Shown here: positions 1 to 64,000 of the stretch, piece after piece
Layout of the letters: every line of letters starts with the position of its first letter
Position numbering within the stretch: the first letter of the stretch is position 1
Assembly: GCF_000758705.1 (NCBI RefSeq)
Contig: NZ_CP009287.1
Location: 1,736,001 to 1,800,000, forward strand
Direction of reading: 5' to 3'
DNA length: 64,000 nucleotides
Source: Paenibacillus graminis
GTDB lineage: Bacteria > Bacillota > Bacilli > Paenibacillales > Paenibacillaceae
Notes under the pieces: model-generated
What the model saw: only the letters and a program-made list of their open reading frames with translations
What the model was told of the DNA's origin: nothing
Database searches by the model: none
Position numbers and translations under genes: made by a program

Positions 1-1
1 T

Positions 2-694
2 CACCATGCCCATTGGTCCTACGAAGGGGAAACCTCACCTGAGCATTGGGCGGAACTTGATGAGCTATTCTTGGCATGCAGTACCGGCAAGGCCCAGTCC
101 CCCATTAATATTCTCCAGGAGAAAGTGAAGGATGACGAGAGCCTGTCGCCTGTTGTAGTGGAGTATTCTCCGTCTCCGGTAGCTATGATTAATAACGGCC
201 ATACTATTCAGGTTAATTTGAAGAACCAGGACAACCGGATCACTGTTGAAGGCAAAACATATACCCTGCAGCAGTTTCATTTCCACCTGCCCAGCGAACA
301 TGAGGTGGATGGCAAACATGCGGACATGGAGCTTCATTTTGTACATAAAAATGAAGAAGGCCAGCTTGCGGTGCTGAGTGTACTGATTACTAAAGGTACA
401 GAAAATGCCGGACTGAACAAGCTTTGGTCCTTGCTTCCGAACGAAGAAAGTGAAGAGGAGGTTCCGGTGGGGGGTGACTTCGACATGAATAAGCTGCTTC
501 CGGCAGATCTTCATTCCTTCCGCTACCAGGGATCGCTCACCACGCCGCCATGCACCGAAGGTGTGCAGTGGATCGTCCTGGAAAATCCGGTTCAATGGTC
601 CGGGGAGCAAATTAATCAATATGGCGCTATTTTCCCGCATGATAACCGTCCTGTACAAGCACTCGGGGCCCGGGAAATAGAATCGGATGAGTAG
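2..694 (+). CDS. alpha-class carbonic anhydrase (5' end outside window)
   Basis: Zinc enzyme interconverting CO2 and bicarbonate; alpha-class bacterial members are normally exported. The reading frame is open from base 2, so the start codon and any signal peptide lie upstream of the window; the visible 230 codons begin with HWSYEG, typical of the mature N-terminus. Family marks seen are QSPINI, the zinc-ligand stretch QFHFHLPSEH, the third ligand in ELHFVHKN, and SLTTPPCTEGVQW near the C-terminus. A TTG at 71 could be mistaken for a start, but it falls inside the conserved fold. The gene converges on the SLH phosphoesterase and shares a bidirectional terminator with it. Family assignment is secure; export is inferred. 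Confidence 0.93.
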   Translation, partial: HHAHWSYEGETSPEHWAELDELFLACSTGKAQSPINILQEKVKDDESLSPVVVEYSPSPVAMINNGHTIQVNLKNQDNRITVEGKTYTLQQFHFHLPSEHEVDGKHADMELHFVHKNEEGQLAVLSVLITKGTENAGLNKLWSLLPNEESEEEVPVGGDFDMNKLLPADLHSFRYQGSLTTPPCTEGVQWIVLENPVQWSGEQINQYGAIFPHDNRPVQALGAREIESDE

Positions 695-751
695 GCAGGG
701 GATCACTGGAAGTTCTCCTGGCCAGATTGGCCTTAACCCTCGGCTGAATAC

Positions 752-795
752 AAAAGACCTTCAACTCCACCAAGGCGTGGTTTTGAAGGTCTTTT
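752..795. terminator. bidirectional terminator between convergent genes
   Basis: A 13-bp perfect inverted repeat (AAAAGACCTTCAA at 752-764 with its complement at 783-795) encloses an inner CCAC/GTGG stem. The arms begin with A and end with T runs, so it can terminate the carbonic anhydrase on + and the phosphoesterase on -. Confidence 0.85.
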
Positions 796-822
796 TGTAT
801 GTTATAGAGGTTCTATAGACGT

Positions 823-3800
823 TTAATTAGATAATTGATCCGTTAGAGCTTTGATTTCCGGGTCCAGACAAAGGGCATTCATGATGACGGTCAATGCCTC
901 TGCCCGGGTCGATGATTGGGCAGGGGCGAATTTATCGTTGCCTCTTCCGTTAATTAGCCCGATTTGGGCAGCTCTGGCAATCTGGTCCTTGTTCCACGAA
1001 TGAGCCGTGTCGCTGAAGGTGATGCCGGCTTTTACCGGTGCTGCGCTGTTGAAGTTCACGATCTTGGACAAGATCATAATGATCTCAGAGCGGCTTATTT
1101 CCCGGTTGGGTTTAAAGGTTCCGTCTGGATAACCGGCAATGATCCCATTGGAAGCTAAAACAGCAATCGCTTCTTGGGCCCAATGGGTCTTAACATCACT
1201 CCATTGAAGGGTAGAAGCGTCTGATTTCGCCAGCCCAAATGCTTTGGCAACGACAGCAGCGAATTCCCCTCTGGTGATGGCTTTGTCCGGTCTGAAGGTG
1301 CCATCGGCATAACCGTTGATGACCTTCAGCTTAAGGAAAGCCGATATCGTCCGGGTGCTCCACAGGTCAGCAATGTCCTTAAGAGCAGGTACAGGAACTC
1401 TCCCGTCTTTCCCGGCAATCACGCCCTTTAGTGTGTCTTTTAAGGCTTGGGAGTTTACTCCGGCAGCAAATATGGAACCTTGTGGCGTTTCAACAGGCAC
1501 AGGTTTGGCTGTCGGAACAGGTGTGGGTGCTGCCGTAGGCACCGTGCTTGGCACTGTACTAGGCACCGTGCCCGGATTTGAGCCTGTCCCGGAGCCAGGG
1601 ATCGGGCTAGGGTTCGGACTTGGCGTGTGGCTTGGTGACGGACTTGGATCTGAGCTTGGTAACGGACTTGGTGTCTGGGTTGGACTTGTGCCAGGCTCAG
1701 GTTCAGGCTCTGAGGTTTTAGCCTTTTCAATGGTCAATGCTTGCAGTTGTTCGCCATCGGCCTTTCTGGCTTCAATCACAATCTGATCTTTGCCGACCGT
1801 AATGGCCGAATATACCGGGAAATTGTCATCGTACAGATACTCCAGGTAATCGAACTTGACCGCATCGTAGAATTTCCAGCCGGAGGACCCGCCGGACAGA
1901 TACACCGTGCCTGGGCGGCCATCCTTCACCGGCTGGCCATTCTTCATAGGATAGGTCCAGGCAAGCGCATGATCATGTCCCACCAGCACCAGGTCTACAC
2001 CAAGCTCCTCAAGGACAGGAGCCAGATATTTGGTGACGAGCTCCGGACCGCGTCCATCTTCCGTATGATAAGCAGGCCGGTGGAACATAGCGACCTTCCA
2101 CTTTTGGGAGCTGGCACTTAAATTCTTCCGCAGCCACTCTGCCTGTTTCTGCATGTCCACTTCATCAGCTTCTGAATTGAGCACGATAAAATGAGTATCC
2201 TCATAGTCATACGAATAGGTCAGCTGCTCCTGTCCGGGCATTCCGTTGCCTGGCAGCCCCAAAGCGGTTCTAAATACTTCTTTTCCGCCATTCTTCACAT
2301 CATGATTGCCCATCGCATAGGCAGAAGGTACGCTGCCGCTGTATAGCTGTGTGGCCTTCATGTCCTGTTCCCATTCGCCCATAATACCGCCATCATCGAC
2401 AATATCCCCGCCATGCATCACAAACCGGGTATCCGGGTAGCTGCTAAATGCACTGCTCAGCAAATTTTGATGAATGTGGTAGGCCTCTTCCGTATTATTG
2501 TGAGAATCAGTTACAAATAAGAAGGAAAAGGAGCCCGGAGCTGCTGCTTCTGTAGTAAACCTATGCGGCTCACTCCACAATCCCGGAGATCCCACACGGT
2601 AAATGTATTCTGTACCCGGTAAGAGGCTCTGCAGCATCCCTTTGTGAAACAACGTTTCTCCGACACGGTCGGGAGCCAGCAGAAGCTGCGGTTCCGCCGT
2701 CTGCTCTTTGATATTAGACTGTCCGAAACCAGTGAACTTACTGGCCTCCACATATTGGATCACACCGCTCTCCACACGGGGTGCAGTTTTCCAGACGATG
2801 CTCTGGGTTGTCTTCATATCCTCTGTAACATAGGTTCTTACATATTCAGGCTTATCTGAGCCAAGCTGCGGCACTACGGACAGAGAGAACACCTTGCTGA
2901 CCTTATCCCCATTCACAGCCTGGAGATTAAGCTTCGTTAAGGCCAAAGTTGTCAGACGGGTCTGGACTTCACCCTTAGCGTCCGTCAGGCCCCATCCATC
3001 CTTGAGGAGCTTTGCATGAATAGCGGCAGTGGCAATCCAGCCTGTTGCTTTGCCGACCGGCAGTAGAATTTCGGTATATTCCCCGCGGGTAACTCCATTC
3101 GAATAGAATTGTTCGCCTTGGGTGGCGGAAGTGAGCTTGGCCGAAGCGGGATCAGCATCCGCATAGACATCAGCCGTAACCGGCTTCACCTCAGCGAAAT
3201 ACTGAGGAAAAAGAGGATCGGACGGGATGATGGACACCCCTTCGACCGGCACTCCTGCATCATCTGTGACACGGAGGGTGCTTTTCGTATGGAGGGAGCT
3301 CCCTTTTACAGTGAGTACGTAAGGAAAACCAATTGTATACCGGTGGGGGGCAGCCAGCGCATAGACAGCTTCACCTACGCTCACTCGAAAACTGCCGTCG
3401 CTCATCACGATGGATTTGAAGGCCTCGCCGCGCTCCATTTTGGCACTGGGTTTTACGGCCACATTCAATAGCGCAATGGTCCCGTCCGCCGCCAAGGAAT
3501 CCTTGCTCAGTCCGGCAAGCTGCAGCCGGTACTGTCCTTTTACAGGGTCGATCTCATTCTGCGTAACGGACGATGCCGCTGCCTTAGGTTCAGCGGTGGT
3601 GATTTCCAACGTCTGGGGATCGTATTGAAGCTCGGCATAGGCATTTTGTAAATCAACAGCATTTTTGATCTGAAGCTTCAATGGGAACGTCTTGTTGCTG
3701 ATAACCTCTGTGGGGGCGTCCAGGTGATATTGAATTCCGTCTTGTATAAAAAAGGTGCTGCTGCTCTCGGCGCGGTTGCCGGATCTGTCATATACGGCCG

Positions 3801-4668
3801 ACTGGACGGTATGATAGCCTCCTGCCAGCGGAGTGGAAGGCTGGTAGGAAATGAGGCCGCTGGCAGCTTCGTACTCAGGCTGTACAGGATGCCCATCCAG
3901 ATTCAACGTAACTGAGCCGGGATCAATGCCTGTTTGTGCATCTGTGGCCGCAAGCTGAATGTGGGGTGAGTTCGTATGGATGACTGCTTCATTAGCCGGA
4001 GAAAGTACATCCAGTGTCGGGACGCCCATATCTTCATTAGGGTCCTGCCCATAGACCAGGCGGACGTCATCGACCCATACGGTCCCTTTATTTTTCTTCT
4101 CAAAAATGGATTGTTCAATCCGCATGTAGATTTCCAGCTGGATAGGACCTACTTTATTTTGGGGGATTTCACCCTCAATGTATTTCCAGCCCGTCCAGTC
4201 CACGCCAACGTTCTCGTCCAAATATTCCACCTCAAAGGACTTGCCGTTGCCGTCCCTGAGCTTGCTGAAGATGAGATGTCCATCGTTATTGCCATACACC
4301 CACATCCCGATTTTTTGGGGAAGGCCGGTGACCGGATAAGGAGCTGCAGGGCCTACATATACATAGGAGGGGTTTTCCTTAACGCCAATGTAATCATAAT
4401 CCAGACGTACGGAATTATTTCCTGAGCGGACATGCCGGGGATCGGATTCCAGGCTCATGGCGCCTGCGAAATTCCTTTTTTGCACCAGCACGTTATCGCT
4501 CAGGTTATTCTCGAAATCCTCGATGACTACGGTACTCGGGAGGGGCGGGTCAGCAGCAATGAGGCCTGCCGGTTGCAGGGTGCTTACGATAACGGTGAGG
4601 AGTAGGAGGAGCATTGTTGCTCTCGAGGATATAAATTTATACCTTCGGCGAATACGTTTTCTGAACAT
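823..4668 (-). CDS. SLH-domain cell-surface metallophosphoesterase
   Basis: Predicted exported phosphoesterase held on the cell wall by S-layer-homology repeats. I start it at the ATG at 4668, preceded by GGGAGAG; an in-frame ATG 33 bases upstream lacks such a site. From this start (about 1281 aa): an Arg-rich and hydrophobic signal peptide (1-40), a carbohydrate-binding-like sandwich (about 46-200), Ig-like and cohesin-like regions (about 220-450), a purple-acid-phosphatase-like fibronectin segment, then a calcineurin-type phosphoesterase (about 710-960) with TDSH, GDIVDDG, GNHD and GHDH metal motifs. A Pro/Ser/Thr linker (about 985-1060) leads to three SLH repeats with FRPD, FKPN and FAPA turns. 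Substrate unknown: phosphomonoesters, nucleotides or phosphodiesters are all possible. Monocistronic. Confidence 0.9.
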   Translation of the reverse strand: MFRKRIRRRYKFISSRATMLLLLLTVIVSTLQPAGLIAADPPLPSTVVIEDFENNLSDNVLVQKRNFAGAMSLESDPRHVRSGNNSVRLDYDYIGVKENPSYVYVGPAAPYPVTGLPQKIGMWVYGNNDGHLIFSKLRDGNGKSFEVEYLDENVGVDWTGWKYIEGEIPQNKVGPIQLEIYMRIEQSIFEKKNKGTVWVDDVRLVYGQDPNEDMGVPTLDVLSPANEAVIHTNSPHIQLAATDAQTGIDPGSVTLNLDGHPVQPEYEAASGLISYQPSTPLAGGYHTVQSAVYDRSGNRAESSSTFFIQDGIQYHLDAPTEVISNKTFPLKLQIKNAVDLQNAYAELQYDPQTLEITTAEPKAAASSVTQNEIDPVKGQYRLQLAGLSKDSLAADGTIALLNVAVKPSAKMERGEAFKSIVMSDGSFRVSVGEAVYALAAPHRYTIGFPYVLTVKGSSLHTKSTLRVTDDAGVPVEGVSIIPSDPLFPQYFAEVKPVTADVYADADPASAKLTSATQGEQFYSNGVTRGEYTEILLPVGKATGWIATAAIHAKLLKDGWGLTDAKGEVQTRLTTLALTKLNLQAVNGDKVSKVFSLSVVPQLGSDKPEYVRTYVTEDMKTTQSIVWKTAPRVESGVIQYVEASKFTGFGQSNIKEQTAEPQLLLAPDRVGETLFHKGMLQSLLPGTEYIYRVGSPGLWSEPHRFTTEAAAPGSFSFLFVTDSHNNTEEAYHIHQNLLSSAFSSYPDTRFVMHGGDIVDDGGIMGEWEQDMKATQLYSGSVPSAYAMGNHDVKNGGKEVFRTALGLPGNGMPGQEQLTYSYDYEDTHFIVLNSEADEVDMQKQAEWLRKNLSASSQKWKVAMFHRPAYHTEDGRGPELVTKYLAPVLEELGVDLVLVGHDHALAWTYPMKNGQPVKDGRPGTVYLSGGSSGWKFYDAVKFDYLEYLYDDNFPVYSAITVGKDQIVIEARKADGEQLQALTIEKAKTSEPEPEPGTSPTQTPSPLPSSDPSPSPSHTPSPNPSPIPGSGTGSNPGTVPSTVPSTVPTAAPTPVPTAKPVPVETPQGSIFAAGVNSQALKDTLKGVIAGKDGRVPVPALKDIADLWSTRTISAFLKLKVINGYADGTFRPDKAITRGEFAAVVAKAFGLAKSDASTLQWSDVKTHWAQEAIAVLASNGIIAGYPDGTFKPNREISRSEIIMILSKIVNFNSAAPVKAGITFSDTAHSWNKDQIARAAQIGLINGRGNDKFAPAQSSTRAEALTVIMNALCLDPEIKALTDQLSN

Positions 4669-4782
4669 GGTTTTCTCTCCCTCTGCGTTTACAAGATTCA
4701 TATTATGAGAAATTATAAAGCCGATCTGTGCTGATAGTATTAATTTAAAGAATTAACTATGTAAATAATCAGGGGAGAGGGC

Positions 4783-5619
4783 CTAGCTTTTTTTTCCGTA
4801 TTGGCCGGGGGTGTGGCCCGTGAAATTCTTGAAGGTACGGATGAAATTGGCGTAATCATTGAAGCCGGACAGATAGCAGGTGTCAGATACCGAGTTGCCG
4901 GCGGTGAGGAGCTGCTTGGCTAAGGTTATTTTTTTCAACAGGACATAACGGTAGAGGGTTCCTCCGGTCTGCTGTTTGAACAGATGGCTCAGATAATACT
5001 TATCTACGGAAAGTTCCTCAGCAATCCCCTCCAGCGAAAGGGCCAGATGCAGATGGTTATCAATATAGGTCATGGCCGACTGAATCAGTGTGGAGATCAG
5101 ACTGGGAACCGCCGCAAAGCTGCGGCTGTACAGATCGTTAACCTGCACCAGCAGCTGAATCAGATAAGTGAGCGCCAGAATGTCGCTGCCGTACCGCGGA
5201 TGCTTCAGGATATCGATGAGACGGAATGCCAGTCCGGTAAAAGCTTCAAGCTGTGCCTTATCCATCTCCGAAAGGTTATGTTCTCCGGTCTGACGGTTCT
5301 GGAAGCAGGCGAGCAGATTCGTGTCAGCGGTGCAAAAAGGGTAAACCAGAGGAGCTTTGAAGTGGATCGTAATCCGTTCATAGGGCTCCGGGGACCGGTT
5401 GATGATTTTATGGATTTCATGATTGTTGAAGATTAGAACATTTCCGGGACTCAGAGGATAGCTGTACTGTTCCACAAAACAGTTCACCTGCCCGCCCAGG
5501 AACAGAAAGATTTCATAATGGTCATGAATGTGAAAATCCTTGGTGGGAGAGGTCGGGGAATTGCCGATTTCCGCCAGGATATCACCATGGAACTGCTGAT
5601 AATATTGGGCATGCTTCAT
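4783..5619 (-). CDS. AraC-family transcriptional regulator
   Basis: DNA-binding regulator of about 278 aa. The N-terminal half is a cupin-like effector domain (HIHDHYEIFLFLGG, then SPGNVLIFNNHEIHKI); the C-terminal 90 residues hold the two AraC helix-turn-helix units, ending SGFNDYANFIRTFKNFTG. The start is the ATG at 5619, 8 bases after GAAGGTGG; an upstream in-frame GTG overlaps that site and is less likely. It is transcribed divergently from the DUF2264 / heparinase-like / GH88 operon, and the space between carries three copies of TTATCGCAA, so it probably controls that operon and itself. The inducer is likely an oligouronide or other breakdown sugar (inference). Confidence 0.9.
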   Translation of the reverse strand: MKHAQYYQQFHGDILAEIGNSPTSPTKDFHIHDHYEIFLFLGGQVNCFVEQYSYPLSPGNVLIFNNHEIHKIINRSPEPYERITIHFKAPLVYPFCTADTNLLACFQNRQTGEHNLSEMDKAQLEAFTGLAFRLIDILKHPRYGSDILALTYLIQLLVQVNDLYSRSFAAVPSLISTLIQSAMTYIDNHLHLALSLEGIAEELSVDKYYLSHLFKQQTGGTLYRYVLLKKITLAKQLLTAGNSVSDTCYLSGFNDYANFIRTFKNFTGHTPGQYGKKS

Positions 5620-5640
5620 ATCGTAGACCACCTTCGGAAT

Positions 5641-5692
5641 TTATCGCAATAAACGCAACAAATCATTAATTATCGCAAAGACATTGCGATAA
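5641..5692. promoter_or_regulatory. TTATCGCAA operator array
   Basis: TTATCGCAA occurs at 5641-5649 and again 29 bases later at 5670-5678. Its inverse TTGCGATAA follows at 5684-5692 after a 5-base spacer. The result is one direct copy plus a near-perfect 9-bp inverted repeat, located between the divergent AraC gene and the polysaccharide operon. This is the arrangement expected for AraC-family half-sites; the binding protein is inferred from position. Confidence 0.7.
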
Positions 5693-5711
5693 CATAAAAC
5701 TAAACTATAAA
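5684..5711 (+). promoter_or_regulatory. putative promoter of the DUF2264-heparinase-GH88 operon
   Basis: TTGCGA (5684-5689) and TATAAA (5706-5711) are separated by 16 bases. The -35 box lies inside the right arm of the TTATCGCAA inverted repeat, so occupancy of the operator would directly affect polymerase. Confidence 0.5.
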
Positions 5712-5757
5712 TGAAGTTTAGACAATCCAGAAGAGTGAAGCCATGGAGGATTTGAAG

Positions 5758-6897
5758 ATGAACGGTAAGGAACAGCGTAAATATTGGCTGGATACGATGC
5801 TGCTGATCGGTGCTCCGGTGCTGGAAGCATTGAAGCGGAGGACACTTACGAAAACGCTGCCGGTGGAATTCCATAGCGGCCGGGGCGGGTTCGCGCCGCT
5901 TGAAGCTTTTGCCCGGCTGGCCTGCGGGATGGCGCCCTGGCTGGAGCTGGAAGGCCTTGAGGGTGAAGAAGAAAAGCTTAGAGGTTATTACGCTAAGCTG
6001 ATGCTGGAAGCGCTTGATGCGGCTACGGACCCGGAATCTGCGGATGTTATGGATTTTGAGGCGGAGGGCCAGCCGCTGGTCGATGCGGCTTTTCTGGCGC
6101 ATGCGCTGGTGCGCGCACCAAAGCGCCTGGCCTCTCAGCTGAATGAACGCGTCAGGGGCAACGTGATTGCGGCATTAAAAAAGACCCGGCGGACGGCCCC
6201 CAGCGGCAGCAACTGGCTGCTGTTCAGCGCAATGGTGGAAGCAGCTCTATACATTCTCGGCGATCCGGAATACGACCGGATGCGGGTAGGTTATGCAGTC
6301 CATATGTTCATGGACTGGTATAAAGGCGACGGAGTATACGGGGACGGCAAAGATTTTCGCTGGGATTATTACAACAGCTTTGTTATTCAGCCGATGCTCG
6401 TGGATGTGATTACCCTTTTTGAGCAGGATTCGGCGCATTATCCCCAATTGAAGCCTCTGGTTATGCAGCGGGCCCGGCGGTATGCCACTGTGCTTGAGCG
6501 GATGATCGCACCGGACGGGACTTATCCGTTCCTTGGACGTTCCATCGTGTACCGCTTCGGGGCGTTTCAGCTGCTCGCGCAGGCGGCGCTTCAGCATTTC
6601 CTTGAAGAATCCCTGCAGCCTGCACAGGTTCGCTGTGCCCTGACGGCTGTGATCAAGCGGATTATGGAGTTCCCGGGCAACCTGGATGAGAACGGCTGGC
6701 TGCGCCCGGGTGTATACGGCTATCAGCCGGAGCTGGCAGAGAGCTATATCAATACAGGCAGCTTGTACTTGTGCGCAACCGTATTTCTTCCGCTGGGGCT
6801 GCTGCCTGAAGATTCATTCTGGAGCGGGGAGAATCAGAATTGGACTTCACGGCAAATTGCTGCAGGTGAGAATGTTATACGCGATCATGCTTTGTAA
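5758..6897 (+). CDS. DUF2264 domain-containing protein
   Basis: About 379 aa, cytoplasmic (no signal peptide), covering a single DUF2264 domain, a family predicted to form an alpha/alpha-barrel and found in bacterial polysaccharide-degradation loci; its reaction is not established. Recognisable stretches are FHSGRGGFAPLEAFARL, the central KDFRWDYYNSFVIQP and FLGRSIVYRFGAF. The ATG at 5758 is chosen because GGAGGA precedes it by 8 bases; an ATG at 5743 overlaps that site. It is the first gene of a tight operon with a heparinase II/III-like protein and a GH88 hydrolase, so a role in processing uronic-acid-containing oligosaccharides is inferred from context. Confidence 0.88.
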   Translation: MNGKEQRKYWLDTMLLIGAPVLEALKRRTLTKTLPVEFHSGRGGFAPLEAFARLACGMAPWLELEGLEGEEEKLRGYYAKLMLEALDAATDPESADVMDFEAEGQPLVDAAFLAHALVRAPKRLASQLNERVRGNVIAALKKTRRTAPSGSNWLLFSAMVEAALYILGDPEYDRMRVGYAVHMFMDWYKGDGVYGDGKDFRWDYYNSFVIQPMLVDVITLFEQDSAHYPQLKPLVMQRARRYATVLERMIAPDGTYPFLGRSIVYRFGAFQLLAQAALQHFLEESLQPAQVRCALTAVIKRIMEFPGNLDENGWLRPGVYGYQPELAESYINTGSLYLCATVFLPLGLLPEDSFWSGENQNWTSRQIAAGENVIRDHAL

Positions 6898-6928
6898 TTC
6901 TTAAGCTACTAAGAAGGGGAGAGCAGAT

Positions 6929-8743
6929 ATGAATCAACAGGAATTGCTTGATATCCTCCGGGAGGCTGGTCCGCTGCAGGCGAGCCACTATTATCCGCAG
7001 GGGGATCAGGATACTTTCTGGAAGCGGGCAGCAGAGTCCGGCGAATGGAAGGAGAGTATCTCTGAAATCCGGGCGGAGGGTCTGCGGCTGGAAGCTCTGG
7101 ACATCCCGGAGCTGGCGTATTCCCTGTTCACGGCCTTTGCGCGTACAGGCTCCAGGCTGGAGTATGAACGGGTCTACTTCGAACGGAGAAGAAGGCTGAA
7201 TACGTATGCTCTGCTTGTTCTGCTGGAGCCGGAGAATCCGGGATATCTGAGGGGGCTGGAGGATATCCTGTGGTCTATCTGCGGGGAGTACACCTGGTGT
7301 CTTCCTGCCCATTTGCCTCCGGATTTTGCGGTCACGGAGATCGGACGGTTTATTGATCTGTTTTCGGCTGAGACCGGTTTTACCTTAAGCGAAATATCGT
7401 TACTTCTGGGCGGGCGGCTGCCGCCGCTGCTGCGTTCCCGGATCTCGGCTGAAGTGGAACGCAGAATATTCCGGCCTTTTCTGGAAGACGGCCCTTATCA
7501 CTGGGAGACCGTCACACATAACTGGTCTGCTGTCTGTGCAGGATCGATCGGGGCAGCGGCTATGCTGGCCCTGGATGACCCGGCTCAGCTGAGCCGGATT
7601 CTGCACAAGACGGAACGCAGCATGCACTTCTATCTGGAGGGCTTCGGGGAGGATGGAGCGTGTGCGGAGGGGCTTGGCTACTGGAATTACGGATTCGGAT
7701 ATTTCACGTATTACAGCGATCTTCTGCGGGCCAGAAGCGGAGGGAAGCTGGACTGGTTCCAATGTGACAAGGTCCGCAGCATCGCCGCGTTCCAGCAGAA
7801 ATGCTTCATCGGCGGCAGCCTTGTAGCGAATTTCTCTGATTCGACGCCCCGGGTCCGCGTACATATGGGCCTGTCCCATTATCTGGCGGATAAATATTCC
7901 GGTGTCGAATTTCCTCCGGCGCAGCTTCGTGCCCCTTATACAGAGGATCATTGCAGCCGCTGGGCTCCGGTACTGCGCAATCTAATCTGGACAAGGCAGG
8001 CCAGGGTTGCGCAGGAGTGGGCTGCCGCCAGCTTTTATCTTCCTGATGTTGCCTGGATCGTTGCCCGGCACGGTTCTCCCGGGAAGGTCTTTGGCTTCGC
8101 CGCCAAGGGCGGGCATAACGATGAACCGCATAATCATAATGATCTGGGCCATTTCATTCTGGCCGGCGGCGGGGAAATCTACGCCGCGGACCTTGGAAGC
8201 GGAGAGTACACGGCGGATTATTTCGGCAAAGGCCGTTACCAGTATGACTGCAACGGTTCCCAGGGTCATTCGGTGCCGATTATCAGCGGCCGGTACCAGA
8301 GTGCTGGGCCGGAGTATGCCGCTGCAGTGCTGTATGCCGCCGCTGGGACGGACAGGGACGAGCTAAAGCTGGAGTTGTCTAAGGCTTATGAAACGGAAGG
8401 CCTGAAGTCACTGGTCCGTACTCTGGTATGGCACAAGGAGGAACTCCCCCGTTTGGAGCTGTGTGACGAGTACCTGTATGAGGGGGCGCCGGAGAGCTGG
8501 ACCGAGCGGTTCGTAACCTGGCGGCAGCCGGAACTCCTCCGGCCCGGCATCGTTCTGCTGCCGGGAAGTGATGGCGGCAGAGTAGAAGTACATTATGATG
8601 ATAAGCTGGTGGAACCCGAATTTACGCTGCGTGAGTACCGTGATCATTACGGCCGGGAGACGGTCTGGCATACGCTGGATTTTCATGTGCTGCGGCCCGG
8701 CTCTGAGGGCAGATTTGTATTCACATTTCAGTTCCTATCATAG
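6929..8743 (+). CDS. heparinase II/III-like polysaccharide lyase
   Basis: 604 aa, no signal peptide, so probably acting on imported oligosaccharides. The N-terminal two thirds is alpha-helical (the toroid of this lyase fold). The C-terminal part starts near residue 370 and carries the heparinase II/III signature: GHNDEPHNHNDLGHF followed by YDCNGSQGHSVP. The family cleaves uronate-containing glycans by beta-elimination, leaving a 4,5-unsaturated uronic acid at the new end. The gene follows DUF2264 by about 30 bases with a good site (GGGGAGAG) and is followed 21 bases later by a GH88 gene, whose family removes just that unsaturated residue. The actual polysaccharide cannot be told from sequence. 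Confidence 0.87.
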   Translation: MNQQELLDILREAGPLQASHYYPQGDQDTFWKRAAESGEWKESISEIRAEGLRLEALDIPELAYSLFTAFARTGSRLEYERVYFERRRRLNTYALLVLLEPENPGYLRGLEDILWSICGEYTWCLPAHLPPDFAVTEIGRFIDLFSAETGFTLSEISLLLGGRLPPLLRSRISAEVERRIFRPFLEDGPYHWETVTHNWSAVCAGSIGAAAMLALDDPAQLSRILHKTERSMHFYLEGFGEDGACAEGLGYWNYGFGYFTYYSDLLRARSGGKLDWFQCDKVRSIAAFQQKCFIGGSLVANFSDSTPRVRVHMGLSHYLADKYSGVEFPPAQLRAPYTEDHCSRWAPVLRNLIWTRQARVAQEWAAASFYLPDVAWIVARHGSPGKVFGFAAKGGHNDEPHNHNDLGHFILAGGGEIYAADLGSGEYTADYFGKGRYQYDCNGSQGHSVPIISGRYQSAGPEYAAAVLYAAAGTDRDELKLELSKAYETEGLKSLVRTLVWHKEELPRLELCDEYLYEGAPESWTERFVTWRQPELLRPGIVLLPGSDGGRVEVHYDDKLVEPEFTLREYRDHYGRETVWHTLDFHVLRPGSEGRFVFTFQFLS

Positions 8744-8764
8744 AGGAATGGCGGTGGCTGAATT

Positions 8765-9901
8765 ATGAAACAAGTGGAAAATACGGCTTGGGTAGAAGAA
8801 GCCTGGAGTAAGGCACTGGAGAAAACAGTTATAAACAGCCAAAGAATCGGCGCTGAATTCCCTCATGCGGGTCAGAGCGGCAAATATGTGCTGGAAGCCC
8901 CGGATTGGTGGACCGCCGGATTTTGGCCGGGGATGCTGTGGCAGTTCTACGGTGAATGCGGTGACGAGAGCCTGAGAGCGATTGCCGAGCGCTGTGAGAA
9001 AAGGCTTGACGAGGTGCTGGACGGCTACGTCAAGCTGGATCATGATCTTGGCTTTATGTGGATTCTCACCAGTGTGGCGAACTTCAAGCTGACCGGAAAC
9101 GGAATGTCCCGTATCCGGGCATTAAAAGCGGCTAATTACTTGTCTGCCCGCTTCAACCTGAAAGGCCGCTATATCCGGGCCTGGAATCCTTGGCGGGAAG
9201 GGGAGAACAACAGTGGTGTTGCAATTATTGACTGCTGCATGAATACCAGCCTGTTGTTCTGGGCTTCCGCAGAGACCGGCGATCCGCGCTACCGTCATAT
9301 CGCCGAGGCGCATATGGATACCGTGCTGGAGCATTTCATCCGGGCGGACGGTTCGGTATACCATATCGTCAACTTCAATCCGGAGACGGGTGAGGTGAAG
9401 GAGAAGCTCGGGGGGCAGGGCTACGGTCCTGAATCTGCCTGGTCGCGCGGCACAGCCTGGGCTGTTTACGGCCTGACGCTGGCGTACAGCCATTCGGGCA
9501 AACAGGAGTATCTGCATGCTGCCCAGCGGGTTGCGCATTTCTTTTTGACCCGGCTTCCGGAGGATCATGTTCCCCATTGGGACTTCCGGGCGTCAGGGGA
9601 AACCGGTGAAATCCGCGATACCTCTGCCGGCTCCTGCGCAGCGAGCGGCCTGCTGCTGCTGGCCCGCCTGGTAGACCATTCGGAGTCACATGTGTACCGT
9701 AGCGGTGCGCTGAAGATCATGGAGTCCCTCTACCGGAATTACGGAACCTGGAACCAGCCGGACGAGGAAGGGCTGCTGCTTCACGGAACAAGCAACTATC
9801 CGGAGAACCGCAACGTTGGCGTTCCCCTTATCTACGGCGATTTTTTTTATGTCGAGGCACTGGCCCGGCTTAAAGAAGCCGGCCCGTTCTACTGGGAATA
9901 G
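8765..9901 (+). CDS. GH88 unsaturated glucuronyl hydrolase
   Basis: 378 aa cytoplasmic enzyme of glycoside hydrolase family 88, which hydrolyses the unsaturated uronic acid that lyases leave at the non-reducing end. Family marks: PDWWTAGFWPGMLW near residue 40; KLDHDLGFMW, whose second Asp matches the first catalytic Asp; NNSGVAIIDCCMNTSLLFWA, with the second catalytic Asp; then WSRGTAWAVYGL. Length is normal for the family. It completes a lyase-plus-hydrolase pathway with the preceding gene and is the last gene of the operon. The following 170 bases hold an inverted repeat (TGAGAGT at 9991-9997 with ACTCTCA at 10016-10022) with no clear T run. Confidence 0.93.
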   Translation: MKQVENTAWVEEAWSKALEKTVINSQRIGAEFPHAGQSGKYVLEAPDWWTAGFWPGMLWQFYGECGDESLRAIAERCEKRLDEVLDGYVKLDHDLGFMWILTSVANFKLTGNGMSRIRALKAANYLSARFNLKGRYIRAWNPWREGENNSGVAIIDCCMNTSLLFWASAETGDPRYRHIAEAHMDTVLEHFIRADGSVYHIVNFNPETGEVKEKLGGQGYGPESAWSRGTAWAVYGLTLAYSHSGKQEYLHAAQRVAHFFLTRLPEDHVPHWDFRASGETGEIRDTSAGSCAASGLLLLARLVDHSESHVYRSGALKIMESLYRNYGTWNQPDEEGLLLHGTSNYPENRNVGVPLIYGDFFYVEALARLKEAGPFYWE

Positions 9902-10071
9902 GAGCATTTCCCGTTGATTTCCGGGTTCGATATAACTAAAGATCCGAACGAAACTGAGACAGCGCCGAAGGCAATCTTTTAGCACCCTGGTGAGAGTTAA
10001 TAAATTTTTCATATGACTCTCAGTGTTACTTAAGCTATAATGAGGTCTAAAAAAGAAAACGGGGCGTTAGA

Positions 10072-11424
10072 ATGAATCAGTTTAAAGGTGAAAAAAGCCT
10101 GCTTTCGGAGAAAAAGGAGCGTTTTTCTTCCAGCGGCTTTATTTTTGCGGCCATTGGCAGCTCAGTGGGTCTGGGGAATATGTGGAAGTTCCCTTATATT
10201 ACAGGAGAAAATGGGGGAGCGGCTTTTTTCCTGCTCTTCATCGTCTGTCTGGTGCTGATCGGCTTGCCGGTATTGCTGGCTGAACTGGCCATCGGACGCA
10301 GCGGACGCGGAAGCGCGGCGACGTCGTTCATACGGGCCGGAGGCGGGAAAGGCTGGAAGGCAGCCGGAATTCTGCAAGTGGTGGCTCCGTTTCTGATCCT
10401 TTCCTTTTATATAATTGTTGCAGGCTGGACGCTGAACTACGCGGTGATCGCCTTCAATGGACAGCTGTTCAGCACAAGTGATTACGCGGGTCAATTTGGC
10501 TCCTTTGTCTCAGGGTATATGCCGATTGTCTGGCAGGGCGCAGCTATGCTGATTACGGCAGGGGTAGTCATCCTTGGGGTTTCTGGCGGGATTGAGAAAT
10601 TTAATAAAGTATTGATTCCCGGCCTGGTTGTTCTCCTTATTGTGTTGATGATCCGCGCGGTAACACTGCCGGGTGCAGGCGAAGGGGTATCCTTTTTCCT
10701 CAAACCTGACTTCTCGGTGCTGACGGCCGAATCCGCACTGGTCGCCTTGGGACATGCCTTCTTCTCACTGTCGCTCGGGATGGGGATTCTGCTGACTTAC
10801 GGTTCTTATGTGGACAAAAGACAGTCGCTGGGCAGCGCTGCACTAGCGATTGGCGCCGGAGATTTGGTATACGCGTTTATCGCCGGTCTGATTATTTTTC
10901 CGACGACATTCTCGTTTGGCATTGCCCCCGATCAAGGGCCTTCACTGATTTTTATCGCGCTGCCGGCAGCTTTCTCGGCCATGCCTTTCGGTTCGTTCTT
11001 CGGCGGCCTGTTCTTCATTCTGCTGGCGATTGCTGCTTTGACCTCGGCCGTATCCCTGCTTGAAGTACCTGTATCCTTCGCTATGGAGCGCTGGAACTGG
11101 AGCCGCCAGCGTGCCGTCTGGATCTTGTCTCTCATCTGTTTCCTGCTCGGCATTCCTTCAGCGATGTCGCTCGGAATGTTCCCGGAGCTTACATTCGGCG
11201 GAAAAGCCCTGTTTGACTGGATGGATTTCATCACCTCCAACATTATGCTGCCGCTGGGCGGCCTGCTGATTACCATCTTTGCCGGATATTTCTGGAAGGG
11301 GGCAGCGGAAGCAGCCGGGCTGCAGGCGCGCTGGTTCCGCGTCTGGCTGTTCATGCTCCGGTATGTCGCCCCGGTTCTGGTGTTCCTGGTGCTGCTGCAT
11401 ACCTCGGGAATTTTGACCTTTTAA
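10072..11424 (+). CDS. neurotransmitter:sodium symporter (NSS) family transporter
   Basis: 450 aa integral membrane protein of the bacterial NSS (LeuT/MhsT-like) family, importing an amino acid or related amine with Na+. The first helix has the signature FIFAAIGSSVGLGNMWKFPY, followed by GENGGAAFF; the sequence contains about 11 hydrophobic helices, as in most bacterial homologues. GGGGCG precedes the ATG. A TATAAT at 10036-10041 with a weak upstream TGACTC may be the promoter. It stands alone, with a terminator downstream. Substrate not predictable; Trp, Leu, Ala or Tyr are all known in the family. Confidence 0.93.
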   Translation: MNQFKGEKSLLSEKKERFSSSGFIFAAIGSSVGLGNMWKFPYITGENGGAAFFLLFIVCLVLIGLPVLLAELAIGRSGRGSAATSFIRAGGGKGWKAAGILQVVAPFLILSFYIIVAGWTLNYAVIAFNGQLFSTSDYAGQFGSFVSGYMPIVWQGAAMLITAGVVILGVSGGIEKFNKVLIPGLVVLLIVLMIRAVTLPGAGEGVSFFLKPDFSVLTAESALVALGHAFFSLSLGMGILLTYGSYVDKRQSLGSAALAIGAGDLVYAFIAGLIIFPTTFSFGIAPDQGPSLIFIALPAAFSAMPFGSFFGGLFFILLAIAALTSAVSLLEVPVSFAMERWNWSRQRAVWILSLICFLLGIPSAMSLGMFPELTFGGKALFDWMDFITSNIMLPLGGLLITIFAGYFWKGAAEAAGLQARWFRVWLFMLRYVAPVLVFLVLLHTSGILTF

Positions 11425-11473
11425 TGTAACATTGCATTTTCAGTAAGGCGAATGAATGTATTATATACAGAGC

Positions 11474-11507
11474 CCACTCTCCCTTAATTGCGGAGAGTGG
11501 TTTTTTT
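11474..11507 (+). terminator. terminator of the NSS transporter gene
   Basis: CCACTCTCC (11474-11482) pairs with GGAGAGTGG (11492-11500), a 9-bp perfect stem followed by seven T (11501-11507). Confidence 0.92.
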
Positions 11508-11537
11508 GTATCTTAACTGGCGGATGCTCGTCTCCGA

Positions 11538-12305
11538 TCAAACCGAAGTCCAGCCCCCGTCCACGTACAGTGTCTGGCCAGTCGTGTAGCTGGAAGCGTC
11601 TGAGGCAAAATAGATGGCTGCACCGTTCAATTCCTCCGGATTGCCGGGCCGGCCGAGGGGGCACTGCGCATTGTACAGCTGGAGAAAACTGTCCTGATAC
11701 AGGGCGCGTTCCGTCATTTCCGTACGGAACAGGCTGGGACCAATGGCATTAACCGTTATGCCATACGGAGCCAGGGAAGCCCCCATGCCCCGGGTCATAC
11801 TCAAAACCGCGCCTTTGGAGGCATTATAGGCATGAAGCGGAAATGACTTGCTGCCGATCATGCCGCAGATGGAGGCCATATTGATAATCCGGCCATATTT
11901 TCTGTCCTTCATGGGCTTAATGACATGCTTGGACATAAGAAATATGCTTTTTAGGTTGGTGTCGATCACCCGGTCCCATTCATGTTCTTCCAGCTCCTCC
12001 ACCGAACCGGCGGAGGCGACCCCGGCATTGTTCACCAGAATATCGATTTTGCCCCAATGCTGTACAATCGCTTGGACCGCAGCCTCAATCTCATCCTCCC
12101 GGATCACATCGCATCCCAGTGACAGGGTCTGGCGGCCTGCGGCTTCTATTTCCCTGGCCGGTTCTGCCAGCTTGTCCGGTCTTAGATCCAGAAGGGCCAC
12201 ATCCGCGCCCTGTGCGGCGAACGCCTTAGCCAATTCTGCGCCAATCCCGCCAGCAGCGCCGGTTACAACGGCCACTCTGCCGCTTAAATCAAACAGATTA
12301 TTCAT
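11538..12305 (-). CDS. short-chain dehydrogenase/reductase (SDR)
   Basis: 255 aa classical SDR. It shows the NAD(P)-binding TGAAGGIG, DVALLDLRPDK (the Asp after the second strand favours NAD(H)), NNAG, the catalytic Ser in NMAS, YNASK, and the C-terminal GQTLYVDGG. AAGGAGG lies 7 bases before the ATG. The closest functional classes by overall look are gluconate 5-dehydrogenase or 3-oxoacyl reductase types, but the substrate cannot be assigned. It is divergent from the PucR-type regulator with 130 bases between, so regulation by that neighbour is plausible. Confidence 0.92.
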   Translation of the reverse strand: MNNLFDLSGRVAVVTGAAGGIGAELAKAFAAQGADVALLDLRPDKLAEPAREIEAAGRQTLSLGCDVIREDEIEAAVQAIVQHWGKIDILVNNAGVASAGSVEELEEHEWDRVIDTNLKSIFLMSKHVIKPMKDRKYGRIINMASICGMIGSKSFPLHAYNASKGAVLSMTRGMGASLAPYGITVNAIGPSLFRTEMTERALYQDSFLQLYNAQCPLGRPGNPEELNGAAIYFASDASSYTTGQTLYVDGGWTSV

Positions 12306-12385
12306 GATTAACCTCCTTCTTCATCGTCAGCTTCAATGTAACATAGACCTTTTAATGATCATATATATGGAAAATATAAAAATAA

Positions 12386-12415
12386 TTGGAATCGTTGTGC
12401 AGCTCGCACTATAAT
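12386..12415 (+). promoter_or_regulatory. putative promoter of the PucR-type regulator
   Basis: TTGGAA (12386-12391), an 18-base spacer and TATAAT (12410-12415), placed 19 bases before the start codon of the regulator. Confidence 0.5.
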
Positions 12416-12433
12416 TAATAAAGGGTGAGAGTG

Positions 12434-14005
12434 ATGAGTATTAGCTTTGAGCAATTGAGCAGGCATTTTGGCAAGCAAGCGGTGCATGTTCATCGGAACA
12501 GGAGATTAGAGAATGAGGTTTACAGTGATGCTGTACTGATTACGAAGAGTCTAACGTCCTTTGCGCCTGAATTTATCTATGTGGGCAAGAGATCCATGCT
12601 GCCGGGGAATGCCGCTAATATGGAGAATGCCAGCCTGGTGCTGATCAATGATGCAGAGCTTCCAGTACAGGAGGATGTGGAGACCTGCCCGAATATCATT
12701 GAGTTTACAGCGGGAGAAGATGTCTTCGAAATCTACAATCAGACCAGGGAGCTCTTTCTGGAACAAGCGGAAACGGAGCAGGCAAAGGCCAAGCTGCTCA
12801 AAGCTTTTGCGGCCGGAAAAGGGATGGAGCATATCGTATCGGTGGCGGCGGATATATTGGGGAATCCGGTAATCGTCATTGATTTAAGCTATAAAGTGCT
12901 GGCCTGTTCGGACAGTGAGGTAACCGATCCGGTCTGGAGAGATAATCTGCAGAAGGGCTACTGCTCTTATGATTTTATAGCCACCGTCAAAAAGATGAAA
13001 AGCGTGCAAAACGGTGTAAAGTCTGAGGAGCCGTATGAAGTATTCTGCAGTGGCAGTGCTGCCGCGAAGGTGGTGGCCAAGATTAAAATCGGGGACAAGC
13101 CTGTCGGCAATCTTATTTTGCTGGGCACTGAACGGCCTATCCATCGGAGGGACCATAATCTAGCCGCTTTTGCCGGTGAGATGGTAGCGGCGGAGCTGCA
13201 GAAGAACAGCTTTTACCGGAATTCCACGCATGCCGTGTATGAAGAGTTGATCTACGATCTGCTGGAGAATCACTTGAGCGGCAAAGAACTTGTCCAAGAG
13301 AGACTCCGGAGCGGTAATATCAGGCTGAACGGCAGGCTGTCGGTGCTGGTGTTGGACATAACGCGGTATAATGCTTGCGGCAAATATAACGGGTATTTAC
13401 GGGACCGGATCAGTTCGCTTTTTTCTGCGGAACGTCAGATCTTTTATAATGAGCATATTGTCAGTGTCAGGGAAAGGGAGCTTAGGGCAGCAAGAATGGA
13501 ATTTGGTCCCGATATGCACGAATTCCTGACCTCGAATCAGATTCGCCTGGGAATCAGCAGTGAATTCAGCGATATTGCGGATTGCCGCAAATATTATCTG
13601 CAGGCGGTCAAAGCGCTGGAGATCGGCCTGATCGCCCTGCCAGCCGACCCGGTGGTCTTATACTCCGATGTGCAGCTGTATGACATGTTGTCTGCCTATA
13701 CACAGAATGATTACCGGGATGTATGCCATCCGGCGCTGCTCACTTTGCGGGATTATGACGGGAAGCACCATGCTGACCTGTACCATACCCTTTTTATCTA
13801 TCTGAAGAACAACCGGCAGCTGCAAAAAACCGCAGTCGAGCTGTTCATCCACCGCAACACCCTGCGGTACCGTCTTCAGCAGATCAGTGAATTGATCCAT
13901 GTTGATTTAGACAATATTGATAACGTTCTTAAATTATATATGTCTTATAAAATGACCGCCTACCTTGATAGATTGAGGGAAGCAGGAGAATGCCCAAGCG
14001 GATAG
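12434..14005 (+). CDS. PucR-family transcriptional regulator
   Basis: About 523 aa. The N-terminal region resembles the PucR/purine-catabolism sensory half, the middle (about 110-260) looks GAF-like (IVIDLSYKVLACSDSEV), and the C-terminus has the PucR helix-turn-helix (TAVELFIHRNTLRYRLQQI). The ATG at 12434 has GGGTGAG upstream; an in-frame GTG at 12425 overlaps that site. Members of this family control purine, proline, GABA or sugar-acid catabolism. Here the divergent SDR gene is the obvious candidate target (inference). No other target is visible. Confidence 0.88.
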   Translation: MSISFEQLSRHFGKQAVHVHRNRRLENEVYSDAVLITKSLTSFAPEFIYVGKRSMLPGNAANMENASLVLINDAELPVQEDVETCPNIIEFTAGEDVFEIYNQTRELFLEQAETEQAKAKLLKAFAAGKGMEHIVSVAADILGNPVIVIDLSYKVLACSDSEVTDPVWRDNLQKGYCSYDFIATVKKMKSVQNGVKSEEPYEVFCSGSAAAKVVAKIKIGDKPVGNLILLGTERPIHRRDHNLAAFAGEMVAAELQKNSFYRNSTHAVYEELIYDLLENHLSGKELVQERLRSGNIRLNGRLSVLVLDITRYNACGKYNGYLRDRISSLFSAERQIFYNEHIVSVRERELRAARMEFGPDMHEFLTSNQIRLGISSEFSDIADCRKYYLQAVKALEIGLIALPADPVVLYSDVQLYDMLSAYTQNDYRDVCHPALLTLRDYDGKHHADLYHTLFIYLKNNRQLQKTAVELFIHRNTLRYRLQQISELIHVDLDNIDNVLKLYMSYKMTAYLDRLREAGECPSG

Positions 14006-14054
14006 ATGATAAAGAAATAAGTCCTCTGTACATGCACTTCTAGGCGTTTACCCA

Positions 14055-14062
14055 CATACAAT
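14055..14062 (+). promoter_or_regulatory. possible sigma-E-type -10 element of sigK
   Basis: CATACAAT matches the known -10 consensus of sporulation sigma-E promoters (CATACANT), about 70 bases before sigK. A convincing -35 box was not seen, so this rests on the -10 match plus the known sigma-E control of sigK in Bacillus. Confidence 0.3.
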
Positions 14063-14071
14063 AAAAGGACC

Positions 14072-14107
14072 ATGAACCCGTAGTTCGAACTACAGATCGG
14101 TTTCATT
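14072..14107. repeat. palindromic stem-loop in the sigK leader
   Basis: GTAGTTCGAACTAC at 14080-14093 is a 14-bp perfect palindrome, and the flanks (ATGAACC on the left, GGTTTCAT on the right) can pair imperfectly to extend it. It sits between the putative sigma-E -10 box and the sigK ribosome binding site. No T run follows, so it is not an ordinary terminator. Function unknown; an operator or RNA hairpin is possible. Confidence 0.45.
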
Positions 14108-14133
14108 GTACATGTGCGGGAGGTGTCGCCAAG

Positions 14134-14835
14134 TTGCCAGGAATAATAAGCACGATAGCGCTGCTGATCAAAGAACTGACACTGCTGGTATCCTACGTAA
14201 GGAACAATGCTTTTCCCCAGCCGCTCTCTGAACAGGATGAAAGCAAATACTTAGGGAGGATGGCGGAGGGAGACGCCAAAGCACGGAATTTACTGATCGA
14301 ACACAATCTGCGCTTAGTAGCCCACATAGTCAAAAAATTCGACAACACCGGCGAAGACATGGAAGATCTGATCTCCATCGGCACCATCGGCCTGATCAAA
14401 GCCATCGAGAGCTACCGCCCGAACAAGGGGACGAAGCTCGCCACTTTTGCTGCCCGTTGTATCGAGAATGAAATCCTCATGCATTTGAGATCGCTTAAAA
14501 AGACCAAAAAGGACGTATCCCTGCATGATCCAATCGGGACGGACAAGGAAGGCAACGAGATCACACTGATCGATATTCTTGGCTCGGACGCAGATGATAT
14601 TGTTAAAGAAGTGGATCTGAAGATTGAGAAGAGCAAGATTTACCGCAATCTCGACATCCTGGATGACCGGGAGAAGGAAGTGGTGGTCGGGCGCTTCGGC
14701 CTGGATACCGGCGGGGAAGAGCGGACGCAGCGGGAGATTGCGAAGGAGCTGGGGATTTCGCGGAGCTACGTGTCGCGGATCGAGAAGAGGGCGCTCATGA
14801 AGCTGTATCATGAGTTTTATAAGGTGAAGCGGTGA
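14134..14835 (+). CDS. sigK: sporulation RNA polymerase sigma factor, pro-sigma-K
   Basis: 233 aa late mother-cell sigma factor that directs spore coat and cortex-stage genes. The hydrophobic pro-peptide ([18 protein letters not shown]) is followed by [10 protein letters not shown], matching Bacillus pro-sigma-K around its processing site. Region 2 has [20 protein letters not shown] and [18 protein letters not shown]; region 4 ends [20 protein letters not shown]. The start is a TTG with GGGAGGTG 8 bases upstream; no in-frame ATG would keep the pro-peptide. The gene is continuous: it is not split by a skin-type element, although the AATGA core used by the Bacillus skin recombination is present in the ENEI codons near 14467. 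Identity is very secure. Confidence 0.97.
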
Positions 14836-14842
14836 GAGTATT

Positions 14843-14869
14843 GAGTCTGTCTTTTGACAGACTCTTTTT
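14843..14869 (+). terminator. sigK terminator
   Basis: GAGTCTGTC (14843-14851) and GACAGACTC (14856-14864) form a perfect 9-bp stem with a 4-base loop, followed by five T. Confidence 0.92.
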
Positions 14870-14957
14870 AGAGCTACCGCCCCAACAAGGGGACGAAGCT
14901 TGCGACTTTTGCCGCCCGCTGTATCGAGAATGAGATATTTCTGCACCTTCGCTCACT
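14870..14957 (+). pseudogene. sigK fragment (internal segment)
   Basis: About 88 bases directly after the sigK terminator repeat part of sigK region 2. Frame reading gives [17 protein letters not shown] then [12 protein letters not shown], nearly identical to the intact gene at 14409-14496, with mostly silent differences at DNA level. There is no start, no region 4, and homology stops abruptly near 14957. It is a scar of a second sigK-like copy or of a rearrangement at sigK, and cannot encode a working factor. Confidence 0.85.
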
Positions 14958-14975
14958 GCATGTTACTATGTTTTT

Positions 14976-15043
14976 GGGATTGTTACTGGAAAGGCGAGAC
15001 CCAAAGTGTGCAGTCATGCGCATTTTGGAACTTGCCTTTTTTA
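14976..15043 (+). promoter_or_regulatory. LicT/BglG-type ribonucleic antiterminator (RAT) overlapping a terminator
   Basis: GGGATTGTTACTGG at 14976-14989 followed by AAAGGCGAGACCC to 15002 matches the RAT consensus bound by LicT/SacY-type antiterminators (GGATTGTTACTG...GGC...ACC). Its right half overlaps a terminator: AAGGC (14991-14995) pairs with GCCTT (15034-15038), CCAAAGTGTGC pairs with GCGCATTTTGG, and a T run follows. This is the classic either/or leader of a beta-glucoside-type operon. The gene behind it is a broken antiterminator, so the switch is probably a relic. Confidence 0.75.
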
Positions 15044-15057
15044 TTTTTCATAGAAGG

Positions 15058-15240
15058 GTGATTATCAGAAAGATCTTCAATAACAATGCACCGGTAGATG
15101 TGCCACCTGAGAATGTATCTTTATGCCATGATATGATCGAATACGCTAAGAACAAACTCGAGTCAGGACTCAGCGAGTACATCTATATCACATTAACAGA
15201 CCATATGAACAATGTGTTCCGGCTGTATGATGAGGGGATC
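15058..15240 (+). pseudogene. LicT/BglG-family antiterminator remnant (internal and 3' deletions)
   Basis: Following the RAT, a GTG opens a frame reading [11 protein letters not shown], the first residues of the RNA-binding CAT domain of this family. It then jumps straight to a PRD1 segment ([18 protein letters not shown], then [20 protein letters not shown]). About 50 residues of CAT domain and everything after the first half of PRD1 are missing. At about 15240 it runs into an AraC-type fragment. The intact protein would sense a PTS sugar and bind the RAT upstream. Not functional as it stands. Confidence 0.75.
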
Positions 15241-15245
15241 CCCGG

Positions 15246-15395
15246 CTGGAAAAAGCAAAAGATTTGCTTGCTTCTACCCATGAGACTGCGGCCAAAATCA
15301 GTGAATCGGTAGGGATATACAGCATCAGTTACTTCTCCACCTTGTTCAAGAAAAAGTATGGGCTGACCCCTCTGCCTTCTGCGAACAGGCGGTGA
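15246..15395 (+). pseudogene. AraC-family regulator C-terminal fragment
   Basis: The frame starting CTG at 15246 reads [19 protein letters not shown], then ISYFSTLFKKKYGLTP and ends at TGA 15393-15395. These 49 residues are the second helix-turn-helix of an AraC/YesN-type regulator. There is no start codon or N-terminal part; the segment abuts the antiterminator remnant near a GGATCC. It is a 5'-truncated relic. Confidence 0.8.
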
Positions 15396-15449
15396 TGAAA
15401 GGTACTAGGAGTGATGAAAAGTGATTGCTTCTACCTCTGTTAAGCTAAG

Positions 15450-15476
15450 AAAAAAACACCTGCTCTTCAGCAGGTG
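15450..15476 (-). terminator. terminator of the ABC-2 exporter operon
   Basis: CACCTGCT (15457-15464) and AGCAGGTG (15469-15476) form a stem. On the minus strand the stem is followed by seven T (complement of A at 15450-15456), just after the permease stop. Confidence 0.9.
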
Positions 15477-15489
15477 CTGCTTTCCCTGT

Positions 15490-16206
15490 TTATGGATGCT
15501 CGGCATATCTCCACCAGGCAAAGGTTCCGGCTATTCCGATTATCCCCGTATACGCAAGAATGACTATACTGCTCAGCTGTAGAGAACCGGTGCTTTGAAA
15601 TACCGACGGGATGGTCCATGGGAAATAGGGGGCAAATCCAAAAGAGGCCAACACATTGGAAAGAATGACGATGATCAGGATGAGCCCCAGGGGTGCCAGG
15701 TAGCCCTTGGTCACATTAGCCAAAAGAATGCTTGGTGCGGTCACAAAAATGTACAATAGCGAGGTGATAAGGAACTTAAAGAACAAACTCCAAATGAAAG
15801 CAGCGGACCCGCCTTCAACGCCCAGGATTGCTCCTACGGCAAAACCTACGGCAAACATATAGATGGAAAGTAACAGGCACCATGCTAAAATGACAAGGAA
15901 TTTGGACAATACAATTTTCGCTCTGGACACGGGCTTTGCCAGCAAATCTTTAATGGTTCTATCCGAGAACTCCCGTCCGAATACCCATGCCGCGATAAAG
16001 GTGTACCCGATAAGTCCCAGCGGGGCAAGCGTATCAAGCAATCCGGTTAAATACTGTTCCCAGTGGATACCGCCGGCGTTACTGGATAAAACATTTCCGA
16101 CGCCCATCATGATGGGCCCGAAGCCTAAAACAAGAAACACTATCCAAAACACATTGGAGCGGATAATCTTGCGAAGCTCACAATGTAAAACAGATAAAAT
16201 ATTCAT
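15490..16206 (-). CDS. ABC-2 type transporter permease
   Basis: 238 aa with six predicted membrane helices and the ABC-2 layout: ELRKIIRSNVFWIVFLVLG at the N-terminus, then EFSDRTIKDLLAKPVSRAKI after the second helix, a stretch typical of YhaP/BcrB-like and NatB-like permeases. Its ATG overlaps the stop of the ATPase gene (TAATG), showing translational coupling. The pair probably exports or resists a small amphipathic compound, or acts in envelope stress (inference). Cargo cannot be deduced. Confidence 0.88.
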   Translation of the reverse strand: MNILSVLHCELRKIIRSNVFWIVFLVLGFGPIMMGVGNVLSSNAGGIHWEQYLTGLLDTLAPLGLIGYTFIAAWVFGREFSDRTIKDLLAKPVSRAKIVLSKFLVILAWCLLLSIYMFAVGFAVGAILGVEGGSAAFIWSLFFKFLITSLLYIFVTAPSILLANVTKGYLAPLGLILIIVILSNVLASFGFAPYFPWTIPSVFQSTGSLQLSSIVILAYTGIIGIAGTFAWWRYAEHP

Positions 16207-17156
16207 TATTTAATCCCCCTGGTGATCCCGATGGTGCGGAGAAAATAGCCTTCCAAATCCTCCGTAATCATCCGGAGCGATGTTGGCGGCTGATTGCATT
16301 GAACGAGCAGTTCGGCCAGCCGTTCAGGATGATCTGCCGCGTGCTCATCGGTTAGTTTGATATAGCCGTCCAAGGTATCCTCAAATGCATAGCCATGCTC
16401 TTCAAGCACCTTCTTTAAGGCAGGCTTATTCCGGCCATTCACCACTAAGCTTTTCTGTAAGGATTGCTCCAGCTTGTCCATTGCGACTTCTTGAACAAGC
16501 TGGCCGCTGTGAATAATCCCAATGCGTGTGGACACCTTCGAGAGCTCCTCTAACAGATGGCTGGATATAAAAACAGTTACGCCGAAATTTTTCGCCAGAT
16601 TATATAACATATTCCGTATCTCCGCCACGCCTGCGGGATCAAGGCCATTGATCGGCTCATCCAATATTAGAATTTCCGGATTGTGAATCATCGCTTTCGC
16701 AAGTCCCAGGCGCTGTTTGTTTCCTAATGAGAGATGTTTTGCTTTTTTCTTTTTGTGCGGCTCCAGTCCCAGCTTATAGATCACCTGATGTACGGCATCT
16801 TTGTCCGGCACCCCCTGCATGCGTCTTGCGATGTCAAGATTCTCCGTTACAGTCAGATCTGGATAAAAAGTAGCCTCCTCCAAATATCCGACCTTGCTCC
16901 ATAATTTATAATTTCCGGCATCGACCTTTTCACCTAACATATAGAGCTTACCGGAGGTTGGCCTCAGCATCGCCAGAAGCATCTTGATGGTCGTTGTCTT
17001 CCCGGCGCCATTCAGTCCCAGGAATCCAAAGATCTCTCCTCGGTTCACCTCCAGCGAAAGATGATTTAATACGGTATAGTCGCCAAACCTTTTATGCACT
17101 CCGTCAATTTGTATAGCAGGCGTGCTGCCGATTTTTTTCTTTGATAAAATTTGCAT
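16206..17156 (-). CDS. ABC transporter ATP-binding protein
   Basis: About 316 aa. Walker A is GLNGAGKTT, the signature is LSLGNKQRLGLAKAM, Walker B is ILILDEPINGLDP, and the switch His is in SSHLLEE. The start is the ATG at 17156, 9 bases after GGAGGAG; further upstream ATGs have no site. The 100-residue C-terminal extension is usual for BcrA-like ATPases. It is the first gene of the two-gene exporter operon and overlaps the permease start. Confidence 0.93.
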   Translation of the reverse strand: MQILSKKKIGSTPAIQIDGVHKRFGDYTVLNHLSLEVNRGEIFGFLGLNGAGKTTTIKMLLAMLRPTSGKLYMLGEKVDAGNYKLWSKVGYLEEATFYPDLTVTENLDIARRMQGVPDKDAVHQVIYKLGLEPHKKKKAKHLSLGNKQRLGLAKAMIHNPEILILDEPINGLDPAGVAEIRNMLYNLAKNFGVTVFISSHLLEELSKVSTRIGIIHSGQLVQEVAMDKLEQSLQKSLVVNGRNKPALKKVLEEHGYAFEDTLDGYIKLTDEHAADHPERLAELLVQCNQPPTSLRMITEDLEGYFLRTIGITRGIK

Positions 17157-17272
17157 AACCTTTAACTCCTCCATAAAGAGAGAGCTTATACAGGAATCTA
17201 AGGACAACATTCCTGAACAAGCTCCATCGAAAATGTTTCAATAAATCTACTGCTTGATGATGTTATGACAAT

Positions 17273-18433
17273 CTAAGATTGGCGGGGCGCGGCTGGCCCA
17301 AGCCCAATGGAGCAGAGCCAATTCAGTGCTACCTCATGCAGCACGTTGATGTTATCTACCTGACAGTGTTCTAATCCGCCAAGCCGTCTATCCTCTATCG
17401 CATAGAATGTCTTGTTAGGCGAACCGGCCTGCTCGTAATTCTTCAAGGCTTGTGTCAGCGGATTGGGCTGAACCAATATCTCTTCCGCTCCATGCATGAC
17501 AAGCAGCGGACATTCGATCTGGTGAAGTACACCCTCAAGATCATAGGCAAAACGCGGATTCCCCGCAAAATCCTCCAGGCTTTCTGCCCCGAGAATTCTC
17601 ATGCCGTGTGCGGCCAGACTTGGCGGCATCCATGAAAGCATGGCTTTCCAGTCGAAGGCATGCGTACCGCCGTCGGAGATGACGGCAGCAATCCGGTGAT
17701 CGAACGAAGCAAACCGCAGGGAATCGTAAGCCGCAAAGCTCTCCCCGTGCACGATAATCTTATCCGGATCGACTTCCGGCCGGGTTAGAAGGAAGTCGAT
17801 GGCCCGGGAATGAAAGGCCTCGCTGTCCGCCCGTCTCCCCTTCCCCTTTTCGTACATCGAGAGGCCGGTGCCGGGCTGGTCATAGACCAAAAAGTTATAT
17901 CCACACGAAATGAAGGCAGGACCCAGCCAGAAATAGTTTTCAATGGACCACTCGTCACCACCGTTAAGTGCAAATACGGTCGGCTTTGGACCTTCTATCC
18001 AGGAAGGGGAGAAGAAGTATCCATCCAGCTTGACATCCTCGTAATCGACCTCAATCTTCTCCGGACGGACCTCGAAGTATGTTCCGGCAGCCTCGAAAAG
18101 TTCATTCACCTTATTAAAGATACGAATTTTCTCATTGTCATCATCCATCACTGCATACTCTGCGATTCTGTAGTAATTGCAGGCACGAATGTAGCAGTTC
18201 CGTGCGGTATACCAGTTTCCGGCCGTTTCTGCCTCCTTGCCGTGTCTTTCCAGTGCCTGAGCGGTGATGAGCCATTCCCTGTGCCACGTAGCCTTGTCAT
18301 CGGGGTCGATTTTTTTGCAGGCCTCATAGATTTCAGTGACGTCTGTAGCACCAAGGCTTGCCATACCCAAAGCTTTGGTAACCTGGTATGACATCATGTA
18401 GTTATTAGGCCAGCGGCTGAACTCAATTGACAT
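17273..18433 (-). CDS. alpha/beta-hydrolase (FrsA/pseudooxynicotine-hydrolase-like)
   Basis: 386 aa. An N-terminal helical cap (about 1-120) precedes an alpha/beta-hydrolase core with nucleophile elbow HGESFAAY, an acid in the MHGAEEI region and a late His in GLEHCQVD. The NGGDEWS stretch before the elbow forms the oxyanion-hole loop. The layout matches the group that includes 2,6-dihydroxypseudooxynicotine hydrolase and FrsA-like esterases, but the substrate is unknown. AAGGAGG lies 9 bases before the ATG. The gene sits between the ABC operon and a two-component system, all on the minus strand, with no clear operon link. Confidence 0.85.
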   Translation of the reverse strand: MSIEFSRWPNNYMMSYQVTKALGMASLGATDVTEIYEACKKIDPDDKATWHREWLITAQALERHGKEAETAGNWYTARNCYIRACNYYRIAEYAVMDDDNEKIRIFNKVNELFEAAGTYFEVRPEKIEVDYEDVKLDGYFFSPSWIEGPKPTVFALNGGDEWSIENYFWLGPAFISCGYNFLVYDQPGTGLSMYEKGKGRRADSEAFHSRAIDFLLTRPEVDPDKIIVHGESFAAYDSLRFASFDHRIAAVISDGGTHAFDWKAMLSWMPPSLAAHGMRILGAESLEDFAGNPRFAYDLEGVLHQIECPLLVMHGAEEILVQPNPLTQALKNYEQAGSPNKTFYAIEDRRLGGLEHCQVDNINVLHEVALNWLCSIGLGPAAPRQS

Positions 18434-18570
18434 TCCGACTTCCTCCTTGTTAAGTTACAGTAATTGTAGTTTTCTGCTACAACTTATTTTCACATCCAAA
18501 GATGAAGCTTCTTTAAAAGAAAAATAAATATGTATAAAGAGAATATAAAAAACTATAAACTGCTAAAAAA

Positions 18571-18612
18571 CAAAAAAAGGCTGTAACCTGGGTTCACACC
18601 CGGCTGCAGCCT
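18571..18612 (-). terminator. terminator of the two-component operon
   Basis: AGGCTG (18578-18583) pairs with CAGCCT (18607-18612) around an inner GGGT/ACCC stem. On the minus strand a T-rich tail follows (complement of 18571-18577 and further A runs). Confidence 0.8.
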
Positions 18613-18649
18613 GGAGCTTTGTTGTTGAAGAAGAAGTGCAAGTATATAA

Positions 18650-19705
18650 TCAGCGGTGTACCGCCAGGGGAAGGCTGAATCTAATTCCCAAACCGCCATA
18701 TTCGGAAGGGTAGGCAACAATTTCTCCCCCGTGATGTTCAATAATAGATTTACAGCTTGCCAGCCCCAGTCCCAGTCCGCCCTTTTGGATCTGCCGCGAT
18801 TGATCCACCGTGAAAAATTTAAGGAACAGGGAAGAAAGTTCCTTATCCGGCACGCCAATTCCATTATCCTCAATCTGGAAATAGGCATAATGCTCCCGCA
18901 GGTATCCGGTCATATACACCTTCAGCTTATTCTTCCCTCCATATCTTACAGCATTGCTAAAGAGGTTACCGAACACCCGGCGGATCATCGGTTCATTGAC
19001 CATTAGCTGTATACTGTCCGTGAATGAATGGCGGCAGGTCAGTTCGATGTCAAGTCCAGCCAGCTCGTACTCATATTCAAAAGCAATTTCTTCGAATAAT
19101 TCTGTTGCCTTTACAGGTTTGGGCACCATGGATTCGAGCTCCAGTTTTTCTTTGGTGAAGCTGGAGAAATCATTGATGAGTTCAACCATATATGCTGATT
19201 TCCGTTGAATCAATTCATAATATTCCTGCTTTTCAGTTTCGGGTAAGTCCTTGTGTGTAGCCAGCAGTTCAGTGAAACCGTTAATAGAGGTAAGGGGTGT
19301 TTTCAAATCGTGGGCGATGGCTGCAATCATATCGGTCTGTTCTCTGTGGGCGAGTTGAAGCCTATGCTCCATCTTATTGAAGTGCTTATAAAGCTCTCCG
19401 ATCTCGTCATTACGCTTCAAAGCCAGCGGAGGCAGGGGATGGACCACATTCACTTCCCCCAGCCGGGTATTCAGACGCCGAATGGGCTTCTCTATGCGAA
19501 AATGAATATAGATGATCAGAATAAAAAATATGCAACCAGCAATGGCGAATATGGGCAACAGCAATGCTATATATCGTGAGTCCAGCAAGGTGGTGCGTAT
19601 AGGGGAATATACTGCAAAGACAAACTTCAAGTACATTCCAATGGAAAACATAAGAACTAGAAGCATCAGCAGGAATAAGAGAGGGAGTTTTATTTTCAGT
19701 TTCAT
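18650..19705 (-). CDS. sensor histidine kinase
   Basis: 351 aa membrane kinase: two N-terminal helices with a very short external loop (about 10-70), a HAMP-like linker, the HisKA box IAAIAHDLKTPLTSINGF, then HATPase motifs NLFSNAVRYG, DNGIGVP and GGLGLGLAS. The tiny sensor loop suggests intramembrane sensing, as in bacitracin-type kinases. It starts one base after the stop of its response regulator. The signal is unknown; the nearby ABC-2 exporter is a possible target. Confidence 0.93.
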   Translation of the reverse strand: MKLKIKLPLLFLLMLLVLMFSIGMYLKFVFAVYSPIRTTLLDSRYIALLLPIFAIAGCIFFILIIYIHFRIEKPIRRLNTRLGEVNVVHPLPPLALKRNDEIGELYKHFNKMEHRLQLAHREQTDMIAAIAHDLKTPLTSINGFTELLATHKDLPETEKQEYYELIQRKSAYMVELINDFSSFTKEKLELESMVPKPVKATELFEEIAFEYEYELAGLDIELTCRHSFTDSIQLMVNEPMIRRVFGNLFSNAVRYGGKNKLKVYMTGYLREHYAYFQIEDNGIGVPDKELSSLFLKFFTVDQSRQIQKGGLGLGLASCKSIIEHHGGEIVAYPSEYGGLGIRFSLPLAVHR

Positions 19706-19706
19706 C

Positions 19707-20402
19707 CTATTGCTCTCTTTCCGTATATTTATAGCCTATGCCCCAGATGGTTTTAATAAAGTTATGTTCAGGACCCAGCTTCTTGCGGATATTTTTGATA
19801 TGGACCGTTACGGTATTGATCTCTCCGTATTCGTCTCCCCAGATGTTCTCATAGATCTGCTCACGGCTCAATACCTGATTGGGGTGACGCATAAGCATAG
19901 ACAGAATTTGAAATTCTTTCGCGGATAAGTCTAGTTTCCGGTTGTACAGGAAGGCTTCAAACGTTTTATCGTTCAGAATGAGCGGAGCATCCGCCTTTTC
20001 GTTACCCGGACTAAGCTCGTCCCACTCTTTATACAGCCTGTCCAATTTTCGGAAATGGGCCTTGATCCTGGAGGCCAGCTCCTGAATACTGAAAGGTTTG
20101 GTCATATAATCGTCTGCTCCGATTTCGAGACCGACGATTTTATCAATGTCCTGATCACGCGCACTAAGAAACAGGATGGGAACATTATAAGATGTCCGGA
20201 TACTTCTGCAGACATCAAGCCCATTCATATCAGGCATCACTATATCCAGAACGACGAAATCAATGTGGTTATCATCCACAGCAGATAAGGCTTCTTTCCC
20301 GGAACATGCCGAGATTACTGTAAATTGCTCGTACCTTAAACTCTTGGTGATAAGTTTTACGATTTCTTCATCATCGTCTACAACTAATATCGTTTTTGAC
20401 AT
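19707..20402 (-). CDS. OmpR-family response regulator
   Basis: About 231 aa. The receiver domain has VVDDDEEI, the phospho-acceptor Asp in VVLDIVMPDMNG, and the Lys in TKPF. A winged-helix output follows (FQILSMLMRHPNQVLSREQI, then TVTVHIKNIRKKLG, IWGIGYKY). The start is the ATG at 20402, 7 bases after GGAGGT; a further upstream ATG lacks a site. It is paired with the downstream histidine kinase. Confidence 0.94.
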   Translation of the reverse strand: MSKTILVVDDDEEIVKLITKSLRYEQFTVISACSGKEALSAVDDNHIDFVVLDIVMPDMNGLDVCRSIRTSYNVPILFLSARDQDIDKIVGLEIGADDYMTKPFSIQELASRIKAHFRKLDRLYKEWDELSPGNEKADAPLILNDKTFEAFLYNRKLDLSAKEFQILSMLMRHPNQVLSREQIYENIWGDEYGEINTVTVHIKNIRKKLGPEHNFIKTIWGIGYKYTEREQ

Positions 20403-20521
20403 TTGACTACCTCCCAGAAGCAAACAGACCTGATATAAATCATAATTCCTTAATCTGGTTGATGCAAACTTTCGCAGGTCTCTTGATTGGACGGATTGGG
20501 TATGGCGATTTCACAGTTAAA

Positions 20522-20543
20522 GGCCATCCTTTTCGGGATGGCC
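20522..20543 (-). terminator. terminator of the SLH-amidase gene
   Basis: GGCCATCC (20522-20529) pairs with GGATGGCC (20536-20543). On the minus strand a short T stretch follows, 30 bases after the amidase stop. Confidence 0.75.
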
Positions 20544-20571
20544 CTTTCTGTAATCTTTGAATGGAGCTTCA

Positions 20572-23500
20572 TTAGTTCAAGTTTTCCAATAATCTGGATA
20601 CCACTGTGGCGAACTCTGCTCTGGTAATATCTTGTCCAGGCTTAAATGTACTGTCTGCGTATCCGGTAATAATTTTATTGGAGGCGAGTGCATCAATGGA
20701 ATCATAATACCATGCATTTCTTTGTACATCCTTGAATGAGGTGTTTCCGGTACCCGTCAGCTTGAAGGCTCTGGTGATTAGTGTTGCTAATTCACTACGG
20801 CTAATCTTATCGTTCGGACGGAAGGTTCCATCGCTATATCCGTTCATCAAGCCTGATCCGGCAGCTGCACCAATATACTTATTCGCCCAATGCATTGAAG
20901 ATACATCAGTAAAGTTACTAGCTTGTCCTTCAAGTCCCAGGTACGTTGCAATGACCTTAATCGCTTCGGCACGGGTCAAACCTGAATCCGGACGGAAGGT
21001 TCCGTCGGCATAACCCGTTAGTAATCCCTTGGCAATCAGCAGGTCAATGCTTGCCTTTGCCCAATGATTCAGTGTATCGGCAAAACTGGCCACTTCCGGC
21101 TTAGGCGTTGGTGTTGCTATTGGTGCTGGTGTTGCTGTAGGAGCTGGTGTTGGTGTAGGCGTTGTTGCGGGAGGCGTCACTGGACCTCCTCCGGTACCTG
21201 GATTTGGATTAGTCGTTCCATTATCTGTTGGATCAGGATTAGTAGGGCTTGGAACATATTGAAGTGCTGGAGCAAAGGCTGTAAGCAGTCTGGCTTGACT
21301 TTGTTGCTCAAGAGCATAGCCCATACCTAAAACTTTTGCATCGTCCCATGCTCTGCCCACAAGCTGCATAGAGATCGAATATCCGCTGTCGTTCGTTCCT
21401 ACAGGAACCACTACTGTAGGGAGACCGACATTAGACGTTAATACGCCTGTGTTGCGGTCAGAGCTTAATTGAGAAGCTGCTGCGTCATTGTTGTATACGT
21501 CACTAATGAAACCTGCATAAACGACAGCATCCACGCCATTCTCGTCCATCCACCCTTTAATCACTTCCTTATAGTCGCTTCTATACTTGATGTAATCCTG
21601 TACCGCCTGTTCAGTCATCCGTTCAGGCTGAGTATATCCTCTTTGATTATAGATAAGCACCTTATCTGAAGCCAGCACACTTGCTCCATCCAGGTAAGGG
21701 AAGTCCTTATGAAGCTCGATATAGCGCGCCCAGCCTTCAGTAGATCCATTAATGCCTGAAGGACGGCTAGGAGCTGAAGGTATTGCTGACATTTCAACCA
21801 TTGTTGCACCCGCTGCCTGAAGCTCTGAGAACTTATCCCTTACCGCTTGTCCAGTATCATCATCAGCATAGCTAGATACAAAGGATGAGGGGATATATCC
21901 GATTTTTTTTCCTATCAATGCATTGGCATCCAGAGCTTGCTTCCAGTTCACCGGACGCTTATGATCCGCATCAGCAGTCACTGTAAAAATATCCTGTGGG
22001 TCTGTACCCGTTGTAGCATTCAACATAATGGCCAGGTCAGCTACTGTTTTGGCAATGGGACCTGCATAATCCTGTCCCCAAGTGAGCGGCAGTACACCTG
22101 TAGTACTGGCCATACCGTCTGTACCACGGAAGCTTTTTAAACTAGCGCCTGTCGTAGGTGCATAGAGAGATACCCCTGTTTGTGATCCCATGGCTGCTGC
22201 TGCAAAATCGGCTGCAACAGATACCGCCGATCCGCCGCTTGAGCCAAAAGAGGTTTTGGAGGGATACAGAGCATTCCATGTTTGCATCCAGCCGCTTTCA
22301 CTAAAGCTTCCGCTATTTGCAAACTCAGAAGTATTTACTTTACCAATAATGACAGCGCCAGCTTCCCGCAGCTTATTCACCTGGAACGCATCGGATTCAG
22401 GCCGCCAGCCTTCAAGCGCTTTACTGCCGCCTGTAGTGGGCATATCCTTGGTGTCATAAATATCTTTGATCGCAATCGGAATTCCCAGGAGATCACCTTT
22501 GACGCCTTGTGCACGGGCATCGTCAGCAGCTTTGGCTTGGGCTAGCGCAGTTTCGGATACGTGCAGGAAGGCATGGAATCCGAGTTGCCCCTCATCGTAC
22601 GCCTTGATTCTATCCAAATACGCTTGAGTAATTTGTACAGAAGTCGTTTTTCCATTGATCATATCCTGCTGCATCTCTGCAATTGATTTATTCACAACAT
22701 CATAGGGGGATGAAGTGACGAATGTTTTGGCTGCTGGGGCATCTGGAATAACCAGGTTATCTCCGGTATCCAGCCCCTCTATAGCAGAGATATCCCAGTT
22801 ACTGATGGACCGGATTTGTGCATGGGTTAATCCAGATACATCTAGCTGCTGATTAAGTCCATTAAGCGTGGTAACCAGATTGTTCAGCCCTGCTTCGCCA
22901 GCTTCTCCAACTTGTACAAAATGTACCAGGGATTTGGACTGACCCGGCTCAATATTTAAGGTATTAATGAAGCCATAGAAATTCGCCTCATTTCCGGACT
23001 TAGCCAGGGGTGTCGTGAATGGATTCTGCTGCTGATTCCCCAGATCAGTTAATCCATTATGAAACGGATATGGAGCTCCAACTGCAATACCTAGGGGTTT
23101 ATTGTTTTTGGCACTGCTATCGACAACAATCCATGAATCGTCTGTCGTCACCTCCAGATCATTGGAGTAGGTTGCCTTGACTACTGAAGCATTTGCCGCT
23201 GTTCCATATCCTAAAGAGCCCCCGAAAGACACATCAATCTTAACAGCCATATCATTCTTATTAGTAAAAGTATCAAAGAATCTCGTTCTATTATTAATAG
23301 TATCTACATACACATCACGGGTGACTGTGACATTTCCCAGATTTACAGATTGAGTTGAAGTGAATCTATTAACGCCATCGTATTTCAGGTCGAACCCGCG
23401 CATCATCTGTCCATTCATCAGGGAAGCTGAAGGCGATGACACTTTAACAAAGATATTACCGAAGCCTTGCACTTGTGTAGTACCAACGGTACGTAAACTT

Positions 23501-23676
23501 CCTGTGTCTAAGCTGGGAGCAAAAGCATCGTGAATCTCCCATACGGTACCACTTTGTGAAGTCACCCGGGTTAAAGCATCAGCGGTTTGAAACGGAATCA
23601 CTGCCGAAGCCATAACTGATAGCGCAATGGAAGTAGCCATAACTTGCCTTTTGGTCTTACGCAGACGTTTATTCAT
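20572..23676 (-). CDS. SLH-domain cell-surface amidase-signature protein
   Basis: About 1034 aa exported protein. The start is the ATG at 23676 after GGAGA; an upstream in-frame ATG lacks a site. Layout: signal peptide ending near TADAL, an N-terminal beta-rich domain of about 280 residues that I do not recognise, an amidase-signature domain (about 315-800), a Pro/Thr linker, and three SLH repeats. The amidase shows the catalytic Lys in IAIKDIYDTKDM, the cis-Ser in FGSSGGSAV, and TGVSL where relatives have TGGS, so all three Ser-Ser-Lys positions appear filled. This family hydrolyses amides such as peptide, aryl or amino-acid amides. Surface anchoring of this normally cytosolic fold is noteworthy. 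The substrate is unknown. Confidence 0.88.
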   Translation of the reverse strand: MNKRLRKTKRQVMATSIALSVMASAVIPFQTADALTRVTSQSGTVWEIHDAFAPSLDTGSLRTVGTTQVQGFGNIFVKVSSPSASLMNGQMMRGFDLKYDGVNRFTSTQSVNLGNVTVTRDVYVDTINNRTRFFDTFTNKNDMAVKIDVSFGGSLGYGTAANASVVKATYSNDLEVTTDDSWIVVDSSAKNNKPLGIAVGAPYPFHNGLTDLGNQQQNPFTTPLAKSGNEANFYGFINTLNIEPGQSKSLVHFVQVGEAGEAGLNNLVTTLNGLNQQLDVSGLTHAQIRSISNWDISAIEGLDTGDNLVIPDAPAAKTFVTSSPYDVVNKSIAEMQQDMINGKTTSVQITQAYLDRIKAYDEGQLGFHAFLHVSETALAQAKAADDARAQGVKGDLLGIPIAIKDIYDTKDMPTTGGSKALEGWRPESDAFQVNKLREAGAVIIGKVNTSEFANSGSFSESGWMQTWNALYPSKTSFGSSGGSAVSVAADFAAAAMGSQTGVSLYAPTTGASLKSFRGTDGMASTTGVLPLTWGQDYAGPIAKTVADLAIMLNATTGTDPQDIFTVTADADHKRPVNWKQALDANALIGKKIGYIPSSFVSSYADDDTGQAVRDKFSELQAAGATMVEMSAIPSAPSRPSGINGSTEGWARYIELHKDFPYLDGASVLASDKVLIYNQRGYTQPERMTEQAVQDYIKYRSDYKEVIKGWMDENGVDAVVYAGFISDVYNNDAAASQLSSDRNTGVLTSNVGLPTVVVPVGTNDSGYSISMQLVGRAWDDAKVLGMGYALEQQSQARLLTAFAPALQYVPSPTNPDPTDNGTTNPNPGTGGGPVTPPATTPTPTPAPTATPAPIATPTPKPEVASFADTLNHWAKASIDLLIAKGLLTGYADGTFRPDSGLTRAEAIKVIATYLGLEGQASNFTDVSSMHWANKYIGAAAGSGLMNGYSDGTFRPNDKISRSELATLITRAFKLTGTGNTSFKDVQRNAWYYDSIDALASNKIITGYADSTFKPGQDITRAEFATVVSRLLENLN

Positions 23677-23912
23677 TTGGCAATCTCCTTTTCCTATGTA
23701 TTTTATTAATAATGTTAGGTAATATAACATTGTATATTAATTCAGTCAATGAATAATATGAAATTGAACTATTTTCAGAGTTTTAACAAAGAGAAAATAC
23801 TATAATTATTATAATATGTAATATAAATGGTAATCTTAAGGCATAATATATAACTCTTTATGTTATATGTTGTTCCGGATTCTTTTGGATACACTAGGTA
23901 AAGGTTAGTACT

Positions 23913-24077
23913 ATGGATACATAAACATCAGTTAAGGGGACTCATAAAGCTGATGGAGAATTTATCCTTGAAACAGATAGAAGTGGAATAAAATAGTATT
24001 TAAATGAATTGCCTGAATGGGGCAAAATTGAAATGAGGATCAAGGATAAACCATTGATTATTCTTCACCTTGGTTGA
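23913..24077 (+). other. possible short coding remnant in a 470-bp gap
   Basis: The gap between the amidase start and the GTG at 24149 is AT-rich and mostly featureless. In one frame, 23913-24077 reads as protein-like text broken by two stops: GTHKADGEFILETDRSGIK, stop, YLNELPEWGKIEMRIKDK, ending ILHLG. No family is recognised. It may be a decayed gene end or chance. Promoters for both flanking genes must also lie in this gap, but none stood out. Confidence 0.2.
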
Positions 24078-24148
24078 TCCGTATTTCATTGCTATTCCAT
24101 GATAGTTTTGCTATTATTCGGAGATTCCATATATTCAGGAGGATACCC

Positions 24149-25474
24149 GTGTATAAGGTCATGATTGTAGATGATGAAGCGTGGGCAATTAAAGGAATCT
24201 GCAACGCCTTTGATTGGGATAAGTATGGGTTTGAAATCGCAGGCCAATTTAAAAGCGCTTACAATGCCTGGGATGCCATAAAAGCGGATAAACCAGATCT
24301 GGTATTTACGGATATCCGAATGCCGGACATTTCCGGGCTGGATCTGATGAAGAGGGCTAAGACACATGGGCTGGACACTGAGTTTGTCATCGTAAGCGGA
24401 TATGCGGAATTTGAATATGCTCAGGAAGCGCTGCGCTACGGCGCGCTGGATTATTTCCTGAAGCCTTTGGATATTGATATGGCTGATCAGTTCATTATGA
24501 AGTTGGCCATGCACTTCTCCCGGAGAAGCGAAGCACGCAATCAAATCCATCTGGATGCGCTGACCTCGGCAGATCAGGACGAGATAAAACGCTTATTGCC
24601 GTATTCCGATTGCGCGGCTGTATGTTATTATCGGGTGCTTGCGGTCGATTTCGAGGGCGAGAACAAGGATTTCAATACCCTGCTGTCTTTCAAGGGAAAG
24701 CCCATTCATGCTGTGGAGGTTGAAGCCGGAACCAGAAAAATGCTGGTTGTTCTGATGTCGGAGCATAGGGCTTGCTTAGAGGGATATTTGGATGAATGGG
24801 ATTTGGAGAATACTGGCATAAATGCTGTGGGCATCAGCAGCATCTCCAGCCAGCTTAAGCATATGAGCAAGCTGATTAAAGAAGCGGACATGTCCGCTTC
24901 CCAGGTATTTCTGGAGGGAGCCGGGGGCGTAGTTCACTACGAGCCGAAGCTTCATCTGGTGAAGCCATGCATCGATGAGATCTACCGTATCATCCAGGGA
25001 AATCAATTTGATGACATGGATGTGTTCATTATAGGGCTGCAGGAATACTTCAGAGATCATCATCTGGGGATGTCTGAAGTTGTCTACTTGTAGAATCAGG
25101 CAGCCGGAATCCTCATAAACGCTTATCCCGGGGAATTGAAGGATATGGAACTGGAATTCCTGAATTATTCCGAGATCAAGGAGCGTTTTGAACACTTTGA
25201 GTCTCTGTGCAGCTTTCTGCATGAGGTCCTGGCCTCTATCAGGCAGGAGAACAGCCGCTCTTTGCAGGAAGGAGACATCCTGTCCTGCTTCAACAGGATG
25301 ATAGCCTATATCAACCAGCACTTTGAGCAGAAATTGTATTTGAAGGATTTATCCGCCCAATTCTTCATCAATCAGGTGTATTGCTGTCAATTATTCAAAA
25401 AAATCTGGGCAAAACCTTCTCTGAATATGTGTCGGAGCTCAGAATCAAGAAAGCCCGTGAGCTGCTGAAGCTTT
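24149..25474 (+). pseudogene. YesN-type response regulator, broken (amber stop, frameshift, 3' truncation)
   Basis: A GTG at 24149 behind AGGAGG starts MYKVMIVDDEAWAIKGI. The receiver domain is complete (Asp in LVFTDIRMPD, Lys in FLKPLD), and a YesN middle region follows. TAG at 25091-25093 then interrupts the frame, which continues through QKLYLKDLSAQFFINQVYCC. At a seven-A run (25397-25403) one base appears missing: the AraC helix continues in the next frame as NLGKTFSEYVSELRIKKARE. About 25470 the regulator ends mid-domain and a GH2 sequence begins. An intact homologue would have about 500 residues and a YesM partner, absent here. A sequencing error could explain the A-run but not all three lesions. 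Confidence 0.85.
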
Positions 25475-26829
25475 TTGGTAGTGCGCGCGGAAGACTTCAG
25501 CCGAGATGTTACCCTGCCACGGGGGAAGCAGTATTGGAAGGAGGACTCGGCTTCGATCTTCTACACCAGGACAACCGGAATCTGGCAGACAGTCTGGCTG
25601 GAGCCTGTGTCGGAGTACTATATCAGGAAGCTGAAATTCAAGCCGGATATTGACCGCAATGAAATCCAAATCCGCACGTTTTTGAATAAGGCTCCTGCAG
25701 GCTGCAAGGCGGAAGCCCACATCGAAATCCGCTTCAAGGATGAATACCGGGCGGTTACAACCATGTCTATTGACCATGCGGAGGAAACCCGTACCATCGG
25801 TCTCCATGTTTTTAATGATCATGGCCTGGGCCGCTGGTGGTCTCCGGAGCATCCAATCTGTATGAAGTCACCGTTACACTCTTCGTGGACGGTACCCAAG
25901 CGGATAAGGCAGAAAGCTACTTCGGTATGCGCAAAATCGCGGTGGAAGCCGGCAAGCTGATGCTGAACAACCGGATTTATTTTATGCGGCTGGTGCTGGA
26001 TCAGGGGTATTTTCCGGAGGGGATTCTGACGGAGCCCAGCGACGAGGATTTGAAACGGGGCATTGAGCTGGCCAAACAAATGGGCTTCAACGGCGCGCGC
26101 AAGCACCAGAAGATAGAGGATCCCCGTTACCTCTACTGGGCGGACCGGCTGGGTTATCTGGTATGGGGCGAGATGGCTAATGCTTATGCGTATTCGGAGG
26201 AATATGTGCGCAAGGTAACGGCGGAATGGCAGGAGGCCGTGGAGCGGGATTACAACCATCCGTCTCTGGTGGTGTGGGTTCCCCTTAACGAAAGCTGGGG
26301 GGTGCCGAACATCTTAATCGATAAGAGGCAGCAGCGGCACGCCATGGCGATGTATTTTCTGACCAAATCCCTGGATGACAGCAGGCTGGTTATCTCCAAT
26401 GACGGTTGGGAGCAGACGACCACGGATCTGGTTACCATCCATGACTATGAGTGGAGGCGCGAGGACTTAACGGAGCGCTACAGCACCTTGGAGCGGACGC
26501 TAGTTGGAAAGCCGCACCGCAGGGAGCTGTTTGTTGGGGGAACCGCATATGCGGGCCAGCCGGTTCTGGTGACGGAGTTCGGGGGTATAGCCTATAAAAA
26601 AAGCGATTGGGAGGGCTGGGGCTACTCCGGTGCAGACAACGATGAGGATTTCCTGGCTAAGCTGGCCGACGTGATCGAACCGCTGCTGCAATCGCCTCAT
26701 GTCCAAGGCATCTGTTATACTCAGCTGACCGATGTGGAACAGGAGATCAACGGCCTGCTGACCTATGACCGGGCCCCCAAAGTTCCGTTAGAACATATTA
26801 AACAAATTGTTGCCGGGCAGCCGAGATAG
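25475..26829 (+). pseudogene. GH2-family glycosidase, 5'-truncated and frameshifted
   Basis: The sequence resumes inside the sugar-binding domain of a family 2 glycosidase (VVRAEDFSRDVTLPRGKQYW, then FYTRTTGIWQTVWLEPVS). Roughly the first 100-130 residues are missing, replaced by the regulator remnant. Near 25850 one base is missing: GRWWSPEHP is followed by NLYEVTVTLF only in another frame. The catalytic barrel after that is intact, with acid/base Glu in WVPLNESWG and nucleophile Glu in VTEFGG, to the stop at 26829. The ancestral enzyme was probably a beta-galactosidase- or beta-glucuronidase-like hydrolase. No ribosome binding site precedes the remaining frame. Confidence 0.88.
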
Positions 26830-26857
26830 GGGAATAGATGGCACTGCCGGAAAGTTC

Positions 26858-26895
26858 AGGACACTTCCTTTCATTGGGGATTGTGTCCTTTTTTT
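26858..26895 (+). terminator. terminator after the GH2 remnant
   Basis: AGGACAC (26858-26864) pairs with GTGTCCT (26883-26889) with an 18-base loop able to pair further inside; seven T follow. Confidence 0.75.
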
Positions 26896-26909
26896 CTAAA
26901 ACGATTACA
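26896..26909 (+). promoter_or_regulatory. candidate cre (CcpA) site upstream of the GH43 gene
   Basis: CTAAAACGATTACA matches 12 of 14 positions of the known CcpA consensus TGWAANCGNTNWCA. It lies about 190 bases before the GH43 start. The intervening stretch has two ribosome-binding-like sites (GGAGG near 26950, AGGGAGA near 26990) followed only by very short frames. Confidence 0.35.
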
Positions 26910-27098
26910 AAAACATTTTAAGATAGTACATTTTTTGAATTTTCTTCCGGAGGTAGAATGAGGACAATGGCTGGAAAAATCAGTAGAACAGGGAGACGAA
27001 AAAATGAAAGCGGTTTTATGCGACCCGTAGACATCATTTAAGAGAGGCCATAGGCGTCGCAGGAAAACATAATGACATGATTCCAGGGAGGACTGAAA

Positions 27099-30000
27099 AT
27101 GGTCAAGAAAAGATTCAGGTATCTGCTGATTTGTCTCGCGGTGCTGCTGATGCTGCCGCTGCCGCAATGGAGCGGACCGGCTGTAGCGGCAGAGCCGATG
27201 CCGGATACGCCCGATTCGGCACCACTATGGGAGGGAAAGAATGTGGCGGATTTCTACAATGTGATCATGCAGGTAGGAGCCGATCCTTGGGTTTACAAGC
27301 ACACGGACGGCTATTACTACAACGTCTTTGTCAATGCCAGCGGCATCATGATCCGCAGAGCGAAGACCATCTCCGGCATTGATGCGGGCGAGAGAAGCCT
27401 AGCCTGGACACCGGTTAACGGTACGATGTACAGCTCCAATGTCTGGGCGCCTGAAATGCACTATGTCCAGGATACCGATGGCAAATTCAAATGGTATATT
27501 TACTTCGCGGCTGATAACGGAGCCAACGCCAACCACCGCATGTACGTGCTGGAGAACGCCAATGAAAATCCGATGACAGGAACCTGGGCATTTAAAGGGA
27601 AGATTAGCGATTCCACCGACCGTTGGGCGATCGATGGTACTGTGCTGACTGTAAACGGGCAGCATTATTTCATATGGTCCGGCTGGGAAGAAACGGACGG
27701 AAGCTTCCAGAATCTATATATTGCAAAGATGAGCGATCCACGGACCATCAGCTCGGAACGGGTATTGATCTCGACGCCTGACCATGATTGGGAAACATCT
27801 CCGGGCAGGATCAATGAAGGCCCCCAAGTCACTATAAAGGGCGATACCATCAACCTGGTCTATTCCGCTAACGGAAGCTGGACAGACAGTTACTGCCTCG
27901 GGCTGATTACAGCCCAGATTGGCGATGATTTGATGAATCCCGGCTCCTGGGTAAAACAGGACCGGCCGATCTTCTCCAGCGCTAATGGCGTTTACGGGCC
28001 GGGTCACCACAGCATTGTTGCGTCTCCTGACGGCGCGGAGGACTGGATCATCTACCACGCTGCCCGCTGGCCGGGATCAGGCTGGACCCGCAAAGTTCAC
28101 ACGCAGAAATTCACCTGGAACGAAGACAATACGCCGAACCTGGGAGAGCCCGCCGATCCGAATAAACCGGTTGCCAAGCCATCCGGCGAGCCGGTGCGAC
28201 AGCGTTATGAAGCGGAAGAAGCGCTGCTGGTGAAAGATCCGAACGGTGTAACTTTTCCGGCTGTCCGGCGGGAAAGCAGCGCTTCAGGCGGGATGAAGAT
28301 CGCCAACATCAATAATGCCAATGATTATGCCCAGTTTACAGTAAACGTGCCAGAGGCAGGATTCTATATAATGTCCGTGCGCAATGCCAACGGCTCACCC
28401 AATGCGGCGGAAGCCTCCCATATCCTCTCGGTCAACGGAAGCTCCGGCGCAAACTTGAACATCGTCTATTCCGGTCTGAATCGTTGGGGGGCCTCCACGG
28501 CGAAAGTCTATCTGAAGGAAGGCGACAATATCCTCCGCTTCTGGAAGGGGAACAACCTTGCCGAGATCGACAGCATGGATATATTCAAGCTGGATACATC
28601 GGAAATTTTATTCGAATCACCGGGATACACGCTGGGGTTGGGTGAAACCCGTAATTTGCCCCTGTATACGGTAACAGGCACTACTTATACCGCTGTTGAC
28701 ACAGGAGCATTCTTCAGTTCTTCCAACCCGAAGGTTGCCGTTATTGACGGAGGGACTCAGGTTAAGGCTGTCGGGGCGGGCAGTACCACAATCACCGCAA
28801 CCTATAACGGTAAAATGACCTCGGCCAACGTTACCGTTATTGCTGAGCCTGAATCTGTGCAGTCCGTTGTCATAAGCGGATTGGCCGGCATCCTGACCAG
28901 CGGGCAGACTAGCCAGCCCCTGCAGGTGACAGCACGCTATAACAACTATGAAGTGCAGAATGTGACAGCTGATGCTCAGTATACCAGCAGCAATCCCGGG
29001 GTGGCCCGGGTTGATTCTGATTCGGTCACCCGATCGGTATATGCGGTCAAACCGGGCACAACGCTGATTACAGCCGAATATAGCGGCAAGAAAGCGGCAT
29101 TCCACTTGATGGTAATTGCTGCTTCGGATGCGGTTAAGGTTGTTTCAACGGTGAAGACTCCTTCTGGAGTTACCCCTAAGCTGCCCAGCGTTGTTGATGT
29201 TGTCTACAATAGTAAGTCGAAGAAGGCAAAAATCGTCAGCTGGGAGCTGGCGGGACTTGACTTCAGCTCTCTTGGCACTGTTCAGGTACCTGTCACCCTG
29301 AAACTGGGTGGCCGTAATATTTCTTCCGCTATTGCCGTAGAAGTGATTCCGGGCTGGGGTCTTGACGACATTGTGAATCAGCTCCGCAACAAGCTGGCCA
29401 ATTTTTCATATCCTTTGGGAGACGGACTAGGCAACTATAATCAATCCAAGTATGATGCCTTCGTGGCCGAGGTGGATAAGGCGGAGAAAATGGCCGGAAA
29501 TGCAGAACTGAGTAAAGAACAGTTTGACGGGGAGCTGGATAAACTTGCTGGGGCGGAAGCAGCTCTGTTAGGTTCGCTTAACAACATACAGGATGGCGTG
29601 CTCTACAACGCTTACCGGGATTTCTCCGGCGATACGGCGGGCAAATATCCTTACGGCATTATCACCGAAGATCTGACCAATGGCGCTTCCGCCACCGTAC
29701 AAGAAGAAGACGGGAATAAATTCCTGCGGCTGACCACAACTGCTGCTTCGGGCAAAGCAAACCTGCTCTTACCCTATGCGGGCGAGGTAAAGGCCGAGGC
29801 AGATCAGCGCATCGTCATCGAATATCGCGCCAGATTAAACAGCAGCTTCCAGTACGCCAATGGCGCCATGATTCGAAATGACAGCGGTACAGGCAATTAT
29901 TCGATGGTGACGGCTTTTGATACGGGAAAAATAATCGTACAGGATGGCGGTACCAAGAAGGCAGTTCTAAACGTCGCAAACAATATATGGTACAAAGTTA

Positions 30001-30188
30001 AAATCGTGGCCAACTGGGATGCCAAGACGTATACCGTCTACATAGACGATGTTCCGGTGGCTATTGATTACAAATTCCGCCACACAGGCGGCGACAAGCT
30101 CACCGGACAGCGGTTCGGCGTCGACGGCTACGCCAATGCCTCCATCGACTTTGATGATTTCAAAGCTATGGTTATCGGAGGACCGTAA
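27099..30188 (+). CDS. secreted multidomain GH43 glycoside hydrolase
   Basis: 1029 aa with a signal peptide (to about AVAAEP) and no SLH or wall anchor, so likely released. The five-blade GH43 domain (about 45-355) has the expected acids: base Asp in VGADPWVY, middle Asp in RWAIDGTV, acid Glu in RINEGPQV. It is followed by a CBM6/35-like module (about 370-500, starting RYEAEEALL), two Big2-like Ig repeats, a Big4-like domain (to EVIPGW), a short FIVAR-like helical segment, and a C-terminal LamG-like domain with YTVYIDDV. GH43 enzymes attack arabinan or xylan side chains and related alpha-L-arabinofuranosides or beta-xylosides; specificity is unresolved. GGGAGG precedes the ATG. A cre-like site upstream suggests catabolite repression. 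Confidence 0.9.
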   Translation: MVKKRFRYLLICLAVLLMLPLPQWSGPAVAAEPMPDTPDSAPLWEGKNVADFYNVIMQVGADPWVYKHTDGYYYNVFVNASGIMIRRAKTISGIDAGERSLAWTPVNGTMYSSNVWAPEMHYVQDTDGKFKWYIYFAADNGANANHRMYVLENANENPMTGTWAFKGKISDSTDRWAIDGTVLTVNGQHYFIWSGWEETDGSFQNLYIAKMSDPRTISSERVLISTPDHDWETSPGRINEGPQVTIKGDTINLVYSANGSWTDSYCLGLITAQIGDDLMNPGSWVKQDRPIFSSANGVYGPGHHSIVASPDGAEDWIIYHAARWPGSGWTRKVHTQKFTWNEDNTPNLGEPADPNKPVAKPSGEPVRQRYEAEEALLVKDPNGVTFPAVRRESSASGGMKIANINNANDYAQFTVNVPEAGFYIMSVRNANGSPNAAEASHILSVNGSSGANLNIVYSGLNRWGASTAKVYLKEGDNILRFWKGNNLAEIDSMDIFKLDTSEILFESPGYTLGLGETRNLPLYTVTGTTYTAVDTGAFFSSSNPKVAVIDGGTQVKAVGAGSTTITATYNGKMTSANVTVIAEPESVQSVVISGLAGILTSGQTSQPLQVTARYNNYEVQNVTADAQYTSSNPGVARVDSDSVTRSVYAVKPGTTLITAEYSGKKAAFHLMVIAASDAVKVVSTVKTPSGVTPKLPSVVDVVYNSKSKKAKIVSWELAGLDFSSLGTVQVPVTLKLGGRNISSAIAVEVIPGWGLDDIVNQLRNKLANFSYPLGDGLGNYNQSKYDAFVAEVDKAEKMAGNAELSKEQFDGELDKLAGAEAALLGSLNNIQDGVLYNAYRDFSGDTAGKYPYGIITEDLTNGASATVQEEDGNKFLRLTTTAASGKANLLLPYAGEVKAEADQRIVIEYRARLNSSFQYANGAMIRNDSGTGNYSMVTAFDTGKIIVQDGGTKKAVLNVANNIWYKVKIVANWDAKTYTVYIDDVPVAIDYKFRHTGGDKLTGQRFGVDGYANASIDFDDFKAMVIGGP

Positions 30189-30330
30189 AAGTGTAAGCGG
30201 AAACGAAACCTGAGATGAGGTGAGCTAAGGTGATCAGATGATCCAGTGTTGCAGTACGGGGATACGACTGGATGGGTCAGAAGCTCAACGGGAGGATTAA
30301 TGGAGTCCGTTACAATAGAGTGATCAGAAG

Positions 30331-30361
30331 GCGACTTGTCTGCGGATAAGTTGCTTTTTTT
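30331..30361 (+). terminator. terminator hairpin A (repeated family)
   Basis: GCGACTTGTC (30331-30340) pairs with GATAAGTTGC (30345-30354) with two G-U pairs, then seven T. A closely related hairpin occurs at 33508-33536. The 140 bases between the GH43 stop and this hairpin show no recognisable gene. Confidence 0.85.
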
Positions 30362-30563
30362 CTCCTTTATTAGGTGAAATTATTCGTAATTTAAAATTGG
30401 CTGAGCTTCAATCAGGGGTTAGTGGGCATAGCAAGTGATAAAAAATGCTTCCAAGTGAAACCTTGTATACTATATTTTTTAATAGGAGAGATAATGTAAT
30501 ATTCCGGGAGATTCGCTTTTTATTTTGAGAAAAATATGTGATTACTGTAAGGGAGAGTGGGAT

Positions 30564-31487
30564 ATGAGCAAAAAATTGTCTATATCGACACCTTATATTA
30601 CGACTTATCCGCCCTACGCTAATATTTTTTCAATGATTGGGAGCTGCAAGGACTCAATGAACTGGTTTTATAACAACTTTGTTGATTTGAAAATTGAGGA
30701 TGACACCATTTTTTTTGCCGAACATCCAACATTGTTTGGTTCATGTCCGTGGCTCAGCATTGAGAAATTAACAAGAGAGCAAATTCAACTGGAGTGGGAC
30801 AGCTTTGTTCATTTCGTAATCGATTGTATTGATGCTGGCTGCTATTTGGATCTTACACTGGATCAATCGCAAATACCGAACGCTAAAAGGACAAAGAGCC
30901 CTTTTTTTCATGAAACACTGATCTTTGGCTATAATCGTTCTCAAGAGCTCATCTATATTGCCGATAATTTCAGACGGGGAGCCTACCAGACAACAGAGTG
31001 TACTTTTCTGGAAATCTCAAGGGCCTATGCCCATTTTAAGCCTGATTCTTATCTTGGAATTAACAAAATAAGCGTAACTGAGATTGATTACAATTTTGAC
31101 CTGGAGTTTGTAATGAAGTCCATGAGCAGCTACATGAATTACCGTTTGAATTGCATCCATGACGCCTCTGATGTCTACTCTTTTTGGAATAATAAAATTA
31201 TTAGATATAGCGAGCGTAATACGTTGGATATACGGGACTTCCATTTGTTGTGGAGTCATAAAAAGTGCATGCTGGACCGGTTGGATTATATGAGGGAAAA
31301 TGGTCATCTTGATAAAGAGAGAAAGTACGATGACTACATTGAAATCGTTAATCAAAGCCTTATTCAATTAAACTTCGCATTAAAATACTTAGTCACTAAA
31401 GACCATAAAATCGTTGATCGGATCATCTGCGGCAATAACCAAATCCGCGCAAAAGAGTTAGCGATTCTAGAAAGACTCTTCAAATGA
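30564..31487 (+). CDS. hypothetical protein, paralogue 1 (possible C39/BtrH-like fold)
   Basis: 307 aa, cytoplasmic, AT-rich coding. I start it at the ATG at 30564, 6 bases after GGGAGAG. It is clearly related to the next gene: both begin with P-[YL]-ITTYP..AN-[IL]-FS, share a central FHE/SHE...GYN/GFD...DNF/DFW...G-x-Y block, and end with a helical half containing FHLLWSHKK / FHLLYEHKK. The H...G-[YF]-[ND]...D pattern recalls the C39-peptidase / BtrH N-terminal fold seen in antibiotic pathways, but no matching catalytic Cys is evident, so the fold is a guess. The stop overlaps the ATG region of paralogue 2, so they are co-transcribed. Function unknown. Confidence 0.8.
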   Translation: MSKKLSISTPYITTYPPYANIFSMIGSCKDSMNWFYNNFVDLKIEDDTIFFAEHPTLFGSCPWLSIEKLTREQIQLEWDSFVHFVIDCIDAGCYLDLTLDQSQIPNAKRTKSPFFHETLIFGYNRSQELIYIADNFRRGAYQTTECTFLEISRAYAHFKPDSYLGINKISVTEIDYNFDLEFVMKSMSSYMNYRLNCIHDASDVYSFWNNKIIRYSERNTLDIRDFHLLWSHKKCMLDRLDYMRENGHLDKERKYDDYIEIVNQSLIQLNFALKYLVTKDHKIVDRIICGNNQIRAKELAILERLFK

Positions 31488-31510
31488 CAATGATACGAGG
31501 AGCATCCGTT

Positions 31511-32560
31511 ATGAATAAAAAGATATTAAATTTAAATAAGCCTTTAATTACGACCTACCCACATCATGCAAATTTGTTTTCAATACTTGATTTGGATCAG
31601 CGGTCGCTTAGCTGGATTTTTCATAACTATTTATTGGTGATTCTTCATCATGATGAAAAAGGAGGGTATGGATTAGATTTTTGTTCCCAATATTATCCTT
31701 GGCATAAATTCAAATTAGCAACGTGTCCTATGTTAATTACCAGAGTCTATCAAAAAGAAATTATTCTTGGGAAATGGAATTTTCATGATTTTTTAGTGGA
31801 ATTAATTAATAACGAAAACTATATATACTTTATTAGAGAGCTTGCTGATGGAGGATCACATGAGGTGTTTATCTCGGGTTTTGACTTGTCCAGGAAAGAA
31901 TTCCTATGTCATGATTTTTGGAATGGGGTTTATGGGGAAAAATGGATTCCCTTTAGTGAAATAACACTCAAAAGAGATTCAGCTTTTCAAAATGAGTGGT
32001 CCACAGATTATTTAAATGGCGTATGGGCAATTGAAAAAACAAACCAATATAAAGAACCCAATGAATTCTACTATGAAACAGTACTAAACTTTTCCCCAGA
32101 GGATTTATTGGATATTCTAAAAGAGTATATTGGGATGAGTAACAATGTTCGAACTATCCTAAGAAAAGATAACAGATATCTTGGCTTAGAAATATACGAT
32201 GTTATGACCGAAATGCTAGAAAAACAGAAGAATAATATGGTTGGGCAACCCTTTGCCATTCATCCGTTCCATTTGCTGTATGAACATAAAAAGCTGTTAT
32301 CATTAGCTGCTGCCTTTACAAACAGTCCCACCGTAAAAAAGGAATCAGACCTGTTAATCAATGAAGCCTTTAAGCTTAGAAACTTAGTTCTTTACTGTAA
32401 CCATTGTATCGCTGAGAAAGGAATCTATAAAAAATACGAAGCTATAATTGAAAATATAATGAAATTAAAAAACATCGAATTAGCGATGATGCACTCTTTA
32501 ATTGAAAATATTAGTGCCTTCACCCCTTCTTCCAAGCAAAACACTTCAACATTTTCGTAA
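31511..32560 (+). CDS. hypothetical protein, paralogue 2
   Basis: 349 aa, AT-rich, paralogous to the preceding protein (see its shared blocks). The start at 31511 has GAGGAG 8 bases upstream; an in-frame ATG at 31484 overlaps the stop of paralogue 1 but has no site. Its version of the central block reads SHEVFISGFDLSRKEFLCHD, followed by FWNGVYGEKWIPFSEITL; the C-terminal helical region has FHLLYEHKKLLSLAAAF. No signal peptide or membrane helix. Tandem paralogues of this kind suggest a heteromeric or two-substrate arrangement, which is inference. Function unknown. Confidence 0.8.
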   Translation: MNKKILNLNKPLITTYPHHANLFSILDLDQRSLSWIFHNYLLVILHHDEKGGYGLDFCSQYYPWHKFKLATCPMLITRVYQKEIILGKWNFHDFLVELINNENYIYFIRELADGGSHEVFISGFDLSRKEFLCHDFWNGVYGEKWIPFSEITLKRDSAFQNEWSTDYLNGVWAIEKTNQYKEPNEFYYETVLNFSPEDLLDILKEYIGMSNNVRTILRKDNRYLGLEIYDVMTEMLEKQKNNMVGQPFAIHPFHLLYEHKKLLSLAAAFTNSPTVKKESDLLINEAFKLRNLVLYCNHCIAEKGIYKKYEAIIENIMKLKNIELAMMHSLIENISAFTPSSKQNTSTFS

Positions 32561-32667
32561 TTGAAAGAAGTCCAAAGTTTCTTTATAATAGGAAGAGCGA
32601 AGATGATTTTTTACATTATTTTCCTATTAAATTTCATTTATTATAGACCACAAAGGAGAAGTTAAGC

Positions 32668-33279
32668 ATGAAGAACAAATGGTTGAAGGTGATAACAATT
32701 ATAATCGGCACTACTATTGTTGCAGCTACACTTAAGCATCCTCATCCCTTGGCAATCGCTACGGCCAAAGCATCCCCAAAGGTGATCCAGACGGAATCAC
32801 ACATATACAGCAGTGCGAACGCTTTTATCAATCAATACAATAAGAATTCCAAGCTTGGACCGATTGAATCCTATACAATCCTAAAGAAGTCTGGAGTAAT
32901 TAAGTTACAGGCCAGTCTTGGAGGATATGGTTCGATGACCGCTGTAATGAATGTGGATAAAAGCTTGAGAAACATCGTATATCAGCAAAAATATATGTAC
33001 TATCCGCAAGAAACATTAGATGATATGAAGAAAAATGGCATTGAGGGTGATGGGGGAGTAGAAATTGCATTGACCATAGAAACGCTATTATCGATATTTT
33101 CACCTGATGCCACAATAAAGGAACACCAAGAAGTGACCGCTTTGTTTGACCACACCCCAAGATTAGATCCTAAACAGGCTAGCTGGAGGACTGCTAAAAT
33201 CGGGAATATTACCTACAGTCTGCATATGTCGGAAGAGGGAATGTGCTCGTTCAAAGTCTCTCGGCAAGTTGCTAATTAA
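32668..33279 (+). CDS. hypothetical exported protein
   Basis: 203 aa. AAGGAG lies 8 bases before the ATG. The N-terminus (MKNKWLKVITIIIGTTIVAA) is a signal peptide or single anchor; the rest is soluble, with SHIYSSANAFINQYNKN, a central GGYGSMTAVMN and a C-terminal GNITYSLHMSEEGMCSF. No family recognised. It follows paralogue 2 by about 100 bases in the same AT-rich stretch and may share its history. Only one Cys is visible, so disulfide pairing is unlikely. Confidence 0.75.
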   Translation: MKNKWLKVITIIIGTTIVAATLKHPHPLAIATAKASPKVIQTESHIYSSANAFINQYNKNSKLGPIESYTILKKSGVIKLQASLGGYGSMTAVMNVDKSLRNIVYQQKYMYYPQETLDDMKKNGIEGDGGVEIALTIETLLSIFSPDATIKEHQEVTALFDHTPRLDPKQASWRTAKIGNITYSLHMSEEGMCSFKVSRQVAN

Positions 33280-33385
33280 TCTAAGTTCCCGGAACGTGTA
33301 AATACCGACCGGACTACCTCTTAAGGGGTTTGGATCAGAGATGGAGCTCGGGAATGGACCTTGCAATTTGCCGTTAGTATAACTC

Positions 33386-33476
33386 GGAGGATCTGATCTC
33401 CATCGGCCTCATCAAAGCCATCGAGAGCCACCGTCTGAACAAGGGCACGAAGATGAGCTATGTTTCAAGAATAGAG
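33386..33476 (+). pseudogene. second sigK fragment (rearranged)
   Basis: Read in frame this gives [20 protein letters not shown], then KMSYVSRIE. The first part matches sigK region 2 but lacks the nine bases encoding TIG (the intact gene has [15 protein letters not shown]). The last part matches the end of region 4 (SYVSRIE), with the roughly 120 residues between deleted. DNA similarity to 14365-14437 is high. It is a scar 19 kb away from intact sigK. Confidence 0.8.
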
Positions 33477-33507
33477 TTCGGTATCTTATTAACAATACGC
33501 TTAGAAA

Positions 33508-33536
33508 GCGACTCGTCTGCAGATGAGTTGCTTTTT
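33508..33536 (+). terminator. terminator hairpin B (repeated family)
   Basis: GCGACTCGTC (33508-33517) pairs with GATGAGTTGC (33522-33531), then five T. It matches 30 of 35 bases of the hairpin region at 30327-30361, with one compensatory pair change. Confidence 0.82.
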
Positions 33537-33649
33537 GTTTTTTATACTAAGCAACTTGTGCGTTTCGGTAGTTTTTCAATCCGACGATCACATAAAGGTA
33601 TATTGGGAAAGTAAGCATTGACAAGAAAAAATAAACAGGATAATTTTAA

Positions 33650-33663
33650 GGTAAGCGTTTACG
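33650..33663 (+). promoter_or_regulatory. cre/LacI-type operator 1
   Basis: GGTAAGCGTTTACG matches 12 of 14 positions of the CcpA consensus and shares GTAARCGTTTACGT with a second site at 33790. A weaker relative (GTAAAACGTATACA) lies at 33712-33725 between them. Position upstream of the isomalto-oligosaccharide locus suggests carbon catabolite or LacI-type control. Confidence 0.45.
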
Positions 33664-33789
33664 TAAAGCTGATTTAAGATTATGAATATTAAATGCCTAA
33701 CTTAGATTTAAGTAAAACGTATACATGTGCATTAAATTTTTTCGGACGGGAGGGAAAGTTCTTAATAAAGAAATAGTTTTACTCATTAG

Positions 33790-33803
33790 AGTAAACGTTT
33801 ACG
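33790..33803 (+). promoter_or_regulatory. cre/LacI-type operator 2
   Basis: AGTAAACGTTTACG contains the perfect palindrome GTAAACGTTTAC and lies 140 bases downstream of operator 1 and about 140 bases before the kinase start. Confidence 0.5.
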
Positions 33804-33876
33804 TTATGCTTGCACCATCCCTATAGGTAAAAAAAGATGATCCTGGCGAATACAAAATTCATCTCATTGCAGCTTT

Positions 33877-33898
33877 AAGGGTCACTGAGGTGGCCCTT
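33877..33898 (+). terminator. hairpin in the kinase leader, terminator or attenuator
   Basis: AAGGGTCAC (33877-33885) pairs with GTGGCCCTT (33890-33898), with a TTTC tail, only 30 bases before the kinase ATG. It may be a weak terminator or an attenuator for the operon. The T run is short. Confidence 0.45.
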
Positions 33899-33928
33899 TC
33901 TTATGTAATGCCACAGAAAGGATGCATT

Positions 33929-35680
33929 ATGAAAAACAGGAAAAACTCACTGGGTGTAAGGCTTATTCAACTGTTTGCCGCTATAACTGTTCCGCTTCTC
34001 TCCGTGCTGTTTGCAGGAGGGTACTATGCCAAGGAAAATGTATTGGCTCAGGTATCCAGATCCTATCAGAATTTAGTGAACTCCAATCTGAAAATGATGG
34101 AGAGCAGTCTTGAGGACATTACGATTAATCTGGTGGATATTGTCGATCACGACGTGAATTTTCTTCAATTCAACCGTCCAGGGCTGACAGATTCCGAATA
34201 TTATTTTGCCCGTATGGGGATTATGCAAAGAAATCAAGCCTACCAGGCATATTATCATAGCGTGGATATGTTTTACTTATACTCCAGCGTCAATGATACG
34301 TTGACACTGTCCAATGTATTAGGAACGACAGAGGATTATATGGATAAGGTACGGACCTGGATCACGAACAGGGTTCACGATGAAGATCAATTAGAACCAC
34401 TCAAGTACAAATGGACAATCGTTAAGATTGCCGGGGATTACTATTTAAACCGGACAGTCGGCAATAATCTGGGCAATCCCTCCTATATTGGTGCGCTTAT
34501 CCGAATCGACTCCATGCGCTCACCGCTGGGCAATCTAAACCTGCAATCCGGCGGCGATGTTCTTATCGTGGATAATGAAGGGAATATTATAACCAGTCCT
34601 TCGGAAACAATGGGCTACGGCTTCAAGCTGCCGCGTGAGAAGCTGAACCGGAATTCTTCGTTTTCTTTTTCGCATGATGGCGTGAAGCTATTCGTTGTGT
34701 CCAGCCAGTCAGCCGCCCTGGGAATCAATCTTTCGGTGGTCATTCCCGATTCAGAGCTGCTTCAGGGATTGAATATCTTCCAGATGATTGTTAATGTTCT
34801 TCCCTTTTTTGTTTTGATCATTTTGCTGGTTTACTTATATTATTTTCGCCGTATGGTCATCCGCCCGATTCTGGATTTGCTGGGAGGCATCCACCGCATT
34901 CGTAAAGGCTCTATGGAAACCCAGCTTCCTTCTTCTAACCTGTTGGAGTTTCAAGCACTGAATCAAGCGTTCAATAGCATGGTTGTGGAAATTCAAGACT
35001 TGAAAATTGATGTATACGAGGAACGGTTAAACGCACAAAAGGCAGAATTGAAGCATTTGCAAATGCAAATTAATCCGCATTTTTTTCTGAACACGCTCAA
35101 TATCATTTTTCAGCTTGCCGACCTGAAACGTTATGAACTGGTAAAAAAGACAGTACGCCATCTGGTGCAGTATTTCCGTTTTATGCTTCAGGTCAAGGAT
35201 AACAGCATTACTTTGGAACAAGAACTGGAACATCTCCGCAATTATCTCGAAATTCAAAAAATGCGTTACCAGCAATCGTTTGATTTTCAGATTGCCGTGG
35301 ATGAAGAGATTAGCGGCGCCTCTATACCTTCCTTGATTATTCAGCCCTTTGTAGAAAATGCCATGCTTCACGGTATAAGTCTGAAAACAGAGACATTCAA
35401 TCTCCGGATCTCGGCAGTCCAATCTGAAGAAGAGGCCGATATTATGATCATTGAAATCTCGGATAACGGAAAAGGCTGCAGTGCCCGGAAACTACAGGAA
35501 TTAAATTCACCGGATTACACACCCGGAACGGAGGACGGGCATATTGGCATCTGGAATGTAAAAAAAAGGTTGGCTATGCGTTATCAGGAGAAAGCTGACA
35601 TTTACTTCAGCGAAAATGAGCCGACCGGATTCCGTGTGCGTCTGATTTTACCCGTTGAATATGCAGAAGGAGAACGATAA
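33929..35680 (+). CDS. YesM-type sensor histidine kinase
   Basis: About 583 aa. One N-terminal helix (about 10-32), an extracellular sensor domain of about 240 residues, a second helix (LPFFVLIILLVYLYYF), HAMP, then the LytS/YesM-type kinase with phospho-His box QINPHFFLNTLN, and an ATPase domain with FVENAMLHGI, DNGKGC and GIWNVKKRL. The ATG at 33929 is chosen for AAAGGATGC upstream. The response regulator follows after 3 bases. Systems of this type sense sugars outside the cell and switch on neighbouring ABC importers, here the isomalto-oligosaccharide locus (inference from position). Confidence 0.92.
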   Translation: MKNRKNSLGVRLIQLFAAITVPLLSVLFAGGYYAKENVLAQVSRSYQNLVNSNLKMMESSLEDITINLVDIVDHDVNFLQFNRPGLTDSEYYFARMGIMQRNQAYQAYYHSVDMFYLYSSVNDTLTLSNVLGTTEDYMDKVRTWITNRVHDEDQLEPLKYKWTIVKIAGDYYLNRTVGNNLGNPSYIGALIRIDSMRSPLGNLNLQSGGDVLIVDNEGNIITSPSETMGYGFKLPREKLNRNSSFSFSHDGVKLFVVSSQSAALGINLSVVIPDSELLQGLNIFQMIVNVLPFFVLIILLVYLYYFRRMVIRPILDLLGGIHRIRKGSMETQLPSSNLLEFQALNQAFNSMVVEIQDLKIDVYEERLNAQKAELKHLQMQINPHFFLNTLNIIFQLADLKRYELVKKTVRHLVQYFRFMLQVKDNSITLEQELEHLRNYLEIQKMRYQQSFDFQIAVDEEISGASIPSLIIQPFVENAMLHGISLKTETFNLRISAVQSEEEADIMIIEISDNGKGCSARKLQELNSPDYTPGTEDGHIGIWNVKKRLAMRYQEKADIYFSENEPTGFRVRLILPVEYAEGER

Positions 35681-35683
35681 GCC

Positions 35684-37310
35684 ATGCGATTATTAATTGT
35701 AGATGATGAACAGTTCGCTGTAGAGGGGATTCTCTATTGCTGCGACTGGAAGGAGTTTGGGGTAGAAGAGGTCTTGACGGCTAATAGGGCAGACCGGGCC
35801 AGGGATATTGTAAATGATAAAAAAATAGATTTGCTGATTTGCGATATTGAGATGCCCGATGAAGATGGGCTTTCGCTGGTTGGCTGGGTGAGGGAGCACT
35901 CTCCCTGGACGGAATCGATATTTTTGACCTGTCATTCCGAATTTTCCTACGCTAAAAAGGCAGTTAACCTCGGAAGTTTTGATTACCTGCTGAAGCCTGT
36001 TGACTCAGCTGAACTGTTGTCTGCCGTATCAGGTATGATTGCAGCCATCCGCGAGAAGGAAGAGTATGAGTCTTACAATAAAATGTACCATAAGTATCTA
36101 AATTTGTGGCAACAAGAAAAGCCGAAGCGTGTGGAGCGTTTCTGGCAGGACCTGTTGTCACGCAGCATCCTGTCCTTCGGGGACTTTTTTGAACGGGAGC
36201 TGGCAGGCGCTGGCGTGGGGTTAACCACTGGAGATTTGGTGCTTCCCATTCTAATCAGCATTGAGGAGTGGAACAAACCCTTAAATCCGCGTGACCAGGA
36301 AATCATGGAATATGCTGTGAAGAAAGCTGCGGAGGAATTTTTTACAGAAGAGCAACAAGGCGAGGCAGTCACAGACAAAAGCGGGGTTTTGTTCATTCTG
36401 CTGTACGCCAAAGGGAAGGAAGAGGGAGGACGGGCGGCTGAGACGCTTAAAATTCAGAAGCTCACTGCCATGGGAAAACGTTTTATCAAGGCATGCCTAG
36501 GAGTTGTTCTATAGTATAGTAACCTGCTATGTCGGCTCGTTCAAACCCCTTCAAGAGCTGCCGGGAATGTGCGAAAGCTTAAAGATTATGGAGCGTGACA
36601 ATATCTCAAGGACACAATCGGTGCTCTTATACTTGCCGCAAGACCAGATATTACTGTCACCTAATTTAGATGACATCCGGCTCGATGACCTGATCTCTTA
36701 TATGCTAAGCGGAAAGCGTGAGTCTGCTGTCCGCTTTATTCATAACCTGACAGAGAAATTGGAAACCAATCCTTGCTTTCAGGGAAGAAATCTGGACGCA
36801 TTGCATCAGGATACAATGCAGATTATATACCACTTCCTGCAGGTAAGAGGAATCAATGCAGGAAGTATTGTCCTGTTTACCGACTGGACAACCGCCCGTA
36901 TACGGGGCCTTCTTCAGTACAGGCATTGGGCAGAGGGAATCGTCTCAGCCGTCATGGAAACGGAATTCGAGCGGCAGGAAAAGGGTAGCGTGATTGAACG
37001 ATCCATTCGATACATCCAACAAAATGTAGAGGAAGAGATCTCTAGAGCGAGTGTCGCTGATTATGTGGGATTGAACCCAACCTATCTTTCCAGGCTGTTT
37101 AAAAAAGAGACAGGCCAAAACCTTATTGATTTCCTGATTTCGGTGAAGATGAACCGTACCCGCGAACTTTTGGACACAACGGATATGTCGGTCAGTTCGA
37201 TAGCGCAACAGGTTGGGTACAGTAATTTTTCGCATTTCACTAAAATGTTCCGCAAGCAGTTCGACGTTAATCCTCAGGAATATCGCAAGGTCACAAAACG
37301 ATTAGACTGA
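35684..37310 (+). pseudogene. YesN-type response regulator interrupted by one frameshift
   Basis: The first frame (from ATG 35684) gives the receiver domain (LLIVDDEQFAVEGI, Asp in LLICDIEMPDEDG, Lys in LLKPVD) and part of the linker, ending in TAG near 36514. The missing continuation (YSIVTCYVGSFKPLQELPG onward) runs in another frame from about 36505 to 37310, through the linker to a complete AraC-type DNA-binding domain (LFKKETGQNLIDFLISVK, VGYSNFSHFTKMFRKQF). One base is gained or lost near 36500-36512. The second half has no credible start of its own. Either this gene is newly broken, or the base is a sequencing error; the intact kinase and transporter genes around it make the second quite possible. 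Confidence 0.85.
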
Positions 37311-37385
37311 GGTCATAAAAACGGCAGAGCAGTTGCAGGCAACTCCTTATACTGAAGTCATAACCCAATAAGAAGGTGTGGAACT

Positions 37386-38348
37386 ATGGCTTCGGAAAAA
37401 GTATTCATAACCCAACCCGGCATCTCACAGCCCAATACAAAATGGAGGCACTTCTGGAAGTACAGGGCATTAATTATTCTGGCGATGCCGGGAATACTGC
37501 TGATGTTAATCAATAACTATCTGCCGATGTTTGGTATTTTTTTGGCCTTCAAGGACCTGAATTATACAGACGGAATATGGAAAAGCAAGTGGATTGGACT
37601 GGACAACTTTAAGTTTTTGTTTGCTTCGAACGACGCTTGGCTGATCATTAAGAATACATTGCTGTACAACATTAGCTTTTTGCTGATCAATACGATATTG
37701 GCTGTAATGCTGGCTCTTCTCCTTAACGAGGTTAAAAATAAATTTGCCTCCAAATTCTTTCAGAGCACTGTGATCTTGCCCAATTTTATTTCCATGGTCA
37801 TTGTCGGCTACATCGTTTATGGATTTTTGAATCCGGAACTGGGGTTCATCAATAAATTTATTTTGGAGCCCTTCGGTATTGATCCTAAAAATTGGTACGC
37901 GGAAGCGCAGCATTGGCCATATATTTTGACCATTGTCAACACATGGAAGAATGTCGGTTACGCGGCCGTGGTCTATCTGGCAGCCATTGTTGGGATAGAC
38001 TCTGAATATTATGAAGCTGCTGTCATTGATGGAGCCAGCCGCTGGAAGCAAATGACGAAAATTACGATTCCTCTAATTGCCCCGATCATTATTATCATGA
38101 CATTGCTGGCGATTGGCCGGATTTTTAACGCCGATTTCGGTCTGTTTTATCAGGCGACAATGGCATCCGGTATGATCAAAGAGACCACAGAAGTTATTGA
38201 TACCTATGTGTACAGTGCACTAATGGTCACCGGCGATACGGGACTCGCCTCCTCGGCAGGGCTGTTGCAATCCGTTGTTGGCTTTACACTCGTCGTGACT
38301 GTCAACCTGATTGTTCGTAAATTCAGCAGAGAAAATGCTCTATTTTAA
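37386..38348 (+). CDS. sugar ABC transporter permease (LplB-like)
   Basis: 320 aa inner permease of a CUT1-type importer with six helices. Marks are ALIILAMPGILLMLINNYLP near the N-terminus, FGIFLAFKDLNY, and the EAA loop YEAAVIDGASRWKQMTKITI. GAAGGTGTG precedes the ATG. It is the first transporter gene after the two-component pair and is followed 12 bases later by the partner permease. No ATPase gene is present locally, as usual for this group, which uses a shared MsmX-type ATPase. Confidence 0.93.
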   Translation: MASEKVFITQPGISQPNTKWRHFWKYRALIILAMPGILLMLINNYLPMFGIFLAFKDLNYTDGIWKSKWIGLDNFKFLFASNDAWLIIKNTLLYNISFLLINTILAVMLALLLNEVKNKFASKFFQSTVILPNFISMVIVGYIVYGFLNPELGFINKFILEPFGIDPKNWYAEAQHWPYILTIVNTWKNVGYAAVVYLAAIVGIDSEYYEAAVIDGASRWKQMTKITIPLIAPIIIIMTLLAIGRIFNADFGLFYQATMASGMIKETTEVIDTYVYSALMVTGDTGLASSAGLLQSVVGFTLVVTVNLIVRKFSRENALF

Positions 38349-38360
38349 AAGGAGATTAAT

Positions 38361-39239
38361 ATGAACCAAAAGAGAACCAACCCCATCATCGTCGTTGTTT
38401 TGACCTTGTTCAGCTTGGCGTGCCTGATCCCGTTCTGGCTCGTGTTCATGATATCGGTGGCCGACGAAAATTGGGTAACCGCCCACGGGTACAGCTTTTG
38501 GCCCGGCAAATTCAGCCTTGTCGCTTACCAGTATTTAATTGAAGATGCCGAAAAAATATTGCGGGCTTACGGCGTATCTGCTTTGGTTACAGTGATTGGT
38601 GTGGTCGTCAGTTTGTTCGTGACTTCCGCAATGGCCTACGCCTTGTCACGGAAAGAGTTTCCGCTCAGAGGGGCTCTTAGCTTCTACATCTTGATCACCA
38701 TGCTGTTTTCGGGAGGTTTGCTGCCCTGGTATCTTGTATACACCCGCTTTTTACATGTTCAGGATACTTTGCTGGCGTTAATCATTCCGGGTCTGATCGG
38801 CGGCTTCAATGTCATTATCATGCGGACTTTCTTTACGAACAGCATCCCGCCTTCCCTGATTGATTCTTCTCAGATCGATGGTGCAGGTGAATTCCGGACA
38901 TACTTCAGCATTATTTTGCCGCTGTCACTTCCTGTCATGGCCACAATTGGGCTCTTCACCACCGTATCCTACTGGAATGACTGGTTTACAAGCCTGGTCT
39001 TCATCCAGAATGAGAAGCTATTCTCTCTGCAGTATTTGTTGACCAAAACCTTGATGAACGCTTCGTTCCTGCAGACGATAGCCAATAAGGCTTATAGTTC
39101 GACCGCACAGGTTACGACGCCGCTGGAATCTATCCGAATGGCGATGGCAATGATTGCAATCGGTCCGCTGGTGCTGGTGTTCCCTTTCCTGCAGAAGTAT
39201 TTTGTAAGGGGTCTTACCGTAGGCGCTGTGAAAGGCTGA
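38361..39239 (+). CDS. carbohydrate ABC transporter permease (LplC/YtcP-like)
   Basis: 292 aa with six helices, the partner of the preceding permease. Its EAA loop reads DSSQIDGAGEFRTYFSIILP, and the C-terminus ends FLQKYFVRGLTVGAVKG, typical of this subfamily. AAAGGAG precedes the ATG. It forms the membrane channel of the importer with the preceding gene and takes substrate from the lipoprotein encoded next. Confidence 0.94.
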   Translation: MNQKRTNPIIVVVLTLFSLACLIPFWLVFMISVADENWVTAHGYSFWPGKFSLVAYQYLIEDAEKILRAYGVSALVTVIGVVVSLFVTSAMAYALSRKEFPLRGALSFYILITMLFSGGLLPWYLVYTRFLHVQDTLLALIIPGLIGGFNVIIMRTFFTNSIPPSLIDSSQIDGAGEFRTYFSIILPLSLPVMATIGLFTTVSYWNDWFTSLVFIQNEKLFSLQYLLTKTLMNASFLQTIANKAYSSTAQVTTPLESIRMAMAMIAIGPLVLVFPFLQKYFVRGLTVGAVKG

Positions 39240-39321
39240 TCCCGGCATAATGCCGGATTAGTATACGCAAGCAAATGTTCTAAAGGCAAAAATAGAAGGA
39301 TTCCAGGGAGGGCTATTATTT

Positions 39322-40881
39322 ATGAAGTGGTTAAAAAAGAGTTCTGCTGTGCTGGCATCGTTGATGTTGGCTTCAGTCGTAGCGGCCGGTTGCGGCGGAA
39401 ATAACGCATCGGATTCGCCGGCGGGTTCAGCTCAGCCAGATGGAGCAGCCAGTTCGGAGTTGAAGCCTTACGAAGTCATGATGGTCTTCCCCGATGCGCC
39501 CCAAAAAGACAATCAACTGGTTCAGGATGCGATGAATGATTATCTGAAGAAGACATATCCGGAATTAAACATGACTGTCAAGCTGAATCCCATTGACTGG
39601 GGCGCTTGGAGCGATAAAACGAACCTAATGATGGCGTCCGGCGACAAAATGGATTTGCTGTTCGCGGCGGATTGGCTTGGATTCCAGCAGCAGGTTACAA
39701 AAGGGGGGCTGCTGCCGCTTGATGATTTGCTCGCCAAATACGGGCCCGATATCGAAGCTGTGGAAAAGGATTACCACGAACCGGCTAAACGCGGCGGCAA
39801 GCTTTACGGTATCCATACCCATCAGGAGCTGGGCGGTGCACAAGGGGTTTATTTGAATAAGGAGCTAGTGGACAAATATAACTTTGACCTGACTGCACTG
39901 AAGTCCGGAAAGGTCGAGGATTTGGAGCCCATGCTGAAAACGATCAAAGAAAACGAACCGGGTATTACGCCTTTAGTGGCACCTAGTTTTCCACTCGAAG
40001 CTTACTATTCGTCCACAAATCTGGACTCCATTACAAGCATCGCTGCTATTAACACTGTAGGAACAGCTCCAGATGATTATACTGTTATCAATTCCTTCAC
40101 TACTCCCCGGTATATGGAGCTTGCCAAGTTGACTAACAAGTGGTACAAGGCAGGATATATAAACAAGGATGCACTGACACCCGGTTTGGATGCCTGGAAA
40201 AAATTGCAGGCCGGCAAAGGATTTGCATTTGTCAGCGATATGGATATTCTGGCTGATATGGAGATCGGAAAAGCTGACATCTCGCCGAATGGTTCGATTA
40301 AAGCGGGCCGTGAGATGCTGCAGATTCCTCTAAATATTGACCGTTTGCAAACCGGAAAAATGACAGCTACTATGTATGCGATTTCGAAAAGCTCTGAAGA
40401 TCCTGAACGTGCCATGATGCTGCTTAACCTCTTCTATAAAGACAAGGATTTGCTGACCCTCTTTAACTTCGGAATCGAAGGGAAACATTATGTGCTTAAG
40501 GATGGCCAAATTGCACTGCCGGAAGGTCAAACTACGGATAGCGTCGGCTATTATCATGATATTATGTGGCAATTGGGCAATCAGATGCTTAACTACACCC
40601 GTGTAGGGGAAGATCCGGATAAATACAAGAACTATGAGAAATTCAACGAAAAAATTTCCTCCAACCGTTCCCGTATTTTTGGATTTGTCTTCGATCCGGA
40701 GCCTGTAAAGAATGAGCTGATCTCGATCGACAATGCCAACAAAACATTTGTGGACGGACTAAAGTCCGGTCAATTGGACCCGGAAGAGGTTGTTCCTAAG
40801 ATGTTGGAGAAACAAAAAGCAGCAGGAGCTGACAAAGTAATCGCTGAAGCGCAAAAACAGCTTGATGCTTGGCTTAAATAA
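39322..40881 (+). CDS. sugar-binding lipoprotein of the ABC importer
   Basis: 519 aa extracellular solute-binding protein. A signal peptide ends in the lipobox VVAAGCGG, giving a lipid-anchored Cys. The body is a family 1 binding protein with a C-terminal DUF3502-like segment, as in LipO/LplA-type proteins that go with LplB/LplC permeases. CAGGGAGG precedes the ATG. With GH66 and GH13 enzymes downstream, the ligand is likely an isomalto-oligosaccharide or a cyclic isomaltosaccharide (inference). Confidence 0.92.
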   Translation: MKWLKKSSAVLASLMLASVVAAGCGGNNASDSPAGSAQPDGAASSELKPYEVMMVFPDAPQKDNQLVQDAMNDYLKKTYPELNMTVKLNPIDWGAWSDKTNLMMASGDKMDLLFAADWLGFQQQVTKGGLLPLDDLLAKYGPDIEAVEKDYHEPAKRGGKLYGIHTHQELGGAQGVYLNKELVDKYNFDLTALKSGKVEDLEPMLKTIKENEPGITPLVAPSFPLEAYYSSTNLDSITSIAAINTVGTAPDDYTVINSFTTPRYMELAKLTNKWYKAGYINKDALTPGLDAWKKLQAGKGFAFVSDMDILADMEIGKADISPNGSIKAGREMLQIPLNIDRLQTGKMTATMYAISKSSEDPERAMMLLNLFYKDKDLLTLFNFGIEGKHYVLKDGQIALPEGQTTDSVGYYHDIMWQLGNQMLNYTRVGEDPDKYKNYEKFNEKISSNRSRIFGFVFDPEPVKNELISIDNANKTFVDGLKSGQLDPEEVVPKMLEKQKAAGADKVIAEAQKQLDAWLK

Positions 40882-40942
40882 AACAGCAAATCCCCCTTTT
40901 AATTGTCAAGGATCATACATCGAAGTGGAGTGGAGTATTCAT

Positions 40943-42661
40943 ATGGAAAATTCAATGCTGACCTATATAGATATGTATCCCGATCAAGCCCAGTACACAT
41001 CCGGCCAATCAGGCAATATTGTAATCGAACTGGAGACCCGGGAGGATAAGATTCTGGAACTGGTTGTCGGGTTTTACAAGTTAGAACAGCAAGTTGCCGA
41101 AGAAACATTAAGAATCAGCACGAAAAATGGATTGAGACAAATTGTGCACATTCCCCTGTTTGCTGAAGATACACAGTGGGCCGGTTATGGGGTCAAGGCT
41201 ACACTGTTTTGCGATAAAATTGCAGTGTCCACAGCCTATACTTCGTATGATATTGCCGATCACTGGAGCCGGGCGCCACGGTATGGCTTTTTAAGCGATT
41301 TTCGGACAGAAGAATCCGGAGATTTCCGTGACGTCGAAAGTATGAACAAATTCCACTTGAATGTCATACAGTTCTACGATTGGATGTATCGCCATGATGA
41401 TCTTGTTCCGAAACAGGACGAATTTATCGATCCCATGGGCCGGACGATGTCCTATAAAGTTGTGCGTGAAAAAGTATCAGCCGTGCACGATAAAGGGATG
41501 GCAGCCATGGCCTATGGGGCTGTATACGCGAGTCTAAAAGATTTTTTGCAGACACGGCCGGAATGGGGACTTTATAACCGCCGGGGAGAGCCGTTTCAAC
41601 TAATAGACTTATTCTATATTATGGACATTACACCGGATTCGCCTTGGACCGATCATATTGTTGAACAGTTCCGTCAGGCTGTAATCGCCGGATTCGACGG
41701 GATTCATATGGATCAATACGGTTTTCCCAAGAAAGCAATACGTAGGGTCGGAGGAAGAGAAGAAATGTTGGATCTGGCGGAATGCTACCCGGCGCTTATT
41801 GACCGAGCCAGCTCAGCAGTGAAGGAAATTAAAGCCGGAGCCGGGGTCATATTCAATAATGTAGGCAATTATCCTATAAGCAAGACTGCCTCGTCGGATC
41901 AGGAGGCACTTTATATTGAAGTGTGGCCGCCTGTAGTCCGGTTGCGTGAGCTTAAAGGACTGATCGATAATGCAAGATCATTGGACCCGGACAAGCCGAT
42001 CATCCTTTCCGCCTATCTGCCCTCCTTCTACCCGAAGGCCGGTAATGACAAGGAATGGGCCGAGAATGGCGCGCTGTTAACCATAGCATCTATATTTGCA
42101 AGCGGTGGATATCACCTCTTATTGGGTGAGAACAATGGGCTGCTGACAATGCCCTACTACCCCGATTATGCAGTGATGCGGACTGAATTTGCCGTTGAGG
42201 TCAGACGTTACTATGATTTCATAGTACGGTTCGGCACGCTTATACACAATGCACAGTTGGAAGATGTGTCTTATACCTATACAGCAGGGGTAAATACCGA
42301 AATCACCTTCGAAGGCAGTGTGCCTTTTGCGCCAAATGGAGATATTGATTCCGTGTGGACCATCATCAAGCGGATGCCAGGTTACCAGATATTGCAGCTC
42401 ATTAACCTAGTCGGACTTGAGGATGATTATTGGGAGCACGGCAAGAAACAGCGGCCTGAACCTCAAACTGGAGTGGTTTGCAATTTGCTGATTGAACAGC
42501 CGATTGAGTGCATCTACACAGCCAGCCCGGATGACGGTAACCAAGAAGTATGTTTCTTGGATTACGAGGTTGTTCCTCACGGACAAGGACTGGCAGCCAG
42601 ATTTACTTTGCCCTCTCTGAGAGTGTGGACCATGGTTGTAGTGAAATTTAGTGAAGTATAA
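40943..42661 (+). CDS. GH66 dextranase / cycloisomaltooligosaccharide glucanotransferase-like
   Basis: 572 aa, no signal peptide, thus cytoplasmic, unlike secreted dextranases of this family. The start ATG at 40943 has GGAGTGGAG 7 bases upstream; the frame is open further upstream but without a site. Family 66 marks: YGFLSDF, LNVIQFYDWMYRHDDLVPKQ, the nucleophile Asp in GFDGIHMDQYG, and the acid/base Glu in ALYIEVWPP. No CBM35 insert is apparent, which makes a simple hydrolase (or an enzyme opening imported cyclodextrans) somewhat more likely than a cyclising enzyme. It acts on alpha-1,6-glucan. Placed between the binding protein and an oligo-1,6-glucosidase-like gene. Confidence 0.9.
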   Translation: MENSMLTYIDMYPDQAQYTSGQSGNIVIELETREDKILELVVGFYKLEQQVAEETLRISTKNGLRQIVHIPLFAEDTQWAGYGVKATLFCDKIAVSTAYTSYDIADHWSRAPRYGFLSDFRTEESGDFRDVESMNKFHLNVIQFYDWMYRHDDLVPKQDEFIDPMGRTMSYKVVREKVSAVHDKGMAAMAYGAVYASLKDFLQTRPEWGLYNRRGEPFQLIDLFYIMDITPDSPWTDHIVEQFRQAVIAGFDGIHMDQYGFPKKAIRRVGGREEMLDLAECYPALIDRASSAVKEIKAGAGVIFNNVGNYPISKTASSDQEALYIEVWPPVVRLRELKGLIDNARSLDPDKPIILSAYLPSFYPKAGNDKEWAENGALLTIASIFASGGYHLLLGENNGLLTMPYYPDYAVMRTEFAVEVRRYYDFIVRFGTLIHNAQLEDVSYTYTAGVNTEITFEGSVPFAPNGDIDSVWTIIKRMPGYQILQLINLVGLEDDYWEHGKKQRPEPQTGVVCNLLIEQPIECIYTASPDDGNQEVCFLDYEVVPHGQGLAARFTLPSLRVWTMVVVKFSEV

Positions 42662-42679
42662 CCTATAGGAGTGAATGAT

Positions 42680-44311
42680 ATGAACAATACAAAATGGTGG
42701 CAGACAGCTGTTATTTACCAGATTTATCCCAGGAGTTTTCAAGACAGCGACGGGGATGGGATCGGCGATCTCCGGGGGATTATCAACAGACTAGACTATC
42801 TCGAGCAGCTGGGCATCACCGCAATATGGCTTAGTCCTGTATACAAGTCTCCCAATGACGATAACGGATATGATATCAGCAATTACCAGGAGATTATGAG
42901 CGAATTCGGCACGATGGAGGACATGGATGAATTAATTGAAAGAGCCAAGCTTCGCAACATTCGGATTATTATGGATCTGGTCGTCAATCACACCTCGGAT
43001 GAGCATCCATGGTTCATTGAAGCCCGCAAGGGAAAAGACAATCCGTATCGGAACTATTATATCTGGCGCGATCCGGTAAACGGCGGAGTTCCCAATTCCT
43101 TGCGTTCAACATTCAGCGGGTCGGCTTGGGAGTTCGACGAAGCAAGCGGCCAGTATTATCTGCACTTGTTCAGCCGCAGACAGCCGGACCTGAACTGGGA
43201 GAACAGTAAAGTCCGGCAAGAGGTATGGGACATGATGAATTTCTGGCTGGACAAAGGCGTCGGCGGATTCCGTATGGATGTGATTGATCTGGTCGGCAAA
43301 ATACCGGATCAGGAGATTACAGGAAATGGTCCGAAGCTTCATGAATATCTGCAGGATATGAACCGTGAGACGTTCGGAAAGCATGATGTTCTGACAGTGG
43401 GAGAGACATGGGGCGCGACTCCGGAAGTGGCCAAGCTCTATTCCGATCCGGACCGGAACGAGCTTTCGATGGTATTCCAGTTTGAACATATTGGTCTGGA
43501 CCAACAGGACGGGGGAGAAAAGTGGGATTTGAAGCCCCTGGACGTAAGTGAATTAAAGCAGGTATTGGCAAAATGGCAAACCGAACTGGGGAACGCGGGC
43601 TGGAACAGTCTGTTCTGGAACAATCATGATTTGCCGAGAATCGTATCCCGTTGGGGCGATGACAAGCAATACCGTGTACAAAGCTCCAAAATGTTCGCCA
43701 TTCTTCTGCATTTGATGAAGGGCACGCCTTACATCTATCAAGGCGAAGAAATCGGAATGACCAATTATCCGATTCAAGAGATCAGCGAAGCGCAGGATAT
43801 TGAGACCATCAATATGTATCAGGAACGGATTGCAGAGGGGTATGCCAAGGAAGATATTATCCATTCCATTAATGTAAAGGGAAGAGATAATGCCCGAACC
43901 CCGGTACAATGGGATCATTCCCCTAACGGAGGATTTACAACCGGAGAGCCATGGCTGCATGTAAATCCAAATTATAAGGAAATAAATATGGAAGCAAATC
44001 TGAAAGATCCAGATTCGGTTTTTCACTGCTACCGTAAGCTGATTGAGCTGCGGAAGAACAACCCAATCGTTGTATGGGGCGATTTTGAACTGCTGACCCG
44101 CGTACCGGATCAAGTGTTCATGTATTTCCGCCGGTATGAAGGGGAGACCTGGCTGGTAACGGCCAATTTTAGCAGGGAAGCCACCACACTTGAATTACCG
44201 GAAACGGGTCAGGCCGGGGAATTCATCATTGGCAACTATACCAGAGATGACGTGGACTTTAAGCAATTACAATTACAGCCTTACGAAGCGTTTGCCGTCA
44301 AACTCGCGTAG
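42680..44311 (+). CDS. GH13 oligo-1,6-glucosidase / dextran glucosidase-like
   Basis: 543 aa cytoplasmic alpha-glucosidase of the GH13 oligo-1,6-glucosidase group. It shows WWQTAVIYQIYPRSFQDSDG, MDLVVNHTSDEH, nucleophile Asp in GGFRMDVIDLV, acid Glu in TVGETWG and the third Asp in NNHDLPR. GDL in the first loop and the Val after VIDL fit alpha-1,6 specificity. The start ATG at 42680 has AGGAG 8 bases before it; an upstream in-frame GTG overlaps that site. The enzyme would finish isomalto-oligosaccharides released by the GH66 protein to glucose. Last gene of the operon, followed by a strong terminator. Confidence 0.92.
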   Translation: MNNTKWWQTAVIYQIYPRSFQDSDGDGIGDLRGIINRLDYLEQLGITAIWLSPVYKSPNDDNGYDISNYQEIMSEFGTMEDMDELIERAKLRNIRIIMDLVVNHTSDEHPWFIEARKGKDNPYRNYYIWRDPVNGGVPNSLRSTFSGSAWEFDEASGQYYLHLFSRRQPDLNWENSKVRQEVWDMMNFWLDKGVGGFRMDVIDLVGKIPDQEITGNGPKLHEYLQDMNRETFGKHDVLTVGETWGATPEVAKLYSDPDRNELSMVFQFEHIGLDQQDGGEKWDLKPLDVSELKQVLAKWQTELGNAGWNSLFWNNHDLPRIVSRWGDDKQYRVQSSKMFAILLHLMKGTPYIYQGEEIGMTNYPIQEISEAQDIETINMYQERIAEGYAKEDIIHSINVKGRDNARTPVQWDHSPNGGFTTGEPWLHVNPNYKEINMEANLKDPDSVFHCYRKLIELRKNNPIVVWGDFELLTRVPDQVFMYFRRYEGETWLVTANFSREATTLELPETGQAGEFIIGNYTRDDVDFKQLQLQPYEAFAVKLA

Positions 44312-44364
44312 GCTAACCTTTGCACCTCTTTGTAATATTGGAAGGTATGACTCCAACGTATAGG

Positions 44365-44396
44365 CTGACGTCCGGAATTCCGGACGTTAGTTTTTT
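44365..44396 (+). terminator. terminator of the isomalto-oligosaccharide operon
   Basis: A 26-base palindrome (44365-44390, core ACGTCCGGAATTCCGGACGT with one G-U pair outside) is followed by six T. Confidence 0.93.
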
Positions 44397-44491
44397 GTGC
44401 TTCATTCTAACAAGGCACCGTCCAGCCAATGAAATTGTGATATAATGACGTCGTTGTTTGTGAACAGCAGAACTACTACTATGATAATAGG

Positions 44492-45145
44492 ATGGACCAT
44501 ATGAAGGGGTATATGAATAGAGTAGACACCAAACGATTGATCATTATGGTTTTCGGCAATGTATTCTTGGGCATGGGAATCAGTATTTTTAAGCTGTCCG
44601 GCATGGGGAATGATCCCTTTAGCGGCATGGTGATGGCACTTGCAGAGTCCAGCGGTATCGCATATGCAAATTTTCTAATCTTACTGAACCTTGTCTTGTT
44701 TGGAATAGAATTTATCACAGGACGAAAGTATATCGGAGCCGGAACTTTTGTAAATGCAATTTTGCTGGGCTACATAGCTACTTTCTTTCATAGTACCTGG
44801 CTAAATTTGTGGGGCGAACCTCAGCTGTTTTGGCAGCGGGTGGTCATCGTGGCGATTGGTGTGGTGGTATGCAGTTTTGGGGTATCCATGTATCAGACCT
44901 CGGATGTGGGAATAGCCCCCTATGACAGCCTGTCCCTGATTATGAGGGATAACTTTCCGAAAATCTCTTATTTTTGGCACCGGATGTTTACGGATGCTCT
45001 TTGTGCTTTGATCTGCTTCCTGGCAGGAGGCATCATAGGTTTGGGAACACTGGTGTCTGTATTCGGTCTGGGACCCATCATTCATTTTTTTGACGTGAAT
45101 TTTACGAGGAAGCTTCTGGCAAAAAAAGGGTCTAAAGGCGAATAA
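44492..45145 (+). CDS. YczE/YitT-like membrane protein
   Basis: 217 aa with five to six helices. The sequence opens MVFGNVFLGMGISIFKLSGM after a short basic N-terminus, and SFGVSMYQTSDVGIAPYDS repeats that motif in the second half, showing the internal duplication typical of the YczE/YyaS family. Function is not established; YczE itself affects lipopeptide production in Bacillus. Two close starts (44492, 44501) are possible; AGGATGG favours the second. Monocistronic, converging on the VanS-like kinase. Confidence 0.83.
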   Translation: MDHMKGYMNRVDTKRLIIMVFGNVFLGMGISIFKLSGMGNDPFSGMVMALAESSGIAYANFLILLNLVLFGIEFITGRKYIGAGTFVNAILLGYIATFFHSTWLNLWGEPQLFWQRVVIVAIGVVVCSFGVSMYQTSDVGIAPYDSLSLIMRDNFPKISYFWHRMFTDALCALICFLAGGIIGLGTLVSVFGLGPIIHFFDVNFTRKLLAKKGSKGE

Positions 45146-45187
45146 CGATTTAATGATTCCAATTTTATACCCTTGATATACGGGATT

Positions 45188-46297
45188 TTAGCAACCATCT
45201 CCAAAAGGCAAATTCAGTCGAAATATGAAGATATCTTGAGAATGATTAAGCGTCAGGGTTCCCCGGTGCAGCTCCGCAATATTCCTGGCAATGGAAAGTC
45301 CCAGACCTGTTCCTGCCTGAATGCCTTCACTGCTTCTTGAATGGTCAACCTTATAAAAGCGGTCAAATAGTCTTTTTTCTTGATCCGGTGTTAGCGGAAT
45401 CCCTTTATTTTCGATCTCGATAGTTAGCTGATCACCATCCGTTCTCATCCGTATGCCGATCATTCCCGGCTTCAGAGAATACTTTAAGGCATTCATCAGA
45501 AGATTATCGATAGCTCTGGCTATTTTATCACTGTCAATCGGGATCACAACTGGAGCGTTACCAAGATCTTTTACGATAGTTATGCCGCTCTCTTGAGCAA
45601 TAGGTTCGAATTCAAACAGCAATTGATCTAAAAGTTGGAATAAATCGATGTTTCTTATATTTAACCGGGAGTCAACAGTGGAGAGCTGGGTATGTTCAAA
45701 CAAGTCATCCAGCAACTTTTTTAGATGAATCGCTTTATTATAGGTGTTTTGCACAAATCGCGAGTATTCTTCTTTATCTTGAAACGATTCCGTTCTTAAA
45801 AGCTCAATGTATCCGATAATGCTTGTAAGAGGTGTACGCAGGTCATGTGAAATCCCCGTGATCATCTCCATTTTGGATTTTTCGATTTCCCGTTCTTTTA
45901 TAATCTGCTGTTGCAAACGTTCAGTCATTCGGTTGATATTAAATGCAACCCGCCCGAGTTCATCTTGCCGATGCACAGATACCCGATAGTTCAAATCACC
46001 CTCAGTGATTATTTGAAGCCCGCGCTCCAGGGTGATTAAGTCTTTAACGATTCGTCGTGTCAGAGCTAAGAAGGTAATGATAAATACAACCATAAAAAAG
46101 GGGGTGATAAAATAAGGGAATATATTCAATAACCAGTTCAATGCCATCCTATTCCCAGCCTTCATAACAAGGAAGATGATCGTGTTATTTACAGCATAAG
46201 CAACAATTAAACTTAACATCATTCTGATTAGAATGTTGAACTGTATCTTTTTTTTTCGGTTTAACTGTGACACAGGTTTAGTCAATTTTATATCCAA
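45188..46297 (-). CDS. VanS-like sensor histidine kinase
   Basis: About 369 aa with two N-terminal helices separated by a short loop, HAMP, HisKA box ITGISHDLRTPLTSIIGY, and ATPase motifs NLLMNALKYS, ENKGIPL and GTGLGLSIARNI. The start is uncertain: the frame overlaps the 3' end of the response regulator by 20 bases and begins with TTG (46297), with a second TTG at 46285 better spaced from GGGGAG. The overlap indicates translational coupling. Signal unknown; co-transcription with a DedA protein hints at envelope stress. Confidence 0.9.
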   Translation of the reverse strand: MDIKLTKPVSQLNRKKKIQFNILIRMMLSLIVAYAVNNTIIFLVMKAGNRMALNWLLNIFPYFITPFFMVVFIITFLALTRRIVKDLITLERGLQIITEGDLNYRVSVHRQDELGRVAFNINRMTERLQQQIIKEREIEKSKMEMITGISHDLRTPLTSIIGYIELLRTESFQDKEEYSRFVQNTYNKAIHLKKLLDDLFEHTQLSTVDSRLNIRNIDLFQLLDQLLFEFEPIAQESGITIVKDLGNAPVVIPIDSDKIARAIDNLLMNALKYSLKPGMIGIRMRTDGDQLTIEIENKGIPLTPDQEKRLFDRFYKVDHSRSSEGIQAGTGLGLSIARNIAELHRGTLTLNHSQDIFIFRLNLPFGDGC

Positions 46298-46958
46298 CTC
46301 CCCACACTGTTTTAATGTACTGAGGCTCCCGAGGATTTTTTTCTAATTTCTCTCTCAAATTTCGGATATGGACCATTACGGTATTGTCGGAATAGCCGTA
46401 AGGCTCTTTCCAAACACTCTCATAAATTTGCTCCGTACTAAAAACCTGCCCCGGCCGGCTTGCCAGCAGTGTTAAAATTGCAAACTCCAGCGGAGTTAAT
46501 GAAACTTCGGTTCCGTCCAGCTTCACGGAATGTTTCGTTTTATCTATAATCAGGTTCTTTATAATAAGAAGAGAAGTATATTCTTCCTTCCCCATTAAGG
46601 ATTGACGCCGTAACTGGGCTTTTACACGGGCCAGCAATTCCAGCGGATTAAACGGTTTGATCATGTAGTCATCTGCCCCGGTAGTTAGACCCGTAATTTT
46701 ATCAATATCTTCCTGCTTGGCTGACAGCATAATAATCGGAGTATCGGATATTTCCCTTATTTTGAGACAGGCTATGATACCATCCATCCGAGGCATCATG
46801 ACATCCAGAATAATCAGTTGAACGGATGCAGTTTGTATGGCATTCAGCGCCTCCTGGCCATCTGCTGCTTCAAGCACATGGTAACCTTCATTCCGCAGAT
46901 AGACATGAATGACATCCCGAATTTCAGAATCATCATCGGCAACAAGGATAGTAATCAT
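46278..46958 (-). CDS. VanR-like OmpR-family response regulator
   Basis: 226 aa. The receiver has ILVADDDSEI, Asp in LIILDVMMPRMDG and Lys in MIKPFNPLELLARV; the winged-helix output contains LTPLEFAILTLLASRPGQVF and TVMVHIRNLREKLE, ending VWGVGYKID. GAGGAGC precedes the ATG. It is followed by the overlapping kinase and preceded, 20 bases upstream, by the truncated methyltransferase and DedA genes in the same orientation. Confidence 0.93.
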   Translation of the reverse strand: MITILVADDDSEIRDVIHVYLRNEGYHVLEAADGQEALNAIQTASVQLIILDVMMPRMDGIIACLKIREISDTPIIMLSAKQEDIDKITGLTTGADDYMIKPFNPLELLARVKAQLRRQSLMGKEEYTSLLIIKNLIIDKTKHSVKLDGTEVSLTPLEFAILTLLASRPGQVFSTEQIYESVWKEPYGYSDNTVMVHIRNLREKLEKNPREPQYIKTVWGVGYKID

Positions 46959-46977
46959 TCACCACAGCTCCTCTTCC

Positions 46978-47310
46978 TTATTTATCTATAATAGTTCCCC
47001 TTTTACGGCAGACGTAGACGAATGCAGGGGGAATGTTAAAAGGCACGAAATCTATTTTTTCAATACTAAAATATTCGGATAATTGCCGCTTCATGTGAAG
47101 TGAATACGTTGTTTTATTTACCTTAGTACTGATTGCACTGGTGATTGCCCCTGTCCCCGATCCGAGCTCAGCGACTGCTTTAACCTCAGGCCAGGGGATC
47201 TGCTTAACCATGGAATCTGCTAGAAACCGGGAACTCGGTATAATACTGCCTACCCGTTTTGGATGATGAATAAAACTCTGTAAAAATAAAAGATTGTCAT
47301 TGAAGTTCAT
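46978..47310 (-). pseudogene. PmtA-like phospholipid methyltransferase with internal deletion
   Basis: 110 codons with a good start (GGAGGC before the ATG at 47310). The N-terminus is that of the family (FLQSFIHHPKRVGSIIPSSR, then the SAM motif VAELGSGTGAIT). Immediately afterwards it reads TYSLHMKRQLSEYF and FNIPPAFVYVCRKRG, which are the last strands of the same family. About 90 residues, including most of the SAM fold, are missing without a frame change. It lies between DedA and the response regulator in one operon. A clean in-frame deletion could leave a stable peptide, but methyltransferase activity is not expected. Confidence 0.8.
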
Positions 47311-47339
47311 TGGGTTTGCCTCCATTAATGCTAGTTTAA

Positions 47340-47843
47340 TTAGACTTGGATATTGAATAACTTGGGTAGGATGTGATCTCCGAAGTATGTTCCTGCAGAA
47401 AAAAACATAAGGGTCCATCCTATCGCGCTGGAATATGAAATAATGGCAAAACGTCTATAATTTGTACCGCTCAGTCCGATTAATAGAGGGATGATATAGC
47501 GAACAACCGGGATAAACATCCCAATGTACATAGCCCTATTTCCCCGTTTGTTCAAGATCAGCTCTGCCTTTTGAAAATGTCTGTTCTGCCGGAATCTGTT
47601 CTTCAGCTTTTGCCCGAAGTATTTCCCTGCAAAATAAGATACCGTAAAGGCCGTTATAAGCCCTGACAAAGTGCAGAAGTAGGTTATCCAAGGATTGATA
47701 ACGCCCATGTGGCTCAGAGCTGCTCCGGTAACGATTGTAATTTCATTCGGAATGGGAATTCCAAAAGGCCCTAGCGTAAAGGCAACATAAAAAATCAGAT
47801 AACCATACTGGCTGATCAGCTCTAAGATCGTGTTGCTGGCCAC
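47340..47843 (-). CDS. DedA-family (VTT domain) membrane protein
   Basis: 167 aa, slightly shorter than most DedA proteins, with four to five helices. The family core is visible: LGPFGIPIPNEITIVTGAAL, YFAGKYFGQKL, and GMFIPVVRYIIPLLIGLSGT with the conserved Arg after the Pro. DedA proteins move lipids such as undecaprenyl phosphate or phospholipids across the membrane. The first gene of the minus-strand operon leading to the VanRS-like pair, consistent with an envelope-related regulon. Confidence 0.88.
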   Translation of the reverse strand: MASNTILELISQYGYLIFYVAFTLGPFGIPIPNEITIVTGAALSHMGVINPWITYFCTLSGLITAFTVSYFAGKYFGQKLKNRFRQNRHFQKAELILNKRGNRAMYIGMFIPVVRYIIPLLIGLSGTNYRRFAIISYSSAIGWTLMFFSAGTYFGDHILPKLFNIQV

Positions 47844-48083
47844 TTTGATACCCCCTTCGTTCGTTATACAGGAATCGTAACGAAAACTTCTGAGGAACCA
47901 GTGAGGGTATTTCTAAAGGAATTCTGAAGATGAGGTTAGACGACGTTTTACGAGTCCTCCAATACCGCAAGAGCTAAATATAAAATTGTAAGGTAGATGT
48001 AAGGCAAATCGATAGCCTGGGCCAGCCTGGCAGGATAAGATTGGAACAAACGAAAATAGAAATTTTTTAAAAGGAGAATCGAG

Positions 48084-49607
48084 ATGAGGCTGTTTGAACT
48101 GTTGCTTTTTTTGTCAAACATCGGCTTGTTTGCATTAACAGTCCTCTTAAAAAAAGGACGGCGCAGAATTCCAGTATTCGTTGCAGGCGGGATCGCCACA
48201 CTTTTACTGGTCATTCATTGGATAGTGGAAGGATACAGAGTTCAGCTATTTTTCCCATATTGCATAACGGTCATTTTTTTAGCCATTTCAGTGTATAGCT
48301 ATTTTAAAAAAACTGGCCCCCAAAAAATCCCACGATTCATGTTGGGTTCAGCTTATACCGCTATAGCGGTAATGCTGGTCGTAACAGCGGGTCTCTTGTA
48401 TGCTTTTCCTGTATTTAAACTGCCTGAGCCGACAGGCCAATTTAAGGTAGGAACGCAAACGTTTCATTTCGTGGATACCAATAGGGAAGAGATTTACGAC
48501 GAAGCCAAAGAGGGTAAGAGAGAATTGATGGTTCAGGTATGGTATCCGGCTCAAGCTGGCACCGGCAAATACGCCCCCTTAATTCCCGATACCCGGATCT
48601 TACGTTATTTGGCCGAGGACTATGGCCTTCCCGGGTTTACTTTTCAACACCTGAAGTACGTATCCAGTCAGGCTTATCCGGGGGCCGAAATCTCTTCGGC
48701 ACAGACTTCATTCCCGCTGGTCCTTGCGAATCCCGGCAACGGCTCTTCCAGGTTCCTTCACACGTCCCAAGCCGAAAATCTCGCGAGCCACGGATATATC
48801 GTGGCAGTGATCGACCACACCTACAATACAGCTGCAACCGAGTTTCCAGACGGGCGAATCACGACCAGCACAACCAACGACTTATTCTCTCCCGGCCAAG
48901 ATTACCAGACAGGAAGAAAAATTCGCGACAAGTTGGGAAAAGTTTTAACCGGTGATGTGACGTTTGTACTGGACCAATTCGAACTCATCCAATCGGGGGA
49001 GATTCCAAGTCATCTAAAAGGGAGGATGGATCTCGGTCATGTCGGGGTGTTCGGTCATTCCATCGGTGGGGCGACGGCCTATGACGCTTCTTACGACCCG
49101 CGAATCGCTGTTGGAATAGACCTTGATGGAGGGCTTTATCGGCTGCGTGACAGAGAGGGGCTGCGAAAGCCGTTTTTGTTCATCAACTCAGAAAGCTATT
49201 TCGAAAAATTAAAAATGGTGATGGATAACCGGATTTACACGGATGCTGAGCTTAAGCGTATGGGCTCCACAAGAGAGTGGGAGGATCAAGTAACGGAAGA
49301 TAAAAAGTTGGAGCTTGAACGGATGCGCGAAACGGTCGACGAAGGGGGGCAAGCCCTCTATATCGAAAATACGGAGCATTTGAATTTTACCGACGTACAG
49401 TTCATTTCCCCGATTTTCAAAATGCTGGGCATTACAGGAAAGATTGCGCCCGAAAGAGCGAACTCCGTTATCAATGCCTATATGCTGGATTTCTTCGATA
49501 GGTATCTGAAAAATCAGGGCGGAGTCTTAATGAAAGGACCGGATAGCCGCTTTCCGGAGGTGAAGTTCGTAAACTTGCCATTTGCTCCCCTTCAAGTAGA
49601 CAATTAG
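48084..49607 (+). CDS. membrane-anchored PAF-acetylhydrolase-like lipase
   Basis: 507 aa. Four N-terminal helices (to about residue 110) anchor an external alpha/beta-hydrolase of the platelet-activating-factor acetylhydrolase type: ELMVQVWYPAQ, FPLVLANPGNGSSRF, nucleophile GHSIGGAT, Asp in VGIDLDGG and His in TEHLNFTD. AAGGAG lies 9 bases before the ATG. Likely a phospholipid or short-ester hydrolase at the outer face of the membrane. It is divergent from DedA and ends at a terminator shared with the GH27 gene. Confidence 0.88.
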   Translation: MRLFELLLFLSNIGLFALTVLLKKGRRRIPVFVAGGIATLLLVIHWIVEGYRVQLFFPYCITVIFLAISVYSYFKKTGPQKIPRFMLGSAYTAIAVMLVVTAGLLYAFPVFKLPEPTGQFKVGTQTFHFVDTNREEIYDEAKEGKRELMVQVWYPAQAGTGKYAPLIPDTRILRYLAEDYGLPGFTFQHLKYVSSQAYPGAEISSAQTSFPLVLANPGNGSSRFLHTSQAENLASHGYIVAVIDHTYNTAATEFPDGRITTSTTNDLFSPGQDYQTGRKIRDKLGKVLTGDVTFVLDQFELIQSGEIPSHLKGRMDLGHVGVFGHSIGGATAYDASYDPRIAVGIDLDGGLYRLRDREGLRKPFLFINSESYFEKLKMVMDNRIYTDAELKRMGSTREWEDQVTEDKKLELERMRETVDEGGQALYIENTEHLNFTDVQFISPIFKMLGITGKIAPERANSVINAYMLDFFDRYLKNQGGVLMKGPDSRFPEVKFVNLPFAPLQVDN

Positions 49608-49633
49608 GATAATGAAAATGCAGGCAACAGAAG

Positions 49634-49670
49634 AGCCGGCCGTCCAGACGAATCTGGATAACCGGCTTTT
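49634..49670. terminator. bidirectional terminator
   Basis: AGCCGG/CCGGCT (49634-49639 with 49662-49667) enclose TCCAGA/TCTGGA (49643-49648 with 49653-49658). T follows on the plus strand; the convergent GH27 gene ends three bases beyond it. Confidence 0.85.
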
Positions 49671-49672
49671 CT

Positions 49673-50953
49673 TTACAAGAAGCTATAGAGGCGGACGCCA
49701 TGTGGCGGGATGGTTGTCTGCAGGGAGCCTACGTTAAGCTCGGCCGGCGTTCCGCTCCATAGCTCGGTGCCGGCGGCTGTACCGCTCAGGCCGATCTCTT
49801 CAAGGTCCAGTTCCAGCGCTAGCGGGTTTTCGCCAACATTGAATAGGGCAGCATAACGGGTGCCATCGGTGTGATCGGCAGTCCAGACGATAAGCTCATC
49901 TGTGCAAAGCGCCTCCTTGGCTCCGCGGCTCTCGCGGTGCATGCGCAGAACCTCCCGGTTGGTAAGCAGCGACAGCGTCCAGTCGTCGTTGTCCCGCAGC
50001 TCGCCGCCGAAGATCAGCGGCGAGCGGAAGATGCTCCAGAGCGACATCATCGTCAGCTGCTCGTCACGCGTGAACCGGGTCCAGCGGTCCGCTCCCCCGC
50101 CATCCACAGAGCGGATGCCGATGTGGCCGAGCGGCAGCATATCGCAGTCCGGCCAGGACCCGGACTGCGGAACGCCCTGCCATTTCCGGCAGCGGCTGAA
50201 CATATCAAGCAGCAGCGGCCACTGGTCCCAAAAGTCGTCCGTGACCCGCCACATGTTGGCATGTCCGGTGAAGAGCTCCGCATATTCCACCGGAGCGGGT
50301 CCGGGGGAGAGGCTCAGCACCATAGGCCGGCCGCAGCGCTCAATGGCTTTGGAGATCAGGACGATCTCCGGCTGATGGGTGTCGTACAGCCTGGAAGCCG
50401 CGATATCATCGACCTTCACCAGGTCGACTCCCCACCGTGCGTACAGTTCAAAGAGAGAATCGTAATACGCCTGCGCCCCTTCTTTAGAGGCGTCCACTCC
50501 GTACATATCTGTATTCCATGGACAGATAGAGTTCGTATGTGCAATCTCGCGTGCGGTTGCCGTCGTGCCCAGAATAGGAGCAGCAGCATGAGCAGCCTGC
50601 CGCGGAATGCCGCGCATGATATGAATGCCGAACTGCAGGCCGAGACTGTGTACATAATCGGCTAACGGCTTGAAGCCTTGGCCGCCTGCTGCGGAAGGGA
50701 AGCGGTTCTCGGCAGGCATCAGCCGGGAATATTCGTCCATTACGAGCGGAACGAACGGCCGGTATTGAGAGGAATTCGCCTGAGGCTCATACCACTGAAT
50801 ATCGACGGTAATGTAGCTCCAGCCGTAATCTTTGAGATGCTCTGCCATGTATTCCGCATTGCCGCGGATTTCATCTTCTGTTACGGCCGCGCCGTAGCAG
50901 TCCCAGCTGTTCCAGCCCAGCGGCGGAGTAGGTGCTGCAAGCTTATGATTCAT
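49673..50953 (-). CDS. GH27 alpha-galactosidase
   Basis: 426 aa cytoplasmic family 27 enzyme. It opens PPLGWNSWDCYGAAVTEDE, the family's first barrel strand. The nucleophile Asp is in DLVKVDDI and the acid/base Asp in WRVTDDFWDQWP; LMMSLWSIFRSPLIFGG-type barrel end and a C-terminal beta domain follow. AGGAG precedes the ATG. It removes terminal alpha-galactose from oligosaccharides, although some relatives act on other alpha- or beta-linked sugars. Monocistronic, divergent from the CE2-like esterase. Confidence 0.92.
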   Translation of the reverse strand: MNHKLAAPTPPLGWNSWDCYGAAVTEDEIRGNAEYMAEHLKDYGWSYITVDIQWYEPQANSSQYRPFVPLVMDEYSRLMPAENRFPSAAGGQGFKPLADYVHSLGLQFGIHIMRGIPRQAAHAAAPILGTTATAREIAHTNSICPWNTDMYGVDASKEGAQAYYDSLFELYARWGVDLVKVDDIAASRLYDTHQPEIVLISKAIERCGRPMVLSLSPGPAPVEYAELFTGHANMWRVTDDFWDQWPLLLDMFSRCRKWQGVPQSGSWPDCDMLPLGHIGIRSVDGGGADRWTRFTRDEQLTMMSLWSIFRSPLIFGGELRDNDDWTLSLLTNREVLRMHRESRGAKEALCTDELIVWTADHTDGTRYAALFNVGENPLALELDLEEIGLSGTAAGTELWSGTPAELNVGSLQTTIPPHGVRLYSFL

Positions 50954-51149
50954 TATAAATCTCCTTTACTGATGTATTATTGCTCTTGTTAATTCCATCA
51001 TAATAAAGGAGATTAGCATTATCTACAGTAATCTTGCGAGTCCAATAGCACTATATTGCGGTTTCAGTATTGATCTTACAGCGGCTTATTGAAAACAGAA
51101 TATACCTTTGTTACTGTTACTAATATACAAGCTAAGAAGGAAGGTTATT

Positions 51150-52220
51150 ATGTCTTCAAAAACTCAAACGTTTAAAGCGACAAATAAACATGTGAAAATC
51201 ATTGGCCGGACCCACTATTACAACGATGTACGGTGGCTGGCCCTCTCAGGCGGCGGCATAGAATTTTCATTCTATGGCACGAAAGCGGAGATCACCCTCC
51301 AGGGCGATTCAATGGCATCAACCGGCAATAATCTGGCCAGAATCGGCATCAGTGTAAACGGCAAAAGGATTATTGACGATCAGGTGGATCAGCCGCTCCG
51401 GTCATACACGGTTTTTGAAAGCGATACTGCGCAGAACGTCACGGTAAGGCTCATCAAACTCTCCGAGGCGGCGATGTCAACGGTGGGGATTCAGGATATT
51501 GCCGTCCATGCCGCCGATGGAATTAAGCCAACTCCGGATAACGTACATACCATCGAATTTATCGGCGATTCCATTACTTGCGGCTATGGGGTCGATGATG
51601 AGCATGAACTGCATTCTTTTTCCACAGCTACAGAAGATGTTACAAAAACCTATGCTTACCTAACGGCGCAGCAGCTTGAGGCTGACTACAGCATGGTTTC
51701 GTACAGCGGATACGGCATTATTACAGGCTATACGGAAAATGGCCACAAGCTTACCACGCATCTTCTTCCGGATTACTATGAGAAAGTGGGCAAGTCTGAG
51801 GGGAAGTTTGACGATCGCTTGCTGCCCCAAGACGTACCGTGGGATTTCAGCCAGTTTGTGCCTGATCTTATTGTCATCAACCTCGGAACGAACGATGATT
51901 CTTACACGAAAGAGGATACTGCCAAGCAGACGGAATATGCTGAAGAATATGTTGAGTTTCTGAAAATGGTCAGACGAAATAACCCCCATGCTCCAATAAT
52001 GTGTACGCTGGGTATTATGGGGGACAGGCTGTATCCCTATATCGAACAAGCAGTGGAGCAATTTATCCGGGAAACAGGGGACAGCAAGATTACCGCAATG
52101 AAGTTTGACGAGCAGCTGCCAGCAGACGGTTACGCAGCCGACTTCCACCCGTCCCGAGCCACACACAGCAAAGCGGCAAAAAGGCTGACTTCTCAGATTA
52201 AAGAGCTTATGAAGTGGTGA
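51150..52220 (+). CDS. CE2-like SGNH carbohydrate esterase
   Basis: 356 aa. A jelly-roll N-terminal domain (about 1-125) precedes an SGNH hydrolase with FIGDSITCGYGVDDE, NLGTNDDSY and a C-terminal DFHPS. This layout is that of carbohydrate esterase family 2, which removes acetyl groups from xylan or mannan sugars. There is no signal peptide, so it may act on imported acetylated oligosaccharides. The ATG at 51150 follows AAGGAAGG; upstream in-frame starts have no site. Divergent from GH27. Confidence 0.87.
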   Translation: MSSKTQTFKATNKHVKIIGRTHYYNDVRWLALSGGGIEFSFYGTKAEITLQGDSMASTGNNLARIGISVNGKRIIDDQVDQPLRSYTVFESDTAQNVTVRLIKLSEAAMSTVGIQDIAVHAADGIKPTPDNVHTIEFIGDSITCGYGVDDEHELHSFSTATEDVTKTYAYLTAQQLEADYSMVSYSGYGIITGYTENGHKLTTHLLPDYYEKVGKSEGKFDDRLLPQDVPWDFSQFVPDLIVINLGTNDDSYTKEDTAKQTEYAEEYVEFLKMVRRNNPHAPIMCTLGIMGDRLYPYIEQAVEQFIRETGDSKITAMKFDEQLPADGYAADFHPSRATHSKAAKRLTSQIKELMKW

Positions 52221-52230
52221 TAGAAGTAAC

Positions 52231-52422
52231 TCAAAGCAATCCCAGAGCTTTCCGTAAGGCATATTCACTTGATTGGGCGCCTTCTTTTGAATAGTGTGCC
52301 TCTGCAAACATGGGTGACAAATGATGGTACCCGGGGTAGACCTCAAGCTCCACCAAGACTCCGTCAAAAATCAGCTGTTTTACAAATAGAAGGGTTTCAT
52401 CTATAAATAGATCAATCGTGTC
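52231..52422 (-). pseudogene. alpha/beta-hydrolase (esterase) C-terminal remnant
   Basis: On the minus strand a 64-codon stretch with no start reads DLFIDETLLFVKQLI, VLVELEVYPGYHHLS and AHYSKEGAQSSEYALRKALG, ending at TGA (52231-52233). It corresponds to the last third of a fold-3 acetyl esterase, including the catalytic His region (YPGYHH). A stop at 52423-52425 ends homology upstream. It lies tail to tail with the CE2-like gene. Confidence 0.72.
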
Positions 52423-52539
52423 TTACATCTAATTGAGGCATCATTTTCGTCTGACTCTGACGTGATTCTATTCACGAAGATTGGGTTAGATCGGTTGTCG
52501 GGATCAAATCAACTGCGCTGCTTAATTTCCATAATTGCC

Positions 52540-52632
52540 TCATGCAAAGTATCGCCTTTCCAAACCGGGCTTTGCATGAGTGGGAAAAGTACCAGACAAT
52601 CGTGTTAGATTCTCCAACTATAAGTACCTCCT
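52540..52632 (-). other. possible gene-start remnant with a strong ribosome binding site
   Basis: On the minus strand AAGGAGGT (52625-52632) is followed at ideal distance by TTG (52617) and a 25-residue frame (MENLTRLSGTFPTHAK...). A second frame just downstream reads MQSPVWKGDTLHEAIMEIK. No family recognised. The strong site without a gene suggests a decayed gene start. The 52640-52900 stretch contains no recognisable gene. Confidence 0.25.
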
Positions 52633-52905
52633 TTCATTTTTAATGATAGCAATAAAAAAAGGGAAAAGCTTGAAATCGAATCTCCTTTAGAATAAAATAA
52701 CCTTAAAAACTAAACACTGACGATTCTGTAAGATTTATCTTTCGGACTGACTGGAAATGGTGATCTGACACTGGAATATAACGTTAATTTAGACGGCGGC
52801 ATCACAGCAACCCGAATGAATCTATTGAAGCTTAGGCACTTTAGAGAAATGAGGGGGACATATGGTGGCAAAGATCAAGGTAGTGTATACTTCACAAGTT
52901 ACACG

Positions 52906-52927
52906 AAATGGCGAAGCTTTGCCATTT
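52906..52927 (+). terminator. terminator before the biosynthetic operon
   Basis: AAATGGC (52906-52912) pairs with GCCATTT (52921-52927), followed by more T. No matching upstream gene is intact. Confidence 0.7.
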
Positions 52928-53020
52928 TTTTGTTGTGGTTAATTGTTATTAACAGGCATTCGATAGAAACCGGGTAATGGAATCATAAGGACTTGAACGG
53001 TTATGGAGGAATCATTGCAT

Positions 53021-56000
53021 ATGAAACCAAGTATCTTCTATCCTTTAACTCATCCACAACAAAGAATATGGTCCATCGAACAGATTTACCCGCAAACCCC
53101 GCTGCACAACATTGGAGGAACCATCCGAATCAAGGGGCCTGTTCAGTTTTCGGTATTAGAAAAGGCTATTGCTCTCTTCATCCAAAGTCATGATGCATTA
53201 AGGCTGAGAATGGCTGTCCAGAACGGGGAGCCAAGGCAATACATCAATAATCATAATAATGATTTTCCATTAGATTTCATAGATTTCTCCACACACAGTG
53301 AGCCGGAACGGGAGCTTGCAGACTGGGTGGAATCCATAGCACAAAAGCCATTCGTCCTCGAAAACGAACGGCTTTTTTATTTTGCCATGTTTAGAGTCTC
53401 TGAACACGAAAATGGCTATTTGGCCAAATTCCATCATATCGTGGCAGATGGCTGGTCCATGAATATCATGACCGATCAAATAAGCAGGACGTATACCCGG
53501 CTTTTGCAGGGAGAAAAAGTGCAGGTTCAGCCTGAACCTTCTTATCTGGAGTACAGGGACCAGGAGCAAACTTATCTTGCTTCAGAGCGGTTTCACAAAA
53601 ACCGGTCCTTTTGGCTCGAGAAATACCGGGCACTTCCTGATTCTTTTCTGAATGCCAGCTCGGATAGATTAGCCGGAAACAGAAAAACGTACGAATGGGG
53701 TCCTGGGCTCTCTGCCCGGATCAAGGGTTTGGCTTCAGCGCATAACTGTTCCTTGAATACCTTCTTTGTTACGGCGTATTTGCTGTATGCCCACAAGATT
53801 ACGGGGCAAGACGATTTGGTCGTCGGCACGCCAGTATTGAACAGATCCGGACGGCAGCAAAAAAGCACCTTTGGGATGTATACCAGTACAATGCCGTTTC
53901 GCTATGTGATTGACGGTTCCAGTTCGGTACTGGACACGATGATCCAGATCAACAGCGAGCTACAGGCCTGCTATTTCCATCAAAGATATCCTTATAACCG
54001 GTTAGTACAAGAGCTTGAGCTTAAGAAAAAAGGTTTGGATCAATTATTTAATGTCTGTGTCAATTACTACAATACCAAGCTGGGTACAGAAATCAACGGA
54101 TACCCTGTTGAGAGTGTCGAGTTCTACAGCGGGCAGCAGATGTATTCCATGCAGCTCGTGCTTAAAGAATGGACGGGCTCCGGAAGCATTACTGCAAGCT
54201 TTGACTATAAGCAAAACGATTTCACGGATGAACAAATTGATGATATGTACGGTCATCTCACGAGGCTAATCACGGCAATGGTGTCCGGCCCGGAAGCGAA
54301 GATCAGAGAAATCAGCATCCTGTCCAAGGAAGAGTGGACAGAACGGGTGGATACTTTTAATGCGACGAAAGCCTCCTACCCGCATGACAAAACCGTCTGC
54401 CAGCTGTTCGAAGAACAGGTGGAAAAGACACCCGGCGCAATCGCTGTTAGCTACAGGAATGAGCACCTGACTTACAAGCAGCTCAATGAGAAGGCCAACC
54501 AGCTCGCAGGATTTCTTATCGAAAAGGGTGTCAGCAGAGAAACCATTGTCGGTTTGTTGACCGCACACTCGATGGAAACGGTAATTGGCGTCCTTGGTAT
54601 CGGCAAGGCAGGCGGAACCTTCCTGCCCATCGATCCCGGTAATCCGGCTGAGCGGCTGGGTTATATCCTGCAAGACGCCGGCGCGGAATTTCTGCTTACT
54701 AATCTCTCTCCCGTGGATGAATGTGGCTTTGACGGCCAGATCATCAATATGGAAGGGATTAAATACGATGCATACGGGACCTCCAATGTGAAGCCGGTAA
54801 GCAAACCGGAGGATTTAGCCTACGTGATCTACACCTCCGGTTCCACGGGGAGACCCAAAGGCACCATGATTGAGCACCGGGGATTAGTGAATTATATTTG
54901 CTGGGCTAAGAAGGTCTATGTGAAGCAATCGGAGGAAGTGTTTCCGCTCTATTCCTCACTTGCGTTCGATCTGACGATCACGTCCCTCTTCACGCCATTA
55001 ATCAGTGGTGGGACCCTCCTTGTGTACCGGGACGATGAAGATGAATATGTCCTGTACCGGATTCTGCAAGAGAATCAGGCCACCATCGTGAAGCTTACGC
55101 CATCCCACCTATCCTTGTTGCTGGACCGGGGCAGCCTGAATTCCTCCGTCAAACGTTTTATTGTTGGAGGAGAAAATCTAAAAGTCAGTCTTGCCAAAAA
55201 GATATATGACAGTTTTGGTGGAAATATCGAGATCATCAATGAATACGGGCCAACTGAAACAGTGGTCGGATGTATGATCCATAATTATGTCCCGGATACA
55301 GACACAAGAGCAGCCGTGCCTATTGGAAGACCTGCCGATAATGTGCAAATTTATCTTTTGGATAACACGCTGGCTCCGGTCCCTGTTCATGCTGTAGGTG
55401 AAATCTATATTGCTGGCGACGGGGTGGCAAGAGGATACTTGAACAACCCTGGGCTGACTGCGGAGAAATTTATAGACTGCCCGTTTGCTCCGGGGAAGAG
55501 GATGTATAAGACCGGGGATCAAGGGAGGTTCCTGCGGGATGGAACACTGGAGTATATCGGCAGGCTGGATAAGCAAATTAAGATCAGGGGATATCGCGTT
55601 GAGCTGGAGGAGATCGAGAAGCACCTGCTCCATCATACCGGAATAGCAGAAGCGGTCGTTCTGAACCGTCAAGACAAAGGGCAGAATGCAACTCTTTGCG
55701 CCTATATCGTTTCCAAACGGAAAATTGCAGCCCAGGAGTTAAAAGAGTTCCTGATGGAGCAGTTGCCTGACTACCTCATTCCGTTACATTTTATCGAAGT
55801 ACAGGAAATTCCCCTAACCGTAAACGGTAAGGTAGATACAGTATTATTGGAGGAAATTGCACTTCCGGGAAGAGAAGAGAATGCGTATGTCCAACCTAGA
55901 AATGAACAAGAAGAGCAGCTTATTCAAGTGGTTGGGGAGGTTTTACGGGTCGGCGATGTAGGGATGAAGCACAACTTTTACCATCTGGGCGGAGACTCCA

Positions 56001-57511
56001 TTCAAGCCATTCAGATCGCTTCGAAACTGAGCCAAAGAGGCTTCAAGCTTAAAGTGAAGGACATGCTGTCATTTCCCATCCTGGAGGAGATGGCTACATT
56101 TATTGAAGCGGCGCAGTCAAAGGGGATTGAGCAGGGAGCAGCTGAGGGGAGCATATCGCTTACTCCCATCCTGTCCTATTTTTTTGCGCAGCATTTTGCA
56201 AAGGAGGATCACTATCATCAAAGCGTGATGGCAGTGGTTAAGAGGGAGATTGGGCTGAATACGCTGGAAAAAGCGTTAAGTGCACTAATCCGGCATCATG
56301 ATTCCCTGCGGATCAATTGCAAGGGTGACAGCGGTGAGTTGTTCTATAATCAAGAGCATTATCATACCCGCCCATCTATTGAAGAATATGATTACTCAGA
56401 CTTATCCCTGCCCGAACAAGAGGCTAAGCTGGGGGAAGAGGGGTATAGGCTGGCTGCTAGCTTCGATCTGCAGCAAGGCCTTTTGGTGAGAGCGGCTGTA
56501 TTTGATCTCGGCCCTGTCCGGAAAATGCTGCTGATCGCCCATCATCTTGTGGTAGACGGTGTATCCTGGAGAATTATCCTGGAAGATATGAATACATTGG
56601 TGCGGCAGATCCATCGCGGCCAAGAAGCGGCACTCCCTTTGAAGACAAGCTCCTATCAGAAATGGGCCAAGGCATTGGAAACCAGCCGGCAGACGCTAGG
56701 GTTGCAGGAAGAAGTGTACTGGAATTCGATACTGCAGAAGCCTTTCACGTTGTCAGCGGACCATGACCAAGGAGCGGACATCCTCGCAAGCTGCCATACA
56801 TTAATATCTGATCTTGGGCGGCCTGAGACTGCGGCGCTTCTGTCTGAAGCCAATGTTCCTTACAATACAGAACCACTTGATTTGCTGCTGACGTCTTTAC
56901 TGGTGGCAATCAAAGAATGGACGGGCAGCAGAGATATGGTCATTGAAATGGAGGGGCATGGACGGGAGGATATCGATGAACTTGTTGATGTCACAAGGAC
57001 CGTAGGATGGTTTACAAGCTTGTATCCATTCGGCATCACCTTGAACGAGGAAACCCTGTCCGGGCAGATTAAACAGGTTAAAGAGGAACGAAGAAGAGTG
57101 CCCGGTAACGGAATGGGGTTTGGATTATTGCGCCAGCTTGGCCGTATTGCAGATAACCGTCTGCGCAAGTTTATCCGTTTGAATTACCTTGGGGAATTTA
57201 TTCAAGGTCACAGCGGCGAATATCTGACCCTATCGGGAGAACAATTTCAGTACAATGTAAGCGGAGACAACCATCTTACAAGTTTGCTGGACATCAACTG
57301 CTTGGTGATCGATGGCCATTTACAGCTAAATCTGACATACAGCCGGAATAAATTCCTGGACACGACCATGGAGCGGCTGCAAACGTTTTGGATCAGAAAT
57401 CTGAAGCTGGTGATTGAACATTGCAGCAATACTGAAAGAAAAGAATATACTCCCTCCGACTTTGATACGGTTGATATTTCCCAGGAGGAGTTAGACAGCC
57501 TGTTCAGCTGA
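53021..57511 (+). CDS. single-module NRPS (C-A-T-E), predicted to make N-acyl-D-asparagine
   Basis: About 1496 aa non-ribosomal peptide synthetase. Condensation domain (about 1-440) with FHHIVADGWS. Adenylation domain (about 455-955) with YTSGSTGRPKGT, NEYGPTE, YKTGDQG and the core Lys in PLTVNGKVD. Thiolation domain with Ser near 993 in LGGDSIQAI. Epimerisation domain (about 1055-1490) with AHHLVVDGVSW and VGWFTSLYP. Reading the ten pocket positions against GrsA gives D-L-T-K-I-G-E-V-G-K, one step from the known asparagine code (Leu to Ile). The leading C domain would join a fatty acyl group to Asn, as in prodrug starter modules. The start is either ATG 53021 or 53003; GGAGG lies between. 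First gene of the operon. Confidence 0.93.
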   Translation: MKPSIFYPLTHPQQRIWSIEQIYPQTPLHNIGGTIRIKGPVQFSVLEKAIALFIQSHDALRLRMAVQNGEPRQYINNHNNDFPLDFIDFSTHSEPERELADWVESIAQKPFVLENERLFYFAMFRVSEHENGYLAKFHHIVADGWSMNIMTDQISRTYTRLLQGEKVQVQPEPSYLEYRDQEQTYLASERFHKNRSFWLEKYRALPDSFLNASSDRLAGNRKTYEWGPGLSARIKGLASAHNCSLNTFFVTAYLLYAHKITGQDDLVVGTPVLNRSGRQQKSTFGMYTSTMPFRYVIDGSSSVLDTMIQINSELQACYFHQRYPYNRLVQELELKKKGLDQLFNVCVNYYNTKLGTEINGYPVESVEFYSGQQMYSMQLVLKEWTGSGSITASFDYKQNDFTDEQIDDMYGHLTRLITAMVSGPEAKIREISILSKEEWTERVDTFNATKASYPHDKTVCQLFEEQVEKTPGAIAVSYRNEHLTYKQLNEKANQLAGFLIEKGVSRETIVGLLTAHSMETVIGVLGIGKAGGTFLPIDPGNPAERLGYILQDAGAEFLLTNLSPVDECGFDGQIINMEGIKYDAYGTSNVKPVSKPEDLAYVIYTSGSTGRPKGTMIEHRGLVNYICWAKKVYVKQSEEVFPLYSSLAFDLTITSLFTPLISGGTLLVYRDDEDEYVLYRILQENQATIVKLTPSHLSLLLDRGSLNSSVKRFIVGGENLKVSLAKKIYDSFGGNIEIINEYGPTETVVGCMIHNYVPDTDTRAAVPIGRPADNVQIYLLDNTLAPVPVHAVGEIYIAGDGVARGYLNNPGLTAEKFIDCPFAPGKRMYKTGDQGRFLRDGTLEYIGRLDKQIKIRGYRVELEEIEKHLLHHTGIAEAVVLNRQDKGQNATLCAYIVSKRKIAAQELKEFLMEQLPDYLIPLHFIEVQEIPLTVNGKVDTVLLEEIALPGREENAYVQPRNEQEEQLIQVVGEVLRVGDVGMKHNFYHLGGDSIQAIQIASKLSQRGFKLKVKDMLSFPILEEMATFIEAAQSKGIEQGAAEGSISLTPILSYFFAQHFAKEDHYHQSVMAVVKREIGLNTLEKALSALIRHHDSLRINCKGDSGELFYNQEHYHTRPSIEEYDYSDLSLPEQEAKLGEEGYRLAASFDLQQGLLVRAAVFDLGPVRKMLLIAHHLVVDGVSWRIILEDMNTLVRQIHRGQEAALPLKTSSYQKWAKALETSRQTLGLQEEVYWNSILQKPFTLSADHDQGADILASCHTLISDLGRPETAALLSEANVPYNTEPLDLLLTSLLVAIKEWTGSRDMVIEMEGHGREDIDELVDVTRTVGWFTSLYPFGITLNEETLSGQIKQVKEERRRVPGNGMGFGLLRQLGRIADNRLRKFIRLNYLGEFIQGHSGEYLTLSGEQFQYNVSGDNHLTSLLDINCLVIDGHLQLNLTYSRNKFLDTTMERLQTFWIRNLKLVIEHCSNTERKEYTPSDFDTVDISQEELDSLFS

Positions 57512-57541
57512 TGGCGAAAATTCAGGATGCGAGGTTATGGA

Positions 57542-60500
57542 ATGAAAAAAGGGATAGCGGGATGGCTCGTCTTGTTGTTGTTCACTATGGTACTGCCACT
57601 GCATGCATGGGCAGAACCGGCTGCTTCAAACAGTTTGTCTAATGAGGAAACTGCCGGCATTGAAGCCTGGATCAACAAGAATATGCGGGAAGGCAAAATA
57701 CCGGGTGCATCCGTTGTTATTGTTAAGGGTGAGCAGACGGTCTACAGCAAAGGCTTTGGGGATTCCGATGTGGGAGCTAAGCGCCCTGTGACTCCGGAGA
57801 CGCTGTTTGAGCTTGGTTCGACCAGTAAGGCTTTTACTGCATTAGCTGTACTATCGCTGGAAAAACAAGGTTTGCTTCATTTGAAAGACCCTGTACAGAA
57901 GTACCTTCCCTGGTTTCAGGCTGCCTATGCCGGAGAAAACGGCTCTGGTAAAAGCCGTGCGGCTGAAATTACCCTGGATCAGCTTCTTCATCATACCAGC
58001 GGCCTTCCATTTGATACGATCAGCGATATTCCCGTTAGCGGGGATGACCAGGCGCTGGAGCGTACGGTTAAGGCCGTGGTTGGGGAGAAGCTTGATTTTT
58101 ACCCGGGGGACAGGTTTCAGTATGCTTCCATCAATTATGACATCCTGGGGCTTGTGATCGAAAAAGTAACGGGAGAATCATATGAGACTTATCTGAAAAA
58201 TAACGTATTGAACCCCCTGGGTTTGAAAAACACCTACCTTTTCCGTACAGAAGCAGAGCAGCATGAAATGGCGAGGGGGTATAAGCTCGGATTCTTAAAA
58301 GCCCGGGAATATCAGGCTCCTGTGTATCGTGGAAATACGCCTGCCGGTTATGTCATTTCAAATGGCAACGATATGGCAGCGTGGCTGAAAATTCAGATGG
58401 GAGAGCGGGCGGAAGCAGCGATGGATGCCGGCTTGATCGGCCGCTCCCATGAGCCGGACCGGTCCGTCTTCCCCAGTCTGGACGGTTCTTCCTATGCGGC
58501 AGGCTGGTTTGTCTATCAGAAAGGGAGCGGAGAGCTTTCCCATGGAGGCAGCAATCCGAATTATTCCTCTTCCGTGGTGTTCCGCCCGGAGGAGAAGCTC
58601 GGGGTCGCCGTATTGGCGAACCTTAACTCCTCCTACACCCAGGCGATGGGGCAGGGGATTATGGAAATTCTGCACAACAAAAAGCCGCCTGAACAGGTGT
58701 CCGATCAATATGCCAGTGTAGACAAGGTTTCCCTTGTCATTCTCTGTATTGCGGTCCCGTTAATCCTGTTAACGGGCTGGTTTTTCATTATAACCCTCAA
58801 GGAAATCATCACCAAGGAAAGAAGGCTTCGCCGGAAAACCGCTAAAAATATGTATGGGCTGGCCGTGCTGCTGGGATTTTTGGGGCTGCTCAGTTATTGC
58901 TTATATAACATTCCATCTGTTTTATTTAGCGGGCTTTCATGGGAACTTGTGGAAGTATGGGCCCCATCAAGCTTTATGACTGCGATTCCAAGTTTATTCA
59001 TCGGGGTCGTTTTCTTTTCCGTATACTACTTCACCACATCACTGTTCCCCAAGGCGCGGGACCGGAGCCTGTTTCCTATCATCTTCCTTAGCACCATAAG
59101 CGGCTTTGGAAATGCAATCATCATCTTCATCATTAATGAAGCACTGAATCATACGAACCGTTTTCAGACGGGGTTATTTTCGTTTTTCGTGATGGGTCTT
59201 GCTGTTTATGTCTTTGGCCAAAGGCTGGTTAGGACGAAGCTGATTACCCTGACCAATGAAATGGTTTTTCAAAAAAGAACAGATCTGATCGACAAGATTC
59301 TGCGTTCTTCTTATCAAAATATCGAAAGTATCGAAAAAGAACGGATCTATTCGGTACTAAACAATGATACGGAAACGATCAGCGGCGTTACCAATATTCT
59401 CATTTTTGGCGTGACCAGCCTGGTCACTTTGCTGTGTTGCTTCGTCTATTTAGGAACCATTAATCTGCTTGGCCTGCTGATCTCGATTGTGGTTATTTTA
59501 TTTGCAGCCGGACTGTATTTTTTGGCGGGAAGACATGCCAATCAAGTCTGGGGAGAGACCAGGGATATTCAAAATACCTTTTTCAAGTTCATCAATCACA
59601 TGGTCAGCGGTTTCAAGGAGCTTAGCCTTCATAAAGGTAAAAAAGAAGAGTTCCAGGAAGAGCTTAAGCAAAGCTGTGATACCTACCGGATCAAACGGAT
59701 TCAGGGTGACTTAAGCTTCGCCAATGTATTTGTGATGGGAGAACTGCTGTTTACCTTTGTAATCGGAGTTGTAGCCTTTATTTTTCCGCTGCTCTTTAAG
59801 GACATTTCGAACAGCTCCCTCAGGGCCTATATCTTTGTCTTTCTGTATATGACAGGGCCGGTCCACGGAGTGCTGGATGCCATTCCGAATTTCGTTCGGG
59901 TCCGGATCAGCTGGAACAGGCTGAACGAGCTGTCCAATCAGCTGGATACGGTTGAGGAAATGTATGAAATCCCAGCTGATAATGAAGGGTCCGAAGACGG
60001 CCCCCTCCATTTGGAGGCCAGGGATATTACTTACCACTACGAAACCCAAGAAGGCGAACAGTTTGCGGTGGGGCCGCTGAATCTGAGTGTCCGTTCCGGG
60101 CAGGTTACTTTTGTTACAGGCGGGAACGGGAGCGGGAAGTCTACCTTAGGCAAATTAATAACGGGCTTATATAAGCCGGATCAGGGAGAAATTCTGCTGA
60201 ATGGCCGGCAGGCAGCACCGGAGGAACTGAGCCAGAGCTTTTCTGCTATATTTAGTGATTTCCACCTGTTTGACAGGCTTTACGGAATGGAAACCGGCGG
60301 TAAAAGTCAGGAGATTCAAGAATATTTGCAGAAGCTGGACATTGAACACAAGGTCCAAATCCAGCAGGGGGCCTTTAGCACCGTCAATCTCTCAACCGGA
60401 CAGCGGAAGCGATTAGCGCTTTTGATCAGCTGCCTGGAGGATCGTCCGATCTATCTTTTTGATGAATGGGCCGCAGATCAAGACCCGGAATTCCGGGATT

Positions 60501-60652
60501 ATTTCTATCATGTGCTCATTCCGGAGTTGAAGGAAAAGGGAAAATGCATCATTGCGATTACGCATGACGATAGATATTTCGATATGGCTGACCAATTGCT
60601 GAAAATGGAAGTGGGACTGCTCGTGGGTGAGCCGGAGAAACAACATGCATAA
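57542..60652 (+). CDS. ClbP-like serine peptidase fused to an ABC exporter (XcnG/ZmaM type)
   Basis: 1036 aa. Signal peptide (1-24), then an extracellular beta-lactamase-like serine peptidase with S93-T-S-K96, the Tyr in YASIN (194) and HGG (334-336). Three membrane helices follow (about 396-418, 438-458, 477-500), as in the colibactin peptidase ClbP. The chain then continues into a complete ABC exporter: six more helices (about 509-780) and an ATPase with GGNGSGKST (860-868), LSTGQ (950-954), YLFDEW (971-976) and His 1008. This is the build of XcnG and ZmaM, which export an acyl-D-Asn-capped prodrug and cut off the cap outside. The NRPS ends 30 bases upstream. GAGG precedes the chosen ATG; an in-frame ATG 15 bases earlier is possible. 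Confidence 0.93.
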   Translation: MKKGIAGWLVLLLFTMVLPLHAWAEPAASNSLSNEETAGIEAWINKNMREGKIPGASVVIVKGEQTVYSKGFGDSDVGAKRPVTPETLFELGSTSKAFTALAVLSLEKQGLLHLKDPVQKYLPWFQAAYAGENGSGKSRAAEITLDQLLHHTSGLPFDTISDIPVSGDDQALERTVKAVVGEKLDFYPGDRFQYASINYDILGLVIEKVTGESYETYLKNNVLNPLGLKNTYLFRTEAEQHEMARGYKLGFLKAREYQAPVYRGNTPAGYVISNGNDMAAWLKIQMGERAEAAMDAGLIGRSHEPDRSVFPSLDGSSYAAGWFVYQKGSGELSHGGSNPNYSSSVVFRPEEKLGVAVLANLNSSYTQAMGQGIMEILHNKKPPEQVSDQYASVDKVSLVILCIAVPLILLTGWFFIITLKEIITKERRLRRKTAKNMYGLAVLLGFLGLLSYCLYNIPSVLFSGLSWELVEVWAPSSFMTAIPSLFIGVVFFSVYYFTTSLFPKARDRSLFPIIFLSTISGFGNAIIIFIINEALNHTNRFQTGLFSFFVMGLAVYVFGQRLVRTKLITLTNEMVFQKRTDLIDKILRSSYQNIESIEKERIYSVLNNDTETISGVTNILIFGVTSLVTLLCCFVYLGTINLLGLLISIVVILFAAGLYFLAGRHANQVWGETRDIQNTFFKFINHMVSGFKELSLHKGKKEEFQEELKQSCDTYRIKRIQGDLSFANVFVMGELLFTFVIGVVAFIFPLLFKDISNSSLRAYIFVFLYMTGPVHGVLDAIPNFVRVRISWNRLNELSNQLDTVEEMYEIPADNEGSEDGPLHLEARDITYHYETQEGEQFAVGPLNLSVRSGQVTFVTGGNGSGKSTLGKLITGLYKPDQGEILLNGRQAAPEELSQSFSAIFSDFHLFDRLYGMETGGKSQEIQEYLQKLDIEHKVQIQQGAFSTVNLSTGQRKRLALLISCLEDRPIYLFDEWAADQDPEFRDYFYHVLIPELKEKGKCIIAITHDDRYFDMADQLLKMEVGLLVGEPEKQHA

Positions 60653-60773
60653 CAAGTTATGGCGGGCAGGTCTAATGATCCTTAAATGAAGGGAGGCCAA
60701 AGGGGATCGGGGATCGCATCATCCGTAATGTACACTAACTCTCTCAACTATTAGGAAAAGGTGGCAGCCGCAA

Positions 60774-61655
60774 ATGAATACATTCGAAACGATCGGGATT
60801 ATTGGCGCAGGGGTAATGGGTTCCGATTTGGCCTTGGATTTGGCAAGCCAGGGGTACCAGGTCATCCTGAAAGATATCCATGAAGAGGCACTGGACAAGG
60901 CTAAGGCGAAGATCAGAGAAGATTTCAAGCTAGTAAAGCTGATGAAAAAAGAGCTGCAAGTGAAAGAAATTGAACAAGTGCTTTCTAACATCAGGTTCAC
61001 TACTACATATCAAGAGTTCCATGCCGTTCCCTTTGTGATTGAAAATATCACGGAAAACTGGGAGGCAAAGCAACAGGTATATCTCGAACTTCGGGAGCAT
61101 TGCGAGGAAGATACCATTTATGGTGTGAACACGAGCTGCATTTCCATCACTAAGGTGGGTGCAATACTTCCCAATCCGGAGATGGCAATCGGCATGCATT
61201 TCATGAATCCGGTTCCGCTCAAGCAGATGGTAGAGATCATTAAAGGCTATTATACATCCGGGGATACGATCCAGAAGATCAAAGACTTTTTGAAAGCGAT
61301 TGGCAAGAAGCCTGTTCTGGTCAACGATTCGCCGGGTTTTGTGACCAACCGCGTCCTAATGCCCATGATTAACGAATGCATCTGGGCCGTGCATGATGGG
61401 GTCGCTGCACCGCAGGATGTGGATAAAATTTTCCGTTTAGGCTTCAGCCATAAAATGGGCCCGCTCGCTACCGCCGATTTGATTGGGCTTGATACGATCT
61501 TGAATTCCATCATGGTTCTGTATGAGAGCTATAACGATCCGAAATATCGCCCCTGTCCGTTGCTGGTCAAGATGGTGGACGCAGGGCTGCTGGGGAAGAA
61601 GAGCGGCAAAGGCTTTTTTGATTACACTTCGGTTCTCGCCCCTAGCCGTGTGTAA
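60774..61655 (+). CDS. 3-hydroxyacyl-CoA dehydrogenase-like protein (FkbK/ZmaG type)
   Basis: 293 aa NAD-dependent dehydrogenase with GIIGAGVMGSDLALDLASQG, the substrate-side Ser in VNTSCISIT, catalytic His in IGMHFMNPV and the C-terminal NRVLMPMINE...ADLIGLDT block. AAGGTGG precedes the ATG. In hydroxy- and methoxymalonyl-ACP pathways this family oxidises the C2 hydroxyl of glyceryl-ACP. Its placement directly before FkbH-like, ACP and (later) acyl-CoA dehydrogenase genes supports that role rather than fatty acid metabolism. Confidence 0.9.
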   Translation: MNTFETIGIIGAGVMGSDLALDLASQGYQVILKDIHEEALDKAKAKIREDFKLVKLMKKELQVKEIEQVLSNIRFTTTYQEFHAVPFVIENITENWEAKQQVYLELREHCEEDTIYGVNTSCISITKVGAILPNPEMAIGMHFMNPVPLKQMVEIIKGYYTSGDTIQKIKDFLKAIGKKPVLVNDSPGFVTNRVLMPMINECIWAVHDGVAAPQDVDKIFRLGFSHKMGPLATADLIGLDTILNSIMVLYESYNDPKYRPCPLLVKMVDAGLLGKKSGKGFFDYTSVLAPSRV

Positions 61656-61691
61656 GCTGGTATACCAAATCTAATGTGAAGGAACCTGAGG

Positions 61692-62726
61692 ATGGAAATT
61701 AAAAACGGAATTAAATGCGTTGTGTGGGATTTGGACAATACCCTCTGGGATGGTGTTCTGTCCGAAGGGGATGAGGTAACGTTAAAACCGCAAATCAGGG
61801 AAATTCTGGAGGAACTGGACCGCCGGGGAATTCTGCTGTCCATCGCCAGCAAAAATAATATCGACGATGCGATGAACAAACTGAAAGAGTTTGAAATTGA
61901 CCACTATTTTCTTTATCCCCAAATCCATTGGGAGCCAAAATCAAAGTCACTGGATGCCATCCGCCAGTCGATCAACATCGGCATGGATACGCTGCTGTTT
62001 ATTGATGACCGGCCTTTTGAGCTGGATGAGGTAAAAAGTGTTCATGCAGCCATCAATTGCGTTCATGCCGATCGTTACCAGGAGCTGCTTGACCATTCTT
62101 CGCTGATCCCCGCCTTCATCACAGAGGACTCAGTAAAAAGAAGGCTCATGTATCTGGAGGATATGAAACGAAAACAGGAAGAAGAAGCGTTCTCGGGAAC
62201 AAGCGAGGAGTTTCTAAAATCGCTGGGCATGAAATTCATCATCAGTGAGGCCGGGGAGGAGGATTTGAAGCGTGCCGAAGAATTAACCGTACGCACCAAT
62301 CAGTTGAATTCGACGGGGCGGATCTACAGCTACGACGAGCTGAATCACTTTCGGGAATCACCCGGCCATAAGCTGTATGTCTGTGAGCTAACCGATAAAT
62401 ACGGCTCTTACGGCAAAATTGGCATCGCCTTGGCCGAGCTGACAGAAACCCATTGGCATATCAAGCTGCTGATTATGTCATGCCGGGTGATTTCGCACGG
62501 GGTTGGCACGGTTCTGCTGACGCATATCATGCAGCAAGCCAAACAAGCCAATAAAAGGCTGTTAGCTGACTTTAAGAATACGGAACGCAACAAAATGATG
62601 TACGTCTCTTACAGGTTCTCCAACTTCAAAGAGATAGCCAAGGCGGAGGACGGATTTGTTATCCTGGAAAATGATTTGACAACGATTCAGAAATTCCCTC
62701 CTTATATCGAGCTTCTCGTCAGGTAA
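61692..62726 (+). CDS. FkbH-like HAD-family protein, glyceryl-ACP forming
   Basis: 344 aa FkbH-family protein: HAD motif VVWDLDNTLWDGVL, SIASKNN, LLFIDDRPFELDEV, then the C-terminal acyltransferase-like half (RTNQLNSTGRIY, LIMSCRVISHGVGTVLL). Known members take 1,3-bisphosphoglycerate, dephosphorylate it and load a glyceryl group on a discrete ACP. The ACP is the next gene. A weak GAGG site precedes the ATG. Length is normal. Confidence 0.93.
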   Translation: MEIKNGIKCVVWDLDNTLWDGVLSEGDEVTLKPQIREILEELDRRGILLSIASKNNIDDAMNKLKEFEIDHYFLYPQIHWEPKSKSLDAIRQSINIGMDTLLFIDDRPFELDEVKSVHAAINCVHADRYQELLDHSSLIPAFITEDSVKRRLMYLEDMKRKQEEEAFSGTSEEFLKSLGMKFIISEAGEEDLKRAEELTVRTNQLNSTGRIYSYDELNHFRESPGHKLYVCELTDKYGSYGKIGIALAELTETHWHIKLLIMSCRVISHGVGTVLLTHIMQQAKQANKRLLADFKNTERNKMMYVSYRFSNFKEIAKAEDGFVILENDLTTIQKFPPYIELLVR

Positions 62727-62765
62727 TATTGCCCGGAAAAAATAAAAAATAAAGGAGTTTTTACA

Positions 62766-63017
62766 ATGAGCATGCATGAGCAAATCCGCAATTTTATTCA
62801 GGACAATCTGGTGGTTTTTGATGATGATGTTGAATTCAGCAATGAAGACAATATTTTTGAGCTGGGCTTCGTGAATTCATTGTTTGCCATGAAATTGGTT
62901 ACGTATATTGAGAGTGAATTCAATACGACCATTGAGAGTGAGGAAATGGATATCAACAATTTCAATACGATAGATAACATCGTAAACTTTATCCATTCGA
63001 AAACGGTCTATCAATAA
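62766..63017 (+). CDS. discrete acyl carrier protein (FkbJ/ZmaD type)
   Basis: 83 aa acidic carrier protein. The phosphopantetheine Ser lies in LGFVNSLFAMKLV; the N-S-L-F-A form, in place of D-S-L, is what FkbJ-type carriers show. AAGGAG lies 10 bases before the ATG. It would carry glyceryl-, then hydroxymalonyl- (and perhaps methoxymalonyl-) units for an assembly line outside the window. Confidence 0.93.
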   Translation: MSMHEQIRNFIQDNLVVFDDDVEFSNEDNIFELGFVNSLFAMKLVTYIESEFNTTIESEEMDINNFNTIDNIVNFIHSKTVYQ

Positions 63018-63026
63018 GGGCACAGT

Positions 63027-63722
63027 ATGATTTATACGACGAAAAACACTGGGGCCGTTTTTAATTGGGATGAGTATTTTATGAAGCTGAAGAACGGGGA
63101 AGTTGCGGCGTTTAACGTGGAGTCGTATTTTCATAATGTCAGGGATTTGCTGAGCGAGAACGCTCACTTGCTGGCCCTGGTCTTGGGGGATGTATTGCGC
63201 AAGCTGTTGAGGGGCGTTCAGATCCAGCCGGAGCCAAGAGTCCTGGAGCTGGGGGCGGGTACAGGGTTTCTGACTCGTCTTTTAGTAACCATGTACGGAG
63301 GCAGCGGAGCTTTGGTGGATAATTGCCGGACCTCCTTTGACGCCTATAACCGGATAAAGGACAAGAGTGAGAACCGCATTACGTATCAGTTGGAAGACTT
63401 GTTTGCCTTGAAGGTGGCAGAGCCGTTTGATATTGTTTGCAGCTTTGGACTCATCGAACATTTTAAAGAGAAGCAGGAGATTCTGTCCATCCACAGAGAG
63501 CATTGCCGCCCGGACGGATATATCATTTTGATCGTACCGATGGACAGCTTTTTGACACGGGCCTATTACGAGGTTCATCCCGAAATCAACCTGGGGTATA
63601 GAGAATTGTTAACCAAGAAGACCGCATTGGAACAGATTCAGACATGTGGGCTGCAGCCGGTCCGGGCAGAAGCCAGCCAGGGCTATGTTTATGATTTTTT
63701 GACGGTTTTGTGCAAGGGATAG
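63027..63722 (+). CDS. class I SAM-dependent methyltransferase
   Basis: 231 aa. SAM motif VLELGAGTGFLTRLL, then FDIVCSFGLIEHF and a later GYIILIVPM strand. AAGGG precedes the ATG. In methoxymalonyl-ACP loci an O-methyltransferase (FkbG) acts on the hydroxymalonyl unit, and position suggests the same here. However, the sequence looks more like the general methyltransferase-12/23 group than FkbG, so it may instead methylate the final product. The gene lies between the ACP and the acyl-CoA dehydrogenase. Confidence 0.85.
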   Translation: MIYTTKNTGAVFNWDEYFMKLKNGEVAAFNVESYFHNVRDLLSENAHLLALVLGDVLRKLLRGVQIQPEPRVLELGAGTGFLTRLLVTMYGGSGALVDNCRTSFDAYNRIKDKSENRITYQLEDLFALKVAEPFDIVCSFGLIEHFKEKQEILSIHREHCRPDGYIILIVPMDSFLTRAYYEVHPEINLGYRELLTKKTALEQIQTCGLQPVRAEASQGYVYDFLTVLCKG

Positions 63723-63772
63723 CTGTTGGGTCTTTTTCAGAACATACACTCTAATGATGGGATGAATGAAAA

Positions 63773-64000
63773 ATGGCGATGACTAGAAATATTTCACACA
63801 GCATTCTGGAAGAAGTGAAGCAGTTCGTCGAGGAAGATATCCGGCCCTTCGCGGCTGATTTTGAAGCACAGCAGGCACTGCCCCCGGAGTTAATCCGGAA
63901 GATGGGGCAACAAGGATACCTGGCCGCGAGCTTCCCTGAGGAGTTCGGGGGGCTGCAGCTGGACCCGCTTGAATACGGCAGTCTGGTTGAAGAGATCGGC
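63773..64000 (+). CDS. acyl-CoA dehydrogenase-like protein (FkbI/ZmaE type), 3' end outside window
   Basis: The first 76 codons run to the window end: MAMTRNISHSILEEVKQFVE, then IRPFAADFEAQQALPPELI, MGQQGYLAASFPEEFGG. This is the N-terminal helical region of acyl-CoA dehydrogenases. In hydroxymalonyl-ACP pathways this member carries out the last oxidation on the carrier protein. The start ATG at 63773 has only a weak GGGATGA site. All four hydroxymalonyl-ACP functions are thus in one operon. Confidence 0.87.
   Translation, partial: MAMTRNISHSILEEVKQFVEEDIRPFAADFEAQQALPPELIRKMGQQGYLAASFPEEFGGLQLDPLEYGSLVEEIG

Follow-up and report, generated by a model that had tools for sequence, protein, structure and literature searches.

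The peptidases that are closest to the one described here belong to N-acyl-D-asparagine prodrug systems. ClbN of the colibactin pathway and XcnA of the xenocoumacin pathway follow a C-A-T-E starter logic. ZmaM (zwittermicin), EdeA (edeine) and PamJ (paenilamicin) are proteins of approximately 1,100 aa from Bacillota that unite a peptidase, a membrane part and an ABC exporter and are adjoined by an Asn starter NRPS. In contrast, ClbP and XcnG are described as unfused (PMC9889268). The inhibition of ZmaM is reported to be accompanied by the build-up of a mass that fits prezwittermicin, and the treatment of Brevibacillus formosus with an inhibitor by that of a mass that fits preedeine (PMC9889270).

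A 64,000-nucleotide stretch of the Paenibacillus graminis genome (NZ_CP009287.1, positions 1,736,001 to 1,800,000; hereafter the window) was analyzed. Two of its genes, at the head of a hybrid PKS/NRPS operon of approximately 144 kb, very probably add and remove the cap in an N-acyl-D-asparagine prodrug route, and the cassette joins the known ZmaM/EdeA/PamJ kind as a new member. The initial annotation had placed a two-gene cassette at 53021..60652. Both ORFs were found there, at 53003-57511 and 57527-60652 with a gap of 15 bp between them, and the in-frame ATG at 53021 is the earlier start. The likeness that had been drawn to xenocoumacin, zwittermicin and colibactin stood as to the kind of cassette; as to its form, the window protein (1,041 aa) carries its own exporter like ZmaM, EdeA and PamJ, unlike ClbP and XcnG. 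The features of the two genes are as follows.

53003..57511, + strand: starter NRPS, C-A-T-E, A code DLTKIGEVGK (Asn), from the ORF list, Pfam, PDB matches and code reading
53036..54334, + strand: N-terminal condensation domain, HHIVADG motif, proposed fatty-acyl starter C domain
54407..55831, + strand: adenylation domain, Asn code
55913..56104, + strand: thiolation (carrier) domain, LGGDSI
56159..57508, + strand: epimerisation domain, HHLVVDGVSW, which would yield D-Asn
57527..60652, + strand: signal peptide, ClbP-type S12 peptidase, three-TM domain and ABC exporter (ZmaM/EdeA/PamJ architecture)
57662..58633, + strand: S12 peptidase domain
58709..59050, + strand: membrane domain after the peptidase, carrying W472 and W478
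59081..60631, + strand: ABC exporter part (TIGR01194 cyclic peptide export ABC transporter)

The C-A-T-E order and the Asn-like pocket that had been read from the first gene were both recovered. Pfam identified two Condensation domains, AMP-binding and PP-binding, and the last domain had PDB matches (E <= 6.3e-63) to stretches of PvdL, tyrocidine synthases 1 and 2, bacitracin synthase 3 and gramicidin S synthase 1, which we take to be epimerisation domains. This domain order is of the XcnA/ZmaO/ClbN type. The PDB matches of the first C domain included 7c1k/7c1l, presumably a starter C domain; higher scores were obtained for Txo2, Txo1 and tyrocidine synthetase 3. The A-domain specificity code predicts Asn and is identical in the orthologue of B. 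formosus; the same code is treated in the Asp/Asn section of a survey paper (PMC12283262). The pair of NRPS and peptidase genes is kept in six other genomes and is thus not a chance arrangement.

The second gene had been annotated as a ClbP-type peptidase fused to an ABC exporter, which agreed with the Pfam matches to Beta-lactamase (S12; E 4.2e-78) and ABC_tran (E 1.5e-27). The ABC part scored 381.8 bits against the NCBIfam family "cyclic peptide export ABC transporter," above the curated cut-off of 286.2. S98, K101 and Y199 of the window peptidase correspond to the catalytic residues S95, K98 and Y186 of ClbP, and the D-Asn-binding residues N343 and S201 correspond to N331 and S188, with E95 at the place of E92. 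The D-Asn pocket is described as having a strict N331, S or T at position 188 and E92 orienting N331, and peptidases of the ClbP/ZmaM type as having H or N at position 257 (PMC9889268). ClbP H257 is replaced by N270 in the window peptidase, and N occupies this position in all 78 relatives. Among 20 rows of S12 paralogues from the same genome (19 distinct), none has E at ClbP position 92, and N is found at position 331 in one, with four rows gapped there. ClbP K235 is not kept, as M248 takes its place in the window peptidase and the 78 relatives have M in 44 cases and K in 2. K235 was not taken as a defining residue because its salt bridge with E92 is described for ClbP, not as a family-wide feature (PMC9889268).

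The membrane part resembles that of ClbP as well. Its tryptophans W472 and W478 correspond to W460 and W466 of ClbP, and three helices were predicted in the model (365-399, 409-431 and 452-477). When the AlphaFold model of the whole protein (pLDDT 90.8) was searched against the PDB by Foldseek, ranks 1-4 were full-length ClbP, membrane part included. With the peptidase domain alone, the bit score was slightly higher for Staphylococcus aureus FLP (207.9) than for ClbP (194.1), and the FLP alignment has other residues at ClbP positions 331 and 188. In a search of plasmids, the 20 matches listed of at least 5000 records involved the ABC part alone, and a coverage of 80% of the query was reached by no record.

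The proposed grouping with ClbP was recovered in a tree with ClbP, FLP (both from the PDB) and 16 rows (15 distinct) of S12 paralogues from this genome as references, XcnG and ZmaM being absent from it. The window peptidase, 96 rows of relatives (91 distinct) and ClbP formed one clade with a support of 0.954, and FLP and all paralogues fell outside. Relatives with a frame of at least 800 aa were read as fused, and up to 10 kb was fetched on each side of every relative. An NRPS A-domain motif was found nearby in 66 of the 69 fused relatives from named genomes and a strict Asn-code A domain in 52, and neither was found in the fetched stretch of the shorter relatives (0/9). The pocket residues alone are not diagnostic, since these nine unfused relatives also have them.

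In the proposed route, the starter NRPS would load Asn, the first C domain may acylate it with a fatty acid, and the E domain would convert Asn to D-Asn. The downstream assembly line would then extend the acyl-D-Asn to a capped precursor, which the fused exporter would carry across the membrane. There, the outward-facing peptidase, aided by its membrane helices, would cut after D-Asn and free the active compound outside, and the cap would thereby keep the cell from harm by its own product. A toxic product had been suggested earlier, and the UvrA-like and GNAT genes of the cluster would fit one.

Two other accounts of the cassette were weighed. D-stereospecific resistance peptidases for nonribosomal peptide antibiotics are said to have been reported by Li et al. 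in 2018, and the window peptidase could, like them, destroy a mature or foreign peptide instead of activating a capped precursor. This is highly improbable, as the C-A(Asn)-T-E starter gene lies 15 bp upstream, the D-Asn pocket residues are conserved, and an A domain with the strict Asn code lies near the fused relatives in the proportion given above. It is equally hard to believe that this is a variant edeine, zwittermicin or paenilamicin cluster with a product in one of those families. The fused peptidase is of the same type, and an orthologous cluster is held by B. formosus, which is described as an edeine producer on the basis of another strain. Against this, another NRPS/PKS locus of B. 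formosus NRRL NRS-863 carries a separate peptidase-ABC gene, its second (49% identity), and the present cluster has AHBA-pathway-like genes, a UvrA-like gene and DH and KR domains in seven genes, none of which is known to be part of the edeine, zwittermicin or paenilamicin clusters.

With the prodrug route as the preferred reading, the cassette serves as a handle on a very large and conserved orphan cluster, at whose head it lies. Extending the contig to the right, as the initial annotation had advised, showed that the approximately 144-kb hybrid PKS/NRPS cluster lies mostly beyond the window, and the same cluster was found in seven genomes of Paenibacillus and Brevibacillus. It contains an FkbH/ACP extender cassette, a discrete AT, five AHBA-pathway-like genes, a UvrA-like gene, a GNAT gene and a LoaP gene, and its PKS modules have no intact AT. 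The size of the cluster, the AT-less modules, the AHBA-pathway-like and UvrA-like genes and the LoaP leader set it apart from the ZmaM, EdeA and PamJ systems as these are described. The extender-unit genes directly follow the cassette in the window.

60774..61655, + strand: 3-hydroxyacyl-CoA dehydrogenase-like protein (extender-unit cassette)
61692..62726, + strand: FkbH-domain protein (270.1 bits, curated cut-off 146.65)
62766..63017, + strand: free-standing acyl carrier protein
63027..63722, + strand: methyltransferase, proposed for O-methylation of the extender or as malonyl-ACP O-MT
63773..64000, + strand: start of an acyl-CoA-dehydrogenase-like gene, which continues past the window to G000:C1:1800939

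The methyltransferase had no PDB match at E <= 1e-4, and its one match, BioC, was below the cut-off (36.8 vs 184.95 bits); thus, extender O-methylation and an esterification of malonyl-ACP like that described for Art28 (PMC8302727) are both candidate roles. A MOX insertion, an idea taken from PMC12283262, was considered for the Gly domain with the code DILQLGMIWK and rejected, as this domain lacks the length for one.

The AHBA-pathway-like genes resemble the rifamycin/ansamycin AHBA (mC7N) pathway. The best PDB match of the cluster aminotransferase was the AHBA synthase RifK (1b9h; E 1.7e-95), at 323.6 bits, while the second-best enzyme type reached 266.9. Four further proteins of the cluster, all of them conserved in B. 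formosus, were matched at the family level: a type II dehydroquinase, a ROK kinase, a Gfo/Idh oxidoreductase and a HAD protein. We take their families to be those of RifJ, RifL, RifM and RifN. The present cluster differs from ansamycin pathways in its Bacillota host, its NRPS-rich assembly line and in that RifG-, RifH- and RifF-type (arylamine N-acetyltransferase) genes were not found among its ORFs. The aminotransferase and its companions might therefore make another amino sugar or aminocyclitol-type unit, which would leave the prodrug cassette unaffected. DAHP_synth_2 had no match in the whole genome, both DHQ synthase and both DAHP_synth_1 matches lie outside the cluster, and the HAD protein was under the curated cut-off of its best family (AHBA synthesis associated; 126.1 vs 246.65 bits). 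Given the margin of the RifK match and the conserved co-location of the four companions, we regard a unit other than AHBA as rather unlikely.

The UvrA-like protein (805 aa) is without the UvrB-binding region and the first zinc module, a feature shared by UvrA2; compared with the housekeeping UvrA, stretches of 44 and 85 aa are missing and the first CxxC pair is absent. The self-resistance proteins Ecm16 and DrrC, which act against DNA intercalators, are described as having a UvrA fold without these same two parts (PMC10192343). The present protein is called UvrA-like and not a member of Ecm16/DrrC because it is closer in sequence to canonical UvrA (3pih, 505.6 bits) than to Ecm16 (7sh1, 373.5 bits). 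Unlike those proteins, it sits in a Bacillota prodrug cluster, where its resistance role is putative.

Together, the AHBA-like genes, the UvrA-like protein and the prodrug cap point to a DNA-directed compound. In the A domain of gene 1865542 (code AILHLGFVIK), the amino-acid-anchoring Asp235 is replaced by Ala. We tentatively propose, at somewhat less than even likelihood, that the product is a Bacillota hybrid polyketide-peptide that contains AHBA, is directed at DNA and is made as an N-acyl-D-Asn prodrug, with the AHBA ring entering mid-chain through this A domain and not at the chain start as in ansamycins. Self-protection would then be threefold, through the acyl-D-Asn cap, surveillance of the DNA by the UvrA-like protein and perhaps N-acetylation. 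As a ClbP inhibitor already makes the capped precursors of two pathways pile up (PMC9889270), the product could be sought directly in named strains, namely of P. jilunlii, B. formosus and B. parabrevis.

A second, uncharacterised ClbP homologue of B. formosus, BP422_09930 (CP018145.1, strain NF2), was mentioned in 2022 (PMC9889270). The window peptidase is probably its orthologue, because B. formosus NRRL NRS-863, the strain examined here, holds the syntenic cluster and one other peptidase-ABC gene. That other locus was considered as edeine, but a motif search of the surrounding 60 kb gave no aminomutase motif and no A domain with a strict Asn code, and the locus was left unnamed for this reason.

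The operon is preceded by a leader that is conserved between the Paenibacillus and Brevibacillus orthologues.

52800..52935, + strand: operon leader RNA with a UUAG (UNCG-type) loop hairpin, a second hairpin and then one that resembles an intrinsic terminator, with a T run at its end

Its covariation score was 0.390, compared with 0.156 in shuffles. Single-sequence folding was no better than in shuffles (z 0.03), so that the structure showed solely in the cross-genome comparison, and Rfam had no match to the leader at E <= 5. The UUAG loop was taken as UNCG-like, since UUCG stands at this place in other copies. The LoaP gene of the cluster scored 201.8 bits against a cut-off of 125. A LoaP gene, a UNCG-type hairpin and a terminator in the leader are also features of the LoaP-controlled difficidin and macrolactin operons, and the present leader is a putative LoaP target. 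It differs from those operons in its UUAG loop and in a second copy of the element, which lies inside the cluster at G000:C1:1864601-1864728.

The cassette consists of two adjacent genes on the same strand, given here in window positions (53003 corresponds to 1789003 of the contig).

53003–57511: starter NRPS gene, domain order C-A-T-E (Pfam and domain map)
57527–60652: peptidase-ABC gene; signal peptide, S12 peptidase, membrane part, and ABC exporter (Pfam/NCBIfam)

The C-terminal domain of the starter NRPS, which carries the motif HHLVVDGVSW, matched PvdL and the tyrocidine, bacitracin, and gramicidin S synthetases in the PDB (E values, 6.5e-77 to 6.3e-63) over their epimerization domains. 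Pocket positions of the A domain were read in GrsA numbering, and motif alignment gave the code DLTKIGEVGK. This code is treated under Asp/Asn in an A-domain survey (PMC12283262), in agreement with the initial annotation of a C-A-T-E starter with an Asn-like pocket.

ClbP-type peptidases are described by a strict N331, S/T at position 188, H/N at 257, a highly conserved E92, and strict W460 and W466; fused peptidases such as EdeA, PamJ, and ZmaM are ~1,100 aa long (PMC9889268). When placed on ClbP numbering by alignment with ClbP, E95, S98, K101, Y199, and S201 of the window peptidase correspond to positions 92, 95, 98, 186, and 188, and N270, N343, W472, and W478 to positions 257, 331, 460, and 466, while ClbP K235 is replaced by M248. 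Among the alignable named loci (78 of 80), N331, S/T at 188, and W460 were found in 78/78 and W466 in 77/78; E92, S95, and the NYD stretch were part of the locus scan patterns and therefore carry no independent weight. The genome's own S12 paralogues served as a control (20 rows, 19 distinct): all 20 keep the catalytic S, K, and Y, none has E92, one has N331 (four gapped), and 15 have N at position 188. All four top PDB matches of the AlphaFold model (pLDDT 90.8) were full-length ClbP, and two of these structures contain an acyl-D-Asn analogue or inhibitor.

Some observations count against this assignment. The peptidase domain alone scored higher with FLP, an S12 protein of S. aureus, than with ClbP (207.9 vs. 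194.1 bits), but the FLP residues aligned with ClbP positions 188 and 331 are N and L. The pocket by itself is no proof of a prodrug role, since its residues also occur in nine unfused relatives whose fetched stretch shows no NRPS A-domain motif. The neighbourhood is more telling in the 69 relatives whose frame is 800 aa or longer: an A-domain motif lies in the fetched stretch of 66 of them, and 52 have a strict Asn code there. In a tree of 115 rows, ClbP grouped with the window peptidase and 96 relative rows (91 distinct) at support 0.954, and FLP and all 16 paralogue rows fell outside it. The peptidase phylogeny, together with the domains, the pocket residues, and the structural matches of the predicted model, upholds the earlier reading of a ClbP-type peptidase fused to an ABC exporter, and the cassette is well supported as a new member of the acyl-D-Asn prodrug kind.

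The cassette heads a giant orphan cluster. The genome is a single contig of 7.17 Mb, and the cluster genes, all on one strand, extend past the end of the window and span 1789003–1933288, about 144 kb, in the following order.

First part: starter NRPS, peptidase-ABC, 3-hydroxyacyl-CoA dehydrogenase, FkbH protein, ACP, methyltransferase, acyl-CoA dehydrogenase
Second part: large PKS, NRPS, and hybrid genes

The FkbH match was above cut-off (270.1 vs. 146.65 bits). Three modules (genes 1800936, 1813468, and 1879044) have a full AT with the active-site motif GYSxGE, an intact AT is missing from the other PKS modules, and gene 1887372 encodes a discrete AT (GHSLGE). Gene 1827122–1829773 begins with a condensation domain of which only the C-terminal half is present, and the gene directly before it ends in a full C domain; Brevibacillus formosus NRRL NRS-863 has the same domain order there. 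A transglutaminase-like protein lies mid-cluster (1840288–1841100; B. formosus counterpart 73% identical). BtrH_N-type proteins, possibly acyl or aminoacyl transfer enzymes, are encoded at 1818894–1820480, 1862904–1863998, 1915547–1916638, and 1935036–1936070; the first and last matched the BtrH_N family, and BLAST showed the middle two to be similar to the last. Fourteen A-domain codes were read.

Codes 1–7: Asn; Gly; Ser; Ser; Thr; Gly; Cys
Codes 8–11: DIFHMGMIWK; AILHLGFVIK; Gly; DIFHAGLIWK
Codes 12–14: Ser; DLKNFGTDIK; DLKNFGTDIK

The ninth A domain has Ala at position 235, a residue known from aminobenzoate-activating A domains, and is thus a candidate AHBA loader on the basis of its code. 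DLKNFGTDIK is close to the homoserine codes DLKNLGTDVK and DLKNVGSDVK in the survey (PMC12283262). A DegT-family protein (1918643–1919893) matched the AHBA synthase RifK best in the PDB (1b9h; 323.6 bits, next enzyme kind 266.9), its gene is adjoined by Gfo/Idh oxidoreductase and ROK kinase genes, and a type II dehydroquinase gene lies elsewhere in the cluster. The top NCBIfam family of a HAD protein, also encoded elsewhere in the cluster, was "AHBA synthesis associated," below cut-off (126.1 vs. 246.65). Both DHQ synthase matches and both DAHP_synth_1 matches of the genome lie outside the cluster, and DAHP_synth_2 had no match anywhere in the genome. AHBA formation is therefore likely, although the set in the cluster is incomplete.

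Across 60 genomes, the one under study included, the AHBA synthase homologue was found at 94–95% identity in P. jilunlii (G015) and two further genomes (G028 and G033), all three with the peptidase at 93%; one more genome (G057) had homologues at 40–41%. The distance between the peptidase and the AHBA synthase homologue is about 122 kb in G028 and G033 and 125 kb here. Named records with the cluster were Paenibacillus sp. HW567, P. jilunlii, B. formosus NRRL NRS-863, and B. parabrevis, and seven distinct genomes, this one included, hold the peptidase, the AHBA synthase homologue, and the UvrA-like gene, which in G033 (C1:3776001–3784000) falls into two frames at about codon 513–526, by a real change or an assembly error. 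Against 1789003–1934754, B. formosus has counterparts of 41 of 42 ORFs in the same order (46–83% identity), lacking only that of the phosphatase-family gene 1818150; its A-domain codes agree exactly in 11 of 14 cases. The last NRPS (1924195–1932696) lacks the third A-T of B. formosus (G062:C22:222294–232607), leaving a C-C tandem; G028 shows the same motif pattern.

The prodrug mechanism is already established for zwittermicin and edeine, and a second ClbP homologue in B. formosus has been taken to suggest an uncharacterized product family (PMC9889270); the window peptidase is probably its orthologue. Among the matches listed in open-licence literature on AHBA in Paenibacillus, Brevibacillus, and Bacillus and on B. 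formosus polyketides or prodrugs (main texts in part), no description of the cluster or of its combination of parts was found.

The cluster also encodes a UvrA-like protein of 805 aa (1860506–1862923) that lacks 44 and 85 aa and the first zinc CxxC pair of housekeeping UvrA. Ecm16 and UvrA2 differ from UvrA by the same losses (PMC10192343). By sequence, the cluster protein scored higher with canonical UvrA than with Ecm16 (505.6 vs. 373.5 bits), which counts against close kinship. UvrA-like genes have served to find DNA-intercalator clusters in actinobacteria (PMC10413001). The cluster closes with a GNAT gene whose top NCBIfam match is below cut-off; related systems are described as defending themselves twice, by the prodrug route and by an N-acetyltransferase (PMC9054821).

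A leader RNA (52800–52935 of the window) is highly similar between Paenibacillus and Brevibacillus. Its covariation score was 0.390 against 0.156 for shuffles and at most 0.097 for slid controls (22 distinct rows), in an alignment fitted to the model, which favours this result. No Rfam match was found at E ≤ 5. Among 392 genomes of the order, the leader model had hits in 15 (E ≤ 0.001, strict filters). Five of these (G000, G015, G028, G033, and G287, whose leader-RNA copy equals that of HW567) have two copies each, one leader and one internal, as does B. formosus; here one precedes the first operon gene and the other (1864601–1864728) the TEII gene. Ten other genomes have single copies, three in NRPS loci, one of which includes a prodrug peptidase-ABC, and seven adjoining LoaP-like genes that are 36–42% identical to the cluster LoaP, a class not separated from other NusG paralogues. 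LoaP, whose gene lies at the cluster end, binds a UNCG-type hairpin (PMC12691694), and the core hairpin variants (GC-UUAG-GC, GC-UUCG-GU, and GU-UUCG-GC) fit this target; the two copies are probably LoaP antitermination elements, judging from sequence. In another genome (G347:C44:3501–23500), the leader RNA lies beside PPTase-, TEII-, NRPS-, and prodrug peptidase-ABC-like matches, possibly a further orphan prodrug cluster.
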